This document shows, piece by piece, positions 1 through 60,363 of a stretch of 60,363 nucleotides of DNA. Source of the DNA: Rhodospirillaceae bacterium. Its GTDB lineage: Bacteria > Pseudomonadota > Alphaproteobacteria > Azospirillales > Azospirillaceae. The notes beneath the pieces are model-generated. The model ran no database searches. It was given only the letters and a program-made list of their open reading frames with translations, and was not told the DNA's origin. The stretch spans positions 1 to 60,363 of the forward strand of contig JAJUIU010000013.1 of assembly GCA_029267445.1 (NCBI GenBank), written 5' to 3'. The first letter of the stretch is position 1. Every line of letters starts with the position of its first letter. A program made the position numbers and the translations under genes.

Positions 1-55
1 CCCTCTTCCCTTGCGGGAGAGGGTGGCGAGGCGCAGCCGAGCCGGGTGAGGGGTA
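1..55. repeat. CTCTCCC/GGGAGAG-type intergenic repeat, cut by window edge
   Basis: A short palindromic core, CCTCTTCCC-TTGC-GGGAGAGG, is followed by a GGGTGAGGGGT tail. The same core and tail recur near 13470-13523, 14861-14954 and around 38.8-39.4 kb. This marks it as a dispersed repeat of this genome. The 5' part may continue outside the window. Confidence 0.6.
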
Positions 56-137
56 TCGCGGTGCCGGTGGAAGCTTGACCCGTCCCGGCGTGGGGACGCA
101 TGGTTGGCGCGCTGTCGGCCCCAGGCATGAGGATGGA

Positions 138-695
138 ATGCGTTTCGGGTTCGGAATGATGTGCCTCGCCCTGATCCTGGCGATGCCGGTTCCGTCCGCG
201 ACGCGCCCGGCCCTGGCCCAGGCGACCGGGGAGCCGACCGAGACGGAGGCCGACCCCCGGCCCGACGCGGTGGTGCGCAGCGGCCTGCCCGTTCCCCGCT
301 TCGTCTCCCTGCGGTCCGGACAGGTCAATGTCCGGACCGGCCCAGGCGTGCGTTATCCCGTGGAATGGGTGTTCGTGCGCGCCGGCATGCCTGTCGAGAT
401 CACGGCGGAGTTCGACACCTGGCGCCGCATCCGCGATTGGGAGGGCACCCAGGGCTGGGTCCACCAGTCCATGCTGTCCGGCCGCCGCGCCCTGGTGGTG
501 GTCGGGGGGATGCGCACCGTTCGCCAACGGCCCGAGGCTTCCGCCGCCGCCGTCGCCCAGGCGGAGCCGGGCGTCATGGGCCGTCTGGACGGCTGCCGGG
601 ACGACTGGTGCAAGGTGGAGCTCCAGGGACTGGAAGGCTGGCTCCGCCGCGACGAGTTCTGGGGGGTCTACCCGGACGAGAAGGTGGACGATTGA
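138..695 (+). CDS. Secreted SH3-domain protein
   Basis: Predicted exported protein of 185 aa. The chosen ATG gives a clear signal peptide at residues 1-28 (hydrophobic core, then an ALAQ-type cleavage site); upstream starts would bury it behind a polar extension. Two bacterial SH3-like repeats follow. The first is at about residues 55-115 (VNVRTGPGVRYPVEWVF, then GWVH) and the second at about 122-175 (VRQRP, ending GWLRRDEFWGVYP). This is the usual two-SH3 alphaproteobacterial envelope protein, probably binding peptidoglycan or protein ligands; no enzyme domain is visible. Its stop overlaps the TTG start of the next gene, so the two may be translationally coupled. Confidence 0.85.
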   Translation: MRFGFGMMCLALILAMPVPSATRPALAQATGEPTETEADPRPDAVVRSGLPVPRFVSLRSGQVNVRTGPGVRYPVEWVFVRAGMPVEITAEFDTWRRIRDWEGTQGWVHQSMLSGRRALVVVGGMRTVRQRPEASAAAVAQAEPGVMGRLDGCRDDWCKVELQGLEGWLRRDEFWGVYPDEKVDD

Positions 696-1414
696 GCGCA
701 CCCGCCAGCCAGCACGCCGCCCACGAGGCCCACCTGCGCGACGGCGTGGTCCGCGCCGCCCGGGCGATGAACGCCCTTGGCATCAACCAGGGCAGGTCGG
801 GCAATGTCAGCGTCCGGCACGGGAACGGCTTCCTGATCACCCCGTCCGGTGCGGCCTACGACGCCATGACCGCGGACATGGTGGTTCCGGTCGGCCTCGA
901 CGGCACGTACCGGGGCGACCATCCGCCCTCCACCGAGTGGCGCATGCACCGGGACATCTACGCCGCGCGGCCCGCCGCTGGGGCCGTGGTGCACACGCAC
1001 TCCACATACGCCACCAGCCTCGCCTGCCTCGGCCGCCGCATCCCGGCCTTCCACTACATGGTGGCGGTGGCGGGGGGCACGTCGATCGAGGTCGCCGACT
1101 ACGCCACCTTCGGGACCCAGGCCCTGTCCGACGCCATGCTGACGGCGTTGGGCGACCGGCGGGCCTGCCTGCTGGCCAACCACGGGATGATCTGCTGGGG
1201 CGGAAGCCTGGAGAAGGCGCTGGACCTCGCGGTGGAGGTGGAGGCGCTGGCGCGGCAGTACTGGCACGCCCTGGCAATCGGGGAGCCGCGCCTGCTCACC
1301 GATGCGGAGATGGCCCCCGTGCTGGCCAAGTTCGCCGCCTATGGACGCCCGGCCGACGAGCGCACGGCGGAGGACGAGGCCGTGCTGGAGCTGCCGCGCC
1401 GGGTTTCGGCATAG
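692..1414 (+). CDS. Class II aldolase, FucA/Ald2-like
   Basis: Zinc-dependent class II aldolase of 240 aa. The TTG start overlaps the upstream stop codon. Active-site residues line up with E. coli L-fuculose-phosphate aldolase at a constant offset of 9: Glu82 (PSTEW), His101 and His103 (HTHST), and His164 (NHG). The phosphate-binding GRSGNVSVR and ITPSG segments are also present. The next gene is a methylthioribose kinase. I therefore infer that the substrate is 5-methylthioribulose-1-phosphate, split to DHAP and methylthioacetaldehyde as in the DHAP shunt. The alternative family member MtnB (dehydratase) is less likely because the IPAFHYM and YATFGT segments are FucA-like. A fuculose or ribulose phosphate substrate cannot be excluded. 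Confidence 0.8.
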   Translation: MSAPASQHAAHEAHLRDGVVRAARAMNALGINQGRSGNVSVRHGNGFLITPSGAAYDAMTADMVVPVGLDGTYRGDHPPSTEWRMHRDIYAARPAAGAVVHTHSTYATSLACLGRRIPAFHYMVAVAGGTSIEVADYATFGTQALSDAMLTALGDRRACLLANHGMICWGGSLEKALDLAVEVEALARQYWHALAIGEPRLLTDAEMAPVLAKFAAYGRPADERTAEDEAVLELPRRVSA

Positions 1415-1448
1415 GCGGCCCGGAGTTCGCAACCGTTTCCCCTCCAGC

Positions 1449-1531
1449 CGTCATTCCCGCGGAAGCGGGAATCCATTTTGATCCAGGGCGCCGTTTCCTG
1501 AGCATGGGTTCCCGCTTCCGCGGGAATGACG
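1449..1531. repeat. REP-like long hairpin (ATTCCCGCG type)
   Basis: A left arm starting CGTCATTCCCGCG is matched by a right arm ending CGCGGGAATGACG. The arms extend inward for about 25 bp with few mismatches, around a loop of about 30 bp. This CGTCATTCCCGC / GCGGGAATGACG repeat is widespread in proteobacterial intergenic regions. It sits between the aldolase and mtnK and could stall or terminate transcription. Confidence 0.75.
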
Positions 1532-1591
1532 AATTGGGGGGTTGTGTCAGCCCCGGCACCTTGAGAGAACGCGGCGGTACACCGGAACATA

Positions 1592-1611
1592 CGCCCCCAT
1601 CGGAAGGGGCG
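1592..1611 (+). other. Small hairpin upstream of mtnK
   Basis: The 6-bp stem CGCCCC/GGGGCG with an 8-nt loop lies 20 bases before the mtnK start, just ahead of its ribosome binding site. It could affect translation. I could not match it to a known SAM or SAH riboswitch. Confidence 0.3.
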
Positions 1612-1631
1612 GTACGGGGAGGGAAGCGGAC

Positions 1632-2921
1632 ATGGCGCTGACGGTGCCGGAGGGCTACAGGATCCTGGACGAGGGCGGGCTTCCCGGCTGGCTGGCCGCG
1701 ATTCCCAACGTGCCGGAGCGGCTGGGCGGCGACCCCTCCGGCTGGCGGGTGCGGGAGGTCGGCGACGGCAACCTGAACCTCGTCTTCCTGGTGGAGGGGA
1801 CGCGCGGCACCGTCTGCGTGAAGCAGGCGCTGCCCTATCTGCGCCTCGTGGGCGAGGGCTGGCCGCTCGGCCTGCAGCGCGCCTGGTTCGAGCATCGGCA
1901 CGCCGCCGTGGTCGGCCCGCACGTGAAGGGCCTGATCCCGGAGCCGCTGCACTATGACGAGCGGCTTTACGCCCTGGTGATGGAGCGGTTGTCGCCGCAC
2001 ATCATCCTGCGGCGCGGGCTGATCCAGGGCGTGCGCTACCCGCATCTGGCCGACCATATGGCCACATTCCTCGCCGGAAGCCTGTTCCGCACGTCCGACC
2101 TCGCCCTGCCGGCCAAGCCCAAGCGCCTGCTGACGGCCGAGTTCAGCGGCAACTGGGAGCTCTGCGGCCTGACCGAGGCGGTGATCTTCACCGAGCCCTA
2201 CATGGTCCACCCGAACAACCGCTGGACCAGCCCGCAGCTCGACGCCACGGCGGCGAAGGTCCGCGCCGACAGCGCCTGGAAGCTGGCCGCCGCCCGCCTG
2301 AAGCTGAAGTTCCTGGCCTCGCCGGAGGCGCTGATCCATGGCGACCTGCACACCGGCTCCATCATGGTGACGCCGGAGGACACGCGGGTCATCGATCCGG
2401 AGTTCGCCTTCATGGGGCCGATGGGCTTCGACCTGGGGGCGCTGCTGGGCAATCTCTGGCTCAACTACTTCGCCCAGGACGGCCACGCCACGCCCGAAAG
2501 CCCGCGCGCCGACTACCAGGACTGGGTGCTGGAGACGGCGGAGGCGGTCTGGACCCTGTTCCGGGAGCGGTTCCTGGCCCTCTGGCGCGGCGGGGCGACG
2601 GGCGACGCCTACCCGGCCGCCCACTACACGGACGCGGAGGGCGTGCGCCTGATGGAGGCGGAGCGGCAGGCCTACATGGACCGGCTGTTCGCCGACGCGC
2701 TGGGCTTCGCAGGGGCCAAGATCACCCGCCGCATCCTGGGGATCGCCCACAACATCGATCTGGAATGGATCGAAGACGCCGACCTGCGGGCGCTGTGCGA
2801 GACGCGCTGCCTGACGCTCGCCCGCCGCCTGATGGTGGAGCCGGGCGCGTTCCGGGACGTGGGCGCGGTCAGTGCCGCCTGCCGGTCGATCCGGGCGTCC
2901 GTCGCCCGGATCGGGCTATAG
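1632..2921 (+). CDS. mtnK: S-methyl-5-thioribose kinase
   Basis: Phosphorylates 5-methylthioribose to its 1-phosphate, a step in recycling the methylthioadenosine by-product of polyamine and SAM metabolism. The protein is 429 aa, within the normal family range. It has the choline/aminoglycoside-kinase fold signatures: Brenner-type loop HGDLHTGSIMV with catalytic Asp238, and metal-binding IDPEFAFMGP with Asp255. Residues near 38-44 (GDGNLNLVF) match the glycine-rich ATP loop. The start is set by a GGGGAGGGAAG ribosome binding site. The upstream aldolase probably acts later in the same route. The isomerase mtnA and a phosphorylase are not in the window. Confidence 0.93.
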   Translation: MALTVPEGYRILDEGGLPGWLAAIPNVPERLGGDPSGWRVREVGDGNLNLVFLVEGTRGTVCVKQALPYLRLVGEGWPLGLQRAWFEHRHAAVVGPHVKGLIPEPLHYDERLYALVMERLSPHIILRRGLIQGVRYPHLADHMATFLAGSLFRTSDLALPAKPKRLLTAEFSGNWELCGLTEAVIFTEPYMVHPNNRWTSPQLDATAAKVRADSAWKLAAARLKLKFLASPEALIHGDLHTGSIMVTPEDTRVIDPEFAFMGPMGFDLGALLGNLWLNYFAQDGHATPESPRADYQDWVLETAEAVWTLFRERFLALWRGGATGDAYPAAHYTDAEGVRLMEAERQAYMDRLFADALGFAGAKITRRILGIAHNIDLEWIEDADLRALCETRCLTLARRLMVEPGAFRDVGAVSAACRSIRASVARIGL

Positions 2922-2943
2922 CCGAAGCGGCGGAAGACGGGGG

Positions 2944-3783
2944 TCAGTCCCCGTCCGCCACCACCGCGCGGTAGAGGTGCCAGGTGGCGTGGCCCAGCAC
3001 GGGCACCACCACGGCCAGCCCGATGAACAGCGGGATGCTGCCCAGCACCAGCAGCGCCATCACGGTCACACCCCACAGCGCCATGGTGCCGGGGTTGGCC
3101 GCCACGGCCCGCACCGACACGCCCATGGCCGTGGCCGAGCCGATCTTCCGGTCGACCAGCAGCGGGAACGACACCACCGTCAGCGTCAGGACGGCGGCGG
3201 AGAAGACGAGGCCCAGCAGGTTGCCGACCACGATCATGGTCCAGCCCTCCGCCGTGCCGAACAGCAGGGCGAAGAACTCCAGGATGCCCAGCCCGTCCGC
3301 CACCTCCGGCCGCTGGCCCAGCGTGGCGAGATAGACCGCCTCCGCCGTCCACAGCCAGGCGACGAAGATCGCCAGCAGCAAAGCACCCAGCGACAGGATG
3401 CTGCGGATGTTGGGGTTGCGCACCACGTCGAAGGCGTTGGCGCGGGTCACCGGCTCGCCCCGCTCCCGCCGCCGCGACAGCTCGTAGACGCCGGCCGCCA
3501 CCACCGGCCCCATCAGGCCGACGCCCGCCACCAGCGGATAGATCAGCGGCAGCAGGTCGGCCCCATAGGCGGCGCGGGCGAAGACGAAGCCCAGCAGCGG
3601 ATACAGCAGGCCCAGGAACAGAAGCTGCGTCGGCGTGGCCAGGAAATCCTCCACCCCCCGCCGCAGGGCCAGCCGCAGATCCTCCACGCCGATCGCGCGG
3701 ATGGGGAAGTCGCTCGCCTCCGCCGGCCGCGCCCGCATGCGCGCCCTACCGTGATGGTCCTCGGAACGGGGAATGTCGGCCAT
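2944..3783 (-). CDS. DUF2189 integral membrane protein
   Basis: A 279-aa polytopic inner-membrane protein with about six hydrophobic segments, spread from near residue 55 to 265. After a polar N-terminus comes the DUF2189 pattern: IRAIGVEDLRLALRRG, a first membrane helix, YELSRRRERGE, and further helices. Many relatives sit near respiratory or cytochrome genes, but no function is established and none can be inferred here. The start has a GGAGGCG ribosome binding site. It converges on mtnK. Confidence 0.8.
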   Translation of the reverse strand: MADIPRSEDHHGRARMRARPAEASDFPIRAIGVEDLRLALRRGVEDFLATPTQLLFLGLLYPLLGFVFARAAYGADLLPLIYPLVAGVGLMGPVVAAGVYELSRRRERGEPVTRANAFDVVRNPNIRSILSLGALLLAIFVAWLWTAEAVYLATLGQRPEVADGLGILEFFALLFGTAEGWTMIVVGNLLGLVFSAAVLTLTVVSFPLLVDRKIGSATAMGVSVRAVAANPGTMALWGVTVMALLVLGSIPLFIGLAVVVPVLGHATWHLYRAVVADGD

Positions 3784-3927
3784 GGGTCGCCTCCGCCTCG
3801 CCTGTTCACCTCATCAGGGCGATATGGCGGGGCGGGCGGGGGCGGCAACCGTCATGGCCGGGACGCTGCGGCCCGCCGCCATGCGTTGCGGGAGCCTCTC
3901 GAAAGAAGGGGTGACGCGGGCGGGGCG

Positions 3928-4365
3928 TCAGCCTTCCTCGGCGACCAGGTCGCGCTTGCCCCCGGACGGCGGCCCCGGCTCCCCGTCCCGGATCGCCGGC
4001 GTCAGTTTGATCGCCACGGTGAACACCACCCAGATCAGCAGCGTCACCAGCATCCGGTGCAGGTCGGCCACGGCCTCCGCCGGCACCAGCTCGTCCGACA
4101 GGTAGATCATCGCCCCCAGGATCCAGACGAGAAGGCCGGAGGTGACCAGCACCACGAGCCGTCGGCGCGAGGCGACGATGGTGAACATGCTGGTGATCAC
4201 GCCGCAGAGCATGATCACCAGCTGCGCGTATTCGGCCAGCGGCAGCTTCTCGGTGGCGCCCAGATTGGCGCCCAGCAGGGCGCCGAAGAACAGGTTGACG
4301 CCGACCATGGTGCCCCGGCGCTCCTCGTCCGAATATGAGACGAGCTCCTTCAACACCCGCTTCAT
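3928..4365 (-). CDS. Small four-helix membrane protein, function unknown
   Basis: A 145-aa protein that I do not assign to a named family. Hydrophobic stretches lie at about residues 22-38, 46-64, 71-90 and 105-123, followed by a charged Gly/Lys tail. An ATG two codons upstream (4371) is possible. The one given sits eight bases from GGAAGG, a better Shine-Dalgarno distance. It lies between the DUF2189 gene and the FAD oxidase on the same strand, with no tight overlap. Confidence 0.6.
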   Translation of the reverse strand: MKRVLKELVSYSDEERRGTMVGVNLFFGALLGANLGATEKLPLAEYAQLVIMLCGVITSMFTIVASRRRLVVLVTSGLLVWILGAMIYLSDELVPAEAVADLHRMLVTLLIWVVFTVAIKLTPAIRDGEPGPPSGGKRDLVAEEG

Positions 4366-4439
4366 CGGCATACCCTTCCGGAATCAACCCGAAAGGAGAA
4401 TGCCGCGATCGAGCGCCGTTGCAAGCCGCCGATTTGGGC

Positions 4440-6035
4440 TCAGAGGCCCAAAGCGCCGGGGTTCAGCACGCCGTGCGGGTCGAACAGCGCCTTCAACGCC
4501 TTCAGCGCCGTCAGGTTCGCCGGCTTCAGGTTGGGCGCGTAGGTGTAGAACTTGCCGAGCTGGAAATGGGTGCCGCCGACGGCCGCCAGCGCGTCGCCTA
4601 GGGCCTTCTTGATCCGCTCCACCGCCGCGAAGGCCTCCGGATTCGGCGCATGCTCCGCCACCCGGCGCAGATAGTCGGCCTCGACATAGGTGGTGTGGAT
4701 CTCGTTCCGCCCGTCCGGCCAATAGAGGCACGGCTCGATCAGGTAGGCGTGGGTGGCGATGGTCGTCATCAGGTAGCCGTGCTCGATGCCGAACCGCTCG
4801 CAGTCGGCGGCATGGTCGGCGAAGACCGCCTCGCAGGCGTCCATGGCCGCCTTCATCCGGGAGAAGGGCACGATCCCGTGCGCCGGGACCCAGCGTTCCC
4901 CACCCGGGGCCACCATGCTGTTGGGCGGCGGGAAGGGCATGGCCCGCATCATCCGGGCGATGGTGTTCTCGATCTCCCGGCCTCCCGCGGCCTTGGCGGC
5001 GGCGCGCACCTTGTCCACCGCCGGCTTGAGCGCCGCCTCCGACAGCCCGTCAAGGGCGCAGTGGATGGACCACTCCACCCCATCCATGAAGCGGCGCCCG
5101 GCCACCGCCACCTTGGCGGCGGCGGTGACGCCCTTCAGCAGGCCGCCCTGGCCCTTCACCAGGGCGCCCAGCGCGCCCACGTCCGTCATCAGGCTGGCCC
5201 GCTTCATCCGCAGCTGGGCGAGATAGGGGTCGAAGGCGGCGATCTCGCTGCACACCCCCTCCCGCGCGATCGCCGCCAGCGCCGCCGCCATGGAGTCGTG
5301 GTCGTCGAAGCCGAAGGACAGGTACTCCTGCGCCGGCTCCAGCTTCATCAGGCGGAAGGTGGCCCGCACCTTGACGCCGAAGGCGCCCGCGTCGCCGCAG
5401 AACAGGCCGGTCAGGTCCGGCCCGTGCCAGCGGAAGAAGGGGCTCTCCACATGCCGGCTGCCGGCGGTCCCCGTCTCCAGCACGGTGCCGTCGCCGGTGA
5501 CTACCGTGATCGACAGCACGCTGTCCGCCACCGCCCCGTTGCGGGCGGAGCCGAAGAAGATGCTGCCCTGGCTGAGCGCCCCGCCCACCGTGGCGTGGAT
5601 GCCCGACATCGGTCCCCAGTACGGGGTGCGCAGGCCCCTGGCCGCCAGCGCCTCCCGCAATGCGGCCCAAGTGACGCCGGCCTCCGCCGTCACCGTCATG
5701 TCCGTCTCGTCGATGCTGACGATGCGGTTCATCCGCGACAGGTCCAGGCTGACGCTGTCCGCCCGCACCGGCACATAACCATCGGTGTAGGACATGCCGC
5801 CGCCGCGCGGCACGATGGGCAGGCCCGCCTCGGCGCAGGCCTTCACGGCGGCCGCAAGCTCCTCCACCCCGCCCGGCCGCAACACGGCCAGCACCGGCTC
5901 CGCCTTGCGGAACACGTCCTGCCCGTGCAGCGTGCGCACGCCCGCGTCGGTCAGGACGTTTTCCGGCCCCAGCACGCGGCGCAGCGTCTCCAGTGCGGGA
6001 TGCCGCGTGGCGGCGGTGCTGGCAAGCGCGTCCAT
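4440..6035 (-). CDS. FAD-binding oxidase (vanillyl-alcohol/lactate oxidase superfamily)
   Basis: A 531-aa flavoprotein oxidoreductase. An N-terminal FAD_binding_4 domain occupies about residues 40-220, with the pyrophosphate loop PIVPRGGGMSYTDGY near 73-87 and GPMSGIHATVGGALSQG near 150-165. A C-terminal substrate domain ends in the FDPHGVLNPGALGL motif that closes over FAD in D-lactate/glycolate and cresol-type enzymes. The substrate is unknown. The ATG has a GGGAGGG ribosome binding site. A 24-bp dyad lies 34 bp upstream and resembles the one at the VOC gene near 30.75 kb, suggesting shared control. A hairpin (4433-4452) overlaps the stop codon. Confidence 0.82.
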   Translation of the reverse strand: MDALASTAATRHPALETLRRVLGPENVLTDAGVRTLHGQDVFRKAEPVLAVLRPGGVEELAAAVKACAEAGLPIVPRGGGMSYTDGYVPVRADSVSLDLSRMNRIVSIDETDMTVTAEAGVTWAALREALAARGLRTPYWGPMSGIHATVGGALSQGSIFFGSARNGAVADSVLSITVVTGDGTVLETGTAGSRHVESPFFRWHGPDLTGLFCGDAGAFGVKVRATFRLMKLEPAQEYLSFGFDDHDSMAAALAAIAREGVCSEIAAFDPYLAQLRMKRASLMTDVGALGALVKGQGGLLKGVTAAAKVAVAGRRFMDGVEWSIHCALDGLSEAALKPAVDKVRAAAKAAGGREIENTIARMMRAMPFPPPNSMVAPGGERWVPAHGIVPFSRMKAAMDACEAVFADHAADCERFGIEHGYLMTTIATHAYLIEPCLYWPDGRNEIHTTYVEADYLRRVAEHAPNPEAFAAVERIKKALGDALAAVGGTHFQLGKFYTYAPNLKPANLTALKALKALFDPHGVLNPGALGL

Positions 6036-6069
6036 GGTCGTCCCTCCCGGCGGTCGAAGGCGGCGGCTG

Positions 6070-6093
6070 AAATGACATACGCCCATATCATTT
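6070..6093 (-). promoter_or_regulatory. 24-bp dyad operator candidate, copy A
   Basis: AAATGACATA-N4-CATATCATTT, with 8 of 10 arm positions paired, flanked by complementary GGCGGC/GCCGCC. It has the same arm sequence, arm length and spacer as the perfect dyad at 30741-30764. It lies 34 bp upstream of the FAD oxidase start in an otherwise GC-rich gap. Confidence 0.55.
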
Positions 6094-6157
6094 CGCCGCC
6101 GAACCACCGGCGGTGTCCAACAACCGTCGCTACGGCCTTACAACCGGGTTGGGCCCG

Positions 6158-7147
6158 TCAGACCAGCATGGCCTTCACACCGCTTTCCGGCAGCTCGGTG
6201 CCGAAGCAGCGCTGGTAGTACTCGGCCACGGTCGGGCGCTCGACCTCGTCGCACTTGTTCAGGAATGTGACGCGGAAGGCGAAACCGATGTCGCCGCCGA
6301 AGATCTCCGCGTTCTGCGCCCAGGTGATGACCGTGCGCGGGCTCATCACGGTGGAGATGTCGCCCGCCATGAAGCCGGCCCGCGTCAGGTCGGCCAGCCG
6401 CACCATGGCGGCCACCTTCCGGCGCCCTTCCTCGCTGTCGTAGCTGGGCACCTTGGCCAGCACGATCTTCGTCTCCGCCTCGTGCGGCAGATAGTTCAGC
6501 GTGGCGACGATGGACCAGCGGTCCATCTGGCCCTGGTTGATCTGCTGCGTGCCGTGGTAGAGGCCGGTGGTGTCGCCCAGGCCCACCGTGTTGGCCGTCG
6601 CGAACAGGCGGAAGGCCGGGTGCGGGCGGATCACCTTGTTCTGGTCCAGCAGGGTCAGCTTGCCCTCGACCTCCAGCACGCGCTGGATCACGAACATCAC
6701 GTCGGGCCGGCCCGCGTCGTACTCGTCGAACACGATGGCGCAGGGGTGCTGCAGCGCCCAGGGCAGGATGCCTTCCCGGTACTCCGTGACCTGCTTGCCT
6801 TCCTTCAGGACGATGGCGTCCTTGCCGACAAGGTCGATCCGAGAGACGTGGCTGTCGAGGTTGACCCGCACCATCGGCCAGTTCAGCCGCGCGGCCACCT
6901 GCTCGATGTGCGTGGACTTGCCGGTGCCGTGATAGCCCTGGATCATGACGCGGCGGTTGTAGGCGAAGCCCGCCAGGATCGCCATCGTCGTCTCGTGGTC
7001 GAACCGGTAGGCGTCGTCCACCTGCGGCACATGCTCGGTCGCGTGGCTGAAGGCCGGAACCTGCATCTCGCTGTCGATGCCGAAGGTCTGGCGCACCGAA
7101 ACCTTGATGTCGGGCAGGTCGGCGCGGGCGGCGGTATTGGTTGCCAT
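6158..7147 (-). CDS. cobS: Cobaltochelatase subunit CobS
   Basis: AAA+ ATPase subunit of the aerobic cobaltochelatase (CobN-CobS-CobT), which inserts cobalt into hydrogenobyrinic acid diamide during cobalamin synthesis. The 329-aa length is typical. Walker A is GYHGTGKST at residues 71-79 and Walker B is AIVFDEYD with Asp141-Glu142. The sensor segment LFATANT follows. cobT, usually the next gene downstream, is absent here; the FAD oxidase takes its place. The J-domain gene upstream on the same strand and bolA beyond it match the conserved alphaproteobacterial neighbourhood. Confidence 0.93.
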
Positions 7148-7223
7148 GATGGTCCGGTCCAGTTCGTCTTTGGAATGCGTGTGGGGCGTCGCGTGTGCGG
7201 GATGGGCGTGTGTGGGATGGGCG

Positions 7224-7802
7224 TCAGCCGGCGCCGTGGGCCGCCTTCAGCGTGTTGTACGCCTGATTGATCTTTTTCAACCGTTCCTCGGCATGCTTGT
7301 CGCCGCCGTTGCGGTCGGGGTGGTGGGTTTTCGCCAGCTCGCGGTAGCGGCGCTTGATGGTGGCGAAATCGACGGGCGGCTCCAGATCCAGCACGGCCAG
7401 CGCCTCCTCCTCAGGGGTCCGGGCCTTCTTCGCCTTGGCCTCCTGCCGGGTCGCACCGGTCCAGGCCCCGCCGAAGGCGAAATCCTCGCCCGTCACCCGG
7501 TCGCGGATGAATCGCTCCTGCACGCGCCAGTGGCCCATGGGCCAGGTCGGCCGGTCCCAGGTGGTGTCGTTGCGCACATGCCGTTCGATGTCCTTCTCGT
7601 CCATCCCGGCATAGAAGTCCCACGCCTTGTTGTAGGCGCGCACATGGTCCAGGCAGAACCACCAGTATTCGTTCAGCCGGTCCCGCGCCTTGGGCGCCCG
7701 ATGCTCCCCGATCTCGGCGCAGCCCGGATGATCGCAGACCCGGGGGGCCGGCTTGGGCGTCTCGTCGAAATCGAAGTTCAGGTCGAACCGGTTCTTGTGC
7801 AT
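7224..7802 (-). CDS. J-domain protein (DnaJ-like)
   Basis: A 192-aa co-chaperone-like protein with its J domain at the C-terminus (about residues 133-192). The HPD signature at 161-163 is needed to stimulate DnaK ATPase. The N-terminal 120 residues are unlike DnaJ. They carry Cys23, Cys28, Cys50 and His53 in a CxPxxC-like arrangement that could bind zinc. This architecture is typical of the gene found next to cobS in alphaproteobacteria. It probably recruits DnaK to a specific client, perhaps linked to cobaltochelatase, but the client is unknown. Confidence 0.88.
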
Positions 7803-7881
7803 TGCCGGAGTATGGGCGGGGCGGCTGCGGGAGACAAGGCGACGAACATGCGCCGGCGCGGCGAAACGTCCATGTGCGAAC

Positions 7882-8838
7882 CTAGCTTCGCCGGTCCGCC
7901 AGCGCCACGAGCGCCAGCCCCGCCGCGATGAAACCCAGCCCCGCGAGAATGGTGGTGGTCAGCGCCTCGCCCAGCCACCACGCCGACAGGATCAGGCCGA
8001 CCGCCGGGGTTCCCAGCGTGCCCAGCGACAGGGTGACGGCGGGCAACGCCCGATTCACGGTGACCATCGCCCAGAAGCAGAAGGCGGTGGCGATCGGCCC
8101 GTTGTAGAAGACGATCCCCGCCAGTTCCCAGCTCCAGTCGATGGGCTTTCCCCAGTCCAGCACGGCGGCCAGCGGCACCAGGACCAGGCTGGCGATCAGC
8201 GTCTGCCACGGTGCCAGCGACAGGGGCGTGCCCCGCCACCGGTGGCCGCGCACCTGCACGATGTTCACCGCCCAGGCCAAGGCCGCCAGCATCAGCAGCC
8301 CGTTGCCAAGCAGGACGCGCCCGTCGCCCCAGTCCACCGCCAGCGGGTTGAACAGCACGGCCACCCCGGCCAGCCCGCAGAGCAGGCCCAGCAGCTTCAG
8401 CCGCCCCACCCGTTCCCCCAGGAACAGCACGGCCAGCGGCACCACCCACAACGGCGTGGTGTAGGACAGGATGGCCGACCGCCCGGCCGGAACGATCTGC
8501 AGCGCGATGGAGATCAGGGTGACGAACCCCGCCATCTGCAGCAGCGCCACCCAGAAGACGATGGGCCAGTCGGCCCGGTCCGGCACCCGCAGCTCGCCGG
8601 CCAGTGCCGCCACGGCGAACAGGGTGACGCAGCCCAGCACCATGCGGCTGGCGGCGAACAGGAAGGGCGGGATGTCCTGCAGCCCGACCTTCATGATCGG
8701 CCAGTTGGCACCCCAGATCAGGATCACCAGCGCCAGCAGCCCCGCCGCCACCAGCGGCCGCACGGGCGCGTTCCCCGCCCCGCTTGCGGGCGTGGCGGGC
8801 GGTGCCTCTTGGCTCGTGGCGGCTTGGCTGTCGGGCAT
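7882..8838 (-). CDS. EamA/RhaT-family transporter
   Basis: A 318-aa drug/metabolite transporter with ten predicted helices arranged as two EamA repeats, roughly residues 28-160 and 175-305. The first helix carries the GANWPIMKVGL motif typical of the family, and each repeat ends with an LGE-containing helix (FLGERVG, WLGEALT). The substrate cannot be read from sequence; relatives export amino acids or metabolites. An upstream in-frame start would add 35 low-complexity residues. It is divergent from the toxin-antitoxin pair and lies inside the cobS-J-bolA neighbourhood. Confidence 0.88.
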   Translation of the reverse strand: MPDSQAATSQEAPPATPASGAGNAPVRPLVAAGLLALVILIWGANWPIMKVGLQDIPPFLFAASRMVLGCVTLFAVAALAGELRVPDRADWPIVFWVALLQMAGFVTLISIALQIVPAGRSAILSYTTPLWVVPLAVLFLGERVGRLKLLGLLCGLAGVAVLFNPLAVDWGDGRVLLGNGLLMLAALAWAVNIVQVRGHRWRGTPLSLAPWQTLIASLVLVPLAAVLDWGKPIDWSWELAGIVFYNGPIATAFCFWAMVTVNRALPAVTLSLGTLGTPAVGLILSAWWLGEALTTTILAGLGFIAAGLALVALADRRS

Positions 8839-8902
8839 GGGATGGAACGGTTCGGCGGGCGAATGGAGGGGAGAGGCTGGCGTCCGGCCGCGCCGCCGAC
8901 AA

Positions 8903-8930
8903 CCCGGCCCGGCCGCATGGCTGCCGTGCC
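8903..8930 (+). repeat. 28-bp direct repeat, left copy
   Basis: Begins CCCGGCCCGGCCGCATGGCT and is identical over 28 bp to 9576-9603. The two copies bracket the toxin-antitoxin genes exactly, one in the gap before the antitoxin and one between the toxin and bolA. Confidence 0.85.
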
Positions 8931-8934
8931 CGGC

Positions 8935-8946
8935 GTTGTCCACAAC
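8935..8946 (+). promoter_or_regulatory. Possible toxin-antitoxin operator
   Basis: GTTGTCCACAAC has 5-bp palindromic arms and is followed by a related GGGTTGTGG half-site at 8958-8966. It lies about 70 bp before the antitoxin start. An autoregulatory site would be expected there, but this is inference from position and symmetry only. Confidence 0.3.
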
Positions 8947-9016
8947 GGGTGGACGACGGGTTGTGGTCCCGGCACTGGCGATGGAACGGGCGCAGCCTCC
9001 ATGCTATTGATTGGGC

Positions 9017-9259
9017 ATGACGCGTCCAAACCCGAAGCCGCCCGAACCGGCGCCCGTCGCGGCGGGCAGCCAAGCACCGGCCGGCGACCTGGAAGACCGG
9101 TTCCCCGGACTGGCCGAGGCCGTCCGCGCCGGGTTCGCCGAACTCGACTCCGGCCAACGCATCCCGCTCGAGGATGTGGGGGCCTGGGTCGAGTCCTGGG
9201 GTACGGCGGACGAGAAGCCGATGCCAGTGCCGGGACCGGCGGGGACCGCGAACCGCTGA
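9017..9259 (+). CDS. Antitoxin of a RelE/ParE-type pair
   Basis: An 80-aa protein with a proline-rich N-terminus. The core around residues 25-65 (GLAEAVRAGFAELDSGQRIPLEDVGAWVESWGT) is typical of antitoxins encoded just before ParE/RelE toxins. The short acidic helix followed by SWGT and a Pro-rich tail would wrap the toxin. No separate DNA-binding domain is obvious. It is followed three bases later by the toxin gene, so the two are co-translated. The pair sits within a 28-bp direct repeat. Confidence 0.75.
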   Translation: MTRPNPKPPEPAPVAAGSQAPAGDLEDRFPGLAEAVRAGFAELDSGQRIPLEDVGAWVESWGTADEKPMPVPGPAGTANR

Positions 9260-9262
9260 GCC

Positions 9263-9571
9263 ATGGCGCGCCGCGTCTTCCTGTCACCTTCGGCGGCGCG
9301 AGACCTCGACAGGATCAGGGAATGGTACGGCCAGCCAGGCGCGGGAGAGGCCGCGCGGGCCAGGGTGAAGGGCATCCTCGACGCACTCCAGAACCTCCGG
9401 AACCATCCACATCTCGGCGTCCGCTATGATGAGGGCGGCACGGGGGCGAGGGCCCTCGTCGTAAGGGACCATGTGATCGTCTATCGCATCCTCGGCGACG
9501 CCGACGGCACCGGCGGTCCGGGCGACATCCAGGTCGGCCGGATCTACGGGCCGGGGCAGAGCCGCAGCTGA
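9263..9571 (+). CDS. RelE/ParE-family toxin
   Basis: A 102-aa basic protein with the ParE/RelE fold pattern. It has a start helix (LSPSAARDLDRIREWY), a second helix around residues 30-45, then RNHPHLGVRYDEG and the strands ARALVVRDHVIVYRIL. The family includes gyrase poisons (ParE) and ribosome-dependent mRNA interferases (RelE); the sequence alone does not decide which. The reading frame is intact. Its start lies three bases after the antitoxin stop. Confidence 0.82.
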   Translation: MARRVFLSPSAARDLDRIREWYGQPGAGEAARARVKGILDALQNLRNHPHLGVRYDEGGTGARALVVRDHVIVYRILGDADGTGGPGDIQVGRIYGPGQSRS

Positions 9572-9575
9572 ACCG

Positions 9576-9603
9576 CCCGGCCCGGCCGCATGGCTGCCGT
9601 GCC
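9576..9603 (+). repeat. 28-bp direct repeat, right copy
   Basis: Identical to 8903-8930. It starts four bases after the toxin stop codon and lies about 70 bp upstream of bolA. Confidence 0.85.
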
Positions 9604-9673
9604 TGCCGCTTGATCGGCGGTGCGACGACCGGCATGGTGCCCCGGCCCCGCCCGAAACGCCGGACCCTCCGCC

Positions 9674-9955
9674 ATGGACTACAGGACCCGCATCGAAACC
9701 AAGCTCACGGCCGGGCTCGAACCCGTCCGCCTCGCCGTCAAGGACGTGTCGCACCGGCACGCCGGCCACGCGGGCCACGATCCGCGCGGGGAATCGCATT
9801 TCGACGTCACCGTCGTCTCCGCCCGCTTCGAAGGCGTCGGGCGGGTGGCGCGCCAGCGCCTCGTCTACGATCTGCTGGCCGACGAGCTGAAGGAGCGCGT
9901 GCACGCGCTGCAGCTCCGCACGCTTACGCCGGCGGAGGATGCGGCCTCCGGCTGA
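9674..9955 (+). CDS. bolA: BolA-family protein
   Basis: A 93-aa BolA/IbaG-type protein that partners monothiol glutaredoxins in iron-sulfur and iron handling. The fold is recognisable: MDYRTRIETKLTAGLEPVRLAVKDVS, then GESHFDVTVVSARFEG, and a C-terminal ELKERVHALQLRTLTP helix. An HRHAGH insert supplies histidines that could act as Fe-S ligands. It is divergent from the J-domain/cobS genes as in other alphaproteobacteria, but here the EamA gene and the toxin-antitoxin cassette intervene. Confidence 0.88.
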   Translation: MDYRTRIETKLTAGLEPVRLAVKDVSHRHAGHAGHDPRGESHFDVTVVSARFEGVGRVARQRLVYDLLADELKERVHALQLRTLTPAEDAASG

Positions 9956-10010
9956 CACAACTCAGGCGCGGCCGTGTCATATATTTTTGCGCTTTCCCGA
10001 CGAAGACGGA

Positions 10011-10039
10011 TTGAACAGGTCATATGTCTCGCATAATAT
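10011..10039 (+). promoter_or_regulatory. Sigma-70-like promoter of the RHH gene
   Basis: TTGAAC (-35) and TAATAT (-10) are separated by 17 bp within an unusually AT-rich stretch. Transcription would start about 65 bp before the GTG start of the ribbon-helix-helix gene. Confidence 0.5.
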
Positions 10040-10111
10040 AATATTCGACGCCCCGCCCCCCGGCGGCTGGCGTCGCGCCAGCCGGTTCCACCGCGTGGGG
10101 AGTAGCGTCGC

Positions 10112-10738
10112 GTGCCCGCCTTCTCGAAGATCCATTCCGATGGCGCCGATCCTGAGGACAGCCCCCTGGAAACGCGCAACATCGAGATCACGGACCGCAA
10201 GAACAATGACGAGAAGGTGCGCACCAGCATGCGGCTGGAGCCGTATGTCTGGGACGCGCTCTACGACATCGCCGAGCGGGAGGGGCGCACCCACCATGAG
10301 ATCTGCGACCTGATCGCCCAGCGAAAACACCGCGCCTCGTCCCTGACGGCGGCGGTGCGGCTGTTCATCCTGGTTTACTTCCGCATCGCCGCCGACGAGA
10401 AAGGCCACGCCGAGGCCGGGCACGGGAGCGGCGACTCCAGCCTGTTCGACCGGATCATCGCCAAGATGAACCAGCCGGCGGAGGAGGTGGATCGCCGGAA
10501 AGGCCGCGGACGGCGCAAGCGCCCGTCCCGCGCCGCCCCGGAGGCGACGGCCGCCTCCGGATCGAAGGACGCCCTGGCGAACGGTGCCGCCCCATCCGCC
10601 CGGTCTTCGGCCGTCACCCTGGCCGGGGCGGGGAGCGGGCGCCGCCGCGCGAAGGGCGTGGGCGAGCCGCCGGCGGACGGTTCGAAGGAACCTGGCCCGA
10701 CGGAATCCGGCCCTAAGGAACTGGGTCCGGGAAACTGA
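10112..10738 (+). CDS. Ribbon-helix-helix (RHH_4) regulator with long basic tail
   Basis: A 208-aa protein. The RHH_4 domain covers about residues 35-95: TSMRLEPYVWDALYDIAEREGRTHHEICDLIA, then SSLTAAVRLFILVYFR. This is a DNA-binding fold common in Rhodospirillales. The remaining half is low-complexity, rich in Arg, Lys, Pro, Ala and Ser, and probably disordered. The GTG start is chosen because GGGGAG precedes it by nine bases and the frame contains no earlier ATG. It converges on the AsmA gene with two bases between stop codons. Targets are unknown. Confidence 0.75.
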   Translation: MPAFSKIHSDGADPEDSPLETRNIEITDRKNNDEKVRTSMRLEPYVWDALYDIAEREGRTHHEICDLIAQRKHRASSLTAAVRLFILVYFRIAADEKGHAEAGHGSGDSSLFDRIIAKMNQPAEEVDRRKGRGRRKRPSRAAPEATAASGSKDALANGAAPSARSSAVTLAGAGSGRRRAKGVGEPPADGSKEPGPTESGPKELGPGN

Positions 10739-10740
10739 GG

Positions 10741-12696
10741 TCAGCCGCCCTCGCCCTCCTCGCCCTCGCCGATATCGCGAGCGTTGTCGATCAGGGCGCG
10801 GCAGGGGCTGTCCTCCCCCCCGCCCGTCTCGATGAAGGGCAGCACCGCCGCCAGTGGTGTCGCGATCACGCCCAGGGCCACGGCGGCACCGGCCCGCAGC
10901 GCCAGTTCCCCGCCTTCGACGCCGAAGGTGGGGTCCGCCAGCGTGCCGCCGACGGTGATCGGCACGGCGGCGGCCAGCGGGCTCGGATCCTTGGGCTTCG
11001 CCTCCATCCGGGCGGCAAGGGCTTCGGTCTCGAAGTTCACCTTCACGGCGCCGACGATCTTGGTGTCGGTGGTGTCGAACACCAGCGCGTTGCTGCGCAT
11101 CACGCCGTTCTCGATGCCCATGTCGGCCACGGCGCATCGCACGCGCACCGGGTCGTCCCCGCCCAGCAGCTCGCGAAGCCCCTCCGCCACGTCAAGCCCG
11201 GCCGCCTCCACCAGCAGGTGGCTGACCTGGCCGCCGGGCATGACCATGCCGGCCTCGCCGTCGGCGTCGGCCATGATCTCGGCCAGGCTGTTGCCCCGCC
11301 CCTCCAGCTTGGCGCGGCCGTTGACGGTGCCCCGGGTCTCGTCCGCGAACCGGGTGCCGTCGAAGAAGGGGCGCAGCCGGAGCCCGTCCAGCCCCAGGTC
11401 GAAGCTGGCGGTCGGCACCTCCTGGCGCCCGTCCAGGGCGGCGCGCCCGGTCACCGTTCCCCGCGCCGCCTCAACCACCAAGTCCTCCACCACGGCCATG
11501 CGGTCCCGCAGCGTGAAGTGGAAGGACAGCCCGTCCAGCGGCAGCACCGGCACCTCCACCTCCTTGCCGGTGAAGCGGACGTTCATGTCCGCCGCGTCCA
11601 GCCGGTCGGTGTCGATCTCGACGTCCGGCAGCAGCTTGCCCTCCGGCACGGTCGACGGCCGGTCGGCGGTCCCGCCCGCGGGGTCGTAGCCGACGAAGCC
11701 GCCCAGATCGGCCAGCCGCAGCTTGGCGGAGACGAACTCCCCTTCGATCGTCGGCCGGGGCTCGCCGGGGGCCAGCGTCATCCAGCCGGCGATATCGCTC
11801 CCGCCGACGCGGCCCACAAGGTCGCGCACCTCCCACAGCGGCTCGGTCCGGGTCACCCGTCCGGCCAGCATGTAGGGTGCCGTGATCGGTGTCGGGATGC
11901 CGAACAGGGGGAATATCTCCGCCAGGCTCGGCCCCTGCAGCTGCAGCGCCACGTCGGCACCCTGCAGCCTCACCGGCTCCTGGAAGGTGCCGGTCATGTC
12001 GGCCGTGGTGTCGCCGGCCTCCACATGCAGGTCCACCGGATAGGGCTTCTCCGTCTCCCGCAGGGCCAGCAGCGGCCCGCCCAGGAAGCGGATGCGCAGC
12101 GGCTTGCCCGACAGGGTGCCCTCGCCCTCCAGCCGCACGGTGTCCCGGCCGTCGGGGCCGCTGCCCGCGACCGTGCTCAGGCGGCTGCGCACATCCACAT
12201 CCTTGGCCGGGTCGCGGTAGATCAGCAGGGCGTTCTCGACGACCAGCCGCTCCACGATCGGCACCTCGGACCGGTCGTCGGGGGCGGCCGTGTCCTCGTT
12301 CTGCTTCGCCGGTCCGAAGGTCCAGTTCGCGTCGCCCGCCTCGTTGCGCTCCAGCAGCAGGTCGGGACCCGTCAGCGACACCTCCGGCAGCTCGATCCGG
12401 CCCCTCAGCAGCGGCGGCAGGTTCACCGCCACGTCGATCCGGTCGACCTGGGCCATGCGCGGCTCGCTGCCCCAGGGGGCGTTGGCCACGGCCACGTCCG
12501 TCAGGGTGATCCGGGGCGTCCAGCCCCAATCGATCTCCATCCGGCCGTTCAGGCTGATCTCGCGGCCCAGCATGGCCGAAAGCCGTTCCGCCCCCCAGCG
12601 CCCCACCGGCGTCCAGTTCACGGTGAGCGCCAGCACCACCAGCGCCACCATGAGAAACAACAGGATTCCGGCCGTCCAGGCCAGCGCCTTGCCCAT
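10741..12696 (-). CDS. AsmA-family protein
   Basis: A 651-aa envelope protein with one N-terminal membrane anchor (residues 5-27). A long periplasmic, beta-rich region follows, starting WTPVGRWGAERLSAMLGREISLNGRMEIDWGWTPRITLTDVAVANAPWG, the AsmA N-terminal signature. An AsmA_2-like C-terminal domain (about residues 450-620) is present. Relatives (AsmA, TamB, YhdP) form lipid-transport bridges to the outer membrane. It ends in an acidic Glu/Gly tail. It probably helps lipid or envelope assembly; the specific role is unknown. Confidence 0.87.
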   Translation of the reverse strand: MGKALAWTAGILLFLMVALVVLALTVNWTPVGRWGAERLSAMLGREISLNGRMEIDWGWTPRITLTDVAVANAPWGSEPRMAQVDRIDVAVNLPPLLRGRIELPEVSLTGPDLLLERNEAGDANWTFGPAKQNEDTAAPDDRSEVPIVERLVVENALLIYRDPAKDVDVRSRLSTVAGSGPDGRDTVRLEGEGTLSGKPLRIRFLGGPLLALRETEKPYPVDLHVEAGDTTADMTGTFQEPVRLQGADVALQLQGPSLAEIFPLFGIPTPITAPYMLAGRVTRTEPLWEVRDLVGRVGGSDIAGWMTLAPGEPRPTIEGEFVSAKLRLADLGGFVGYDPAGGTADRPSTVPEGKLLPDVEIDTDRLDAADMNVRFTGKEVEVPVLPLDGLSFHFTLRDRMAVVEDLVVEAARGTVTGRAALDGRQEVPTASFDLGLDGLRLRPFFDGTRFADETRGTVNGRAKLEGRGNSLAEIMADADGEAGMVMPGGQVSHLLVEAAGLDVAEGLRELLGGDDPVRVRCAVADMGIENGVMRSNALVFDTTDTKIVGAVKVNFETEALAARMEAKPKDPSPLAAAVPITVGGTLADPTFGVEGGELALRAGAAVALGVIATPLAAVLPFIETGGGEDSPCRALIDNARDIGEGEEGEGG

Positions 12697-12743
12697 TCCC
12701 CGTCCCCTCCTGATCCGGGAAGGGACAACAGGGCTGGGCGGGG

Positions 12744-13346
12744 TTAGTCGCCCCCGGCCGGGGCTTTCGGCTTGGCGAACTCAGGCCAGTAGCGCGCCAC
12801 CACCGGCCCGTCGCTGGCGAAGGCGTGGCAGGTGTCCAGCAGCGGCGGGCGCTTCCCCTCCGGCATCGGGGCCGCCGGCTTGCCGTCGCCGGCCTTCTCC
12901 GCCTCCCGCTTCTTGCGGTTCAGGTAGGGGAAGATCGTCTGGAAGGCGGTGGTGGCCACGGGCTGCAGCAGCTCCACCAGATGGGTGCAGCCCTCCGTCC
13001 CGCCCAGCCGGTCGCGCACCTGTCCCGTGAACCCGGGCCGGATCTTCAGGCCCACCAGCCGCTGGAAGTTCGGCGTGATGTCCGGGCAGATGCGGAAGGG
13101 GGAGGCGTCGGTGACCGCCTCCACCGCGACGATCTCCAGCTCGTCCGTCATGGTCAGCCGGATCCACATGTCGTGCACCGGCGTGCCCGGCTCCACCCGG
13201 CCGCGCCAGTCGCTGTCGAAGCCGTAGGTCTTCACGTCCGTGATGTGCCCCTCGATGTCCCACAGCCCGTCGGCGCGGCGGTGGCCCGCGCAGGTGACGG
13301 TGCGCGTGTGGATGTGCTCCCGGTCGACGGGCGGCGACAGCGGCAT
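12744..13346 (-). CDS. DUF2889 family protein
   Basis: A 200-aa protein matching the DUF2889 pattern. It opens HIHTRTVTCAGHRRADGLWDIEGHITDVKTY, continues through VHDMWIRLTMTDELEIVAVEAVTDASPFRICPD, and has a conserved central GCTHLVELL. The HTRT, CxGH, CPD and CTH residues could be metal or catalytic ligands. The function is unknown. Some relatives lie among acyl-CoA or aromatic degradation genes. A MerR-style promoter with a perfect 14-bp palindrome in an 18-bp spacer lies about 60 bp upstream, so inducible control is likely. Confidence 0.8.
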   Translation of the reverse strand: MPLSPPVDREHIHTRTVTCAGHRRADGLWDIEGHITDVKTYGFDSDWRGRVEPGTPVHDMWIRLTMTDELEIVAVEAVTDASPFRICPDITPNFQRLVGLKIRPGFTGQVRDRLGGTEGCTHLVELLQPVATTAFQTIFPYLNRKKREAEKAGDGKPAAPMPEGKRPPLLDTCHAFASDGPVVARYWPEFAKPKAPAGGD

Positions 13347-13404
13347 GGTGCCAGGGTCCTTACGCTACAGGACGTTACGGGGGCCCGGTCCCGCGGGCCG
13401 CGTC

Positions 13405-13434
13405 AGTAAAGAATGCCGTTTACGTAAACGTCAA
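13405..13434 (-). promoter_or_regulatory. MerR-type promoter with CGTTTACGTAAACG operator
   Basis: On the minus strand, TTGACG (13434-13429) and TTTACT (13410-13405) are separated by 18 bp. The spacer begins inside a perfect 14-bp palindrome at 13417-13430. An over-long spacer with the operator inside it is the hallmark of MerR-family activation. The ACGTAAAC core resembles LiuR-type sites. It points at the DUF2889 gene. Confidence 0.5.
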
Positions 13435-13469
13435 GGCGAAGGGGTGGGTGGAACCGCAGATGGTCCAGT

Positions 13470-13523
13470 ACCCCTCACCCCCCTCGCTCGCGCTCGGGAC
13501 CCTCTCCCGCAAGGGGAGAGGGG
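13470..13523. repeat. CCCTCACCC...CTCTCCC dispersed repeat
   Basis: CCCCTCACCC, then a CTCGCTCGCGCTCGGG spacer, then a CCTCTCCC-GCAA-GGGGAGAGG hairpin. This is the same modular unit as at 1-55 and 14861-14954, in the opposite orientation to the first. Confidence 0.65.
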
Positions 13524-13590
13524 AAACTTGGCACTGGCCTCATTCTGTCGCAGTAGGCATGGCGGTCACGAGATCGGGCGTGGCCCAAGT

Positions 13591-13606
13591 CAGCCCTCTC
13601 CCCTTG
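13591..13606. repeat. Left half of a repeat split by the insertion sequence
   Basis: CAGCCCTCTCCCCTTG ends where the insertion element begins. The matching GCGGGAGAGAG half resumes at 14786 on the other side. Removing the element would rebuild the hairpin. Confidence 0.5.
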
Positions 13607-13607
13607 A

Positions 13608-14782
13608 GAGGCTTTTTCGAAATCCGTCGCTTTTGTGGTGGTCTGTCGGTTCTGGGGCGTATGGACGGCTTGGGGGTGTGGCCGGGACGGGGTCATGGGG
13701 AGGTTTTGGGGGCGTTGCGGGAGGCGGTGGGGTGGGCTCAGCCTGCGGCGGGCATGGTGCGGGCCTGGATGAGGGAGCAGGCCCTGCGGAGATTGAGCGT
13801 GAGGCGGGCGAGACACAGGGTGGTGGCGTTTGCGGCGAGGCCCCGGCAGTGGGTGCGGGCCAGGCCGAGGGTGCCTTTGAGGGCCGCGAAGATCCGCTCG
13901 ACCGGCGCACGCGGTCTGGCGATCCGGCGATTGCGGTCCAGGGCCGCGGGCGGCAGCCGGGGATGGTGCCTGTTGGGCCGTCGCGTCACCAGGTCCTCGG
14001 CCCGCGTGGCGGCGATCCGCGCGCGCATGGCGGCGCTGCAATGGCCCTGGTCGGCCAGCACCGCCGCCTCGTCGCCCTGCACCAGGGTGGGGCCGATCGT
14101 GCAGTCGTTGACGTTGGCCGGCATCACCGCCAGCGCCCGGAACATCCCGGAGCCCTGGTCCACCGCCACGTGCAGCTTGTGGCCGTAGACGCTCGCCCCG
14201 CCCTTGCGGGCATGGCGGGCATCGGGATCGACCGCCGCCTCCGGCGCCGTCCCCCAGGCCGGCCTGGCCGCCCCGCCCTGGATGATTGAGGCGTCGATCA
14301 AGGCGCCCGACCGCACGATCAGGCCGTGCGCGTCCAGCCAGCCCTGCACCAGCGCGAACAGCCGCCGGTCCAGCCCGCTCTCCTGCAAGGACCGGTGGAA
14401 CCGCCACAGCGCCATGTGGTCGGGAACCGGATCGCCCACCCCGAGCCCGCAGAAGCGCTGGAACGACAGCCGGTCGCCCAGCATCTCCTCCAGCGCCGCG
14501 AACGACAGCCCGTACCAGCTCCGTAGCAGCAGCGCCTTGAACAGTATCAGCGGCGGGTGCCAGGGCCGGCCACGTGCCCGGCACCGCACCGGCGCCAGCG
14601 CCGCCCGCACCGCCGACCAGTCCACGACACGGTCCAGCTCCGCGAACCACGACGGCATGCGCCTGGGACGACGCGACAGCTCCAGATCACCGAAACCAAG
14701 CTGATCGCTCTCCCGCTCCATCCCAGCCTCCCCAGGTTCCAGCTTGAATCGAATCGCGGCCGGACCGTTTCGAAAAAGCCTC
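13608..14782. mobile_element. IS5-family insertion sequence
   Basis: A 1175-bp element bounded by perfect 15-bp inverted repeats, GAGGCTTTTTCGAAA at 13608-13622 and its complement at 14768-14782. It contains one intact transposase gene on the minus strand. Flanking bases show only a weak duplication candidate (CTTG at 13603-13606 against CTCG at 14783-14786), so the exact ends may be off by one or two bases. It has inserted in a repeat array. Confidence 0.88.
13738..14721 (-). CDS. IS5-family DDE transposase
   Basis: An intact 327-aa transposase. A DUF772-type N-terminal domain (about residues 35-125, including PLILFKALLLRSWYGLSFAALEEML) precedes a DDE catalytic core. Asp143 is in ALIDASIIQGG, Asp224 in VLADQGH and Glu275 in RAPVERIFAALKGTLGLARTHCRG, the Y-R-E-K-like signature of the IS5 group. 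No frameshift is seen, so the element may be active. A start further upstream would run outside the inverted repeats and is rejected. Confidence 0.9.
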   Translation of the reverse strand: MERESDQLGFGDLELSRRPRRMPSWFAELDRVVDWSAVRAALAPVRCRARGRPWHPPLILFKALLLRSWYGLSFAALEEMLGDRLSFQRFCGLGVGDPVPDHMALWRFHRSLQESGLDRRLFALVQGWLDAHGLIVRSGALIDASIIQGGAARPAWGTAPEAAVDPDARHARKGGASVYGHKLHVAVDQGSGMFRALAVMPANVNDCTIGPTLVQGDEAAVLADQGHCSAAMRARIAATRAEDLVTRRPNRHHPRLPPAALDRNRRIARPRAPVERIFAALKGTLGLARTHCRGLAANATTLCLARLTLNLRRACSLIQARTMPAAG

Positions 14783-14860
14783 CTCGCGGGAGAGAGCCTG
14801 CCCCGGACTTGATCCGGGGGTCCCGAGCGACGCCTCTGGCGGACGCCGAAGGCGGCTAGC

Positions 14861-14954
14861 GAGGGGGGTGAGGGGTGATGGTTCCTCGCCGCCGACTCCT
14901 TACCCCTCACCCGGCTCCCTCCGGCCGTCCCCACCCTCCCGGAAGGGGAGAGGG
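14861..14954. repeat. Paired GGGTGAGGGGT / ACCCCTCACCC repeat block
   Basis: A perfect 11-bp inverted pair at 14866-14876 and 14902-14912, then a CACCCTCCCGGAAGGGGAGAGGG hairpin unit (split here as CACCCTCCC-GGAA-GGGGAGAGGG). It sits just before the 3' end of the glucosidase gene. A separate CCCCGGACTTGATCCGGGGG-type repeat lies upstream at about 14801-14820. Confidence 0.6.
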
Positions 14955-15002
14955 TTCATTTGGGCCGTGTCCTGGACTCGGCGAACGCGCGCGCTGGGGG
15001 CA

Positions 15003-16694
15003 TCACGCCGGGCGGACGCCCAGGAAGACGCCCAGCGGCGGCAGGGCGAGCGTCGGGCCGTCCAGGGCCGGTTCGCGGGTGCCCGGCGGGCGCGGCAGGT
15101 CGATCGGCGCCAGGTCGATGTGCGGCAGCATGTAGGTGGCGGGCTCCAGACCGAAATTGAAGGCGCAGACGATCCGCTCCGCCCCATCCTCCCGCCCGAA
15201 GGCCAGCACCGGGCCGTCCTCGTCCACATGGGTCAGGCGGCCGGTGCGCAGCGCGCCGCGCGTCCGCCGAAGGTTCAGCGCCGCCCGCCAGATGGCGAGG
15301 GTGCTGGCGTTGCGCCGCTCCTGCACCGCCACGGCGCGGGCCAGATGCGGCGGACTGACCGGCAGCCAGGGCCGCACGCCCGATGGGCAGAAGCCGCCGT
15401 TTGGCGCCTCCGGCGTCCAGGGCATGGGCGTGCGCCCGCCGTCGCGGCCCTTGAACTCCGGCCAATAAGCCAGACCAAACGGGTCGCGGACGTCCTCCTG
15501 CGCGAGGTCCGCCTGGGGCAATCCCAGCTCGTCGCCCTGGTAGACGCAGATGGTGCCCGGCATCGTCGCCAGCAGCACGGCCAGCAGCGCCTCGAACCGG
15601 GCGGGGTCGGCACCCTGCGGCCGCCACCGGCTGGCCGCCCGCTCCACATCGTGGTTGGAGAAGGACCAGCAGGTGTGCGCCCGGTCGTCCGCCGCCATCA
15701 GGGCCTGGCGGAACACCTGCGGGCTGAACGGCTTCTTCGGCAGTTCCAACGTGTACGCCGCGTGCAGCCCGCCGGGGCCGTTCGCCGGCTCGCGCGTGTA
15801 CTCCTCGATCCGCTCGGCGGCGCCCCGCTGGCTCGACAGCTCGCCCACCAGCACCCGGTTCGGGTAGGCGTCGGTGACGGCGCGCAGCCGTTCCAGCACG
15901 AAGCGGATGTCGTCATGCATCATGTCGTGGACATGGACCTGCATGCCGAACAGCTTGGCCGGAAACTCGTAGGGGGCGGCCTCCACCGGCGGGTTCGGCC
16001 GCAGGCCGGGGTCGCGCATCAGGAAATCGACGGCGTCCACCCGGAAACCGTCCACCCCGCGCTCCAGCCAGAAGCGGGCGACGTCCAGCATCGCCTCCAG
16101 GCAGGCTTCGGACCGGAAGTTCAGCGTGGGCTGCGCGGCCAGGAAATGATGCAGATAGTACTGGCGGCGGCGCGGCTCCCACGTCCAGGCGGGGCCGCCG
16201 AACACCGACAGCCAGTTGTTGGGCGGCGTGCCGTCGGGGCTGGGGTCGGCCCAGACGTACCAGTCGGCATGGTCGCCCGCGCGCGACCGGCGGCTCAACT
16301 CGAACCAGGGGTGCCGGTCGCTGGTGTGGCCCAGCACCAGATCGATCAGCACCTTCAGGCCCAGCCGGTGCGCCTTGTCCAGCACCCGGTCGAACAGGGC
16401 GAGGTCGCCCAGGCGGGGATCGACGGCGCGGTGGTCCGCAACGTCGTAACCGAAGTCGGCCAGCGGCGAGGTGTAGAAGGGCGACAGCCAGATCGCGTCC
16501 ACGCCCAGGGCCGCCACATGGTCCAGCCCGGCCAGCACGCCGCGCAGATCGCCCATCCCGTCGCCATCGCCGTCGCGGAACGACAGGGGGTAGATCTGGT
16601 AGAGCGAGGCCCCTTCCAGCCAGTGGCCGCCGCCCTGCCCGGAATCCTGGCGCCGGCCGCCGCTCCGCAATCCGTTCTGGGCGCCTGGGGGCAT
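15003..16694 (-). CDS. GH13 alpha-glucosidase
   Basis: A 563-aa glycoside hydrolase family 13 enzyme of the oligo-1,6-glucosidase / alpha-glucosidase type, acting on alpha-glucosides such as maltose, isomaltose or trehalose-like sugars. The (beta/alpha)8 barrel starts at LYQIYPLSFRDGDGDGMGDLRGV. Catalytic residues are the nucleophile Asp220 (GFRVDAVD), acid/base Glu285 (VLVGELSS) and the His348-Asp349 transition-state pair (FSNHDV). DGDGDG near residues 41-46 is the usual calcium-like loop. No signal peptide is seen, so it is likely cytoplasmic. Exact substrate preference is not resolved. Confidence 0.9.
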   Translation of the reverse strand: MPPGAQNGLRSGGRRQDSGQGGGHWLEGASLYQIYPLSFRDGDGDGMGDLRGVLAGLDHVAALGVDAIWLSPFYTSPLADFGYDVADHRAVDPRLGDLALFDRVLDKAHRLGLKVLIDLVLGHTSDRHPWFELSRRSRAGDHADWYVWADPSPDGTPPNNWLSVFGGPAWTWEPRRRQYYLHHFLAAQPTLNFRSEACLEAMLDVARFWLERGVDGFRVDAVDFLMRDPGLRPNPPVEAAPYEFPAKLFGMQVHVHDMMHDDIRFVLERLRAVTDAYPNRVLVGELSSQRGAAERIEEYTREPANGPGGLHAAYTLELPKKPFSPQVFRQALMAADDRAHTCWSFSNHDVERAASRWRPQGADPARFEALLAVLLATMPGTICVYQGDELGLPQADLAQEDVRDPFGLAYWPEFKGRDGGRTPMPWTPEAPNGGFCPSGVRPWLPVSPPHLARAVAVQERRNASTLAIWRAALNLRRTRGALRTGRLTHVDEDGPVLAFGREDGAERIVCAFNFGLEPATYMLPHIDLAPIDLPRPPGTREPALDGPTLALPPLGVFLGVRPA

Positions 16695-16828
16695 GGTTCG
16701 GTCGATCCCGCGTGACGGTCGTTCGGGGTCCGTTCTAACCCGGACGGTGGGGGATGTGAATCCCCGCCCGAAACTGGCGCGGTTTGGTTAACGGGACCTT
16801 TCGGGCGCAGACAATTCGCACTGCCCGG

Positions 16829-17419
16829 TCACGCCTGGGCCGGCTCGGGCAGGCGCTTCTCGATCCGGCGCAGCGTGTCGGCGATGTCGGCCAGCAGGGC
16901 GGCCGTATCCGGGCCGGCCTGGCCGCCCCCCGGTTCTGTCCCGCCGCCGAGGCCGCGTTCCGCCACCCGGTCGCGCTCGCGCAGGACCAGTTCCTGGAAG
17001 GCGACCGCGTCGACGACGCCGACCAGGTTGGCGGCACCCGTGTCGAACCCGTTGGTGGACCCGCTGCCGCCCGCCGTCTCCACCTTCAGCTTGCACAGGC
17101 CCAGCCAGTCCAGGATGGGGCCCCGGATCATCGCCATGTCCTGGATGCGGTCCAGCGGGATGGTCTTCTCCGTCCGGAACAGGATGCCGTAGCCATGCCG
17201 CAGGCGCCGCGTGGTCAGCTCGCAATGGAGCGTGCGGTAGTAGTGCCCCGACCACCACCAGGCGAGCCAGAGGGTCAGCGGGAACAGCACCAGGCCGATG
17301 ACCGAGACGAAGCCCAGCAGGGTCGCCCCCAGGAACAGATAGGTGCGCAGCTTCGGGTCGAAGGCGACGACCTTGATCACGTCGCCTTTGGTGGCGTCGG
17401 GCGCGGGCATGTCGGCCAT
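16829..17419 (-). CDS. Bacterial PH-domain membrane protein (YdbS/DUF304-like)
   Basis: A 196-aa protein with two adjacent hydrophobic segments (about residues 27-60, ending WLAWWWSGHYYRTLHCELT). A bPH2 domain follows: LTTRRLRHGYGILFRTEKTIPLDRIQDMAMIRGPILDWLGLCKLKVETAGGS, a highly typical YdbS-family stretch. The C-terminus is a Gly-rich linker plus a short helix. The role is unknown. It starts three bases after the S9 peptidase stop, so the two are probably co-transcribed. Confidence 0.85.
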   Translation of the reverse strand: MADMPAPDATKGDVIKVVAFDPKLRTYLFLGATLLGFVSVIGLVLFPLTLWLAWWWSGHYYRTLHCELTTRRLRHGYGILFRTEKTIPLDRIQDMAMIRGPILDWLGLCKLKVETAGGSGSTNGFDTGAANLVGVVDAVAFQELVLRERDRVAERGLGGGTEPGGGQAGPDTAALLADIADTLRRIEKRLPEPAQA

Positions 17420-17422
17420 GGC

Positions 17423-19456
17423 TCAGTTCTCCGGCAGGTTTTCGATCTTCACCGGCGGGATGTCGCCGGCGGGGGTGAAGCCGAAGATGCGGCCGTAGAA
17501 GAACAGCTCCGATTCCTGCGCCCGGATGATGTTCTCCGCCCGGCGAAAGCCGTGCTGCTCCCCCTCGAACTCGATGTAGCTGACGGGCACGCCCTTCTCC
17601 CGCAGCGCGTCCACGATCATGCGGCTCTGGTTCGGGGGCACGATCTTGTCCTCCGACCCCTGGAAGGTGATCAGCGGCTCCCCGAACCCGTCCAGGCGGT
17701 AGAGCGGGCTGCGGGACCGGTAAAGTTCCGTGCTGGGCGGGCCGACCAGGGACACGTCGTACTGCCGTTCGAACTTGTGGCTGTCGCGGGCCAGCGCCTC
17801 GATGTCCGACACGCCGAAATAGTTCGCCCCGGCCTTGAAGCGGTCGGTGAAGGCGAGCGCGGCCAGCGTTGTGAAGCCGCCCGCACTGCCACCCCGGATC
17901 GCGACACGGTTGGGATCGACGCGGCCGGTGGCGACCAGATGGTCCACGGCGGCGATGGCGTCCTGCACGTCGACGATGCCCCAGTTGCCGTTCAGCCGTT
18001 CCCGGTAGGCGCGGCCGAAGGTGGTCGACCCGCCATAGTTCACATCGACGATGGCGAAGCCACGGCTGGTCCAGTACTGGCGCTGGAGCGACAGCACCGG
18101 CTTGGTGGCGGAGGTCGGGCCGCCATGGATGGTGACCAGCAGGGGCGGCTTCTCCCCCGCCGGTGCCCGGAAGCCGGGATTGGTCGGCGGATAGAAGAAG
18201 GCGTGGGCCGTCCGCTTCTCCCCGCCCGGACCGTCGGCGGTGGGGAACTCGATCGCCTCCCCGCGGGAGATCAGGTCGGCGGGCAGCCCCGCCGTCACCG
18301 GCCGGTGCAGCACCCGGTGGGCGCCCGTCGCGAGGTCCACGGCGATGATCGCGGGCTCCTCCTCCCGCGCCTGGGCGATGGTGACGGCGGTGTTCCGGTC
18401 CAGAAGCTGGACATTGCCGAAGGCGACGAAGGGCAGCTCGAAACCGGTGAGCTTTCCGGTCTTGAGGTCCACCACGCCCAGGCCGTCCACCCCCTCCAGG
18501 CTGTGCCGGGCCACCGCCCGGCCGTCGCCCGTCAGGGCGTAGGTGGAGGCGCCGAGCTGCCAGAGCGGGCCCGCGAACTCCCGCGCCATGGGAGCGACCG
18601 GCGTCACCGCCTCGCCGTCCCAGCGGTAGAGGTTCCACCAGCCGCTGGGATCGTCCACGAAGTAGAGCGTGCCGTCGGCGTCCCAGGCGGGCTCCAGCAC
18701 CGACCGGCCCTTGCCGCCGGCGACCTGGACCGGGTTGGCGATGTCGGTCGGCGTCAGGTCGGCGACATGCAGCGTGGTGCTGTCCCACGGCATGTCCGGG
18801 TGGTTCCACTGGATCCAGGCGAGGCGCCTGCCGTCCGGGCTGACGCGCGGATAGGCCGCGAAGTCCGTGCCGGTGACCAGCACGGTGCCCGCACTCCCGC
18901 CCGACAAGGGAACGGCGACGATCTCGTTCCGCTCCTCCCCGTTGGCCTTCCTGGTCGCCTCGGTATGGTCCTCGCGGATGCAGATCAGGCGCGCGGCGGC
19001 CGGGTCCTTGACGCAGTCCGCCCATTGGTAGCCTTGCGGCGTCAGCGGTTCCGGTGGGGCGCCCGGCCGCTGGCGATACAGGCGCTGGTCGGCGAAATGG
19101 CTGAACAGGATGTCGTCGCCCAGCACGACGAAGCTGGCGCCGCCATATTCGTGCACGCGGGTGCGGGCGTTGAAGCCCTCCGGCGTCAGCTGGCGGATGT
19201 CGGCGCCGCCGGCGCCGGTCATCACCACCTGCCGGCCGCCTTCGGCCGGGCGGCTTTCCCGCCAGTAGAGGTGGGCGTCGAAGACGCGCAGGTCGGACAG
19301 GTTCACGGCCGCGCGGGCCAGCCGGTCCGCCCCGATGGGGCTTTCCCAGGTGCCGTAGGGCGCGGTTTTCGGTTCGGCGGACGCCGCCGTCCCGGCCATC
19401 AGCACGCAACCCGCCAGCGCCAGCCCCAGCAGCCCGTTCCGCCAACCATCCCGCAC
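17423..19456 (-). CDS. Exported S9-family prolyl oligopeptidase
   Basis: A 677-aa serine peptidase of the acylaminoacyl-/dipeptidyl-peptidase group. A signal peptide covers residues 1-27 (LALAGCVLMAGTAASA). A beta-propeller-like region (about 60-400) precedes an alpha/beta hydrolase domain (about 430-665). The catalytic triad is Ser524 (GGSAGG), Asp603 (GSEDKIVP) and His635 (GEQHGF). The GTG start is supported by GGAGGG five bases upstream and by the signal peptide. It lies downstream of a TonB-dependent receptor, separated by a terminator, and may process peptides taken up by it. Confidence 0.88.
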   Translation of the reverse strand: MRDGWRNGLLGLALAGCVLMAGTAASAEPKTAPYGTWESPIGADRLARAAVNLSDLRVFDAHLYWRESRPAEGGRQVVMTGAGGADIRQLTPEGFNARTRVHEYGGASFVVLGDDILFSHFADQRLYRQRPGAPPEPLTPQGYQWADCVKDPAAARLICIREDHTEATRKANGEERNEIVAVPLSGGSAGTVLVTGTDFAAYPRVSPDGRRLAWIQWNHPDMPWDSTTLHVADLTPTDIANPVQVAGGKGRSVLEPAWDADGTLYFVDDPSGWWNLYRWDGEAVTPVAPMAREFAGPLWQLGASTYALTGDGRAVARHSLEGVDGLGVVDLKTGKLTGFELPFVAFGNVQLLDRNTAVTIAQAREEEPAIIAVDLATGAHRVLHRPVTAGLPADLISRGEAIEFPTADGPGGEKRTAHAFFYPPTNPGFRAPAGEKPPLLVTIHGGPTSATKPVLSLQRQYWTSRGFAIVDVNYGGSTTFGRAYRERLNGNWGIVDVQDAIAAVDHLVATGRVDPNRVAIRGGSAGGFTTLAALAFTDRFKAGANYFGVSDIEALARDSHKFERQYDVSLVGPPSTELYRSRSPLYRLDGFGEPLITFQGSEDKIVPPNQSRMIVDALREKGVPVSYIEFEGEQHGFRRAENIIRAQESELFFYGRIFGFTPAGDIPPVKIENLPEN

Positions 19457-19563
19457 GCTCCCCTCCGTCCCCGTCCTTCGGTTTGGCGCATGATATGCCG
19501 GAGTGCTTGCCCCGGCACCAGCCCGACACGCGGCACGAGCGCAGGCACGGGGGCCGGCGGGGC

Positions 19564-19600
19564 ACAAGAAAAGGGCCCGGCCCCCGAAGGGACCGGGCCC
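19564..19600 (-). terminator. Rho-independent terminator after the TonB-dependent receptor
   Basis: On the minus strand, a GGGCCCGG/CCGGGCCC stem-loop (19600-19573) is followed by TTTTCTT. It lies 30 bp past the receptor stop codon and separates it from the S9 peptidase gene. Confidence 0.75.
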
Positions 19601-19629
19601 GCGAGGCGCCCCATGCGCGGGGAAGCCCG

Positions 19630-21996
19630 TCAGAACCTGTAGCGGACGCTGACCGTGTAGATCGCCGGCGGATACATGTAGGCGGCTGCGAAGCCCAGGC
19701 TCTGGGCGAAGTCGAAGCCGCCGTTGAACACCTCACTGTCGGTGATGTTCTTGCCCGCGACCTGGATCAGCCAGTTGCCGTTCGGGCTTTCCCACGAGGC
19801 CTGGGCGTTCATGAACTCGTAGTCCGTGACCGCGATCCCGCGCGAGTTGCACAGGTTGTTGAAGTGGTCGTCCTTGGCCGAGTAGTCGGCGCCGATGGAG
19901 AACACGCCGGTGCTCCCCGCGTCGTAGGAATAGTTGAAGCCGACGCGGTAGCTCCAGTCCGGGGCCTGCTTCAGGTCCAGGCTGAGCAGCTGGTCCAGCG
20001 TGGTCAGCCCCTGCGCGGCACAGGTGGCGAGGGAGGCGGACCAGCTGTCGTACTCCCCCTCCAGCAGGCCCAGGCTGCCGTAGATCTCCAGCCCGTCCAC
20101 CGGAACGGCCGTGGCCTCCACCTCCAGGCCCTGGATGGTGGCGTCGCCCGCGTTGATGCGGCCGAAGCCGCCGCTGGGCAGCGACACGCCGAACTGCAGG
20201 CCCTTGTACTCGTTGTAGAAGGCCGCGACGTTGGTGCGCAGCCGGCCGTCCAGCCAGTCGGCCTTCAGGCCCGCCTCGTAGCTCCAGTTGGTCTCCGGAT
20301 CGCCGATCAGGCGGGCGAAGTTCTCCGTCGCGGAACTGGTGCGGCCGCTGGTGGTGCCGCCCTTGAAGCCCTTGGCGGCGGAGACGTAGGTCAGGATGTC
20401 GTCGGTCCACTGGTAGTCGACGACGAAGCGCGGGGTCCAGTCGTTCCAGGTCGCCTCGAACCCGCTGCCGTTGACGAAGGTGAAGTTGCCCGCCGCCGTC
20501 TGGGCCGGGGTGCAGGCGGCCGCCGCGACCTGGACCAGGCCGGTCGGACCCAGGCAGACGATCTGCTGCTGGCCGGTGGGCAGGAACACGGCGTTGGTGT
20601 AGCGCTTCGTCTCCTCCGTCCAGCGCAGGCCGACGGTCACGGCCAGCTTGTCCGTCACGTCGTAGGAGGCGCTGCCATAACCGGCCCAGCTGGTGGTCTT
20701 CAGCGTCTCGTCCACCGTGTTCGTCAGGTCGAACCGGCCGGCGAGCGCGATCGGCAGGGTGCTGAGCGCCGGGATGCCGACGACGGACTTGGTCTGCTGG
20801 TCGTTCCATTCGAAGAACCAGAAGGCGCCGGCCACGTACTGCAGGCGGCCGTCAAGCGCCGTGCCGTTGGCCTGGAACTCCTGGCTCGCCTGCCACTGGA
20901 TCTGGTCTTGGAACAGGTGGAAGCGCGACGGCGGCACCACGCCGGGCGTCGGCGGGCGCAGCGTGTTCCCGTCCGCGTCCAGGTAGAGCAGGTTCGACAT
21001 CTCGCGCAGCGCCGTCACCGACTTCAGCGCCAGCGTGTCGGTCGCGTCCCACGATAGGGTCGCGGAGACGCCGTTCTGGTCCAGGTTGTTCTGCGGCGCG
21101 TCGATGTCGGAGTTGGTCAGGAAGTAGTCGCCCAGCGCCGGCAGCCCGGTCGGCCGGGCGATCGGGGTCGACCGGTCGATGGTGAGCGGCGTCGGGTATC
21201 CGGGCGTGCTGTCCTCGCGGATGGCGTCGGCCACCAGCAGGACGCTGAACGTGTCGGCCGGCTGGACCAGGATGGAGGCGCGCACGCCCTGGACGTCCTG
21301 ATCGTTCACCGCCGTGTTGTTGAAGATGTTGGTGGTGTAGCCGTCGCGGATCTTGGACAGGGCCGCGATCTGGAAGGCCACCATGTCGCCCACCGGCACG
21401 TTGGCCGAGGCGCGGAATTCCCGCAGGTCGTAGCTGCCGATCGTGGCGTCCACCTGGGCGCGGTACTCGCCCAGCTGCGGCTTCTTGCTGACCAGCTTGA
21501 CGGCACCGGCCGAGGTGTTGCGGCCGTAGAGCGTGCCCTGGGGCCCGCGCAGCACCTCCAGCCGTTCGATGTCGAACAGGTCGAACATGGCGCCGGTCTG
21601 GCGGGCGATGTAGACGTCGTCGACATAGATGCCGACCGGCGTGTCGGCGGTGAAGAAGCTCTCATCCTCGCCCACGCCGCGCAGGAAGATCTTCGACGCG
21701 CTGGACGTCCCGGTGTTCGGGTTCATCACGATGTTGGGAACGACCTGGTCCAGCGCCGCGATGCTGCGGATCTGCTGCCGCTCGAGCAGGCCTTCCGACA
21801 GGGTGGTGACCGCCACGGGCACCGCCTGCTGGCTTTCCTCCCGCCGTTCGGCGGTGACGACGATCTCCTCCAGCCCGCGCAGGACGCGGGAGTCCCCCTG
21901 GGCCGGGGTCTGTGCCGCGGCACCGCCCGCGACCATCGCCGCGCCCGCCGCGACCGCGCCCCACGCCACGGTCCTCAACAAGACCTTCCGCGTCAT
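19630..21996 (-). CDS. TonB-dependent outer-membrane receptor
   Basis: A 788-aa outer-membrane active transporter. A signal peptide covers residues 1-28 (GGAAAQ). A TonB-box-like EEIVVTAERREE lies near 43-54. The plug domain (about 55-170) includes IFLRGVGEDESFFTADTPVGIYVDDVYIARQTG and the VLRGPQGTLYGRNTSAGAV motif. The 22-strand barrel follows and ends in the outer-membrane signature YTVSVRYRF with terminal Phe. It resembles CirA/FecA-like receptors annotated for siderophores or other bulky ligands; the ligand is unknown. No cobalamin riboswitch was recognised upstream. Confidence 0.92.
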   Translation of the reverse strand: MTRKVLLRTVAWGAVAAGAAMVAGGAAAQTPAQGDSRVLRGLEEIVVTAERREESQQAVPVAVTTLSEGLLERQQIRSIAALDQVVPNIVMNPNTGTSSASKIFLRGVGEDESFFTADTPVGIYVDDVYIARQTGAMFDLFDIERLEVLRGPQGTLYGRNTSAGAVKLVSKKPQLGEYRAQVDATIGSYDLREFRASANVPVGDMVAFQIAALSKIRDGYTTNIFNNTAVNDQDVQGVRASILVQPADTFSVLLVADAIREDSTPGYPTPLTIDRSTPIARPTGLPALGDYFLTNSDIDAPQNNLDQNGVSATLSWDATDTLALKSVTALREMSNLLYLDADGNTLRPPTPGVVPPSRFHLFQDQIQWQASQEFQANGTALDGRLQYVAGAFWFFEWNDQQTKSVVGIPALSTLPIALAGRFDLTNTVDETLKTTSWAGYGSASYDVTDKLAVTVGLRWTEETKRYTNAVFLPTGQQQIVCLGPTGLVQVAAAACTPAQTAAGNFTFVNGSGFEATWNDWTPRFVVDYQWTDDILTYVSAAKGFKGGTTSGRTSSATENFARLIGDPETNWSYEAGLKADWLDGRLRTNVAAFYNEYKGLQFGVSLPSGGFGRINAGDATIQGLEVEATAVPVDGLEIYGSLGLLEGEYDSWSASLATCAAQGLTTLDQLLSLDLKQAPDWSYRVGFNYSYDAGSTGVFSIGADYSAKDDHFNNLCNSRGIAVTDYEFMNAQASWESPNGNWLIQVAGKNITDSEVFNGGFDFAQSLGFAAAYMYPPAIYTVSVRYRF

Positions 21997-22095
21997 CTCC
22001 GCCTCCTGTCCAGCGTTGCCGGGCCGGTCGCGGGTCCCGCCGGGATTCGCGCCGTGCGGCTGTTCTTGACGCCCCCTCCAAGGGGCTTTGACATA

Positions 22096-22107
22096 AGATT
22101 ATACCAA
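22096..22107 (-). promoter_or_regulatory. Extended -10 promoter for the receptor gene
   Basis: The minus strand reads ATTGGTATAAT, a consensus TATAAT with a TG extension and no convincing -35. It lies about 100 bp upstream of the receptor ATG. The leader contains a GCCCCTT-GG-AGGGGGC hairpin. Confidence 0.45.
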
Positions 22108-22246
22108 TCGGACAACTCGACGGTATCCGGAAAATGCGACCTGACCGTAGGGAGAGGAAATTTCCTTCAACTCCGCAGGATGACCCCTCGCCACCGCCGC
22201 GTCGTGGTCCATTTCCGTGCCGACCGATTGATAGGAACAGCTCGCC

Positions 22247-23347
22247 ATGGACAGCACCCTTCCTCCACCGCCGCCAGCCCGGCCCCCAGCCCCGGCCCAA
22301 GCCCCCACAGTGGCCGTCATCGGCGCCGGGCTCGCCGGGCTGGCCTGCGCCAGCGCGCTGGCGGCGGCCGGGGCGGCGGTGAGCGTGTTCGACAAGGGGC
22401 GCGGGCCGGGCGGGCGGCTGTCCACCCGGAGGGTTGACGGGCCCGATGGGCCCTGGCGGTTCGACCATGGCGGGCAGTACCTGTCGGTGCGCGACACGGG
22501 GTTCCGCGCGGTGGTGGACCGGCTGGCGGCGGCGGGTGCCATGGCCCGCTGGGACGCGCGGATCGTCAAGATCGGTGCAGGCGGCACAGTGACGGACAGC
22601 CCGGCCGAGCGCTTCGTCGGCACGCCCGGCATGAACGCGCTGGTGAAGGCGCTGGCGGACGCGTTGCCGGCGCCGCCGCGCTGGAGCCTGCGGGTCCTGC
22701 CGCCGGAGCGGGACGGGGATGGCTGGCGGCTGCGGGACGAGGCCGGCGCCCCGCTCGGTCGCTTCGACGCCGTGACGATCGCGGCGCCGGCACCCCAGGC
22801 GGCGGACCTGCTCGCGGCGGCACCGGACCTCGCCGCACGCGCGGCCGGGGCCCGCATGGCGGCCTGCTGGGCGGGGATGGTGGTGTTCGAACGGCCTCTG
22901 GAAACCGGATGGGACGCGGCCTTCGTCGCCCCGGAGGCGCCGGGCGGCGACGTGCTGGGCTGGGCCGCGCGCGACGCCTCCAAGCCGGGACGCCCGGCGG
23001 CGGAGGCCTGGGTGCTGCACGGGTCGCCCGCCTGGTCCGATGCCGAGGTGGAGCTGGCGCCGGAGGATGCGGCCGCGCGCCTGCTGGCGGCGTTCCGCAC
23101 CTTGACGGGGGCCGATGGCGCGCCCCGGTACCTGGCCGCCCACCGCTGGCGCTACGCCCTTCCGGCGGCGCCGCTGGAGGTCGGCAGCCTGTGGGACGCC
23201 CCGGCGCGGATCGGGGCCTGCGGCGACTGGTGCGTGGCGGCGCGGGCGGAGGCGGCCTTCGTCAGCGGCGAGCACCTCGCCCGCCGGATGATCGCCGAAC
23301 TCGGCCTTTCCAGGTCCGCCCCGGCTCCTGTATCCAGGGCGCCATGA
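22247..23347 (+). CDS. Renalase-like FAD-dependent oxidoreductase
   Basis: A 366-aa flavoprotein. The dinucleotide-binding motif VAVIGAGLAGLACASALAAAG lies at residues 22-42, with FDKGRGPGGRLSTRR about 48-62 and FDHGGQYLS about 72-80, all characteristic of renalase/NAD(P)-binding amine-oxidase-like proteins. A C-terminal GACGDWC segment is the FAD-closing motif. A short proline-rich N-terminus precedes the Rossmann fold. Bacterial renalases repair misreduced NAD(P)H isomers. That is the likely role, but other small amine oxidations are possible. Its stop overlaps the next start (ATGA). Confidence 0.85.
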   Translation: MDSTLPPPPPARPPAPAQAPTVAVIGAGLAGLACASALAAAGAAVSVFDKGRGPGGRLSTRRVDGPDGPWRFDHGGQYLSVRDTGFRAVVDRLAAAGAMARWDARIVKIGAGGTVTDSPAERFVGTPGMNALVKALADALPAPPRWSLRVLPPERDGDGWRLRDEAGAPLGRFDAVTIAAPAPQAADLLAAAPDLAARAAGARMAACWAGMVVFERPLETGWDAAFVAPEAPGGDVLGWAARDASKPGRPAAEAWVLHGSPAWSDAEVELAPEDAAARLLAAFRTLTGADGAPRYLAAHRWRYALPAAPLEVGSLWDAPARIGACGDWCVAARAEAAFVSGEHLARRMIAELGLSRSAPAPVSRAP

Positions 23348-23553
23348 CGGACGCGCCGGCCGACCCCGACGATCACGTGAAAAGCCCCTGCATCCGGGTC
23401 TGCGAGCTGGACCCGGCGCGGCGCCATTGCCTGGGCTGCCTGCGCACGGTGGAGGAGATCACGCGCTGGGGCACGATGTCGGCCGACCAGCGCCGGGCCG
23501 TGCTGGCCGCCCTTCCGGACCGGCGAAAGCCGCGCCGCTGGCTGGGTTTCTAG
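23344..23553 (+). CDS. DUF1289 small Cys-rich protein
   Basis: A 69-aa protein of the DUF1289 family. It has the pattern SPCIRVCELDPARRHCLGCLRTVEEITRW with four cysteines (SPCxxVC ... CxGC) that could bind zinc or an Fe-S centre, followed by WxxMSxxQRxxVLAALPxR. The function is unknown. It overlaps the renalase-like gene by four bases and is therefore translationally coupled to it. It converges on the next gene with the stop codons overlapping. Confidence 0.87.
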   Translation: MTDAPADPDDHVKSPCIRVCELDPARRHCLGCLRTVEEITRWGTMSADQRRAVLAALPDRRKPRRWLGF

Positions 23554-23747
23554 CCCGCCTGACCATCCGGGCCGGGGGTGTCGAACTCGCCCGTCGGATC
23601 GGTCTCGACCATGTCGGCCACCGTCTCGAAGGCGCGGGCGTTGTGGTCCATCTGCGGCTTGATGGGCGCGTTCTGGTCCCCGACGTGGCGGAAGAAGTCG
23701 GCGGCGTCGCGCAGCAGCTTGGCGGCGATCTCGGCGTTGTTCGGCAT
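23550..23747 (-). CDS. Small conserved helical protein, unknown
   Basis: A 65-aa acidic protein starting MPNNAEIAAKLLRDAADFFRHVGDQNAPIKPQMDHNA. It is predicted as two helices with no membrane segment or known motif. It has the look of a short conserved alphaproteobacterial family with a DFFR core. It lies 26 bases after a ferritin-like DUF2383-type gene on the same strand and may share its transcript. Confidence 0.65.
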   Translation of the reverse strand: MPNNAEIAAKLLRDAADFFRHVGDQNAPIKPQMDHNARAFETVADMVETDPTGEFDTPGPDGQAG

Positions 23748-23773
23748 GATCCCTCTGTTCCCCTGCGGATGGT

Positions 23774-24220
23774 TCAGGCGGGCGCCCGCAGGCGGCCCCG
23801 CAACCGGTCGCGGTCGGCTGCGATCCGCGCCGCGTGGCCTTCGATGACGCGGCGCTGTTCGGCCGGCAGTTCGGGTGCGGCACCGGCCTCGGACAGCCGC
23901 TCCAGGATGCGGTCCTCCTGGGCGATCAGCTCCTCCAGGACGGCCGCGCAGTCGCGGCGGCCCAGCGCCGCGCGGATCTGCTCCACCATCCGGTGGGCCT
24001 GGCCCATCATGGTGCCCGTGGCCTCCGGCGCCCCGCCAATGGTGGCGACCTGCAGCTGCAGGTCGCGGACGATGGCGCCGCGCTGGGCGGCCATGTCGTT
24101 CAGGAGCGCCTTCAGATCCTCGTCCGGGCAGTCCTCCGCCCCGCGCTGGTATTCCATGTGGCTGTCCTCGACCACATGGATCAGGTCGTTCAGCAGATTG
24201 ACGATGCGATCCCGTTCCAT
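23774..24220 (-). CDS. DUF2383-like four-helix protein
   Basis: A 148-aa helical protein. Residues 1-110 (RIVNLLNDLIHVVEDSHMEYQRGAEDCPDEDLKALLNDMAAQR) resemble the PA2169/DUF2383 ferritin-like group. That pattern carries LIxxxxD and E/D residues at the start of helices; here Glu18, His21, Glu23 and Glu28 could be metal ligands. Arg-rich helices form the C-terminus. The function is unknown, possibly stress-related. It probably forms a small operon with the 65-aa gene downstream. Confidence 0.6.
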   Translation of the reverse strand: MERDRIVNLLNDLIHVVEDSHMEYQRGAEDCPDEDLKALLNDMAAQRGAIVRDLQLQVATIGGAPEATGTMMGQAHRMVEQIRAALGRRDCAAVLEELIAQEDRILERLSEAGAAPELPAEQRRVIEGHAARIAADRDRLRGRLRAPA

Positions 24221-24324
24221 CCGCCGCGCTCCCGCTCGGGCCGGCCGATGGCCGCCGTCATCGATTCAACCGCCGGAGGGGGCGGCCGGTTCCGGGCCGC
24301 GCGCTTCTCCAAGGGGCCTGGCGC

Positions 24325-24561
24325 TCAGCGCGGCGGGCGCCCGCGCGCGAAGGCCGCCGCGGCGCGCATCAGCCGCTCCATCTCGCGGATGCGCTCCGTC
24401 TGACGGCGGATGCGGAGCGTCTCGGCGTCGCCGGCCGCATCGGAGGGGGCCGCACCTGGGGAGGCCACTTCCGATGGGGTGGCCCGGCCCGCCTCCTTCC
24501 CGTTATGAGCCGACCCATTCTGGGCCGGCCCGTTCTTGGCCGACTTGTCGTTCGCCGCCAT
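24325..24561 (-). CDS. Small hypothetical protein, low-complexity N-terminus
   Basis: A 78-aa protein. Residues 1-45 are rich in Asn, Lys, Ala, Gly and Ser and look disordered. Residues 46-70 (AETLRIRRQTERIREMERLMRAAAAFA) form one amphipathic helix, possibly a coiled coil. No family was recognised. The ATG and codon use are compatible with a real gene, but evidence is limited. Confidence 0.45.
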   Translation of the reverse strand: MAANDKSAKNGPAQNGSAHNGKEAGRATPSEVASPGAAPSDAAGDAETLRIRRQTERIREMERLMRAAAAFARGRPPR

Positions 24562-24664
24562 CGCGCTGTCCTCGAAATCCGATCATCCACGCATCCGGGA
24601 ACGGCCGGAAAGCCTCGCGGTTCCGCAGCGTGGCGGCATTCTCCATCGGAGCGGCGTTTGGCCG

Positions 24665-24725
24665 GTCAGCGCGCCTGCGGCAGCCAGTCAGCGCGCCTGC
24701 GGCAGCCAGTCAGCGCGCCTGCGGC
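24665..24725. repeat. 22-bp tandem repeat, 2.8 copies
   Basis: Two perfect 22-bp copies (24665-24686 and 24687-24708) and a 17-bp partial copy (24709-24725). The partial copy contains the stop codon and last codons of the lipoprotein gene, so the array looks like a duplication of that gene's 3' end. Confidence 0.85.
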
Positions 24726-25174
24726 GCAAGGGCGAGGCAGTTCTCCACGATGGCGTAGCACGCCGAGGCGTCGTCGGCGTCATCGCGGTAGACCAGCCGG
24801 GCGACCCGGCCCTGCTCCAGCGTGAAGGTGGCGACGCAGCCGCTCGGCCCACGACCGCCCAGCGGGAAGCCGAGCCCGATGCCGAGGCCGATGTTGCCGC
24901 CCCCGCCGCCCGCCCCGACGGAAACGCTGCTGCCGCGCCCCCCGCCTCCGGTGATGTTCTGATAGGTGAAGAACTCCGAGGTGCCCGACGCCTCGCGCCT
25001 GTTCGGCACGCCGGCGCAGCTCAGCAGCGTCTGCACCGGCATCCCGACCAGCACCTGCTGGGCCGCCAGCGCCTGTTCCGCCTGCCGGCCGGAGGCGCAG
25101 CCGGCCAGCAGCAGCGCCGCCCCGGCTCCGGCGAGGGCGACCCGCGTGAATGTCCGCATCCCGTGCGCGCGCAT
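24710..25174 (-). CDS. Small lipoprotein with glycine-rich centre
   Basis: A 154-aa predicted lipoprotein. Its signal peptide ends in the lipobox LLAG-Cys26. The mature part has a SmpA/BamE-like beginning (QALAAQQVLVGMPVQTLLSCAGVPNRREASGTSEFFTYQN), a Gly-rich stretch (about 75-105) and a C-terminal cysteine pair, Cys142 and Cys148. It may be an envelope scaffold, but no function is established. The ATG at 25174 is favoured by GGGGAT eight bases upstream; starts at 25159 and 25189 remain possible. Its 3' end lies in a tandem repeat. Confidence 0.72.
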   Translation of the reverse strand: MRAHGMRTFTRVALAGAGAALLLAGCASGRQAEQALAAQQVLVGMPVQTLLSCAGVPNRREASGTSEFFTYQNITGGGGRGSSVSVGAGGGGGNIGLGIGLGFPLGGRGPSGCVATFTLEQGRVARLVYRDDADDASACYAIVENCLALAPQAR

Positions 25175-25262
25175 GCCTGAAATCCCCATCCAGATGTCCC
25201 GTCCCGGAGCAGATGGTGCCGCCGGACCATGTCGGAAACGGGGCGGAGGATGGATCGGAGGG

Positions 25263-25874
25263 TCAGAAGCGGTAGGCGAAGCTGACGCTGAGCATGGGCA
25301 GCAGGCGGGACAGGGGATCGTCGTCCGACCGGGCCAGCGCGCTTTCGTCCTGCAGGTCGAAGACCACCGGCGGCGGGGCCACACCGGCACCCAGGCCCGG
25401 CCCGTGTTCGGCGTAGGCGGCACCGATGTCGACGAACAGGGAGACCCGCCCGCCGAGCGATCCGGTCCAGCCCAGCCCCATGTACCAGGACGGATCGTAG
25501 AGCCCCCCAGGACCCGCACCGGTGCCGAAGGCCGGGGACAGGGGGTCGGGCGCCCGTTCAAGGCCGGGCCCGAGGCTGAGGCGGAACCCGCTGTCGAGCG
25601 GATGCAGGTCGAGGAGCAGGCTGGGCGGGGCGGCATCCGCGCCGGTCAGGCCTCGCCCCGGCGCGGTGCCGAGCCAAAGGGCGCCGGCGCGCCAGTCGAA
25701 CAGGGGTTTCGACGCCTCGGCCTCCGTGCCTGGAACGACGCCTTGGACCGTGCCGCCCCCGGGCTGCATCGCCGCGACGTCCACCGGCGCCGTCAGCGCC
25801 GCGAGCCCGAGCGCCAGCGTGACGGCGACGGCCATCGGACCACGGTCGATCCGCCATGTCCCACCAGAACGCAT
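25263..25874 (-). CDS. Putative small outer-membrane beta-barrel protein
   Basis: A 203-aa exported protein. A signal-like hydrophobic stretch lies near residues 14-35. Beta-rich segments follow, with alternating aromatic/hydrophobic residues (WYMGLGWTGSLGGRVSLFVDIGAAYAEHG), and the protein terminates in LSVSFAYRF, the C-terminal Phe signature of outer-membrane barrels. It resembles short OmpW/opacity-type proteins, but the match is by pattern only. The start has a strong GGGGAGGGG ribosome binding site. Confidence 0.6.
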   Translation of the reverse strand: MRSGGTWRIDRGPMAVAVTLALGLAALTAPVDVAAMQPGGGTVQGVVPGTEAEASKPLFDWRAGALWLGTAPGRGLTGADAAPPSLLLDLHPLDSGFRLSLGPGLERAPDPLSPAFGTGAGPGGLYDPSWYMGLGWTGSLGGRVSLFVDIGAAYAEHGPGLGAGVAPPPVVFDLQDESALARSDDDPLSRLLPMLSVSFAYRF

Positions 25875-25965
25875 GAGCCCCTCCCCGCGCGGACCCCGCT
25901 TCCGTTCCAGGAAACAGGAATATGGGACCGGCGGATCGAACCCTTCCGGGGAAAACCGATCGGAA

Positions 25966-26922
25966 TCAGGGGGTGCGCCTTTCGTGGTAGCGCACCTCGA
26001 TCGCGTCCCACAGCATGGATTCCAGCCGGCTGCCGTCCAGGCGGTTGATCTCCTGGATGCCGGTGGGGCTGGTCACGTTGATCTCCGTCAGCCAGTCGCC
26101 GATCACGTCGATGCCGACGAAGATAAGCCCCTGGGCCCGGAGCGTCGGGCCGATGGCGGCGCAGATGTCCTTCTCACGGGCGGTCAACGTGGTCTTGGCC
26201 GCACTGCCGCCGGCGTGGAAGTTGGCCCGCGCCTCCCCCGACTGGGGAATGCGGCTGACGGCGCCCGCCGGTTCCCCGTCGATCAGGATGATGCGCTTGT
26301 CGCCCTGGCGGATCTCCGGCAGGTACTTCTGCACGATCACCGGCTCCCGGTAGAGCTGGGTGAAGGTCTCCAGCAAGGCGCCCAGGTTCTCGTCGTCCGG
26401 CTTCAGGTGGAACACGCCGGCCCCGCCGTTGCCGAACAGCGGCTTGACGATGATGTCCTTCCATTCCGCCCTTGCTGCCAGCACCTCCTCCCGGCTGGAG
26501 GTGATGACGGTGGGCGGCATCAGGTCCGGGAAGCGGGTGACGAACAGCTTCTCCGGCGCGTTGCGCACGCTGGCCGGGTCGTTCACCACCAGCGTCTTCG
26601 GCTGCACATGCTCCAGCATGTGGGTGGCGGTGATGTAGGCCATGTCGAAGGGCGGGTCCTGGCGCATCAGCACGATGTCCATGGTCCCGACGTCCAGCGC
26701 CTCCGCCGGCCCTAGGGTGAAGTGGTTGCCCCGCTCCCGCCGGACCTGGAGCGGCCGCGCCCTGGCGAACAGGCGGTTGCCGCGCAGGGCGAGATCGCGC
26801 GGATGGTAATGCCAGAGCCGGTGGCCCCGCGCCTGCCCTTCCAGCGCCATCATGAAGGTGCTGTCGGTGTCGATGTTGATGGACTCGATCGGGTCCATCT
26901 GGATGGCGACCTTGAGGCTCAT
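25966..26922 (-). CDS. gshB: Glutathione synthetase
   Basis: Joins gamma-glutamylcysteine and glycine using ATP, the last step of glutathione synthesis. The 318-aa length fits the prokaryotic GshB family. The N-terminal domain begins [34 protein letters not shown], nearly a family consensus. The ATP-grasp part (about 125-310) includes [35 protein letters not shown], the flexible loop [11 protein letters not shown] and [16 protein letters not shown]. It lies in the alphaproteobacterial rsmI-yraN-gshB group with a SirB1-like gene between. Confidence 0.95.
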
Positions 26923-27032
26923 GGCGGTCCCGGCGGATTGGGGTGTTGCGGAGGAAGACGGGAACGGTGCGCCGCCCGGTCTGTCAAGCGCCGTGACGGC
27001 CGTCACGGGTGACGGTTCGGGACGGGAGCGAC

Positions 27033-27887
27033 CTAGTTCAGCCGCGTCCTCAGCTGCTGCACCAGCGTGGCCGTCTGGTGCAGCAGCTGGCTGGAGGCGC
27101 CCATCCGCTTGCCGAGGTCCATGAAGGTCTCGAACGCCCGGATGGCGGAGCCGAGATTGCCGATATGGGCGTTGAGCAGCCCCGCCTCCCGCCACAGGGC
27201 GGGCTGTTCGGGCGCGAACAGCAGCATGTGCTCCACCACCTCCGCCGCCTTGTCGGCCCGGTCGTCGCGCAGGTGGCGGAGCTTCAGGTTGTTCTGCAGC
27301 CGCAGCAGCACGTCGCGGTTCGTGACGGGAGCGTAATGTTCGGGCGTCAGCTCCGCCGTCAGCCCGGCCGTCTGCTTCAGCAGCTCGCGCAGGTCCTGGG
27401 GCGACTTGGCCTCGATTTGGTTGAACGGGTCGAGGATCGCGCGCTCCCCCTCATGGTCCAGGCGGATCAGGAAATGGCCGGGGAAGTTCAGCCCCACCAT
27501 GTCCCAGCCTTGGGACCGGGCGGCGTGGATGAACAGGATGCCGAGCGCCACCGGCAGGCCCTTGCGCCGGTCGATCACCCGCATGAGGTTCGCGTTGTCC
27601 AGATCCTCGTAGGTCTCGCTGTCGCCGTGGTAGCCGTGATGTTCCACCAGGACGGCGCGCAGCACGTCGATGCGCTCGGCCAGCGAAGGGTCGGGGCCGA
27701 GGCGTTCGCGCACCGCGTCGTGGACCTGGGCGGCCAGCTGGGCCAGATGCTGGCGGTAGGGCTCGAACTCGGCCTCCGGCACGTCGAGCACGGCCAGCGC
27801 CAGCGCCGTCTCGGCGAGGTCGATGCGGTCGTCCGGCGCGGTGCCGGCGGCCCGCAGCATATCCAGAGCCTTCTGGCGGACTGTCAC
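27033..27887 (-). CDS. SirB1-family protein
   Basis: A 284-aa cytoplasmic protein. The transglutaminase-like SirB1 N-domain covers about residues 45-190, with [49 protein letters not shown]-terminal TPR-like helical region follows ([42 protein letters not shown]). The classical Cys of transglutaminases is not evident, so it may be a non-enzymatic scaffold. The family is broadly conserved but the function is unsettled. It lies between gshB and yraN on the same strand. Confidence 0.88.
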
Positions 27888-27979
27888 GGCTCGGTGCCCC
27901 TCCGGGTCGTGCGGGATGCGCTGCCTGGGGTGTGCTTAGCGCGCCCGGTGCCGCCTGTCGAGAGGCTGCGGCCCCTTTC

Positions 27980-28348
27980 TCACGCCCGCCACACGTCAGG
28001 CATATGCACCGGCCAGCGTCCGGGCAGCACGGCCATCAGGTCGAACCGGATGGCATGGCGGGACAGTCGCGGCCGGCCGGCCACCACCTGGTCCGCCGCG
28101 CGGGCGAGGCGCCGCCAGGAGGTTTGGGAGACGGCGGCCAGCGCCGCGTCCAGGTCGCCGCGCGCCTTCACCTCCACCACGGCCAGGGTTCCGGCCTTCT
28201 CCGCCAGGATGTCGATCTCCCCGGCGGGCACGCGCAGGCGGGCGGCCAGTATGCGGTATCCCTTCAGGAACAGGGCCACGCGGCACAGCCATTCGGCCCG
28301 CCGGCCCAGCCGTTCCGCCCGTTCGTAGTCCCGGCGGCCGCGCGTCAT
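27980..28348 (-). CDS. yraN: YraN/UPF0102 family nuclease-like protein
   Basis: A 122-aa UPF0102 protein with a restriction-endonuclease-like fold. It has the motif GYRILAARLRVPAGEIDILAEKAGTLAVVEVKAR, whose E, D and ExK residues match a PD-(D/E)XK site. The C-terminal FDLMAVLPGRWPVHMPDVWRA is typical. It is widely conserved next to rsmI, as here, where its ATG overlaps the rsmI stop by four bases. The biological role is unproven, perhaps Holliday-junction or DNA maintenance. Confidence 0.92.
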   Translation of the reverse strand: MTRGRRDYERAERLGRRAEWLCRVALFLKGYRILAARLRVPAGEIDILAEKAGTLAVVEVKARGDLDAALAAVSQTSWRRLARAADQVVAGRPRLSRHAIRFDLMAVLPGRWPVHMPDVWRA

Positions 28349-29262
28349 CCGGACCCCTTGGCGATGTCGAGGGCGCGGGCGTAGACCTCCTTGCGGGGGC
28401 GGCCGGTGGCCGTGGCCACGGTGGCGGCGGCGTCGCGCACGCTCATGCCAGCCAGCGCGTCGCGCAGCAGGGCGTCGAGATCGGCCGGTTCCTCGGCGGC
28501 GGTGTCGCCCGGCGGGCCGATCACGACCACCACCTCCCCCTTGGGCGGGCCGGATTGGGCATAATGCGCCGCCAGCACCGGGAGCGGCCCACGCCGCACC
28601 TCCTCGAACAGCTTGGTCAGCTCCCGCGCCACGGCGGCCTCCCGCCCGCCCAGGGTCTCGGCCGCGTCGGCCAGCATGTCGGGCAGGCGCTGCGGGCTTT
28701 CGTAGAAGACCAGCGTGGCGGGCACGGCCTTGAGGTCGGCCAGCGCCGTCCGCCGGGCCGCCGCCTTGCTGGGGAGGAATCCCGCATAGAGGAAGCGGTC
28801 GCTGGGCAGGCCGGACAGCACCAGCGCCGTCACCGCCGCGTTGGCGCCGGGCAGGTGGGTGACGGCGAGGCCCGCCGCCACCGCCTCGCGCACCAGCTTG
28901 TAGCCGGGGTCGGAGATCAGCGGCGTGCCGGCGTCGGACACCAGCGCGACCGCCTGCCCGTCCGCCATCCGGGCGAGAAGCTGGGGACGCATCTTCGCCG
29001 CATTGTGCTCGTGATATGGAAGCAGCGGGGTGGCGATGCCGTAGCGGGCCATCAGCCGGCCGGTGGTGCGCGTGTCCTCGCAGGCGATGGCGTCGACGCC
29101 GCGCAGCGTTTCCAGCGCGCGCAGCGTTATGTCGCGAGCGTTGCCGATGGGCGTGGCGACGAGGTGCAGACCCGGGGCGGGTTTACGCGGGGTGTCCGCG
29201 AAGCTAGGCTCCGCTGCGTCCGTCGGGAGTTCGGGGCCGTCAGGGTCGGATGAGGGAGCCAT
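28345..29262 (-). CDS. rsmI: 16S rRNA 2'-O-methyltransferase RsmI
   Basis: Methylates the 2'-OH of C1402 in 16S rRNA. The protein is 305 aa with a short acidic leader. The tetrapyrrole-methylase-fold signatures are LHLVATPIGNARDITLRALETLRGVDAIACEDTRTT (residues 32-67), HEHN near 84, VSDAGTPLISDPGYKLVREA and LPGANAAVTALVLSGLPSDRFLYAGFLP. The start is 37 bp from the divergent LpoA-like gene. The rsmI/LpoA divergence followed by yraN is a standard proteobacterial arrangement. Confidence 0.95.
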   Translation of the reverse strand: MAPSSDPDGPELPTDAAEPSFADTPRKPAPGLHLVATPIGNARDITLRALETLRGVDAIACEDTRTTGRLMARYGIATPLLPYHEHNAAKMRPQLLARMADGQAVALVSDAGTPLISDPGYKLVREAVAAGLAVTHLPGANAAVTALVLSGLPSDRFLYAGFLPSKAAARRTALADLKAVPATLVFYESPQRLPDMLADAAETLGGREAAVARELTKLFEEVRRGPLPVLAAHYAQSGPPKGEVVVVIGPPGDTAAEEPADLDALLRDALAGMSVRDAAATVATATGRPRKEVYARALDIAKGSG

Positions 29263-29299
29263 AACCGTGCCGCAGAAGTCGGGGCTTGAGGGGAACCGG

Positions 29300-30592
29300 A
29301 TGGGACCGGTCCGCGCGTTTTTCGCGCTGACGCTGCTGGCGGGCCTGCTCACCGCCTGCGCCAGCCCGCAGACCGTAGCCCCGCCGCCCCCGCCGCCGCA
29401 AGTTCCGGCGGCCCCGGTGCAGGTCGCCCCGCCGGTGGCGGCGCAGCCAGTGGACGACCGCATCCGGGTGGGCCTGCTGCTGCCCCTGTCGGGCCGGGGT
29501 GCGCCGGTCGGGCAGGCGATGCTGGACGCCGCCCAGATGGCCGTGTTCGATCTGGCCGACGACAGGTTCCTGCTGCTGCCGCGCGACACGGGCGGCACGC
29601 CCGATGGTGCCGTGGCCGCCGCGCGGGACGCGCTGGCCGCCGGGGCGCAGCTTCTGCTGGGGCCCCTGTTCAGCGCCGACGCCGGTGCGGTGCGGCCGGA
29701 GGCCCAGGCGGCCGGGGTGCCGGTGCTGAGCTTCTCCAACGACTGGACCATCGCCGGGCCGGGCCTTTGGGTGCTGGGCTTTCAGCCGCAGGACCAGGTG
29801 CGCCGGGTGGCGAGCTTCGCCGCCGCGCGCGGGATCGCGACCTTCGGCGCGCTCGCACCCACCACCCCCTATGGCGACGCCGCCTTGAACGCGCTCTACG
29901 CCGCCACCGCCGACGCGGGCGCCCAGGTCACCAAGGTCGAGCGCTACACCGCCGGCGCTTCGGACCTGACGCAGGTAGTTCGTGGCTTCGCCGAGTTCGA
30001 ACGGCGGCAGGAGGAGCTGGCGAAGGAGCGCGCCCTCTTGACCGGGCGGGGCGACGAGGCGTCCAAGCTGGCCCTGCAGCGCCTCGCCAACCGGCAGACC
30101 TTCGGGGAGCTGCCCTATCAGGCGGTGCTGATCGCGGAGGGCGGGCAGACCCTGCGCGAGGTGGCGGCGCTGCTGCCCTTCTTCGACGTGGACCCCGGCC
30201 CGGTGCGCATCCTGGGTACAGGCCTGTGGGACGAGCCGGGGCTGGGCCGCGAGCTGGCACTGGTCGGCGGCTGGTTCGCCGCCCCGGCACCGGAGGCGCG
30301 CGCCGGGTTCGAGCAGCGCTTCGCCGACCTGTACGGCCAGCGCCCGCCCCGCCTCGCCACCCTGGCGTACGACGCCACGGCCATGGCGGCGGCGCTGGCC
30401 CGCACCGGCGACCCCCGCCCCTACGAGCCGCAGGACCTGACGAACCCGAACGGCTTCGCCGGGATCGACGGCATCTTCCGCCTGCTGCCGAACGGGCAGA
30501 CCGAACGCGGCCTCGCCGTCATCGAGGTGACCCGGCGCGGTTTCCTGGTCATCGACCCGGCCCCGCAGACCTTCCAGCCGGCGGCGTCGTAG
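29300..30592 (+). CDS. LpoA-like penicillin-binding protein activator lipoprotein
   Basis: A 430-aa outer-membrane lipoprotein. A lipobox with Cys20 (LLTAC) precedes a proline-rich linker (residues 26-52) and a periplasmic-binding-protein-like domain (about 55-425) starting IRVGLLLPLSGRGAPVGQAMLDAAQMAVFD. In gamma-proteobacteria LpoA activates PBP1A. The C-terminal substrate-binding fold and the position next to rsmI match. Compared with E. coli LpoA it lacks the long N-terminal TPR domain, as is usual in alphaproteobacteria. Confidence 0.87.
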   Translation: MGPVRAFFALTLLAGLLTACASPQTVAPPPPPPQVPAAPVQVAPPVAAQPVDDRIRVGLLLPLSGRGAPVGQAMLDAAQMAVFDLADDRFLLLPRDTGGTPDGAVAAARDALAAGAQLLLGPLFSADAGAVRPEAQAAGVPVLSFSNDWTIAGPGLWVLGFQPQDQVRRVASFAAARGIATFGALAPTTPYGDAALNALYAATADAGAQVTKVERYTAGASDLTQVVRGFAEFERRQEELAKERALLTGRGDEASKLALQRLANRQTFGELPYQAVLIAEGGQTLREVAALLPFFDVDPGPVRILGTGLWDEPGLGRELALVGGWFAAPAPEARAGFEQRFADLYGQRPPRLATLAYDATAMAAALARTGDPRPYEPQDLTNPNGFAGIDGIFRLLPNGQTERGLAVIEVTRRGFLVIDPAPQTFQPAAS

Positions 30593-30607
30593 GCCCGTCC
30601 GACCGCG

Positions 30608-30693
30608 ACCCTCGCCCTTCGACAAGCTCAGGGTGAGGGTCTCTGTTCCGCCGGATCCAAGGACATCAGCCTGAGCCCGTCGAAGGCCGAGGT
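30608..30693. repeat. CTTCGACAAGCTCAGG-type inverted repeat
   Basis: CCCTTCGACAAGCTCAGG at 30615-30632 faces CCTGAGCCCGTCGAAGG at 30670-30686. This is a common proteobacterial intergenic repeat. It follows the LpoA-like gene closely and could terminate its transcript. Confidence 0.7.
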
Positions 30694-30714
30694 CCGGGCC
30701 CGTCCCATCCCACA

Positions 30715-30744
30715 TTGACGCCGTCTCCGCCCCGTTCCCATAAT
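30715..30744 (+). promoter_or_regulatory. Promoter of the VOC gene
   Basis: TTGACG and CATAAT are separated by 18 bp. The -10 overlaps the left edge of the perfect dyad at 30741-30764, so a bound repressor would block initiation. Confidence 0.5.
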
Positions 30745-30764
30745 GACATAACGATATGTCATTT
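30741..30764 (+). promoter_or_regulatory. 24-bp dyad operator, copy B (near-perfect)
   Basis: TAATGACATA-N4-TATGTCATTT has fully complementary inner 9-bp arms. It covers the end of the -10 element and the expected transcription start. It ends 13 bases before the VOC start codon. It matches the site at 6070-6093 in sequence and spacing. Confidence 0.65.
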
Positions 30765-30777
30765 GGGGGAGGACGGG

Positions 30778-31347
30778 ATGCGGCGGGGATGGATCGGGCT
30801 GGCGACACTGGTGATGCTGGCGCTGTGCGGGCCGGTGGCGGCGCAGACCGCGACGCCGGCGGCCGAGGCGCCGAAGCCCGCCTATGACGGGTCGTATCTG
30901 AAGCGCGCGACGCTGATCGTTTCGGACCTGGAACGGGCCCTGACCATCTACCGCGATCTGCTGGGCTTCGACGCCACCCCGATCTGGGAGATGTCGGGCA
31001 ACTCCTATTCCTACACCGTCTTCAACGTGGACAAGGCGGCCAAACTGCGCGGGGCCATGCTGTCGGCCGGCGACACGCAGGTGCGCACGCTGGCCATCTT
31101 CGAGGTCAAGGGCCAACCCTTGACCGTGCCGCAGCGCCCCCGCGTGGCGGCCGTGGTGGTGGACACGCGCGGGCGCCTGTCCAAGGTGATGGAGGCGGTG
31201 AAGGCCATGGGTCTGGAAAGCTTCCCCACCCGCCCGCTGAAGACGCCGGAGGGGGCCAGCGGCACCGAATGGGGCTTCGTCGATCCCGACGGGCATCTGG
31301 TGGTGCTGTACGAGCTGGACCAGCCGGCCCCGCCCACCCCCCGCTGA
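30778..31347 (+). CDS. Exported VOC (glyoxalase-fold) protein
   Basis: A 189-aa protein with a signal peptide (residues 1-23, ending VAAQT). A vicinal-oxygen-chelate domain follows: LKRATLIVSDLERALTIYRDLLGFDATPIWEM, later GTEWGFVDPDGHLVVLYEL, where the final Glu is a usual metal ligand. Secretion is unusual for this fold. The substrate is unknown; relatives include dioxygenases, glyoxalases and resistance proteins. A perfect dyad over the promoter suggests specific regulation, possibly shared with the FAD oxidase at 4.4-6.0 kb. GGGGGAGGA supplies the ribosome binding site. Confidence 0.8.
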   Translation: MRRGWIGLATLVMLALCGPVAAQTATPAAEAPKPAYDGSYLKRATLIVSDLERALTIYRDLLGFDATPIWEMSGNSYSYTVFNVDKAAKLRGAMLSAGDTQVRTLAIFEVKGQPLTVPQRPRVAAVVVDTRGRLSKVMEAVKAMGLESFPTRPLKTPEGASGTEWGFVDPDGHLVVLYELDQPAPPTPR

Positions 31348-31482
31348 CATCCCGGGATGGACTTGCCAAGGACGGGCTTGACGGCGGGCCGCGTCGACGC
31401 GATTTATCGACCCGGACGGCCGGACAGACGGGCGCCGCGGCCCCTTGGGGAAGGGACCGGCGGTGCCGGGGAGACCCGAGCC

Positions 31483-32229
31483 ATGTCCCGCCCGCTTCCT
31501 TCCATGCTTGCAACGATCCTGGCCGCAGGCCTGATGGCGCTGCCGCTTCCGACCGCGTCCGCAGTGGCGCAGACCGCCACGAGCGCGGTCGAGCCCGCCA
31601 CCCCGACCGCCGAACAACGGCTGGACCAGCTGCTGGCCGCCATGGGCGGGCGGGAGTCGTGGGCGCGGGTGAAGGGGATGCGCGTGTCCGCCGTGCATTG
31701 GTCGGCCCGCTTCGCGGAACCGCACGACAACGACATCTGGAACGACTTCGCCAGCCCGCGCGTCCGGATCGAGGCGAAGGGCGGCGGGCTGGACCGTGCG
31801 CGCGCGATCGCGGACGGCCAGGGCTGGCGCCGTGACGAGGGCGCAGCGGTGCAGGCGATGACGGCCGACGCGGTGAAGGCCGACACGGATTTCTGGGAAA
31901 CCAACGTCTACCGCACCCTGCACCGGCTGGCGGTGGGGGAGCCCGGACTGTCGGTGCGGCTGGCGGAGAACGGAGCCATCCTGGAGGTGCTGCGCGCGGA
32001 CGGGACGCGGCTGAACTGGTACCGGCTGAACGCCGCCGGGGAGCCGATCCAGTTCGGCACCGGCGACTTCGCAGCCGGGACGGTGTTCGGTCCGCTGGCG
32101 ACCGGGCCGGAGGGGCACCGCCATCCGCGCTGGGGTGCGAGGCCGGACGGCACCTGGCGATACGAGATCAAGGCGATCACCGTGTTCGACGGGCCACCAC
32201 CCGTGATGTTCGGCCCGCCGACGGGCTGA
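31483..32229 (+). CDS. Secreted protein of unknown function
   Basis: A 248-aa protein. Residues 1-30 form a signal peptide (LPLPTASAVAQT). The mature part opens with AEQRLDQLLAAMGGRESWARVKGMRVSAVHW, a pattern seen in exported LolA-like or DUF families that begin with a helix plus a beta-sheet. It continues with beta-rich sequence up to a Pro-rich end (GPPPVMFGPPTG). No catalytic motif was recognised. It follows the VOC gene by 135 bp on the same strand and may be transcribed with it. Confidence 0.68.
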   Translation: MSRPLPSMLATILAAGLMALPLPTASAVAQTATSAVEPATPTAEQRLDQLLAAMGGRESWARVKGMRVSAVHWSARFAEPHDNDIWNDFASPRVRIEAKGGGLDRARAIADGQGWRRDEGAAVQAMTADAVKADTDFWETNVYRTLHRLAVGEPGLSVRLAENGAILEVLRADGTRLNWYRLNAAGEPIQFGTGDFAAGTVFGPLATGPEGHRHPRWGARPDGTWRYEIKAITVFDGPPPVMFGPPTG

Positions 32230-32285
32230 CGCCGAAAGGTCATGGGTCCAGGGCCTTGACGGCGGCGGGGCGGCACACCTTCTAG

Positions 32286-33206
32286 ATGCCGCCCTTCAGC
32301 ATCCGCGAATGCACGCCCGCCATGACCGACGCCACCGCAACGCCCGCGACCGCCAACCCCGCTCCCACCCCGACAGCCACGGAAGGTGCCCTGAAGCGCC
32401 TCGTGGAGTCGGCCGGGTTCCAGCGCTTCATCATCGCCGTCATCCTGATCAACGCGGTGACGCTGGGGCTGGAGACGTCGTCCGGCGTGATGGCGGCCAT
32501 CGGACCGGCGCTGCTGGTCCTGGACAAGATCGCCCTGGCGATCTTCGTGGTGGAGCTGGCGCTGAAGCTGGCGGTCTACCGCCTGTCCTTCTTCCGCCAG
32601 GGCTGGAACATCTTCGACTTCGTCATCGTCGCCATCAGCCTCGCCCCGCTGCTGGGGCTGGCGGGGGCGCAGAGCCTGTCGGTGCTGCGCGCGCTGCGCA
32701 TCCTGCGCGTGCTGCGGCTGCTGTCGGTGGTGCCGCAGATGCGCGCGGTGGTGCAGGCCCTGTTCGGCGCGCTGCCCGGCATGGGCGCCATTATCGCCGT
32801 GCTGGCGCTGGTCTATTACGTGTCGGCGGTGCTGGCGACCAAGCTGTTCGCCGCCAGCTTCCCGCAATGGTTCGGCAGCATCGGGCAGTCCATGTACACG
32901 CTGTTCCAGGTGATGACGCTGGAAAGCTGGTCCATGGGCATCGTGCGGCCGGTCATGGAGGTCTACCCCTACGCCTGGGCCTTCTTCGTGCCCTTCATCG
33001 TGCTGGTCACCTTCGCGGTGCTGAACCTGTTCATCGCCATCATCGTGAACAGCATGCAGACCCTGCACGACCAGCAGGTGAAGGAGGAACAGGCGGAGGA
33101 GCGCAAGGCGGAGGGCGACGACCGCGCCCGGCTGGAGGGTGAGATCGCGGCCCTGCGCGCCGACATCGCGGCATTGCGGGAAAGCCTCGCCCGGCGCGGC
33201 GGCTGA
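32286..33206 (+). CDS. Voltage-gated ion channel, NaChBac type
   Basis: A 306-aa single-domain six-helix cation channel. An S4 voltage sensor with spaced arginines (LRALRILRVLRLLSVVPQMR) is followed by a pore loop. The selectivity filter TLESWS (residues 211-216) is nearly identical to the TLESWAS of NaChBac, which predicts sodium selectivity. S6 is FFVPFIVLVTFAVLNLFIAIIVNSM. A C-terminal coiled-coil tail (about 260-306, EEQAEERKAEGDDRARLEGEIAALRADIAALRES) should drive tetramer assembly. The ribosome binding site is weak; an ATG at 32322 is an alternative start. Roles in motility, pH or membrane excitability are possible. Confidence 0.88.
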   Translation: MPPFSIRECTPAMTDATATPATANPAPTPTATEGALKRLVESAGFQRFIIAVILINAVTLGLETSSGVMAAIGPALLVLDKIALAIFVVELALKLAVYRLSFFRQGWNIFDFVIVAISLAPLLGLAGAQSLSVLRALRILRVLRLLSVVPQMRAVVQALFGALPGMGAIIAVLALVYYVSAVLATKLFAASFPQWFGSIGQSMYTLFQVMTLESWSMGIVRPVMEVYPYAWAFFVPFIVLVTFAVLNLFIAIIVNSMQTLHDQQVKEEQAEERKAEGDDRARLEGEIAALRADIAALRESLARRGG

Positions 33207-33314
33207 CCGGGGTTCGGGCGGCCGTGCGCGAAGTTTCGAACGCGAAAGGGTTGGTCGCACCCCGCCGGGGCGTGTTACGGTCTCTTAACGTTCCTTGGGC
33301 ATTTAATCGCGTCC

Positions 33315-35204
33315 ATGTCCGTGCCCGCCCCCTCGCCCCCGGATGACAGCGCCGCCCGACCGGGCGCAGAGCCGGGGCAAAGCACCCTTTCCGTGACGCA
33401 GCCATCCACCCGCCGTCTGCTGCTGGTGATGGCGGTGGGCGTGCTGGCGCCGCTGATCCTGCTGGCGGGCCTGAACGGCATCAGCCAGTTCGAGCTGGCC
33501 CGCGAGGCCGCCCGCAGCCAGACGGCGGACGAGGCGCGGCTGCTGGCGGCGACGGTCGACCGGCAGATCGCCGCCGTCGTCACCACGCTGAACGCGCTCG
33601 TCTCCTCCCCCGATCTGCGCGACGGCGATCTGGTCGGGCTGCATGCGCGGCTGAACGACATTCCGAACCGGGCCTTCGACGTCGCGGCCCTGGTGCGCCG
33701 GGACGGGCAGCTCACCTTCCACTCGCTGCGCCCGCTCGGCAGCGAGCTGCCGCGGTCCCCGCTGATCGACCTGTACGCGCCGGCCTTCGATTCCGACACG
33801 GTGATCGTCTCCAACCTGTTCCGCGGCACGGTGTCGGGCAACCCGTCGATGGTCGTGGCCCGGCGCACGATGGTCGGCGACACGCCGCATGTGCTGTCGC
33901 TTGCCATCCACTGGCCGCGCTTCCAGGAGCTGACGCAGACGCTGCCGGGCCGGATCGTCACCATTGTCGACCGGGAGGGAACCGTGATCGCCCGGTCGCA
34001 GCACGCCGACAAATATGTCGGCGCGCGGGTGCCGGACGATGTCCGCAGCCTGCTGCTGCGCCGGGAGGAAGGGCAGACCCGCACGCTGTCGCTGGAAGGC
34101 ATCGACGTCAACCTGGCCTTCAAGCGCAGCCAGATCTCCGGCTACACCGTAGTGGTGGCGCAGCCGAACAGCGACGTGCTGGCCGGCCCGCTGGAGCTGC
34201 TGCTGCGAGCGGCGGCGGCGGCCCTGCTGGCGATCGCGCTGGCGGTGGGGGCGGCACTCTGGATATCCCGCCGTATCGCCGCGTCGACCGAGGCGCTGGC
34301 GGCGGCGGCCGACACCATCAGCCGGGGCGGGACGCCCGCCTTCGACGCGCCGATGGCGACCAGCGACCTCGCCCGCGTGGCGACCGCACTGCAGGGTGCG
34401 GCCGAGACCATCGGCGCCCGCACCGCCGCCCTGACCGCCGCGACGGTGGAGGCGGACCGGGCGAGCAAGGCCAAGTCCAAGTTCCTGGCCAGCATGAGCC
34501 ACGAGCTGCGCACGCCGCTGAACGCGGTCATCGGCTTCGCCGAGTTGATCCGGGAGCAGGCCCACGGGCCGGTGGGCGACGGCCGCTACATCGAGTACGC
34601 CAACGACATCCGCGACAGCGGCGCGCATCTGCTGGGCATGGTGAACGACCTGCTGGACATGGCGCGGCTGGAGGCCGGACGGCGCGAGCTGCGCGAGACG
34701 CGGCTGTCGGTGATGGAGGAGATCGCCGCCACCCTGCGGCTGGTCCGCCCGGCCTACGACAAGGCCGATGTCCGGCTGGTGCCGCAGTACCGTGACGACC
34801 TGCCGGTGCTGGTGGCCGATCCGGTGGCGCTGCGGCAGATGCTGCTGAACCTGCTGGACAACGCCGCCAAGTTCACGCCGACCGGCGGGCAGGTGACCAT
34901 CTCGGCGGCGGCCGGGGCCGACGCCGACGGCGGCGGGCTGGACGTGACGGTGCGCGACACTGGCGTGGGCATTCCCGCCGACCGCCTGCCGGAGCTGGGC
35001 CATCCCTTCGCCCAGGTGGAGAACGTGCTGACCCGGCAGCACAGCGGCACCGGCATCGGCCTCTACATCGTGCGCTCGCTGATGGAGCTGCACGGCGGCA
35101 CCCTGCGGATCGCCAGCGTGGAGGGCCAGGGAACCGCCGTCACCCTGCATTTCCCGATGGAGCGTCTGGAACAGGCGCCGCCGATGCGCGTGGCGGCGAC
35201 CTGA
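33315..35204 (+). CDS. Membrane sensor histidine kinase
   Basis: A 629-aa kinase. Transmembrane segments at about residues 35-55 and 292-314 bracket a periplasmic Cache-like sensor of about 235 residues. A HAMP-like linker follows, then HisKA with phospho-acceptor His396 (FLASMSHELRTPLNAVIGFAELI). The HATPase_c domain has N-box LLNLLDNAAKF, G1 DTGVGIP and G2 GTGIGLYI. No response regulator is adjacent, so its partner is elsewhere. The HELRTPLNAVIGF signature resembles PdhS/DivJ-type alphaproteobacterial kinases. The signal is unknown. Confidence 0.9.
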   Translation: MSVPAPSPPDDSAARPGAEPGQSTLSVTQPSTRRLLLVMAVGVLAPLILLAGLNGISQFELAREAARSQTADEARLLAATVDRQIAAVVTTLNALVSSPDLRDGDLVGLHARLNDIPNRAFDVAALVRRDGQLTFHSLRPLGSELPRSPLIDLYAPAFDSDTVIVSNLFRGTVSGNPSMVVARRTMVGDTPHVLSLAIHWPRFQELTQTLPGRIVTIVDREGTVIARSQHADKYVGARVPDDVRSLLLRREEGQTRTLSLEGIDVNLAFKRSQISGYTVVVAQPNSDVLAGPLELLLRAAAAALLAIALAVGAALWISRRIAASTEALAAAADTISRGGTPAFDAPMATSDLARVATALQGAAETIGARTAALTAATVEADRASKAKSKFLASMSHELRTPLNAVIGFAELIREQAHGPVGDGRYIEYANDIRDSGAHLLGMVNDLLDMARLEAGRRELRETRLSVMEEIAATLRLVRPAYDKADVRLVPQYRDDLPVLVADPVALRQMLLNLLDNAAKFTPTGGQVTISAAAGADADGGGLDVTVRDTGVGIPADRLPELGHPFAQVENVLTRQHSGTGIGLYIVRSLMELHGGTLRIASVEGQGTAVTLHFPMERLEQAPPMRVAAT

Positions 35205-35228
35205 ACGGCCGCCGGCCCGGCCGCCGGG

Positions 35229-35594
35229 TCAGTCCACCTTGGTCAGCATCGGCCCGAGCGGGCGGCCGCCGAGGATGTGGACATGGAGGTGCGGCACCTC
35301 CTGGTGGCTGTGCGGGCCGTGGTTGGCGATCAGCCGGTAACCGGAATCCTCGACACCCGCCTGCCGCGCGATCAGGCCGACCGCGCGGGTGAAGCCGACG
35401 ATCTCCTCCGGGGTGGCCTGTTCGCTGAAGTCGGCGTAGCTGACGTACGGGCCCTTGGGGATGACCAGGATATGGGTCGGCGCCTGGGGGCGGATGTCGT
35501 GGAAGGCCAGGACGTGCTGGTCCTCGTACACCTTCTTGCAGGGGATTTCCCCGCGCAGGATCCTGGCGAACACGTTGTTCTGATCGTACGGCAT
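35229..35594 (-). CDS. Histidine-triad (HIT) hydrolase
   Basis: A 121-aa HIT-family protein of the HinT/PKCI branch, a purine nucleotide phosphoramidase. It starts with the typical NNVFARILRGEIPCKKVYEDQHVLAFHDIRPQAPTHILVIPK and ends with the catalytic triad His102-x-His104-x-His106 (PHLHVHILGG). It lies four bases after hisE and is probably the last gene of the his operon. The metabolic link is not clear, but HIT genes often follow hisE in alphaproteobacteria. Confidence 0.93.
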   Translation of the reverse strand: MPYDQNNVFARILRGEIPCKKVYEDQHVLAFHDIRPQAPTHILVIPKGPYVSYADFSEQATPEEIVGFTRAVGLIARQAGVEDSGYRLIANHGPHSHQEVPHLHVHILGGRPLGPMLTKVD

Positions 35595-35598
35595 CGGC

Positions 35599-36006
35599 TC
35601 ACCCCTCGGTTTCGGCCGCGTCGGTCTCCCGCTCCTTTCGGCCCCGCTTCTCCTCGATTCCGCTGATGCCGGACCGGGCCTGGAGGATGGCGTAGACCTC
35701 CGACGGCTTCAGCCCCGCGTCGGCCCAGAGCACCAGCAGATGGTAGAGCAGGTCGGCCGACTCCTCCGCCAGCTTGGCGGTGTCGCCCCGCACCCCCTCG
35801 ATCAGCGTCTCCACCGCCTCTTCGCCCAGCTTCTGGGCGATCTTGGCGCGGCCGCGGGCGAACAGGCGGGCCGTGTTCGACGTCTCCGGATCGCCGCCCT
35901 TGCGGGACAGGATCACGTCGTGCAGGGCGTCCAGCAGATGCGCGGTGGGCGCGTCCGCCTTGCGGCCTTTCTTGGAGGGGCTTTTCTTGTCCGCCACGCC
36001 GCTCAC
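35599..36006 (-). CDS. hisE: Phosphoribosyl-ATP diphosphatase
   Basis: Second step of histidine synthesis, hydrolysing PR-ATP to PR-AMP. The protein is 135 aa with a basic leader (residues 1-20) and an acidic tail. The MazG-like core carries [31 protein letters not shown] and the metal-binding [19 protein letters not shown]. The GTG start overlaps the hisF stop (GTGA), so the two are translationally coupled. The tail beyond [13 protein letters not shown] is longer than usual. Confidence 0.94.
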
Positions 36007-36764
36007 TCCATCCGCATCGGGATACCGGCCGCCGCCATGCTTTCCTTGGCCTGACGCACGGTGTAGGTGCCGAAGTGGAAGATGCTGGCGGCCAGCACCG
36101 CCGAGGCGTGGCCGTCGCGCACCCCTTCCACCAGGTGGTCCAGCGTGCCGACCCCGCCGGACGCGATCACCGGCACCGTGACGGCGTCCGCCACGGCCCG
36201 GGTCAGCGGGATGTCGAACCCTGCCTTGGTCCCGTCGCGGTCCATGCTGGTCAGCAGGATCTCGCCCGCACCCAGGGACGCCATCCGCCGCGCCCAGTCA
36301 ACGGCGTCGATACCGGTGGGGTTGCGTCCGCCATGGGTGAAAACCTCCCACCGTCCGGGGGCCGTCTCCTTCGCGTCGATGGCGACGACGACGCATTGGG
36401 CGCCGAACTTCTCCGCCGCCTCGCGCACGAATTCCGGCCGGTGGACGGCGGCGGTGTTGATCGAGACCTTGTCCGCCCCGGCCAGCAGCAGGCGGCGGAT
36501 ATCCTCCACCCCGCGCACGCCGCCGCCGACGGTCAGCGGCATGAACACCTGTTCCGCCGTGCGGCGGACCACGTCGTAGATGGTCGCCCGGTTCTCGGCA
36601 CTGGCGGTGATGTCGAGGAAGGTCAGCTCGTCGGCGCCCGCCGCGTCGTAGACGCGGGCCTGCTCCACCGGGTCGCCGGCGTCCACCAGACTGACGAAGT
36701 TGACGCCCTTGACGACGCGGCCGTCCTTCACGTCCAGGCAGGGGATGACGCGCGCCTTCAGCAT
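36003..36764 (-). CDS. hisF: Imidazole glycerol phosphate synthase, cyclase subunit
   Basis: Forms imidazole glycerol phosphate and AICAR using ammonia delivered by HisH. The 253-aa TIM barrel is full length. It has catalytic Asp11 ([18 protein letters not shown]) and a second Asp in [10 protein letters not shown], and phosphate loops GGGVR and [11 protein letters not shown]. It follows hisA by three bases. The HisH partner is encoded two genes upstream. Confidence 0.96.
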
Positions 36765-36767
36765 GGC

Positions 36768-37520
36768 TCACGCCCCCGCCGGGCCGGGGATGATCTGCGG
36801 GCCCGCCAGCGCCAGGGCCGCCGCCGGGTCGATCCGGCCGTCATAGAGGGCGCGCCCGACGATGACGCCCTGGATGCCGGTGCCCTCTTCCCGCTTCAGC
36901 GCCTCCAGGTCCTTCAGCGCCGACACCCCGCCCGAGGCGATCACCGGCGTGGTCAGGTGGCAGGCGAGGTTGGCCGTGGCCTCCACGTTCACCCCGCCCA
37001 TGGCGCCGTCGCGGTCGATGTCGGTGTAGATGATGGCGGCGACCCCGGCATCCTCGAACTTCATGGCGAGGTCGAGGGCGCGCACGCTGGAGGTCTCCGC
37101 CCAGCCGTCCACCGCCACCATGCCGTCGCGCGCGTCGATGCCGACGCAGACCCGGCCGGGGAACGCCTTGCATGACTGCTTCACCAGCGCCGGGTCGCGA
37201 AGGGCCGCCGTGCCCAGGATCACGCGGGCGACACCCTTCTCCAGCCACGCCTCGATCGTGGCCATGTCGCGGATGCCGCCGCCGAGCTGCACCTTCATGG
37301 AGACGGAGGCCAGGATCGCCTCCACCGGGGCGGCGTTCACCGGCTTGCCGGCGAAGGCGCCGTTCAGGTCGACGATGTGCAGCCAGCCGAAGCCGGCCGC
37401 CTGGAACCGCGCCGCCTGGTCGGCGGGATCGGTGTTGAACACGGTGGCCCGGTCCATGTCGCCGCGCACGAGGCGCACGGCGTTGCCGTCCTTCAGGTCG
37501 ATGGCGGGAAACACGATCAT
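36768..37520 (-). CDS. hisA: ProFAR isomerase
   Basis: Amadori isomerisation of ProFAR to PRFAR. A 250-aa TIM barrel related to HisF, with acid/base Asp8 ([18 protein letters not shown]) and a second conserved Asp in [10 protein letters not shown]. Phosphate-binding segments are GGGIRDM and [11 protein letters not shown]. The length and motifs are complete. It sits between the GNAT gene (six-base gap) and hisF. Confidence 0.95.
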
Positions 37521-37526
37521 CGGCGG

Positions 37527-38072
37527 TCAGCGCGGTCCTTCGGCGTCGAGGTCGAGATAGTAGAAGAGGCCGGCATAGACCCGTCCATGCGCCATCGCGT
37601 AGCGGGGGTGGGTGCCCCAGCGCTTGAAGCCGAGGCTCTCGTACAGGGCGATGGCCGCCGTCTGGCTGTCGCGCACATCAAGGTTCAGGACCTTGTAGCC
37701 CTCGTCCCGGGCGCGGTCGGCCACGGCGAGCGTCAGTTTCTTCGCCAGCCCGTGGCCGCGCGCCCAGGGGGCGACGAAGCTTGTGGTCAGGGCCGCCGCG
37801 AAACTCTGGGACTCGTTGTTGCGGGTCGGGCGGATGAGCTGGGCCGAGCCGGCGATCACCCCGTCCAGCCGGCCGACGAACAGGGTGCGCTCCGGCACCA
37901 CCATGACGCCGCGCCAGTACCGCTCCATCACGTCGCGCGGCGGCGGATCGACCCAGCCGAAGCCGCCCCCGTCCACGATGGCGGCGTCGGTCGCGTCGCA
38001 CAGGTCGTGCAGGTCGCCGCGGCGGAACTCGTCCACGACCTCGACGGCCGTGACTGCCTTGAGCTCGGTCAT
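37527..38072 (-). CDS. GNAT-family acetyltransferase inside the his operon
   Basis: A 181-aa protein. It has the GNAT fold with an acetyl-CoA loop-like FVAPWARGHGLAKKLTLAVADRARDEGYKVLNLDVRDSQTAAIALYESLGFKRWGTHPRYA. This contains the RGxGL pyrophosphate-binding motif and the ALYESLGF motif. Its ATG is adjacent to the hisH stop and its stop lies six bases before hisA, so it is firmly part of the operon. The substrate is unknown. It may modify a histidine-pathway metabolite, or simply be a passenger. Confidence 0.85.
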   Translation of the reverse strand: MTELKAVTAVEVVDEFRRGDLHDLCDATDAAIVDGGGFGWVDPPPRDVMERYWRGVMVVPERTLFVGRLDGVIAGSAQLIRPTRNNESQSFAAALTTSFVAPWARGHGLAKKLTLAVADRARDEGYKVLNLDVRDSQTAAIALYESLGFKRWGTHPRYAMAHGRVYAGLFYYLDLDAEGPR

Positions 38073-38720
38073 CTACGGACGCCATTCGAGGAAGTTGCGG
38101 ATGAGGCGCAGGCCGGTGGCCTGGCTCTTCTCCGGGTGGAACTGCGTGCCGACGATGTTGTCACGCCCGACCACGGCGGGGAAGCGTCCGCCATAGTCGC
38201 ATTCGGCCAGCACCACCGACGGGTCGGCCGGCACCATCCGGTAGGAATGGACGAAATAGGCGTGGCTGCCCGCCGTCAGCCCCTCCAGCACCGGATGGAC
38301 GGGTGAGGCCGGGATCAGCTCGTTCCAGCCCATGTGGGGAATCTTCAACGCCGGGTCGGAGGGGGCGAGCGGCACCACCTCCGCGTCCAGCCAGCCGAGG
38401 CCGCCGGTGTCGCGGTGCTCCCGCCCGACGCTGGCCAGCAGCTGCATGCCGACACAGATGCCGAGGAAGGGCCGGCCATGCAGGATCACCGCCTCGTAAA
38501 GGGCTGAGACCATGCCGTGGACGGCGTCCAGGCCGGCCTTGCAGTCGGCGAAGGCGCCGACGCCCGGCAGCACGATGCGGTCGGCCGTGCGCACATTCTC
38601 AGGATCGGCTGTGACGGCGACGGTCATCGACAGCCCGGCCTCCGCCACCGCGCGCTCCAGCGCCTTGGCCGCCGAGCGCAGATTGCCCGACCCGTAATCG
38701 ATGAGGGCGACGGTGGTCAT
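38073..38720 (-). CDS. hisH: Imidazole glycerol phosphate synthase, glutaminase subunit
   Basis: A class I glutamine amidotransferase that supplies ammonia to HisF. The 215-aa length is normal. The catalytic triad is Cys89 ([11 protein letters not shown]), His195 and Glu197 (QFHPEKS). The N-terminal [13 protein letters not shown] is the family signature. Its ATG overlaps the DUF559 stop by four bases (ATGA). This is unusual, because the overlapping partner is an apparently inserted gene. Confidence 0.95.
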
Positions 38721-39385
38721 GGTCCGGTCCCCCTCCCGGCCGGGGAAGGCGGAACCACCCCCTCACCCCCCCGCATCGCGGGTCCCTCCCTCTCCCCGGG
38801 GGGGAGACGGATCGGCTGTGCCGGTTGCCGCGCTTGGAAAGGACCCGGGCCGATATCGGCGGGCCGGACTCCGTCAATCCCTCTCCCCCCCGGGGAGAGG
38901 TCAGGAGAGGGGGTATCGCCGCCGGGGCACCGCCGCAGACCCGCCTGGACCTCGTGCCAGATGGCGTCCATCACGCCTTCGAACGCGGTGAAGACATCGC
39001 CGTTCCAGAAGCGGATGACGCGGTAGCCGGCGGTATCGAGCGCGGCGGTGCGGCGGGCGTCGCGGTCACGGTCCGCGTCGTGCTGCGCGCCATCGATCTC
39101 GATCACCAGCCGGAGTCGATGACAGACGAAATCGACGGTATAGCCGAGGATGGGCTCCTGCCGACGGAACTTGGCACCGTACTTCCCGGCGCGCAGATGC
39201 GACCAGACAAGCCGCTCCGCATCGGTCATGTCCCGGCGGAGGCGTTGCGCCCGCCGCGTCTGATTTGCGCTCGGCTTGGCCTTGGCGGCGGCGCTTTTCG
39301 GACGGACCGGTGAAGGCGGAACCGCCCCCTCTCCTGACCTCTCCCCGGGGGGGAGAGGGAGGGGCTGATGTGCGGGCGGGGGCAT
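38717..39385 (-). CDS. DUF559 (Vsr-like) endonuclease-domain protein with repeat-encoded ends
   Basis: A 222-aa protein. The DUF559 domain covers about residues 44-155: [58 protein letters not shown]. Its PD-(D/E)XK-like Asp85, Glu96 and Asp98 suggest a nuclease. Residues 9-20 and 158-169 are encoded by a perfect 35-bp inverted repeat, and residues about 191-210 by a third related copy, so both tails are low-complexity Pro/Gly/Arg. GGAGGT five bases before the ATG is a strong ribosome binding site. The gene follows hisB by 12 bases and overlaps hisH. Its function is unknown, and it is probably a mobile passenger. Confidence 0.78.
38752..38813. repeat. Related CTCACCC/CTCTCCCC repeat inside the DUF559 3' end
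   Basis: CCCCCTCACCC and CCCTCTCCCCGGGGGGGAGA (split CCCTCTCCCC-GGGGGGGAGA) units resemble the flanking 35-bp inverted repeats. They encode the Pro/Gly-rich C-terminal tail of the DUF559 protein. Confidence 0.6.
38879..38913 (+). repeat. 35-bp inverted repeat, left copy
   Basis: Begins CCCTCTCCCCCCCGGGGAGA and is the exact reverse complement of 39325-39359. It lies just after the DUF559 catalytic domain. Confidence 0.9.
39325..39359 (-). repeat. 35-bp inverted repeat, right copy
   Basis: Exact reverse complement of 38879-38913. It lies within the first 20 codons of the DUF559 gene. Confidence 0.9.
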
Positions 39386-39397
39386 CGTGACCTCCGC

Positions 39398-40021
39398 TTA
39401 CAGGGAGCCGCCGAGCACGCCCTTGGTGGACGGGACGGCGTCGGACTTGCGGGGATCGATCTCGATCGCCGCCCGGAGCGCGCGGGCGAGCGCCTTGTAG
39501 CAGCTCTCCACGATGTGGTGGTTGTTCTCGCCGTACAGGTTCTCGACATGCAGGGTGGCGCCGGCCGACTGGCTGAAGGCCTGGAACCACTCGCGGAACA
39601 GCTCGGTATCCATCTCACCCAGCTTGTCGCGGGTGAACTGGACCTTCCAGATCAGGTAGGGCCGGTTCGACAGGTCGATGGCGACGCGGGTCAGCGTCTC
39701 GTCCATCGGCACATAGGCGTGGCCGTAGCGCTGGATGCCTGTGCGGGCCCCCAGCGCCTTCGCCACGGCCTCGCCCACGGCGATGCCGGTATCCTCGGTC
39801 GTATGGTGGAAATCGATGTGCAGGTCGCCCTTCGCCTCGACCTCCAGGTCGATCAGCGAATGGCGCGACAGCTGCTCCAGCATGTGGTCGAGGAAGCCGA
39901 TCCCGGTGGAGACGGCGTACTGCCCCGTCCCGTCCAGGTTCACGGCCACTTTGATCCGGGTCTCCTTGGTGGAACGCTCCACCGCGGCCCGGCGGCCCTG
40001 CTTGGCGATGCTGGTGTCCAT
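39398..40021 (-). CDS. hisB: Imidazoleglycerol-phosphate dehydratase
   Basis: Converts IGP to imidazole acetol phosphate. The 207-aa protein is the single-domain type without a fused phosphatase. The manganese-binding motifs are [14 protein letters not shown], near the middle, and [19 protein letters not shown]. The start gives an [18 protein letters not shown]-terminus after a short basic leader. It is the first his gene on this strand and is divergent from the transglycosylase gene. DUF559 follows 12 bases later. Confidence 0.96.
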
Positions 40022-40086
40022 GGCGGTTTCGTACCGCCTATGGCCGCCCCTGTCCAGTTCGCCGGGCGCCTCGTCTGGTTCACCCG

Positions 40087-40116
40087 TTGACAGGTAACCG
40101 GTCCCCGGACCTTGAT
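40087..40116 (+). promoter_or_regulatory. Candidate promoter of the transglycosylase gene
   Basis: A consensus TTGACA (-35) is followed after 18 bp by CTTGAT, a weak -10. It lies 30-60 bp before the start codon, in the gap divergent to hisB. Confidence 0.35.
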
Positions 40117-40144
40117 TGCTGGAAACACTGCCGGGGGAAGGCCC

Positions 40145-41608
40145 ATGAGGGCGGGGCTGGTGGGCGTGCTGAGCGTCATCCTGTCGCTGCTGGCGGCGGA
40201 TGGTGCGCGGGCGGACCAGCCGCCCCATCCCCGCGATGAACTGCCTCTGCAAGGCGACGCCCAGCTTCTGCCCGAGCCGGCGTTCGGCGATCTGCCCGCC
40301 ATACGGGAGCGGCGGACGCTACGCGTGCTGGTGCCCTACAGCCGAACCAACTTCTTCTTCGACAAGGGCGAAATCCGCGGCTTCGCCCACGATGTCTTCC
40401 AGGAGTACGCGCGCGTTCTGAACGCGGGCGCGAAGCGGGCCGGGCGCGTCACGGTCGCCTTTATTCCCGTGCCGCGCGACAAGCTGATCCCCTGGCTGCT
40501 GGAAGGGCGCGGCGACATCGCCGCGGGGCGGCTGACGATCACGCCGGAGCGCGCCGCCCTGGTGGATTTCAGCAGCCCCGTCGAGTCCGACGTGGCCGAG
40601 ATACCCGTGACCCGGAAGGATGGTCCGGCCCTGAGCACCCCCGACAGCCTGTCCGGAATGACGGTGCATATCCGCCGATCCAGCAGCTACTTCCAGAGTC
40701 TCACGACGCTGAACGCCAGCCTTAAGGGTCGAGGCCTGCCACCGGTGCGCCTGGAGACCGTGCCGGAGCATCTTGAGGACCCGGACCTTCTGGAGAAACT
40801 GGACGATGGCGTGATCGATCTGGTGGTGGTCGACGACTACAAGCGCCAACTGTTCGCGCGCATCTTCCCCGACCTGATGTTCCACACGGGCGTGCGCCTC
40901 CGGGAAGGGGCGGATATCGGCTGGGCCGTCCGCAAGGGCAGTCCCCAGCTTCTGGCCTCGCTCGACACCTTCATCCGCCAGGACCGGAAAGGCCCGAACG
41001 TCATCGCCTATGTCGAGCGCAAGTACTTCGTCGACAACCGCTGGATCCACCGGGCGTCGGGCCTGCAGACCGTCGGCGACTTCGAGCGCATCCAGGCCCT
41101 GTTCCGCCGTTTCGGCGAGCAGTACGCCATGGCCTGGGCGCCCCTGCTGGCCCAGGGTTACCAGGAATCCCGGCTCGACCACGCGGCGCGCAGCCCCGTC
41201 GGCGCGGTGGGCATCATGCAGGTGATGCCACAGACGGCCGCGGCGCCGCCGATCCTGCTGCCGGACGTCCATCAGCTGGAGACGAACATCCATGCGGGGG
41301 CGAAGTACATGCGCTTCCTTTTGGACAGATACTTCGACGAGCCCGCGATCGCGCCGGACGACCGGTTCCGTTTCGCGCTGGCCGCCTACAACGCCGGGCC
41401 CAACCGCATCCGCACGCTGCGCGAGCGCGCCGCGCTGGCCGGTTTCGACCCCAACGTCTGGTACGACAATGTCGAGATCGTGGTGGCCAAACATGTGGGC
41501 CAGGAACCGGTCACCTATGTCGGCAACATCGACAAGTATCTATACGCGTTCCAGCGCGCCCGGTTCCTGAGCCACCTGCGCGAAGCCGCCGGCGGTGGCA
41601 CCCCCTGA
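40145..41608 (+). CDS. MltF-like lytic murein transglycosylase
   Basis: A 487-aa periplasmic enzyme. The signal peptide is residues 1-24 ([10 protein letters not shown]). An SBP_bac_3 domain (about 50-290) begins [37 protein letters not shown]-terminal SLT domain (about 330-470) has catalytic Glu in [12 protein letters not shown], then [16 protein letters not shown] and [12 protein letters not shown]. This solute-binding plus transglycosylase architecture is that of MltF. It cleaves peptidoglycan with anhydro-sugar formation. Confidence 0.9.
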
Positions 41609-41636
41609 CGCGGGCGGTGGCGATGCGGACGCCCCG

Positions 41637-41667
41637 CTTGACCCGCCCGGCCGGTTGCCCACCTATC
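41637..41667 (+). promoter_or_regulatory. hslV: Heat-shock (RpoH-like) promoter of hslVU
   Basis: CTTGAC at 41637-41642 and CCTATC at 41662-41667 are separated by 19 bp (18 if the -10 is read as ACCTAT). This fits the alphaproteobacterial sigma-32 pattern CTTG...CCTAT. It lies about 50 bp upstream of hslV. Confidence 0.5.
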
Positions 41668-41716
41668 GGAGGCGGCGCGAGATGCGGCCGCCCGCCTTCA
41701 GACCAGAGACGCCTCC

Positions 41717-42274
41717 ATGACGCATTCCACGCCCCACGACCCCGTGCAGTGGCACGGCACCACCATCCTGTGCGTCCGCAAGGGCGGCCGGGTGGTGATG
41801 GCCGGCGACGGCCAAGTCTCCATGGGCCAGACCGTGATGAAGGGCAATGCCCGCAAGGTCCGCCGGCTGGCGGGCGGGGGCGTGCTGGCGGGCTTCGCCG
41901 GCGCCACGGCCGACGCCTTCACCCTGCTGGAGCGGCTGGAGGCGAAGCTGGAGCAGCATCCGGGCCAGCTGCAGCGCGCCTGCGTTGAGCTGGCGAAGGA
42001 CTGGCGCACCGACCGGTACCTGCGCCGGCTGGAGGCGATGATGGCCGTGGCCGACCGGGAGTACAGCTATGTGCTGACCGGAAACGGCGACGTGCTGGAG
42101 CCGGAGGACGGCATCATCGGCATCGGGTCCGGCGGCGGCTACGCCCTGGCGGCCGCGCGCGCCCTGATCGACGTGCCGGACCTGGACGCCGAGACGATCG
42201 CCCGCAAGGCCATGAAGGTGGCCGCCGGGATCTGCGTCTACACCAACGAGAACATCATCCTGGAGACGTTCTGA
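41717..42274 (+). CDS. hslV: ATP-dependent protease subunit HslV
   Basis: Proteolytic core of the HslVU (ClpQY) complex, with proteasome-beta-type threonine catalysis. The 185-aa protein carries [40 protein letters not shown]. The predicted nucleophile is Thr15, so a 14-residue propeptide must be removed, longer than the single Met of E. coli Hsl[16 protein letters not shown] is a conserved late motif. It is followed three bases later by hslU. Confidence 0.95.
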
Positions 42275-42277
42275 GCC

Positions 42278-43591
42278 ATGACGTCCTTCTCCCCCCGCGA
42301 GATCGTTTCGGAGCTGGACCGGTTCATCGTCGGCCAGCACGAGGCCAAGCGCGCCGTCGCCATCGCCCTGCGCAACCGCTGGCGCCGGCAGCAGCTGCCC
42401 GACGGCCTGCGCGAGGAGGTGCTGCCGAAGAACATCCTGATGATCGGCCCCACGGGTGTCGGCAAGACGGAGATCGCGCGGCGGCTGGCGAAGCTGGCCA
42501 ACGCGCCCTTCCTGAAGGTGGAGGCGACCAAGTTCACCGAGGTCGGCTATGTCGGCCGCGACGTGGAGCAGATCGTCCGCGATCTGGTGGAGATCGCCAT
42601 CACCCTGACCAAGGAGCGGCTGCGCAAGGAGGTGGTCGGCAAGGCCGAGCTGCGCGCGGAGGACCGGGTACTGGACGCGCTGGTTGGCCAGGGTGCGAGC
42701 ACGGAGACCCGGCAGAAGTTCCGCAAGATGCTGCGCGAGGGGTCGCTGAACGACAAGGAGATCGAGGTCCAGGTCCAGGACAACCAGATCCCCGGCATGC
42801 CGACCTTCGACATTCCCGGCATGCCCGGCAGCCAGATGGGCATGGTCAATCTGGGCGACATCTTCGGCAAGGCCTTCGGCGGCCGCACCAAGCCCCGGCG
42901 CATGACCGTGTCGGAAAGCTATGAAGTGCTGATGGCCGAGGAGTCGGAGAAGCTGCTGGACCAGGAGAAGGTGGTGAAGGAGGCCATTTTCTCGGTCGAG
43001 CAGAACGGCATCGTCTTCCTGGACGAGATCGACAAGATCACCGCCCGGTCGGAGCATCGCGGCGGGGCCGACGTCAGCCGCGAGGGCGTGCAGCGCGACC
43101 TGCTGCCGCTGATCGAGGGCACGGTGGTGAACACCAAGCACGGGCCGGTGAAGACCGACCATGTGCTGTTCGTGGCCTCGGGCGCGTTCCATCTGGCGAA
43201 GCCGTCGGACCTGCTGCCGGAGCTGCAGGGCCGCCTGCCCATCCGCGTGAACCTGCAGCCGCTGACCCAGCAGGATTTCCGCCGCATCCTGACGGAGCCG
43301 GAAGCCAGCCTGATCAAGCAGTACAAGGCCCTGCTGAAGACGGAGGAGATCGATCTGGTCTTCACCGACGACGCCATCGACGAGCTGGCCCGGCTGGCCG
43401 CCGAGATCAACCGGACGGTGGAGAACATCGGTGCGCGCCGCCTGCACACGGTGATGGAGCGGCTGCTGGAAGAGGTGTCCTTCAACGCCTCGGACATGGC
43501 GGAGAAGCAGGTGACCATCGACGCCGCCTATGTGCGCGGGCACCTGGAGGGGCTGGCCCAGAACGCCGACCTGTCGAAGTTCATCCTGTAG
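42278..43591 (+). CDS. hslU: HslU ATPase subunit
   Basis: AAA+ unfoldase that feeds HslV. The 437-aa length is standard. The N-terminal [36 protein letters not shown] leads into Walker A (GPTGVGKTE, about 57-65). The I-domain insert (about 110-230) includes the GMPG-rich region. Walker B is [10 protein letters not shown]. The C-terminus ends DLSKFIL, the conserved tail that docks into HslV. It lies in one operon with hslV. Confidence 0.97.
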
Positions 43592-43598
43592 GCGCGCC

Positions 43599-44270
43599 TC
43601 ACGCCGGCGGGGAGGCCGGGACGCGGGACGGCCGGCGCTCCAGCAGGTCGTCCACCGCCGTCTCCCCCACCTTGACGAAGCCGGCCCGGCGGAACAGCGA
43701 CTTGGCCGGGCTGTCGAACCAGACGCGCGCCGACACGCTCCAGCCGAGATCGTCGGCCGCCGCCGCGAGGGCGCGCAGTACCCCGCCACCCAGCCCCTGG
43801 CGCCGCTTGTCCGGCAGCATGGTGATGTCGAGCAGCCGGACGCCGCCGGGGACCTGCCGCAGAACAACGCGGCCGATGACGGCGCCCTTGCGCAGCACCA
43901 CGGCGTCCAGCGTGTCGGGACGGACCGGGGCGATGACGGGGCGCCGCCCGTCAAGCTGAAGCGAGCCCATCAGGGACCGGACGGCGGGCGGCACCTCCTC
44001 GCCAAGGGCCGCGTCCGTGTCGGCGATCACCAGGGCGCGCAGGGCGGGGATGTCCCCCTCCGCCGCGGGGCGGAGCGTGAGGCCGGCCGCCTCCACCCGC
44101 AATGCCGCCAGGAACGGCGTCAATAGCTCCCCCGCGAGCGGCGGACGTTCCGCCGGAACCACGCCGGACGCGGCGGCGGGCCGTTCGGGTGGGCCGCGTC
44201 GGCGGTTCCGCCAGCGGCCGGTGTCAATGGTTCCACGCCCCCCACGCAGACGATTGGACCAGTCGCGCAT
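43599..44270 (-). CDS. GNAT-family acetyltransferase
   Basis: A 223-aa protein. An Arg/Pro-rich N-terminus (residues 1-55, probably disordered) precedes a GNAT fold: LTLRPAAEGDIPALRALVIADTD, then LLDITMLPDKRRQGLGGGVLRALAAAADDLGWSVSARVWFDSPAKSLFRRAGF. RRQGLGG is the acetyl-CoA loop. The substrate is unknown. GGAGG four bases before the ATG supports the long start. It converges on hslU, and a CtrA-like motif lies about 165 bp upstream. Confidence 0.8.
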   Translation of the reverse strand: MRDWSNRLRGGRGTIDTGRWRNRRRGPPERPAAASGVVPAERPPLAGELLTPFLAALRVEAAGLTLRPAAEGDIPALRALVIADTDAALGEEVPPAVRSLMGSLQLDGRRPVIAPVRPDTLDAVVLRKGAVIGRVVLRQVPGGVRLLDITMLPDKRRQGLGGGVLRALAAAADDLGWSVSARVWFDSPAKSLFRRAGFVKVGETAVDDLLERRPSRVPASPPA

Positions 44271-44434
44271 CCATCCTCCAGTGTCCCGACGACAGCTTGG
44301 GGCTGCAATTCTTGCCGCCCTGCGACCGGTTTCTATCGTCGACCGGTATCGCCGTCGTCCGCATCATCATGAATGATGGATCATGACTTGAGAAGATCAA
44401 CGTGTGACGCGTCGTTTCCGGCCCCCTACCGCCT

Positions 44435-44448
44435 TTAATTATGGTTAA
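44435..44448. promoter_or_regulatory. CtrA-like TTAA-N6-TTAA site
   Basis: TTAATTATGGTTAA, whose reverse strand reads TTAACCAT. It sits in an AT-rich island between the GNAT and the acyl-CoA ligase terminator. Full CtrA sites more often have N7, so this is tentative. Confidence 0.3.
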
Positions 44449-44494
44449 TAAACAAATTTACCCGGCATGCGGGCAGGGACGGGCACGGAAATGG

Positions 44495-44524
44495 AAAGGG
44501 CGGGCCCCCTTGCCGGGCCCGCCC
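44495..44524 (-). terminator. Terminator-like hairpin after the acyl-CoA ligase
   Basis: On the minus strand, GGGCGGGCCC pairs with GGGCCCGCCC around a short loop and is followed by TTTCC. The U-tract is short, so efficiency is uncertain. Confidence 0.5.
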
Positions 44525-44553
44525 GCCGCATTCGTCGGTACCGGTGTTCGCGC

Positions 44554-46221
44554 CTACTCGGCCGCCACGCCACTGGCGCCCGTGTCGGGCAGGCGGTAGT
44601 CGGCGTACTGCTTGCGCAGGGCCGACTTCAGGATCTTGCCCGTGGCCGTGTGCGGCAACTGGTCCACCACCACAACATCGTCCGGCAGCCACCATTTGGC
44701 GACCTTGTCGGCCAGGAAGGCCAGAAGGTCCGCCTTGTCCACCGTCTGCCCCTGGCGCGGGACGACCACCAGCAGGGGCCGTTCCTGCCACTTCGGGTGC
44801 GGCACGCCGACGACCGCCGCCTCCTGCACGGCGGGATGGCCGACGGCGGCGTTTTCCAGATCGATGGAGCTGATCCATTCGCCGCCCGACTTGATGACGT
44901 CCTTCGCCCGGTCGACGATGGACATGAAGCCCTGCTCGTCGATGGTGGCGACATCGCCCGTCCGGAACCAGCCGTCGGGGGTGAAGGCGCCCTTGGTCGC
45001 CTCCTCGTCATTGTAGTAGCCGGCGGTGATCCAGGGCCCGCGCACCACCAGCTCGCCTGACGACTTGCCGTCGCGCGGCTGCTCCGTGCCGTCGGGGCCG
45101 ATCACCTTCATCTCCACGCCGAAGATGGCGCGGCCGGCCTTCAGCTTGATCTGGTGCTGATCGTCGATCGGCAGCCCCTCCTGCTCCGGCGTCAGGCTCC
45201 CGACGGTGCCGATCGGGCTCATCTCCGTCATGCCCCAGCCCTGCAGCAGCTTCACGCCGTGCACCTTCTCGAACTCCTGGAGCATGGCGAGCGGCATCGC
45301 GGAGCCGCCGACGGTCAGCGCCCGCAGCTTGCTGAACTTGCCACCGGTCGCGCGCAGATGGGCCAGCAGGCCCAGCCACACCGTCGGCACGCCCGACGAC
45401 ATGGTGACCCCCTGCTCCTCGATCATCTCGTAGATGCTCTTCCCGTCCAGCTTGGGGCCGGGCATCACCATCTTCGCCCCGATCATGGGGGCCGAGTAGG
45501 CGTAGCCCCAGCCGTTGGCGTGGAACAGCGGCACCACCACCAGCGCGGTGTCGGACGAGCTGAGCCCCATGCCGGGGATGGCATGGAAGGCGAAGCTGTG
45601 CAGCACGTTGGAGCGGTGGCTGTAGAGCACGCCCTTGGGGTTGCCGGTGGTGCCCGAGGTGTAGCAGAGGCCGGCGGCCGTGTTCTCGTCGAAGCTGGGC
45701 CAGTTGAAGCTCCGCGTCTCCCGCTCCATCAGGGTCTCATAGCAGAGCAGGTTCGGCAGGCTGGAGTTCTGCGGCATCAGCTCCGGCCGGGTCATCACCA
45801 CGACACCCTGCACGCCCTTGAAGTGCGGCCACAGCTTCTCGACCAGCGGCACGAACATCGGGTCGACGAACAGGTACCGGTCCGCCGCGTGGTTGACGAT
45901 GTAGATGATCTGTTCCGGGAACAGGCGCGGGTTGATCGTGTGGCAGACGGCGCCGATGCCCGGGATGCCGTAATAGAGTTCGAAATGCCGGTGGTCGTTC
46001 CAGGCGATGGTGCCGACGCGGTCGCCCGGCTTCACGCCCAGCCGGACCAGCACGTTGGCCAGCTGCTGGGTCCGCTTCCAGGCGTCGGCGTAGGTGTACT
46101 CGTGCGGCGCCTCGGTCGCGAAGCGGGACACGATGGTCGACCGCCCGTGGTACTTGGCCGCGTGCTCCAGGATCGTCGTCGTCAGCAACGGCCGATCCAT
46201 CATCAGTCCACGCATGAGCAT
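44554..46221 (-). CDS. Medium/long-chain acyl-CoA synthetase
   Basis: A 555-aa adenylate-forming enzyme that activates a fatty acid to acyl-CoA via acyl-AMP. AMP-binding motifs are [12 protein letters not shown] (P-loop-like), GWGMTEMSP (A5), [12 protein letters not shown] (A7) and [14 protein letters not shown] (A8). The near-terminal catalytic Lys is in [15 protein letters not shown]. The chain-length preference is unknown; the sequence style ([32 protein letters not shown]) resembles the FadD3/PaaF-like medium-chain group. The start is supported by GGAAGGA. Confidence 0.9.
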
Positions 46222-46528
46222 GGTGTCCTTCCTCCCCCTGTCTCGTTTGCCCCTGTCCCTTTTGTCCACACCCGGTTCCGGGCCCTGTTCCAGGCCTCTC
46301 TTCCAGGTGCGCGGCGGGGCGTTCCTGATCGCGGCGTCCGGCGGGCCGACGCCCGCAGGCGCCGTGCCGGCCCCGTTCCGACGCCTAGCTAAGCAGGACG
46401 GGCGGAAGAATCCAACCTCAAGAAAGTTGAGGGATTAGGGGCCGCGCGAAGCCGGTCCGGATGTACGACCGCGCATGCAAGACGATCGATCCGATGTATA
46501 AGGGGATCGCGGTGGAGCGGGAGCGGGC
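46222..46528. other. Intergenic region between acyl-CoA ligase and hybrid kinase
   Basis: A 307-bp divergent gap. Apart from a possible TATAAG at 46495-46500 for the kinase, which has no matching -35, I see no gene, repeat or strong hairpin. Confidence 0.4.
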
Positions 46529-48805
46529 GTGACGAAGCGGGCGGAAATGCCGGATCGGGGCGGGGCGGTCGACCGGCACGGGGTGCCGGCGCTGTCCGTC
46601 ATCGGGGGGGAGTTCCGCGACCCGGCGCTGGAACGCGCCTTCCTGGCTGAGACCTGGCCCTCCATCCGGCGCCATGTGGTGTGCGGCGCCCTGATCGCCG
46701 GGGCGGTGTTCCTGGCGATCGGACTGCTGGACCTGGCGCGCCACGGCTCCAGCGACGCGTTCCTGCTGATGATGGCGGCGCGTCTCACCGTCTTCGCCTG
46801 CGCGATCGTACCGGCGGTCCTGGCCTTGCGCCCGGTACGAGACCCGCGGGTCGGCCCCGCGATGGTCCTGCTCTACTGGGTGATGTTCGGGGGCATGATC
46901 GCCATCGCGGAGATGCGCGGCCACATCGGCCTGACCTACATCGCGGGCCTGATGGCGCTGGTGGTGGCGCATTACCTGTTCGTGCCGGCGCGGATGACGG
47001 TGGTGACCCTGTCCTCCGTCCTGCTGAGTTCCCTGGGAATCGCCTACGCCGCCGCCCGTGGCACCGCCCCCGTGATCGACCTGGACGGGCTGGCGGCCAT
47101 CCTGATCGCGTCCAACCTGCTGGGCGCCAGCCTGGTCTTCACGCTGAACAGGGTACGGCGCCACGACTACGCCATGCTGCTGGCCCGCAAGGAATGGGCC
47201 GAGACCCTGCGGACGGAGGTGGAGCGGCTGGAGGGGCGGCTCCGCGCGGCGACGACAGAGCGCGACGGCCTCGCGCGCGCGGTGGCGGCGTTGTCCGCGC
47301 GGGAGGCCGCCCTGCCGGACGGGGTGCTGGCCGTGGACGGGGCGGGCCGTGTCACCGCGTGGAACGCGGCCTTCACCGCCCTGTGGCGGATCGAGGCCCC
47401 CGATCTGGCGGGCCTTCCCACCACCAAGCTGCGCCAAAGGCTGAAGGGCCTGCTCGACCCCGCGTCGCCGGACGATCTGCTGCCGCCGACGGACGGCGAC
47501 ACGGCGGCCGTGGACCTGATCCTGCGCGACGGCCGCGTGCTGGAGCAGAGCGTGCGCCGGCTGGCGCTGCCGGACGGGCCGCCGGGCCGCGTTTGGACTT
47601 TCCGGGACGTGACACCCCGCGTCCGGGCGCTGGAGGCGCAGAAGGCGGCCGCCGTCCAGGCGGAGGCCGCGGCGCGCGCCAGGTCGGCCTTCCTGGCCAT
47701 GGTCAGCCACGAGCTGCGCACGCCGCTGAACGGCATCCTGGGCATGAACCGCCTGCTCGCCGAATCCCGCCTGACCACCGGGCAGCGGGCCTGGGTGGAG
47801 GCGTCCAGCCATTCCGGCGAGGTCATGCTGGCCGTGCTGGACGACCTGCTGGAGTACAACCGGCTGGAGACGGCCGAGCTCGAGCTGCTGCGCGAGCCGT
47901 TCGACCTGCGCGACACGGTGCAGGGCGTGGCCCGCCTGTTCAGCCCCCGCGCGGCGGAAAAAGGGCTGAGCCTGGCCGTCGCCATCGCGCCGGAGGCGCC
48001 GGCCCGGCTGGTCGGCGACGCCAACCGGCTGCGCCAGATCCTGATGAATCTCGTCGGCAACGCCGTGAAGTTCACCCATGCGGGGTCGGTGGGGATCGCC
48101 GTCTCCGTTCCCACGCCGGCACCCGCCGTGGGGACGCGGCTTCTGTTCGCGGTGACGGACACGGGCATCGGCATGAGCCCCGGCACCCTGGACCGGATCT
48201 TCGACCCGTTCGTGCAGGGCGATCCCGCCGTGGCGCGCGCCTATGGCGGGACGGGCCTGGGCCTCGCCATCTGCCGGCGGCTGGTGGAGCTGCAGGACGG
48301 GGAGATCGGGGCGGAGAGCCGGCTGGCCGAGGGCAGCCGCTTCTGGTTCACCATCGCCTATGGCGTGGCGGAGGATGAGGAGCGCCCAGCCCAGCAACCG
48401 TCCGCCCCGGCCCGGACGGCCGCCCCCATGCGGGTGCTGCTGGCCGACGACAACGCGGTGAACCAGCGGCTTGTCACCACCATCCTGGAGGCGCGGGGAC
48501 ACAAGGTGACGGCGGTGGAGGACGGGGCGCTGGCCGTCGCGGCGGCCCGGCTGGGCGGCTACGACCTGCTGATCCTGGATGTGCGCATGCCCGCACTGGG
48601 CGGGATCGAGGCCGCCGCCCTGATCCGCAGCCTGCCGGGGCCGGAGGGCCGGGTGCCGATCGTGGCGCTGACCGCCGGCGGCCACCCGGAGGAGCAGGCG
48701 GCCTGCCGCGCCGCCGGGATCGACGCCGTGGTTGTGAAGCCCTTCGCGGTGGAGACGCTGCTGGCTGCCCTGGCCGGCGCCGCCGCCGCGGCTGAGACCG
48801 TCTGA
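46529..48805 (+). CDS. Hybrid sensor histidine kinase/response regulator
   Basis: A 758-aa inner-membrane kinase. Six hydrophobic segments (about residues 48-215) form a MASE-like sensor. A coiled coil (about 225-260) and a PAS-like domain (about 265-365, LPDGVLAVDGAGRVTAWNAAFTAL) follow. HisKA carries His394 (AMVSHELRTPLNGILGMNRLL). HATPase_c has NLVGNAVKF, DTGIGM and GTGLGLAI. A C-terminal receiver has phospho-acceptor Asp684 (LLILDVRMP). The phosphorelay target is not nearby. The start is a GTG. Confidence 0.9.
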   Translation: MTKRAEMPDRGGAVDRHGVPALSVIGGEFRDPALERAFLAETWPSIRRHVVCGALIAGAVFLAIGLLDLARHGSSDAFLLMMAARLTVFACAIVPAVLALRPVRDPRVGPAMVLLYWVMFGGMIAIAEMRGHIGLTYIAGLMALVVAHYLFVPARMTVVTLSSVLLSSLGIAYAAARGTAPVIDLDGLAAILIASNLLGASLVFTLNRVRRHDYAMLLARKEWAETLRTEVERLEGRLRAATTERDGLARAVAALSAREAALPDGVLAVDGAGRVTAWNAAFTALWRIEAPDLAGLPTTKLRQRLKGLLDPASPDDLLPPTDGDTAAVDLILRDGRVLEQSVRRLALPDGPPGRVWTFRDVTPRVRALEAQKAAAVQAEAAARARSAFLAMVSHELRTPLNGILGMNRLLAESRLTTGQRAWVEASSHSGEVMLAVLDDLLEYNRLETAELELLREPFDLRDTVQGVARLFSPRAAEKGLSLAVAIAPEAPARLVGDANRLRQILMNLVGNAVKFTHAGSVGIAVSVPTPAPAVGTRLLFAVTDTGIGMSPGTLDRIFDPFVQGDPAVARAYGGTGLGLAICRRLVELQDGEIGAESRLAEGSRFWFTIAYGVAEDEERPAQQPSAPARTAAPMRVLLADDNAVNQRLVTTILEARGHKVTAVEDGALAVAAARLGGYDLLILDVRMPALGGIEAAALIRSLPGPEGRVPIVALTAGGHPEEQAACRAAGIDAVVVKPFAVETLLAALAGAAAAAETV

Positions 48806-48816
48806 ACCCTGGAAGC

Positions 48817-48850
48817 GGAAACCCCGCCCGGCGGGGCCGGACGGGGTTCC
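48817..48850. terminator. Bidirectional stem-loop between kinase and bactofilin
   Basis: GGAAACCCCGCCCGG pairs with CCGGACGGGGTTCC around a CGGGG loop. It lies between two convergent stop codons and could end both transcripts. There is no long U-run on either side. Confidence 0.55.
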
Positions 48851-48877
48851 GTTAGATCACGCGGATGGCGCGGCCGG

Positions 48878-49627
48878 TCACTCGGCGGCACCGGCCTCCG
48901 CCGCCACGGCCTCGGCCGGCTTCTCGGAGGAGAACTTGGACACCGTGGCCTTGCCGGTCAGCACCTCGATGGTGCCGGACAGCTGGCCGCCGCTCTCCAC
49001 CTCCAGGGTGCCGTAGCGGATGTTGCCCTGGATCTTGCCCGTGGAGCGGACCCGCAGGTTGCCGCGCACGGTGATGTCGCCCTCGAACTTGCCGCCGATG
49101 TCGGCCTCGTCGATCTCGACCGAGCCCTTGAACAGGCCACTGTCGGCGATCTCGATCGTGCGGCCGTCGCGCAGCTTCGCCTCGACCGTGCCCTCGACCA
49201 CCAGCACGTCGCAGGCGGCGATCTCACCCGACAGGCTGATGTCGCGGCCGACGATCAGCTTGCGCATCTCGGTCGCGGCCGGGCTGTTGCCCTCCGTCCC
49301 GGTCGGGACGGTGCGCTTCGGCGCCGTGCCGGGGATCTCCACCACGCGGCGGGGGATGTCCGGCTTGAAGCCCTGGGTCAGGGGATTGGTCCCGAGGCCG
49401 CTGGTGGTGCCAGTGGTGGCGGGCGTGGCGGGCGTACCCGGCGTGTTCGTGGTCATGTACGGCCTCGTGTTCATCTCGGTTCCCTTGTCGGCTGCGGGCG
49501 ACGCGGGGGCAGGTGTCACCGGGGCCGGCGCCGGATCCGCGACGGGGGCGGCGGCCGGTGCGGCCGACGTCGTCGTCACGGGTTCGCTGGTCGTGGGACC
49601 GGTGGGAGGTTTACGGCGTCCGAACAT
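48878..49627 (-). CDS. Bactofilin (polymer-forming cytoskeletal protein)
   Basis: A 249-aa bactofilin. A long Pro/Ala/Thr-rich, probably disordered N-terminus (residues 1-115) precedes the DUF583 right-handed beta-helix (about 118-220): KLIVGRDISLSGEIAACDVLVVEGTVEAKLRDGRTIEIADSGLFKGSVEIDEADIGGKFEGDITVRG. A short charged tail follows. Bactofilins self-assemble into filaments that localise cell-wall or motility factors. The unusually long N-terminal arm may carry a membrane-targeting or partner-binding role. Confidence 0.9.
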   Translation of the reverse strand: MFGRRKPPTGPTTSEPVTTTSAAPAAAPVADPAPAPVTPAPASPAADKGTEMNTRPYMTTNTPGTPATPATTGTTSGLGTNPLTQGFKPDIPRRVVEIPGTAPKRTVPTGTEGNSPAATEMRKLIVGRDISLSGEIAACDVLVVEGTVEAKLRDGRTIEIADSGLFKGSVEIDEADIGGKFEGDITVRGNLRVRSTGKIQGNIRYGTLEVESGGQLSGTIEVLTGKATVSKFSSEKPAEAVAAEAGAAE

Positions 49628-49697
49628 TCAGGTCTGCCCCCAAAATCACGCTGGTGGTGTGGCGTGTCATCGCCCGTGCCGATACCCCATCCGGGTA

Positions 49698-50378
49698 TCA
49701 CGCGGGGGTCCCCGGCGGCAAGCCTTGGCGCATGTTTTCGAAGACATGGACCATGAATGCCGTGGCGATGACCGGCACCAAGAGATTCACGATCGGCACT
49801 ACGGAAAGGAAGGCAATAATGACGCCCGCCAAAAAAAGTCTCAAACCTTCCTCCGAACGTAAGTACCGCATCCGCTCTGGATTTAGTCGGCGGAGGGAGA
49901 CGAGTTCGTAGTACTCCCGTCCAAGGAGGTATCCATTGAGTGAATAGAACAGCAACAGGTTCACAACCGGAATCAGATAGAGCGGCAGGACGATCAGGTT
50001 CAGGGCGATGACGACTCCGAGGAACTTGAGCGAGTTCCAGAGACCTTCCAGGAAGGACTGCTCCCGCGCGGGTCCGAGACCGGGGTAATGGCGACGCTCC
50101 ACCGCGCGCACCACCCGTTCCAGCATCAGCGAGGAGACCGCCACCACCACAGCCGGAAACAGCAGCCAGACGATCACCAGCACGGCGAGGCCCCCCAGCA
50201 CGTCCACCGTCGCGTCGAGCCAACCCACCGTGAACAGCGCCGTCTGGTAGAGCGTGAACCAGACGCCGGCCGCAAGGATCAGGAACAGCGTGAGGGTGGC
50301 GACGACGGACGTCAGCAGGACGCGGGCGAAATCGGGGTCGGGCAACTGGCCCAGGGCGCGCAGGAAATGCCGGATCAT
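49698..50378 (-). CDS. EI24-domain membrane protein
   Basis: A 226-aa integral membrane protein of the EI24/CysZ-like family. It has about four long helices (residues 24-46, 60-88, 118-150 and 180-215) and the motif LNGYLLGREYYELVSLRRLNPERMR after helix three, which is typical. CysZ members import sulfate, but most alphaproteobacterial members are uncharacterised. No sulfate gene is adjacent. It is divergent from the adenosine kinase gene. Confidence 0.85.
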   Translation of the reverse strand: MIRHFLRALGQLPDPDFARVLLTSVVATLTLFLILAAGVWFTLYQTALFTVGWLDATVDVLGGLAVLVIVWLLFPAVVVAVSSLMLERVVRAVERRHYPGLGPAREQSFLEGLWNSLKFLGVVIALNLIVLPLYLIPVVNLLLFYSLNGYLLGREYYELVSLRRLNPERMRYLRSEEGLRLFLAGVIIAFLSVVPIVNLLVPVIATAFMVHVFENMRQGLPPGTPA

Positions 50379-50508
50379 GCGGACTCCGGGCCGGGAAAGG
50401 GGGCGGCGTCGAGCGCCACCCCTTCATGTAGGGGCAAGCCCGCGCTTGCCGCAAGCGCCGGGCCGCCTATACTCCGCCGCCATTCATCCGAACGGGGGGA
50501 GCGACGCA

Positions 50509-51501
50509 GTGGGCGGCATGGACGGAACGCGGTTCGACGTGGTGGGCATCGGCAACGCCATCGTGGATGTGATCGCCCAGGCGGACGACGCGTTCCTGGA
50601 GCGCAACGGCCTGATCAAGAACGAGAGGCGCCTGATGGACGCGGCCGAGGCCGAGCGGCTGTACGGCCAGATGGGCCCGGGCATCGAGATGTCCGGCGGC
50701 AGTGCGGGCAACACCATGGCCGGCATCGCGTCCCTGGGCGGGCGCGGCGCCTTCATCGGCAAGGTGGCGGACGACCAGCTTGGCAAGGTGTACCGGCACG
50801 ACATCCGCGCCGCCGGCGTCACCTTCGACACGGCCGACCTGACCGACGGCACGCCCACGGGCCGCTGCCTGATCCTGGTGACGCCGGACGCCCACCGGAC
50901 CATGAGCACCTTCCTGGGCGCCTGCAACAAGCTGACCCCGGCCGACGTCGACGCGGCCACCATCCAGGCGGCCAAGGTGACCTACCTGGAAGGCTATCTG
51001 TGGGACCCGCCGGAGGCCAAGGAGGCCTTCCTGAAGGCGGCCCAGATCGCCCACGCGGCGGGCCGCAAGGTGGCCCTGTCCCTGTCGGACAGCTTCTGCG
51101 TCCACCGCCACCATGAGAGCTTCCTGGCCCTGGTGGAGGGGCACGTGGACATCCTGTTCGCCAACGAGTCCGAGATCTGCGCCCTGTACGGCACTGACTG
51201 GGACGGGGCCGTGCGCGCCGTGGCCGGGCATTGCGAGGTCGCCGTGCTGACCCGCAGCGAGAAGGGTGCCGTGATCCAGGCGGGCGGAGAGAGCCACGCC
51301 GTCCCGGCCATGACCTTCGGCCCGGTGGTGGACACGACGGGGGCGGGCGACCTCTACGCCGCCGGGTTCCCCTATGGCCTGACCAACGGGAAGAGCCTCG
51401 TCGAGTCCGGCCGGCTGGGCGCCATGGCGGCGGGCGAGATCATCGGCCATTTCGGCGCCCGCCCGCAGAAGAGCCTGAAGGAGCTGGCGGCGACGCTGTG
51501 A
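50509..51501 (+). CDS. PfkB-family adenosine kinase
   Basis: A 330-aa ribokinase-fold kinase, closest in pattern to alphaproteobacterial adenosine kinases. It starts FDVVGIGNAIVDVIAQADDAFLERNGLIKNERRLM and has GGSAGNTMAGIASLGGRGAFIGKVADDQLG. The C-terminal DTTGAGDLYAAGF has catalytic Asp281. The GTG start is preferred because GGGGGAG is seven bases upstream; ATG at 50518 lies 16 bases away. Product AMP would link to the methylthioadenosine/adenosine salvage also suggested at 0.7-2.9 kb. Confidence 0.87.
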   Translation: MGGMDGTRFDVVGIGNAIVDVIAQADDAFLERNGLIKNERRLMDAAEAERLYGQMGPGIEMSGGSAGNTMAGIASLGGRGAFIGKVADDQLGKVYRHDIRAAGVTFDTADLTDGTPTGRCLILVTPDAHRTMSTFLGACNKLTPADVDAATIQAAKVTYLEGYLWDPPEAKEAFLKAAQIAHAAGRKVALSLSDSFCVHRHHESFLALVEGHVDILFANESEICALYGTDWDGAVRAVAGHCEVAVLTRSEKGAVIQAGGESHAVPAMTFGPVVDTTGAGDLYAAGFPYGLTNGKSLVESGRLGAMAAGEIIGHFGARPQKSLKELAATL

Positions 51502-51568
51502 TGGCGGCGGTCGGGCCGATGGTTTAGTCTGGCGGGGTTCTTGCGCATCCTGCGGCGGAGGCCGGACG

Positions 51569-51745
51569 GTGACACGTGAACTGCAAACGCTGATCGACCG
51601 GGCGCGAAACGTCAGGCTGACGCCCGAGCAGAAGGAGCGCCAGCGGATCAGCTTCGCCTATGGCAACGCGGCCTTCGAGAACCCGCTGATCACGCGGGAG
51701 ATGGTCGAAGAGCAGGCGCGCCTGATGAAGCAGCGCGGGGAGTGA
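51569..51745 (+). CDS. Small Fic-associated antitoxin candidate
   Basis: A 58-aa protein with a GTG start and GGAGG seven bases upstream. It is helical and charged; residues 17-50 read LTPEQKERQRISFAYGNA and then AFENPLITREMVEEQA. Position and length fit class I Fic antitoxins (VbhA-like). Those use a [S/T]xxxE[G/N] helix. Here the equivalent is Ser28-xxx-Gly32-Asn33, lacking the inhibitory Glu. The stop lies one base before the Fic start codon, so they are co-translated. Confidence 0.6.
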   Translation: MTRELQTLIDRARNVRLTPEQKERQRISFAYGNAAFENPLITREMVEEQARLMKQRGE

Positions 51746-51746
51746 C

Positions 51747-52400
51747 GTGACCGAGGGTCGGCGGAGCGTCGCCGAACCTCCCGCCATAATTGCCGACTCC
51801 TTAGCGCGGGCTGAACGCGAAAGCCTCAATGCCATACGTCAGGCCGGGCTGGTGGACGACATCGTTCTTCAGCACCTTGATCCTGAAAGACCGTTCCGGC
51901 TTCGCCCATCCACGATCCTGACCCTCAACCGCGTCGCCATGGACGGGCTCAGCGCTTACGCGGGCCTTTGGCGACCGGCAGGCGTCGTGATCGCCGACAG
52001 TCCCCATGTCCCGGTCGGCGCGCATCTGGTGCCCGAGCTGATCGAGGATATGTGCGATTACGTCAACCTCAACTGGGATCGGGAGGCGATCCATCTGGCG
52101 GCGTATTGCATGTGGCGGCTCGGCTGGATCCACCCCTTCACCGATGGGAACGGAAGGACCTCGCGCGCCCTGTCCTATCTGGTGCTGTCCCTCAGGCTCG
52201 GCTACCTGCTTCCGAGCGCGAGCGGACGGACCATCCCCGAGCAGATCGTCGAGAACCGGACGCCATACTTCCAGGCGTTGGAAGCCGCCGACTGTGCCTG
52301 GCGGAACAACGTACTGGATGTGAGGGCGATGGAATCCCTCCTGGAGAGGATGCTGGCCGTCCAACTCAGGAGCGTTGTCGGTCCTGCGGAAGACGCCTGA
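51747..52400 (+). CDS. Fic-domain AMP-transferase-like protein
   Basis: A 217-aa Fic protein. The canonical active site HPFTDGNGRTSR (residues 129-140) keeps catalytic His129, Asp133, Gly134, Asn135 and Arg137, so AMP (or other NMP) transfer to a target hydroxyl is predicted. The flanking Fic fold helices are present from about residue 55 to 200. No N-terminal inhibitory motif is seen. GTG start. Its target is unknown; topoisomerases or GTPases are family precedents. Confidence 0.85.
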   Translation: MTEGRRSVAEPPAIIADSLARAERESLNAIRQAGLVDDIVLQHLDPERPFRLRPSTILTLNRVAMDGLSAYAGLWRPAGVVIADSPHVPVGAHLVPELIEDMCDYVNLNWDREAIHLAAYCMWRLGWIHPFTDGNGRTSRALSYLVLSLRLGYLLPSASGRTIPEQIVENRTPYFQALEAADCAWRNNVLDVRAMESLLERMLAVQLRSVVGPAEDA

Positions 52401-52513
52401 AGGTCCATGCGCGGCAGGCGCAATCCAGCCGCCACCATCGGCCGACTTCATTTCGCACATGCGATGGGCGTAGAGTGTCTTCAGCGCCCGCAGACAAGCC
52501 GGAAAGCCAGTCC

Positions 52514-53071
52514 ATGGACATCAACAAGATCGCCGTCGGCAAGAACCCGCCCTGGGACCTCAACGTCATCGTCGAGATCCCGCAGGGCGGCCAGCCCGTG
52601 AAGTACGAGATGGAGAAGGAGTCGGGGGCGCTCTACGTCGACCGTTTCCTGCACACGGCGATGTTCTATCCGGCGAATTACGGCTTCCTGCCGCACACCC
52701 TGGCCCAGGACGGGGACCCGGCGGACGTGATGGTGGTGGCCAGCACGCCGGTGGTGCCGGGCGTGGTGCTGCGCTCCCGCCCGATCGGCGTGCTGATCAT
52801 GGAGGACGACGCCGGGGTGGACGAGAAGATCCTGGCGGTGCCGGTGGACAAGCTGCACCCCTTCTATTCCAACGTCGCCAGCTTCCGGCAGCTGCCCACC
52901 ATCCTGGTGGAGCAGATCACCCACTTCTTCGAGCACTACAAGGACCTGGAGAAGGGCAAGTGGGTCCGCGTCGTGCGCTGGGGCGAGGCGGACGAGGCCG
53001 CCAAGATCATCCAGGAGAGCATGGAGCGCTACAAGAAGGCGGTCGAGAACGGGGAGCCGACCAGCACCTGA
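52514..53071 (+). CDS. ppa: Inorganic pyrophosphatase
   Basis: A soluble family I pyrophosphatase of 185 aa, hydrolysing PPi to drive biosynthesis. It opens with VGKNPPWDLNVIVEIPQGGQPVKYEMEKESGALYVDRFL. The metal-binding active site is DGDPADVMV (Asp66, Asp68, Asp71), followed by RPIGVLIMEDDAGVDEKILAV and HFFEHYKDLEKGKWV. It is complete and typical of alphaproteobacteria. It lies 113 bp after the Fic gene. Confidence 0.97.
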   Translation: MDINKIAVGKNPPWDLNVIVEIPQGGQPVKYEMEKESGALYVDRFLHTAMFYPANYGFLPHTLAQDGDPADVMVVASTPVVPGVVLRSRPIGVLIMEDDAGVDEKILAVPVDKLHPFYSNVASFRQLPTILVEQITHFFEHYKDLEKGKWVRVVRWGEADEAAKIIQESMERYKKAVENGEPTST

Positions 53072-53088
53072 GGCGTCGGCGGCATCCG

Positions 53089-53535
53089 ATGCGCACGATC
53101 GTCACCGACATCCGGATCGACGCGCCCGTCGCCACGGTCTGGCGCGTGCTGACCGACCTGCCCCGCCACCCGGAGTGGAACCCCTTCATCAGGGACATCC
53201 GGGGCGACCTGCGGGATGGCGGGCGGCTGACGGTCGCCATCGCCCCGCCGGGCGGCAAGGGCATGACCTTCCGCCCCGTTGTGCTGACGTTCGCGCCGGA
53301 GCGCGAGCTGCGCTGGCGGGGCCGGCTGCTGGTGCCAGGGCTGTTCGACGGGGAGCACTGGTTCCGGCTGGAGCCGGAGGGTGCGGGCACCCGGTTCCAC
53401 CATGGCGAGGACTTCTCCGGCCTTCTGGTCGCCCTGATGGGCGGCGGCGCCATGTGGGACCGGACGCGTGACGGCTTCGCGGCGATGAACGCGGCCCTGA
53501 AGCGCCGTGCGGAGGCTGAAACCGCCACGGCGTGA
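53089..53535 (+). CDS. SRPBCC-family protein
   Basis: A 148-aa START-like ligand-binding fold. It begins TIVTDIRIDAPVATVWRVLTDLPRHPEWNPFIRDIRGD and later has the gate motif HWFRLEPEGAGTRFHHGEDFSGLL. No catalytic function can be assigned; relatives bind hydrophobic ligands or act as cyclases/transport proteins. It follows ppa by 17 bases on the same strand. Confidence 0.85.
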   Translation: MRTIVTDIRIDAPVATVWRVLTDLPRHPEWNPFIRDIRGDLRDGGRLTVAIAPPGGKGMTFRPVVLTFAPERELRWRGRLLVPGLFDGEHWFRLEPEGAGTRFHHGEDFSGLLVALMGGGAMWDRTRDGFAAMNAALKRRAEAETATA

Positions 53536-53620
53536 GCCTGCGGGCCCGCCGGCACCTTGCCTCGCACCCGACGCCCATGTTTCGATGGGCGGGCGAACAA
53601 TTCCGGGGGAGAGCGGATTC

Positions 53621-53998
53621 ATGGCGGACCAGGAGGGCACGGCGGTTGCGGGAGCGGCGGCGGGCGCGGACAATCTGCGCACCATGGCGGTGATCGTCCA
53701 TGGCCTGAACCTCGCCGCCGCCTTCAACGGTATCTCGGCCCTGATCGCGGTCATCATCGCCTACATGAAGCGGGGCGAGGCTGCGGGAACGCCCTGGGAG
53801 GGCCATTTCACCTACGCCATCTACACCTTCTGGATCGGCTTCCTGGGCTTCGTCGTCAGCTTCCTGCTGGCCTTCATCCTGATCGGCCTGCTGGGTTTCC
53901 TCGCCATCGGCCTCTGGTGGCTGGTGCGCTGCATCTTCGCCCTGCTGAAGGCCATCGACCGGCAGCCGATCCCGAACCCGGACTCGCTGATGCTCTGA
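53621..53998 (+). CDS. DUF4870-like membrane protein
   Basis: A 125-aa protein with three hydrophobic helices (about residues 20-48, 65-85 and 85-112). It carries the pattern EGHFTYAIYTFWIGFLGFVVSFLLAFILIGLL, then WWLVRCIFALLKAIDRQPIPNPDSLML, a common small-membrane-protein layout resembling DUF4870. The function is unknown. The start has GGGGGAGAG upstream. Confidence 0.72.
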   Translation: MADQEGTAVAGAAAGADNLRTMAVIVHGLNLAAAFNGISALIAVIIAYMKRGEAAGTPWEGHFTYAIYTFWIGFLGFVVSFLLAFILIGLLGFLAIGLWWLVRCIFALLKAIDRQPIPNPDSLML

Positions 53999-54186
53999 GC
54001 CGCCGGGGACGGGGTCGGCCCCGTGGCAAGCTTGGGGCGGCACCCCGCCCGGAGGGGCTGGCCCCCTCCCCGATTGAGCCATGTCATCGCAGTGCAGCAT
54101 GGGCGGTTTAGGGTGGTGCCGCGCGCAGTCGCCGCCATCTCCCTGACAGCCACCCGGAAGCACCCCCGGAAGGACAAGGCCGCCCG

Positions 54187-56865
54187 ATGACGATCCGCAA
54201 CCTGGACCGGCTTTTCAAGCCATCCTCCATCGCCCTGATCGGCGCCAGCAAGTGTCCGCAGTCCATCGGCCAGGTGGTGGCGCGCAACCTTTTCAACGCG
54301 GGCTTCCAGGGCCCGATCATGCCGGTCAACCCGCGCGAGAAGGCGATCGAGGGGGTGCTGGCCTATGGCAGCGTCGCCGACCTGCCGGTGACGCCGGACC
54401 TGGCCGTCATCGCCACCCCGCCCGACACCATCCCCGGCCTGATCGCCGAGCTGGGCCAGCGGGGCACCAAGGCCGCCGTCGTCATCAGCGCCGGCTTCGC
54501 CGAGCTGGGTGCGGAGGGCCGGGCGCTGCAGCAGGCGGTGCTGGACGCCGCCAAGCCGCACCTGCTGCGCGTGGTCGGGCCGAACTGCCTGGGCGTGATG
54601 GTGCCGGGCTGCGGCCTGAACGCCGGCTTCGCCCATGTGGCGCCGATCAAGGGCGACATCGCCCTGGTGGCCCAGTCGGGGGCGGTGGTCACAAGCATCC
54701 TGGACTGGGCCACGGCCCGCGGCATCGGCTTCAGCCATCTGGTCAGCCTGGGCGGCATGGCCGACGTCGATTTCGGCGACATGCTGGACTATTTGGCCCA
54801 GGACGGGAACGTGCGGGCCATCCTGCTTTATGTCGAGGCGATCACCCACGCCCGCAAGTTCATGAGTGCCGCCCGCGCCGCCGCCCGGTCCAAGCCGGTG
54901 ATCGTGATCAAGGCGGGCCGGACGGAGGAGGCGGCGAAGGCCGCGAGTTCCCACACCGGCGCCCTGGCCGGGGCGGACGACGTCTACGACGCCGCCTTCC
55001 GCCGCGCCGGCATGCTGCGGGTGGGCGAGCTGGACGAGCTGTTCGACGCGGTGGAGACCCTGGCCACCGGCGTGAAGATCGATGGCGACCGGCTGGCCAT
55101 CCTGACCAACGGCGGCGGCATCGGCGTGCTGGCGACCGACGCGCTGATCGGCGCCGGCGGGCGGCTGGCCCAGCTTGCGCCGGAGACGGTGGCGAAGCTG
55201 AACGGGGTTCTGCCGGCCACCTGGAGCCACGGCAACCCCGTGGACATCATCGGCGACGCCCCCGGCCAGCGCTATGCCGACGCCCTGTCGGCCCTGCTGG
55301 AGGATCGGGGCATCGACGCCATCCTGGTGCTGAACTGCCCCACCGCCGTGGCCGACAGCCTGGACGCCGCCGACGCGGTGGTGGCCGCCATCAAGGGCAG
55401 CAAGCGCCCGGTGCTGACCTCCTGGCTGGGGGAGACGGCGGCGGCCGAGGCGCGCCGCCTGTTCGCCCGCAACCGCATACCGGACTACCACACGCCCAAC
55501 CAGGCGGTGCGCGCCTTCATGCACCTGGTCCGCTACCGGAGGAACCAGGAGCTGCTGATGGAGACGCCGGCCAGCGTGCCGGAGCAGTTCGAGGTGGACA
55601 CGCCCGCCGCCCGCGCCATCGTGGAGGCGGCGATGGCGGAGAACCGCGCCTGGCTGAGCGAGTACGAGGCGAAGGAGGTGCTGCGCGCCTACGGCATCCC
55701 CGCCGTGCAGACGGTCATCGCCGCCACCCCGGCCGAGGCGGAGCGCGCGGCCAAGCGCATGGGCGGGCGCATCGCCCTGAAGATCCTGAGCCAGGACATC
55801 ACCCACAAATCCGACCTGGGCGGTGTGGCCCTGAACCTGTCGCCGGACCAGGTCTGGGCCGAGGCGGACGCCATGCTGGAGCGCATCCGCAGCGCCAAGC
55901 CCGACGCCCGGATCGAGGGCTTCACGGTGCAGGAGATGGCGCACCGGCCGGACGCGCACGAGCTGATCGTCGGCATGGTGGACGACGCCCTGTTCGGCCC
56001 GGTGATCCTGTTCGGCGAGGGCGGCACGGGTGTGGAGGTGGTGGCGGACAAGGCGCTGGCCCTGCCGCCGCTGAACATGAACCTCGCCCGTGAGACCATG
56101 GCCCGCACCCGCATCCACCGGCTGCTGCAGGGCTACCGCAACCGCCCGGCCGCAGACCTGGACGCGATCGCCCTGGCGCTGATCAAGGTCAGCCAGCTGG
56201 TGATCGACTTCCCGGAGATCGCGGAGCTGGACATCAACCCGCTGTTCGCCGACGACCGGGGCGTGCTGGCCCTGGACGCCCGCATCAAGGTCAGCCCGCC
56301 GAAGCTGGAGGGGTCGAAGCGCCTCGCCATCCGGCCCTACCCCAAGCGGCTGGAGCACACGGTGGCGCTGCGCGACGGGCGGGAGTTCCTGATCCGCCCG
56401 GTGCGCCCGGAGGACGAGCCGCTGATCCACGCCATGGTGGCGAGGACGAGCATGGAGGATCTGCGCCTGCGCTTCTTCGCGCCGATGAAGCGGCTGTCGC
56501 ACCAGATGGCGGCCCGCCTGACCCAGATCGACTACGACCGGGAGATGGCGCTGGTGGCCCAGGCCCCGGCCGACGACGGGTCGGAAGGCGACGCCATCTA
56601 CGGGACGGTGCGCATCTCCGCCGATCCGGACAATGAGCGGGCGGAATACGCCGTACTGCTGCGCAGCGACATGAAGGGCAAGGGGCTGGGCTACCAGCTG
56701 ATGAAGGAAATCCTGGCCTATGCCCGGTCGCGCGGGATCAAGGAGGTGTTCGGCGAGGTGCTGCGCGAGAATACGAGCATGCTCGGCCTCTGCCGCGACT
56801 TGGGATTCACGCGGCACGAAAGCCCGGACGATCCGGGGATCGTGGAAGTGAGCTATCGCTTCTGA
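54187..56865 (+). CDS. Acyl-CoA synthetase/GNAT fusion (PatZ-like protein lysine acetyltransferase)
   Basis: An 892-aa protein. An NDP-forming acyl-CoA synthetase part comprises a CoA-binding domain (about 6-130: LFKPSSIALIGASKCPQSIGQ), ligase-CoA domains (about 150-470) and an ATP-grasp domain (about 490-700, IALKILSQDITHKSDLGGVALNL). A C-terminal GNAT domain (about 735-890, GKGLGYQLMKEILAYARSRGIKEVFGEVLREN) follows. The architecture is that of PatZ/Pat, which acetylates acetyl-CoA synthetase lysine. The catalytic His is kept in SSHTGALAG, so synthetase activity remains possible. Confidence 0.88.
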   Translation: MTIRNLDRLFKPSSIALIGASKCPQSIGQVVARNLFNAGFQGPIMPVNPREKAIEGVLAYGSVADLPVTPDLAVIATPPDTIPGLIAELGQRGTKAAVVISAGFAELGAEGRALQQAVLDAAKPHLLRVVGPNCLGVMVPGCGLNAGFAHVAPIKGDIALVAQSGAVVTSILDWATARGIGFSHLVSLGGMADVDFGDMLDYLAQDGNVRAILLYVEAITHARKFMSAARAAARSKPVIVIKAGRTEEAAKAASSHTGALAGADDVYDAAFRRAGMLRVGELDELFDAVETLATGVKIDGDRLAILTNGGGIGVLATDALIGAGGRLAQLAPETVAKLNGVLPATWSHGNPVDIIGDAPGQRYADALSALLEDRGIDAILVLNCPTAVADSLDAADAVVAAIKGSKRPVLTSWLGETAAAEARRLFARNRIPDYHTPNQAVRAFMHLVRYRRNQELLMETPASVPEQFEVDTPAARAIVEAAMAENRAWLSEYEAKEVLRAYGIPAVQTVIAATPAEAERAAKRMGGRIALKILSQDITHKSDLGGVALNLSPDQVWAEADAMLERIRSAKPDARIEGFTVQEMAHRPDAHELIVGMVDDALFGPVILFGEGGTGVEVVADKALALPPLNMNLARETMARTRIHRLLQGYRNRPAADLDAIALALIKVSQLVIDFPEIAELDINPLFADDRGVLALDARIKVSPPKLEGSKRLAIRPYPKRLEHTVALRDGREFLIRPVRPEDEPLIHAMVARTSMEDLRLRFFAPMKRLSHQMAARLTQIDYDREMALVAQAPADDGSEGDAIYGTVRISADPDNERAEYAVLLRSDMKGKGLGYQLMKEILAYARSRGIKEVFGEVLRENTSMLGLCRDLGFTRHESPDDPGIVEVSYRF

Positions 56866-56904
56866 CGAGGACTTGGGTGCGGCCCGATACCGCTTTCGCT
56901 TGAC

Positions 56905-56913
56905 TTATCCACA
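56905..56913 (+). promoter_or_regulatory. Consensus DnaA-box-like sequence
   Basis: A perfect TTATCCACA, overlapping a possible -35 (TTGACT at 56900-56905), about 23 bp upstream of the small ORF. Only one copy was found nearby, so it is not an origin; regulation by DnaA is conceivable. Confidence 0.3.
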
Positions 56914-56935
56914 GGCTTCGCGGCTGAATCCCGGC

Positions 56936-57226
56936 ATGATCGTGCCGCCCGCCATACCCTCGGCCGCGCCCGCCGTGCAGCCGGCCGTGACGCCGCAGAC
57001 GGCCGCCACCCTGGCGCCCGCCGTCGTGGCCGCCCAGGCAACGGCTTCCGCCGTGCGCACGCAGACGGCGCGCGCCCCGTCGGCCACCGGACGGACGGAC
57101 GACAGCCGCAACACGCGCGACGGGACGAAGTCCGACCGGGCCGTGGACAAGGAGGCCCAGGCCATCCACGCCCGGACCGACGCGGCCGCGCGCGGTCGCG
57201 GCAACAAGGTGGATGTCAGCATCTGA
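56936..57226 (+). CDS. Low-complexity Ala/Pro-rich hypothetical protein
   Basis: A 96-aa protein. The N-terminal half is almost only Ala, Pro, Val, Gln and Thr (MIVPPAIPSAAPAVQPAV), and the C-terminal half is charged (DDSRNTRDGTKSDRAVDKEAQ). No signal peptide or membrane segment is evident and no family was recognised. It is probably disordered. Codon use fits the genome, but evidence that it is translated is limited. Confidence 0.45.
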   Translation: MIVPPAIPSAAPAVQPAVTPQTAATLAPAVVAAQATASAVRTQTARAPSATGRTDDSRNTRDGTKSDRAVDKEAQAIHARTDAAARGRGNKVDVSI

Positions 57227-57239
57227 ATGAAGGACGGGG

Positions 57240-58082
57240 TCAGTCCCGTCCGCGAACGGCCCGGTCCACGCCCGTCGCCACCGCCTGCCAGCATCGGTCG
57301 GCCAGGGCCTTGCGGCTGCCGGCATCCTCCACCGTCAGCGGCGTATGGAACTCCACCGTCACCCTCAGGCGCCCCGCCTTGACCATGCGCCAGAGATGCG
57401 GCGGCAGCTCCATGTCGCCGTACCAGGCGTAGAGCGGGCGCAGCGTGTGGCCCAGCGGGATGCCGTCCAGATGCGTGGCGGTGACGGACACCGGCTGAAC
57501 CACCAGGGGCCGGTCGCCGATCTTCGTCGCGGCCACGGCAAACAGCGCCGTCTTGAACGGCAGGGTGCGGTTGCCGTCGCTGCTCGTGCCCTCCGGGAAC
57601 AGGACGAGACTGTCGCCCGCCTGCAGCCGGTCGGCGATGCTGTCGCGCTGCCGGTGCGCCTCATGCCGGGCGGTCCGGTTGACATAGACCGTGCGCTGGA
57701 GGTCCGCCAGCAGGCCGAACAGGGGCCAGCCCGCGACCTCGGACTTGGCGACGAACGACACCGGCAGAAGCGCGCCCAGCACCGGGATGTCGAGGTAGGA
57801 GCTGTGGTTCGCGATGAACAGCGTGGGCCGCGCCGCCGAAGGCTGGCCGACCACGGCGATGTCCAGCCCCATGATCCGACAGCAGAGGCGGTGGTAGGCC
57901 ACGGGGAAGCGCACGGCCCAGCCGAGGCTGAGCCTGAGCAGGACCGCCTGGATCGGAATACAGACGAGGGTCAGGGCCAGATAAAGCCCCAGCCGCCAGC
58001 CGCCACGGACGGCGGAACCGATGTCCGCCGTGTCCGCCGACCCGCCGGCCGGCGCCGTTCCCGCTGCGGCCTGGGCGGTCAC
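57240..58082 (-). CDS. olsA: 1-acyl-glycerol-phosphate/lyso-ornithine-lipid acyltransferase
   Basis: A 280-aa PlsC-family acyltransferase. A membrane anchor lies near residues 32-50. The HX4D catalytic motif is NHSSYLD (His93, Asp98), and the substrate motif FPEGTSSDG begins at 162. Directly upstream on the same strand (overlapping by four bases) is the OlsB-like gene. I therefore assign it to the second step of ornithine-lipid synthesis, O-acylation of lyso-ornithine lipid. General PlsC activity on lysophosphatidate is the alternative. Confidence 0.82.
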   Translation of the reverse strand: MTAQAAAGTAPAGGSADTADIGSAVRGGWRLGLYLALTLVCIPIQAVLLRLSLGWAVRFPVAYHRLCCRIMGLDIAVVGQPSAARPTLFIANHSSYLDIPVLGALLPVSFVAKSEVAGWPLFGLLADLQRTVYVNRTARHEAHRQRDSIADRLQAGDSLVLFPEGTSSDGNRTLPFKTALFAVAATKIGDRPLVVQPVSVTATHLDGIPLGHTLRPLYAWYGDMELPPHLWRMVKAGRLRVTVEFHTPLTVEDAGSRKALADRCWQAVATGVDRAVRGRD

Positions 58083-58894
58083 AGCAGGCTGGCGCCGCGG
58101 CGTTCGTAGTGACGGAGGTACTTGTCGGTGATCAGCTCCGTCTTCACCACGATCGACACGTCGGTGGTGTTGAACTGGTGGTCGACCACCGCCCCGTCAC
58201 CGACGAAGCCGCCGAGGCGGAGATACCCCTTGATCAGGGGCGGCACCTCATGGATCGCCGTGCGCGGGTCGATCAGGTGCTCCTCCACCATCCGCATGTC
58301 CACATAGCGGTGCGGCAGCGCCGTGGGGCGCAGGGCCGGCGGGGCCAGGTGGTGGTAGTAGAGGTAGGACAGCGGCAGGGCGAGGGCCGCCGGGTCGGTG
58401 CCCGGCAGGCTGGCGCAGCCGAACATGATGCGGATGTCGTACTGCACGGCGTAGAGCGCGATGCCCCGCCACAGCAGGTTCATGGTCGGCCGGTTGCGGT
58501 GCGCGATGTCCACGCAGGAGCGGCCCAGCTCCAGGATCTCCCCCGGATACTCCTCCAGGTGGGAGATGTCGTACTCGTCCGCCGAATAGAAGGTGCCGAC
58601 CTGGGCGGCCACGTGGCGCCGGATCAGCCGGTAGGTGCCGACCACACCGGCGGCGCCATGGCCCCGGCTGTGGTCGATCACGAGAAGATGGTCGCAGAGC
58701 TCGTCATACTGGTCGAAGTCGCGCTTCAGCAGCGCCTGCTCCGCCGTCGGCCGGGCCGACATCTCCTCGTAGAAGACCTTGTAGCGGAGCGCCTGGGCGG
58801 CGGCCACCTCCGCCGACGTTTCGGCGAGCCGGACCTCCAGGGAGCCGGACCGGAGTTCGCCACTTGTCAGCGCGTCAGTCGTGATATCGGCCAT
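58079..58894 (-). CDS. olsB: L-ornithine N(alpha)-acyltransferase
   Basis: A 271-aa GNAT-fold acyltransferase of the OlsB/hemolysin-like family. It makes lyso-ornithine lipid from 3-hydroxyacyl-ACP and ornithine. Patterns are LRYKVFYEEM, TYRLIRRH, YSADEYDISHLEEYPGEILELGRSCVDIAHRNRPTMNLLWRGIALYAVQYDIRIMFGCASLPGTDP and the late IKGYLRLGG. An upstream in-frame start would add 27 residues that lack family similarity. It is followed immediately by the PlsC-like olsA. Confidence 0.88.
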   Translation of the reverse strand: MADITTDALTSGELRSGSLEVRLAETSAEVAAAQALRYKVFYEEMSARPTAEQALLKRDFDQYDELCDHLLVIDHSRGHGAAGVVGTYRLIRRHVAAQVGTFYSADEYDISHLEEYPGEILELGRSCVDIAHRNRPTMNLLWRGIALYAVQYDIRIMFGCASLPGTDPAALALPLSYLYYHHLAPPALRPTALPHRYVDMRMVEEHLIDPRTAIHEVPPLIKGYLRLGGFVGDGAVVDHQFNTTDVSIVVKTELITDKYLRHYERRGASLL

Positions 58895-59065
58895 GATCCC
58901 GTTCGCTGTGCGCCCCGGCGCCCGGACCGCCGTCCCGCCCGCCCGCATGGGGGTCGGGCGATGGATGGCGGCCACGCCGACATGTGGGATATCACAAAGC
59001 GCCGGCCGGCGGTCAACGGGCTAGAGGGGGCCACGCCGCCCGCGTCATCAAAGATTCACGAAAAC

Positions 59066-59093
59066 GGGGGAGTCCCGGCGACCGGGCTCCCCC
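59066..59093 (-). terminator. Rho-independent terminator of mucR
   Basis: GGGGGAG-CCCGG pairs with CCGGG-CTCCCCC as a 12-bp stem with one bulge. On the minus strand it is followed by GTTTTCG. It lies 18 bp past the mucR stop. Confidence 0.75.
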
Positions 59094-59111
59094 ATCCGTG
59101 ACACGGCACCC

Positions 59112-59528
59112 TCAGGCGTCGACCCGGCGCGACCGCGTGCCCAGGCCGATCTGCTTGGCCAGCCGCGACCGCTGCTTGGCGTAGTTCGGGGCGACCATCG
59201 GATAGTCGGCCGGCAGGGCCCAGCGCTCCCGATACTCCTCCGGAGTCATGTCGTAGGCGGTCTTCAGATGCCGCTTCAGCATCTTCAGCTTCTTCCCGTC
59301 CTCGAGACAGACGATGTAGTCCGGGGTGACGGACTTCTTGATCGGAACCGCCGGCTGCGGCTTCTCCACCTGGGGAACGGGCTCAACGCCGACATTGGAC
59401 AGCGTGCGGTAAACCTGCTCAATCAGGGAAGGCAGGTCGGAGATCGCCACTGTATTGTTGGAAACGTGAGCGGCCACGATCTCCGTGGTCAGAGACAACA
59501 GTTCGTTCGAGGGCGACGCGGTGGACAT
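59112..59528 (-). CDS. mucR: Ros/MucR-family transcriptional regulator
   Basis: A 138-aa regulator. A helical N-terminal region (residues 7-45) mediates oligomerisation. The Ros/MucR DNA-binding domain (about 66-120) reads DYIVCLEDGKKLKMLKRHLKTAYDMTPEEYRERWALPADYPMVAPNYA. By alignment to Ros, the zinc positions are Cys74, Asp77, His87 and Ala91-Tyr92, so the second Cys and last His are missing. The ATG with GGAGC upstream is preferred to an upstream TTG. MucR proteins control exopolysaccharide and cell cycle genes. Confidence 0.93.
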   Translation of the reverse strand: MSTASPSNELLSLTTEIVAAHVSNNTVAISDLPSLIEQVYRTLSNVGVEPVPQVEKPQPAVPIKKSVTPDYIVCLEDGKKLKMLKRHLKTAYDMTPEEYRERWALPADYPMVAPNYAKQRSRLAKQIGLGTRSRRVDA

Positions 59529-59619
59529 TTTTGATTGCTCCAAACGAGGAACTCTCCATCGATATAAGTCTTATCCGCAAAATCCGCAATAACGATTTAC
59601 TGACTTGGAAGAGGAAAGC
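59529..59619. promoter_or_regulatory. AT-rich divergent promoter region of mucR and tusA-like gene
   Basis: Contains tandem TTGCGGAT units on the minus strand and TTATAT downstream, a possible mucR promoter that could be autoregulated. No repeat longer than 9 bp was seen. Confidence 0.4.
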
Positions 59620-59874
59620 GTGGACGCCGAAAGCACAGCGGATTACTTCCTCGACATCACATCCCAGGTATGCCCGATGACGTTCGTGCGTACGAAACTG
59701 GCCGTGGAACGGATGACTGCGGGCCAGGTCTTGGAAGTGCGGCTCAATCCGGGGGAGCCCCTGGAGAACGTGCCGCGCTCCCTTGCCGAACACGGCCATA
59801 CTGTTCTGTGGGTGCGGGCGGAGGATGCGGGCAACCCCGACGGGCCGCACCGCTTGCGCGTGCGCAAGGGCTGA
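59620..59874 (+). CDS. TusA-family sulfurtransferase-like protein
   Basis: An 84-aa SirA/TusA fold protein, DYFLDITSQVCPMTFVRTKLAVERMTAGQVLEVRLNPGEPLENVPRSL. It keeps the CPxT-like motif with Cys18 (CPMTFVRT), used to carry persulfide. GTG start with GAGGA four to five bases upstream. It is divergent from mucR. The partner pathway, such as sulfur relay for tRNA or molybdenum cofactor, is not visible here. Confidence 0.85.
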   Translation: MDAESTADYFLDITSQVCPMTFVRTKLAVERMTAGQVLEVRLNPGEPLENVPRSLAEHGHTVLWVRAEDAGNPDGPHRLRVRKG

Positions 59875-59923
59875 CGCGGTCGCGCCGCCGGTATCTCGGG
59901 GCCGCTATCTCGGGGCCGGCCCC

Positions 59924-60363
59924 TCAGCCGAGCGGGCGGGCCATCACCGTCGCCGCCACGGGCCGCCCGCCCAGCCGGAAGTAGCCGGGGCGGCGTCCGA
60001 CCGGCGTGAAGCCGGCGGCGGCGTAGAGGGCGCATGCGGGCGCGTTCGTCTCCGCCACCTCCAGGAACATCCGCGCCACCCCCTCCCGCCGCGCCGTGTC
60101 GAGCGCCGCCGCGACCAGTGCCGCCGCCACGCCCGCGCGCCGGGCCGCCGGGCGCACGCCCAGGGTCAGGATCTCCGCCTCGTCGGCGGCGGTGCGCAGC
60201 AGCAGCAGGCCCAGCGGCTCACCGTCTTGCGCAGCCAGCAGCGCCCGGGTGCCCCGTGTGGCCAGCAGCCCGGCGAAGGCGGCGGCGTCCCAGGCGGGTC
60301 CGGTGACGGTGGGATCGGCGAAGGCCTCCGCGTGCTGGGCGGCCAGCAGCGCCGCGCCGTCCG
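59924..60363 (-). CDS. rimI: Ribosomal protein S18 alanine N-acetyltransferase, partial
   Basis: The C-terminal 145 residues of a GNAT protein, cut by the window end. It has the RimI pattern EAFADPTVTGPAWDAAAFAGLLA, then EAEILTLGVRPAARRAGVAAALVAAALDTARREGVARMFLEVAETNAPACALYAAAGF. It would N-acetylate S18 or act more broadly. A tsaB gene upstream would be expected in relatives but lies outside the window. Confidence 0.85.
   Translation of the reverse strand, partial: DGAALLAAQHAEAFADPTVTGPAWDAAAFAGLLATRGTRALLAAQDGEPLGLLLLRTAADEAEILTLGVRPAARRAGVAAALVAAALDTARREGVARMFLEVAETNAPACALYAAAGFTPVGRRPGYFRLGGRPVAATVMARPLG

Follow-up and report, generated by a model that had tools for sequence, protein, structure and literature searches.

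A DUF559 nuclease gene framed by inverted triplex-motif repeats between hisB and hisH, and the association of this gene family with the motif across genomes

The window, a 60,363-nucleotide stretch of contig JAJUIU010000013.1 from a Rhodospirillaceae bacterium, contains a nuclease gene between two genes for histidine biosynthesis. The ORF (38717–39385, minus strand) comprises 222 aa and matches profiles of YcjD-type, Vsr-related DUF559 nucleases of the PD-(D/E)XK kind. Its upstream neighbour is hisB (39398–40024, minus strand; PF00475, 1.9e-67), its downstream neighbour hisH (38073–38720, minus strand; GATase profile match). As stated in the initial annotation, a ribosome binding site can be predicted after hisB: GGAGGT (39390–39395, minus strand) is located past the hisB stop codon and 4 nt ahead of the nuclease ATG. 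The overlap with the hisH start is also present, as the TGA of the ORF (38717–38719) and the hisH ATG (38718–38720) share the sequence ATGA. The SD-like tract GGGAGGGGG (38729–38737, minus strand) lies within repeat DNA 8 nt ahead of the hisH ATG and could serve as ribosome binding site for hisH. The nuclease reading frame is open across the repeats. Judged by the sequence at the hisB-hisH site, the unit appears to leave the operon unbroken. A GNAT acetyltransferase gene (37527–38072, minus strand) is located directly 3' of hisH in the his operon and followed by an ORF (36768–37520) that by eye resembles hisA. A known RNA family was considered and rejected: Rfam (E up to 1) yielded a single match, mir-1538, which is located outside the unit (39461–39511) and reaches 21.5 bits versus a gathering score of 78.

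The assignment of the ORF to DUF559 holds. PF04480 matches residues 41–146 with 126 bits (cut-off 20.6; E 6.5e-37), and the domain (38948–39265, minus strand) contains E57, Q76, D85, E96, D98, H102, D109, R112 and R125. The YcjD-type equivalog model NF007294 yields 83.6 bits (1.1e-23), which is below its cut-off of 218. Membership in the Vsr mismatch endonucleases was rejected, as the match to TIGR00632 (27.3 bits, 3.4e-6) misses the curated cut-off of 97.85. The closest solved relative is PDB 3hrl, termed 'Endonuclease-Like Protein' (1.8e-20). At eleven positions of the domain, the residue is retained in at least 157 of 158 rows (158 of 159 loci; one with less than 85 residues was dropped), and all eleven residues are present in the window protein, whose own row is included. 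Because these positions are near-invariant, the domain is considered to be under strong selection. YcjD has been assigned to the PD-(D/E)XK superfamily (PMC1189080), and from this assignment we infer that the conserved residues form the active site. A defence gene was rejected as identity, since the PADLOC comparison yielded only a weak hit that covers part of the Hhe model at one end. DUF559-like stretches were also seen as weak matches inside ORFs of about 1100–2160 aa, perhaps Hhe-type defence proteins.

The nuclease domain is framed by a perfect inverted repeat with 100% complementary arms of 36 bp at 38878–38913 (plus strand) and 39325–39360 (minus strand). The longest inverted repeat in 200 dinucleotide shuffles of 38300–39800 was 18 bp, which excludes a chance origin. 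Perfection and inversion had been recognized before, with a length of 35 bp that has to be corrected. The description of the domain as framed exactly was slightly generous: Framing is evident, with gaps of 34 and 59 bp between domain and arms. In the first copy, the hairpin is outside and the third-strand head GGAGAGGGGG points towards the gene; the second copy is its exact inverted copy, and its head also points towards the gene. A third hairpin with a poor third strand is located at 38791–38807 (minus strand). Therefore, the C-terminal Pro/Gly tail of the protein is encoded by two repeat copies and the N-terminal one by a single copy, which bears out the view that the repeats encode these tails. 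Partial or decayed material without assigned strand (38729–38782) comprises the imperfect hairpin CCCCCTCCCGGCCGGGGAAGG and a stretch in common with 39307–39349; the direct repeat D3 linking both regions is 77%. This material may be part of a gene-less pair in tandem, i.e., a second unit. As single-stranded DNA, the 24-nt hairpin folds better than shuffles (z −2.55), and the whole 36-nt repeat folds no better than shuffles (z 0.23).

The GC-rich intrastrand triplex motif (TM; earlier PIT; TMECO) was described by Holder et al. (2015; PMC4666352, accessible in part). In its layout, a purine third strand in mirror image comes after a pyrimidine-rich hairpin. The succession CTCTCCCC-loop-GGGGAGAG and then a mirror-image purine stretch has the same layout, with third-strand matches of 7/7, 7/7 and, in the third copy, 5/7. 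By its layout, the repeat flanking the DUF559 gene in the window is the known TM/PIT. In the accessible text on E. coli K-12, 23 copies including five inverted pairs are reported, the pairs being of inverted A/B type in E. coli, as well as triplex formation in vitro (PMC4666352). The palindrome CTCTCCCC(N0-10)GGGGAGAG occurs 15 times in the genome to which the window belongs, its reversed-pattern control 0 times. This genome contains five gene-less inverted pairs, 87–89 bp apart, in which the hairpins are on the outer and the heads on the inner side, the layout also seen at the nuclease gene. Such pairs are also found in the genome G032, which has 284 palindromes in total: Among the 48 listed, 36 make 18 adjacent pairs, and 18 of 18 are of the same type and inverted. 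Of the 14 pairs of one type among the listed palindromes, 8 are spaced by 94 bp; all 4 pairs of the other type are spaced by 117–118 bp. The idea of one nuclease per repeat population in G032 was rejected, as both nuclease loci fit the same population and leave the other listed one without a match.

Motif variants were observed as well. Beside the DUF559 gene of locus L078 (genome G104, no match to the GC-rich palindrome pattern), several copies of an AT-richer version (CCCTCTTTAGCAAAGAGGGGTTAGGGGAGATTT) are located. At L090 (genome G289), the DUF559 gene is enclosed by an inverted repeat of about 100 bp that is almost perfect and contains TCTCCCCC hairpins. In L097 and L106, a small palindrome (GTCCGGCAGGAC or GCCCGGCAGGGC) takes the place of the third strand after related hairpins. 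CGTC-tagged palindromes, according to the accessible text of PMC3733652 predominant in Alphaproteobacteria and without dedicated transposase, are another repeat class without known partner.

An empty hisB-hisH junction was sought in relatives and found. In 16 of 17 relatives from the same family, both genes are 0–80 bp apart without DUF559 between them, compared to a gap of 681 bp in the genome of the window; in the 17th relative (G004), hisB was not found in the searched flank. Among 12 more distant genomes of the class, six contain both genes together, 131–864 bp apart and without DUF559; of the other six, hisB is missing from the flank in three and hisH is unmatched in three. Because the junction is empty in 16 of 17 same-family relatives, the DUF559 unit is, as far as genome comparison tells, an insertion.

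Do TMs accompany other DUF559 genes? Palindromes of the TM kind are located near all three DUF559 genes in the genome of the window. A hairpin scan was written on 62 loci (discovery) and then run on 57 loci of other genomes fetched afterwards (validation). Only the hairpin definition predates retrieval of the validation loci; the 300-bp limit was set afterwards, jointly for all sets. A TM-type hairpin was found within 300 bp of the gene at 147 of 159 loci (59/62 in discovery, 54/57 in validation, 34/40 among further paralogue loci). This means, the same repeat class accompanies DUF559 genes across the phylum sample. The initial annotation had named two observations that would refute its view, a gene present at this place in all relatives without repeats and a repeat absent from other DUF559 genes; neither was made. 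In the validation set, hairpin density falls from 3.6 per kb in the 300 bp next to the gene to 0.35 at 300–500 bp and 0.035–0.09 beyond 500 bp of the same loci. Control loci yielded 0 of 30 for Vsr, among them one (L264) that is misplaced because its contig is short, and 2 of 29 for hisH. Vsr is the fairer control, since 13 of its 30 loci are in genomes with at least 10 palindromes, and hisH the weaker one, since it is located in operons and many control genomes are palindrome-poor. Using a motif-free scan, an inverted repeat with a score of at least 16 was found around the gene at 31 of 62 DUF559 versus 0 of 29 hisH loci. Among twelve named records, hairpins within 500 bp of DUF559 were found in nine: Phenylobacterium, Klebsiella, Neisseria, two Deinococcus, Synechocystis, Sinorhizobium, Azospirillum and Photobacterium. 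The strict scan over 500 bp found none in Catellatospora, Picosynechococcus 7002 and E. coli H240.

At 74 of the 159 loci, hairpins are present on both sides of the nuclease gene. The two ends resemble each other: Their similarity is 0.449 within a locus versus 0.121 between genomes, and the two ends of a locus beat all same-genome paralogues in 11 of 15 cases with two ties. Heads point towards the gene on both sides at 47 of these 74 loci; the other 27, one Deinococcus case among them, have different layouts (16, 7 and 4). Taken together, the pairing of DUF559 genes with triplex-motif repeats is strongly supported.

This pairing is also visible at the genome level. Among 398 genomes of the phylum, which were searched for the palindrome CTCTCCC N1-9 GGGAGAG, DUF559 is present in 104. 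At least three palindromes were found in 88 of 104 DUF559-positive and 29 of 294 negative genomes (Fisher 1.3e-45). When labels were shuffled within families (17 families with both kinds, 226 genomes), the observed 77 of 92 was reached in 0 of 20000 trials. Within the family of the window, 44 of 49 positive versus 6 of 33 negative genomes have at least 10 copies. GC content was controlled for by the reversed pattern and the family strata only. Exceptions exist on both sides: Among positive genomes, 16 of 104 fall short of three palindromes of the searched form; among negative ones, 13 of 294 have at least 10. A relaxed DUF559 search (E up to 1) covered 19 palindrome-bearing genomes scored negative and left out G058, which was scored negative because its only match is partial. 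G450, G183 and G392 turned out to contain broken or fragmentary DUF559 copies, G476 has a copy that is divergent and intact, and ten others gave weak matches, often within much longer frames. G044, G354, G232, G146 and G111 lack any DUF559 match at E up to 1, and the latter four belong to the 13 negatives with at least 10 palindromes. Among the relaxed-search finds, only the broken G183 copy has hairpins around it; none were found at the loci of the divergent G476 copy and the broken G450 and G392 copies. DUF559 copy number varies: One to three genes are usual (82 of the 104 positive genomes), and G029, G315, G351 and G421 contain seven or eight each.

Two other enzymes were considered as TM partners. 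Y1_Tnp runs in the opposite direction, with at least three palindromes in 31 of 155 positive versus 86 of 243 negative genomes, so that Y1/RAYT was rejected for want of a positive association. Vsr exhibits a raw excess of TM-rich genomes (44/95 versus 73/303) that is not significant among DUF559-negative genomes (7/55 versus 22/239), and was rejected as well.

In E. coli, ycjD is a DUF559 gene, and ycjD DNA is present in 3365 of 5426 genomes. In K-12, a full TM is located 168 bp past the ycjD stop codon, and decayed repeat-like DNA is found at the 3' end of the gene. The sapF-ycjD-fabI region was tried as a clean empty site and found unusable, because the eefRABCD operon occupies this place in both ycjD-less strains examined; eefRABCD at the sapF-fabI position is also described in the accessible text of PMC12817139. 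One E. coli control genome has no DUF559 match and may belong to a lineage in which eefRABCD replaces ycjD. Gene-less pairs differ between strains at hrpB-mrcB: A TM pair is carried by K-12 and an O157:H7 strain, F9792 has a different pair whose order is opposite, in EH2252 the form is reduced, and no pair is present in two strains examined. Of 60 entries listed, at least 20 have the shorter hrpB-mrcB site, these two strains among them. By eye, no target-site duplication was recognized at hrpB-mrcB. In two Deinococcus plasmids, DUF559 genes that are 88% identical over 100 residues reside at different junctions of the hpa operon, the compared operon proteins of which are 80–89% identical. Besides a move of the DUF559 gene, a move of the neighbouring gene could explain this difference.

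How often does the nuclease gene itself move? Of 425 cross-genome DUF559 pairs with at least 70% identity, 422 are syntenic; therefore, the gene moves rarely. The self-contained unit that spreads, envisaged in the initial annotation, gains no support from this result. Flanking-repeat similarity tracks protein similarity beyond within-genome shuffles (0/1000); below 70% protein identity, the same test is not significant (131/500). In the strict version, which used non-syntenic pairs and shuffled repeats among paralogues within genomes, rho was 0.136 versus a shuffled mean of 0.137, with 267 of 500 shuffles at least as high, and 460 of 500 when one multi-copy member was used. All pair tests left out loci without hairpins. 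The significant version is carried by close, syntenic homologues. As the test failed below 70% identity and the signal is gone without syntenic pairs, we do not claim that each paralogue has its own repeat, for which the matched ends of a locus would speak.

On this basis, we consider it probable that DUF559 is a cognate nuclease that acts on TM pairs and mobilizes them, by analogy with RAYTs and REPINs and with an unrelated enzyme. Two inverted TM copies, pyrimidine-rich hairpins outside and mirror-image purine third strands inside, would constitute a mini-element of about 85–140 bp, and the unit in the window would be the gene-bearing form of such a REPIN-like repeat family. The DUF559 gene inside or beside a TM pair would encode the enzyme acting on the motif. 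This Vsr-related nuclease would most likely recognize the hairpin or triplex in single-stranded or extruded DNA and nick or cut there. At the break, repair or replication might then generate copies of TM pairs at new sites, mostly between genes. As for the nuclease gene, it would as a rule be inherited in place and rarely move with its flanking TMs. One such rare move may have brought it to the hisB-hisH junction; there, hisH would have stayed translatable owing to the open frame and the SD-like repeat DNA. The more specific proposal that a Vsr-related nuclease drives the spread without any transposase, by cutting the hairpin or triplex so that host repair copies the pair elsewhere, is more tentative and somewhat short of probable; integration is not explained by the nuclease alone.

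Four other explanations have to be weighed. DUF559 might be a host repair nuclease for hairpin- or triplex-stalled DNA, which TM-rich genomes need, with TMs spreading by other means. This would fit the synteny of close homologues, the enrichment of DUF559 in TM-rich genomes, the weak Vsr match of the window protein and the Caulobacter DUF559 protein VsrA, on which the SOS response depends when the methyltransferase ScmA is missing (PMC12907096). However, a repair role predicts neither a gene beside or between matched TM ends nor the hisB-hisH insertion, and true Vsr genes have no adjoining hairpin at any of the 30 loci. We therefore regard it as unlikely.

Alternatively, TM pairs might be mobilized by another transposase, with the DUF559 gene as cargo caught between two copies. 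The inverted pairs are indeed MITE-like, and, to our knowledge, no transfer chemistry is known for DUF559. However, the transposase family compared, Y1_Tnp, is not positively associated, varied cargo would be expected, yet TMs flank one and the same family in groups as distant as Alphaproteobacteria and Deinococcus, and the domain residues are nearly invariant; cargo is thus an improbable role. Even less can be said for hairpins that are cis-acting control elements of DUF559 genes, i.e., terminators or RNA stabilizers, and were dispersed secondarily. Their clustering within 300 bp of the gene would be accounted for, but neither the up to 509 copies elsewhere in a genome nor the heads that point to the gene from both sides at most two-sided loci. 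In addition, the accessible text of Holder et al., citing earlier work, attributes no promoter or terminator activity to the E. coli motifs (PMC4666352), and we judge this explanation to be very improbable. Chance, or a tendency of small lone genes and of GC-rich repeats alike to occupy intergenic space, might be invoked since E. coli copies are described as always intergenic (PMC4666352, accessible in part), but is scarcely credible in view of the hairpin-free Vsr loci, also small nuclease genes and in 13 cases from palindrome-rich genomes, and of a genome association that persists within families.

If the preferred reading of DUF559 as the nuclease that acts on TM pairs is correct, several consequences follow. 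The little-characterized DUF559 family, found in about a quarter of the sampled genomes, would acquire a role, and a RAYT-like partnership of enzyme and repeat would have arisen with an unrelated nuclease. If, in addition, no transposase is involved, TMs would form a class of selfish repeat that does without transposases, with ycjD and the TM copies as its representatives in E. coli K-12. By its association with TMs, DUF559 is suggested as partner enzyme for a widespread repeat that previously had none. With a partner enzyme, the origin of TMs becomes directly testable, and ycjD of E. coli K-12 could serve as model.

How does this proposed system compare to known ones? Homing endonucleases spread through a nuclease and host repair. 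The logic proposed here is the same; TMs differ in having no single fixed target and no intron or intein and in forming many short non-coding derivatives. The enzyme belongs to the same sequence family as YcjD and Caulobacter VsrA, with 3hrl as solved relative. In the accessible texts, this family is regarded as a predicted nuclease or Vsr-like repair enzyme, without mention of a link to repeats (PMC12907096, PMC12817139, PMC1189080). This link is added here; no publication reporting it was found in the open-licence literature, a coverage outside which bioRxiv falls. The repeat is the same as TM/PIT, with hairpin, mirror third strand and inverted pairs. Whereas Holder et al., in the accessible text, report no mobility function near the E. 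coli copies (PMC4666352), a nuclease gene is tied to the motif here, ycjD included.

The closest likeness is that to RAYTs and REPINs, and the parallel to REP-associated transposases drawn in the initial annotation is apt in view of inverted pairs and matched ends. In both systems, palindromes are arranged in inverted pairs, here in the genome of the window and in G032, and the enzyme gene is flanked by repeats, in our loci mostly within 300 bp and in nearly half of them on both sides. RAYTs are distinct single copies with mostly vertical inheritance (PMC3116915, accessible in part), and the DUF559 enzyme likewise occurs as distinct single copies that mostly pass on vertically. By contrast, the DUF559 repeat is a triplex motif in which no GTAG tag was seen by eye, Y1_Tnp is not positively associated with it, and the genome of the window has no Y1_Tnp match at E up to 1e-10. 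The RAYT enzyme is a Y1/HUH transposase, whereas DUF559 is a Vsr-related PD-(D/E)XK protein. Because its enzyme comes from another superfamily, the DUF559-TM pairing is not a member of the RAYT-REPIN system but resembles it in architecture.
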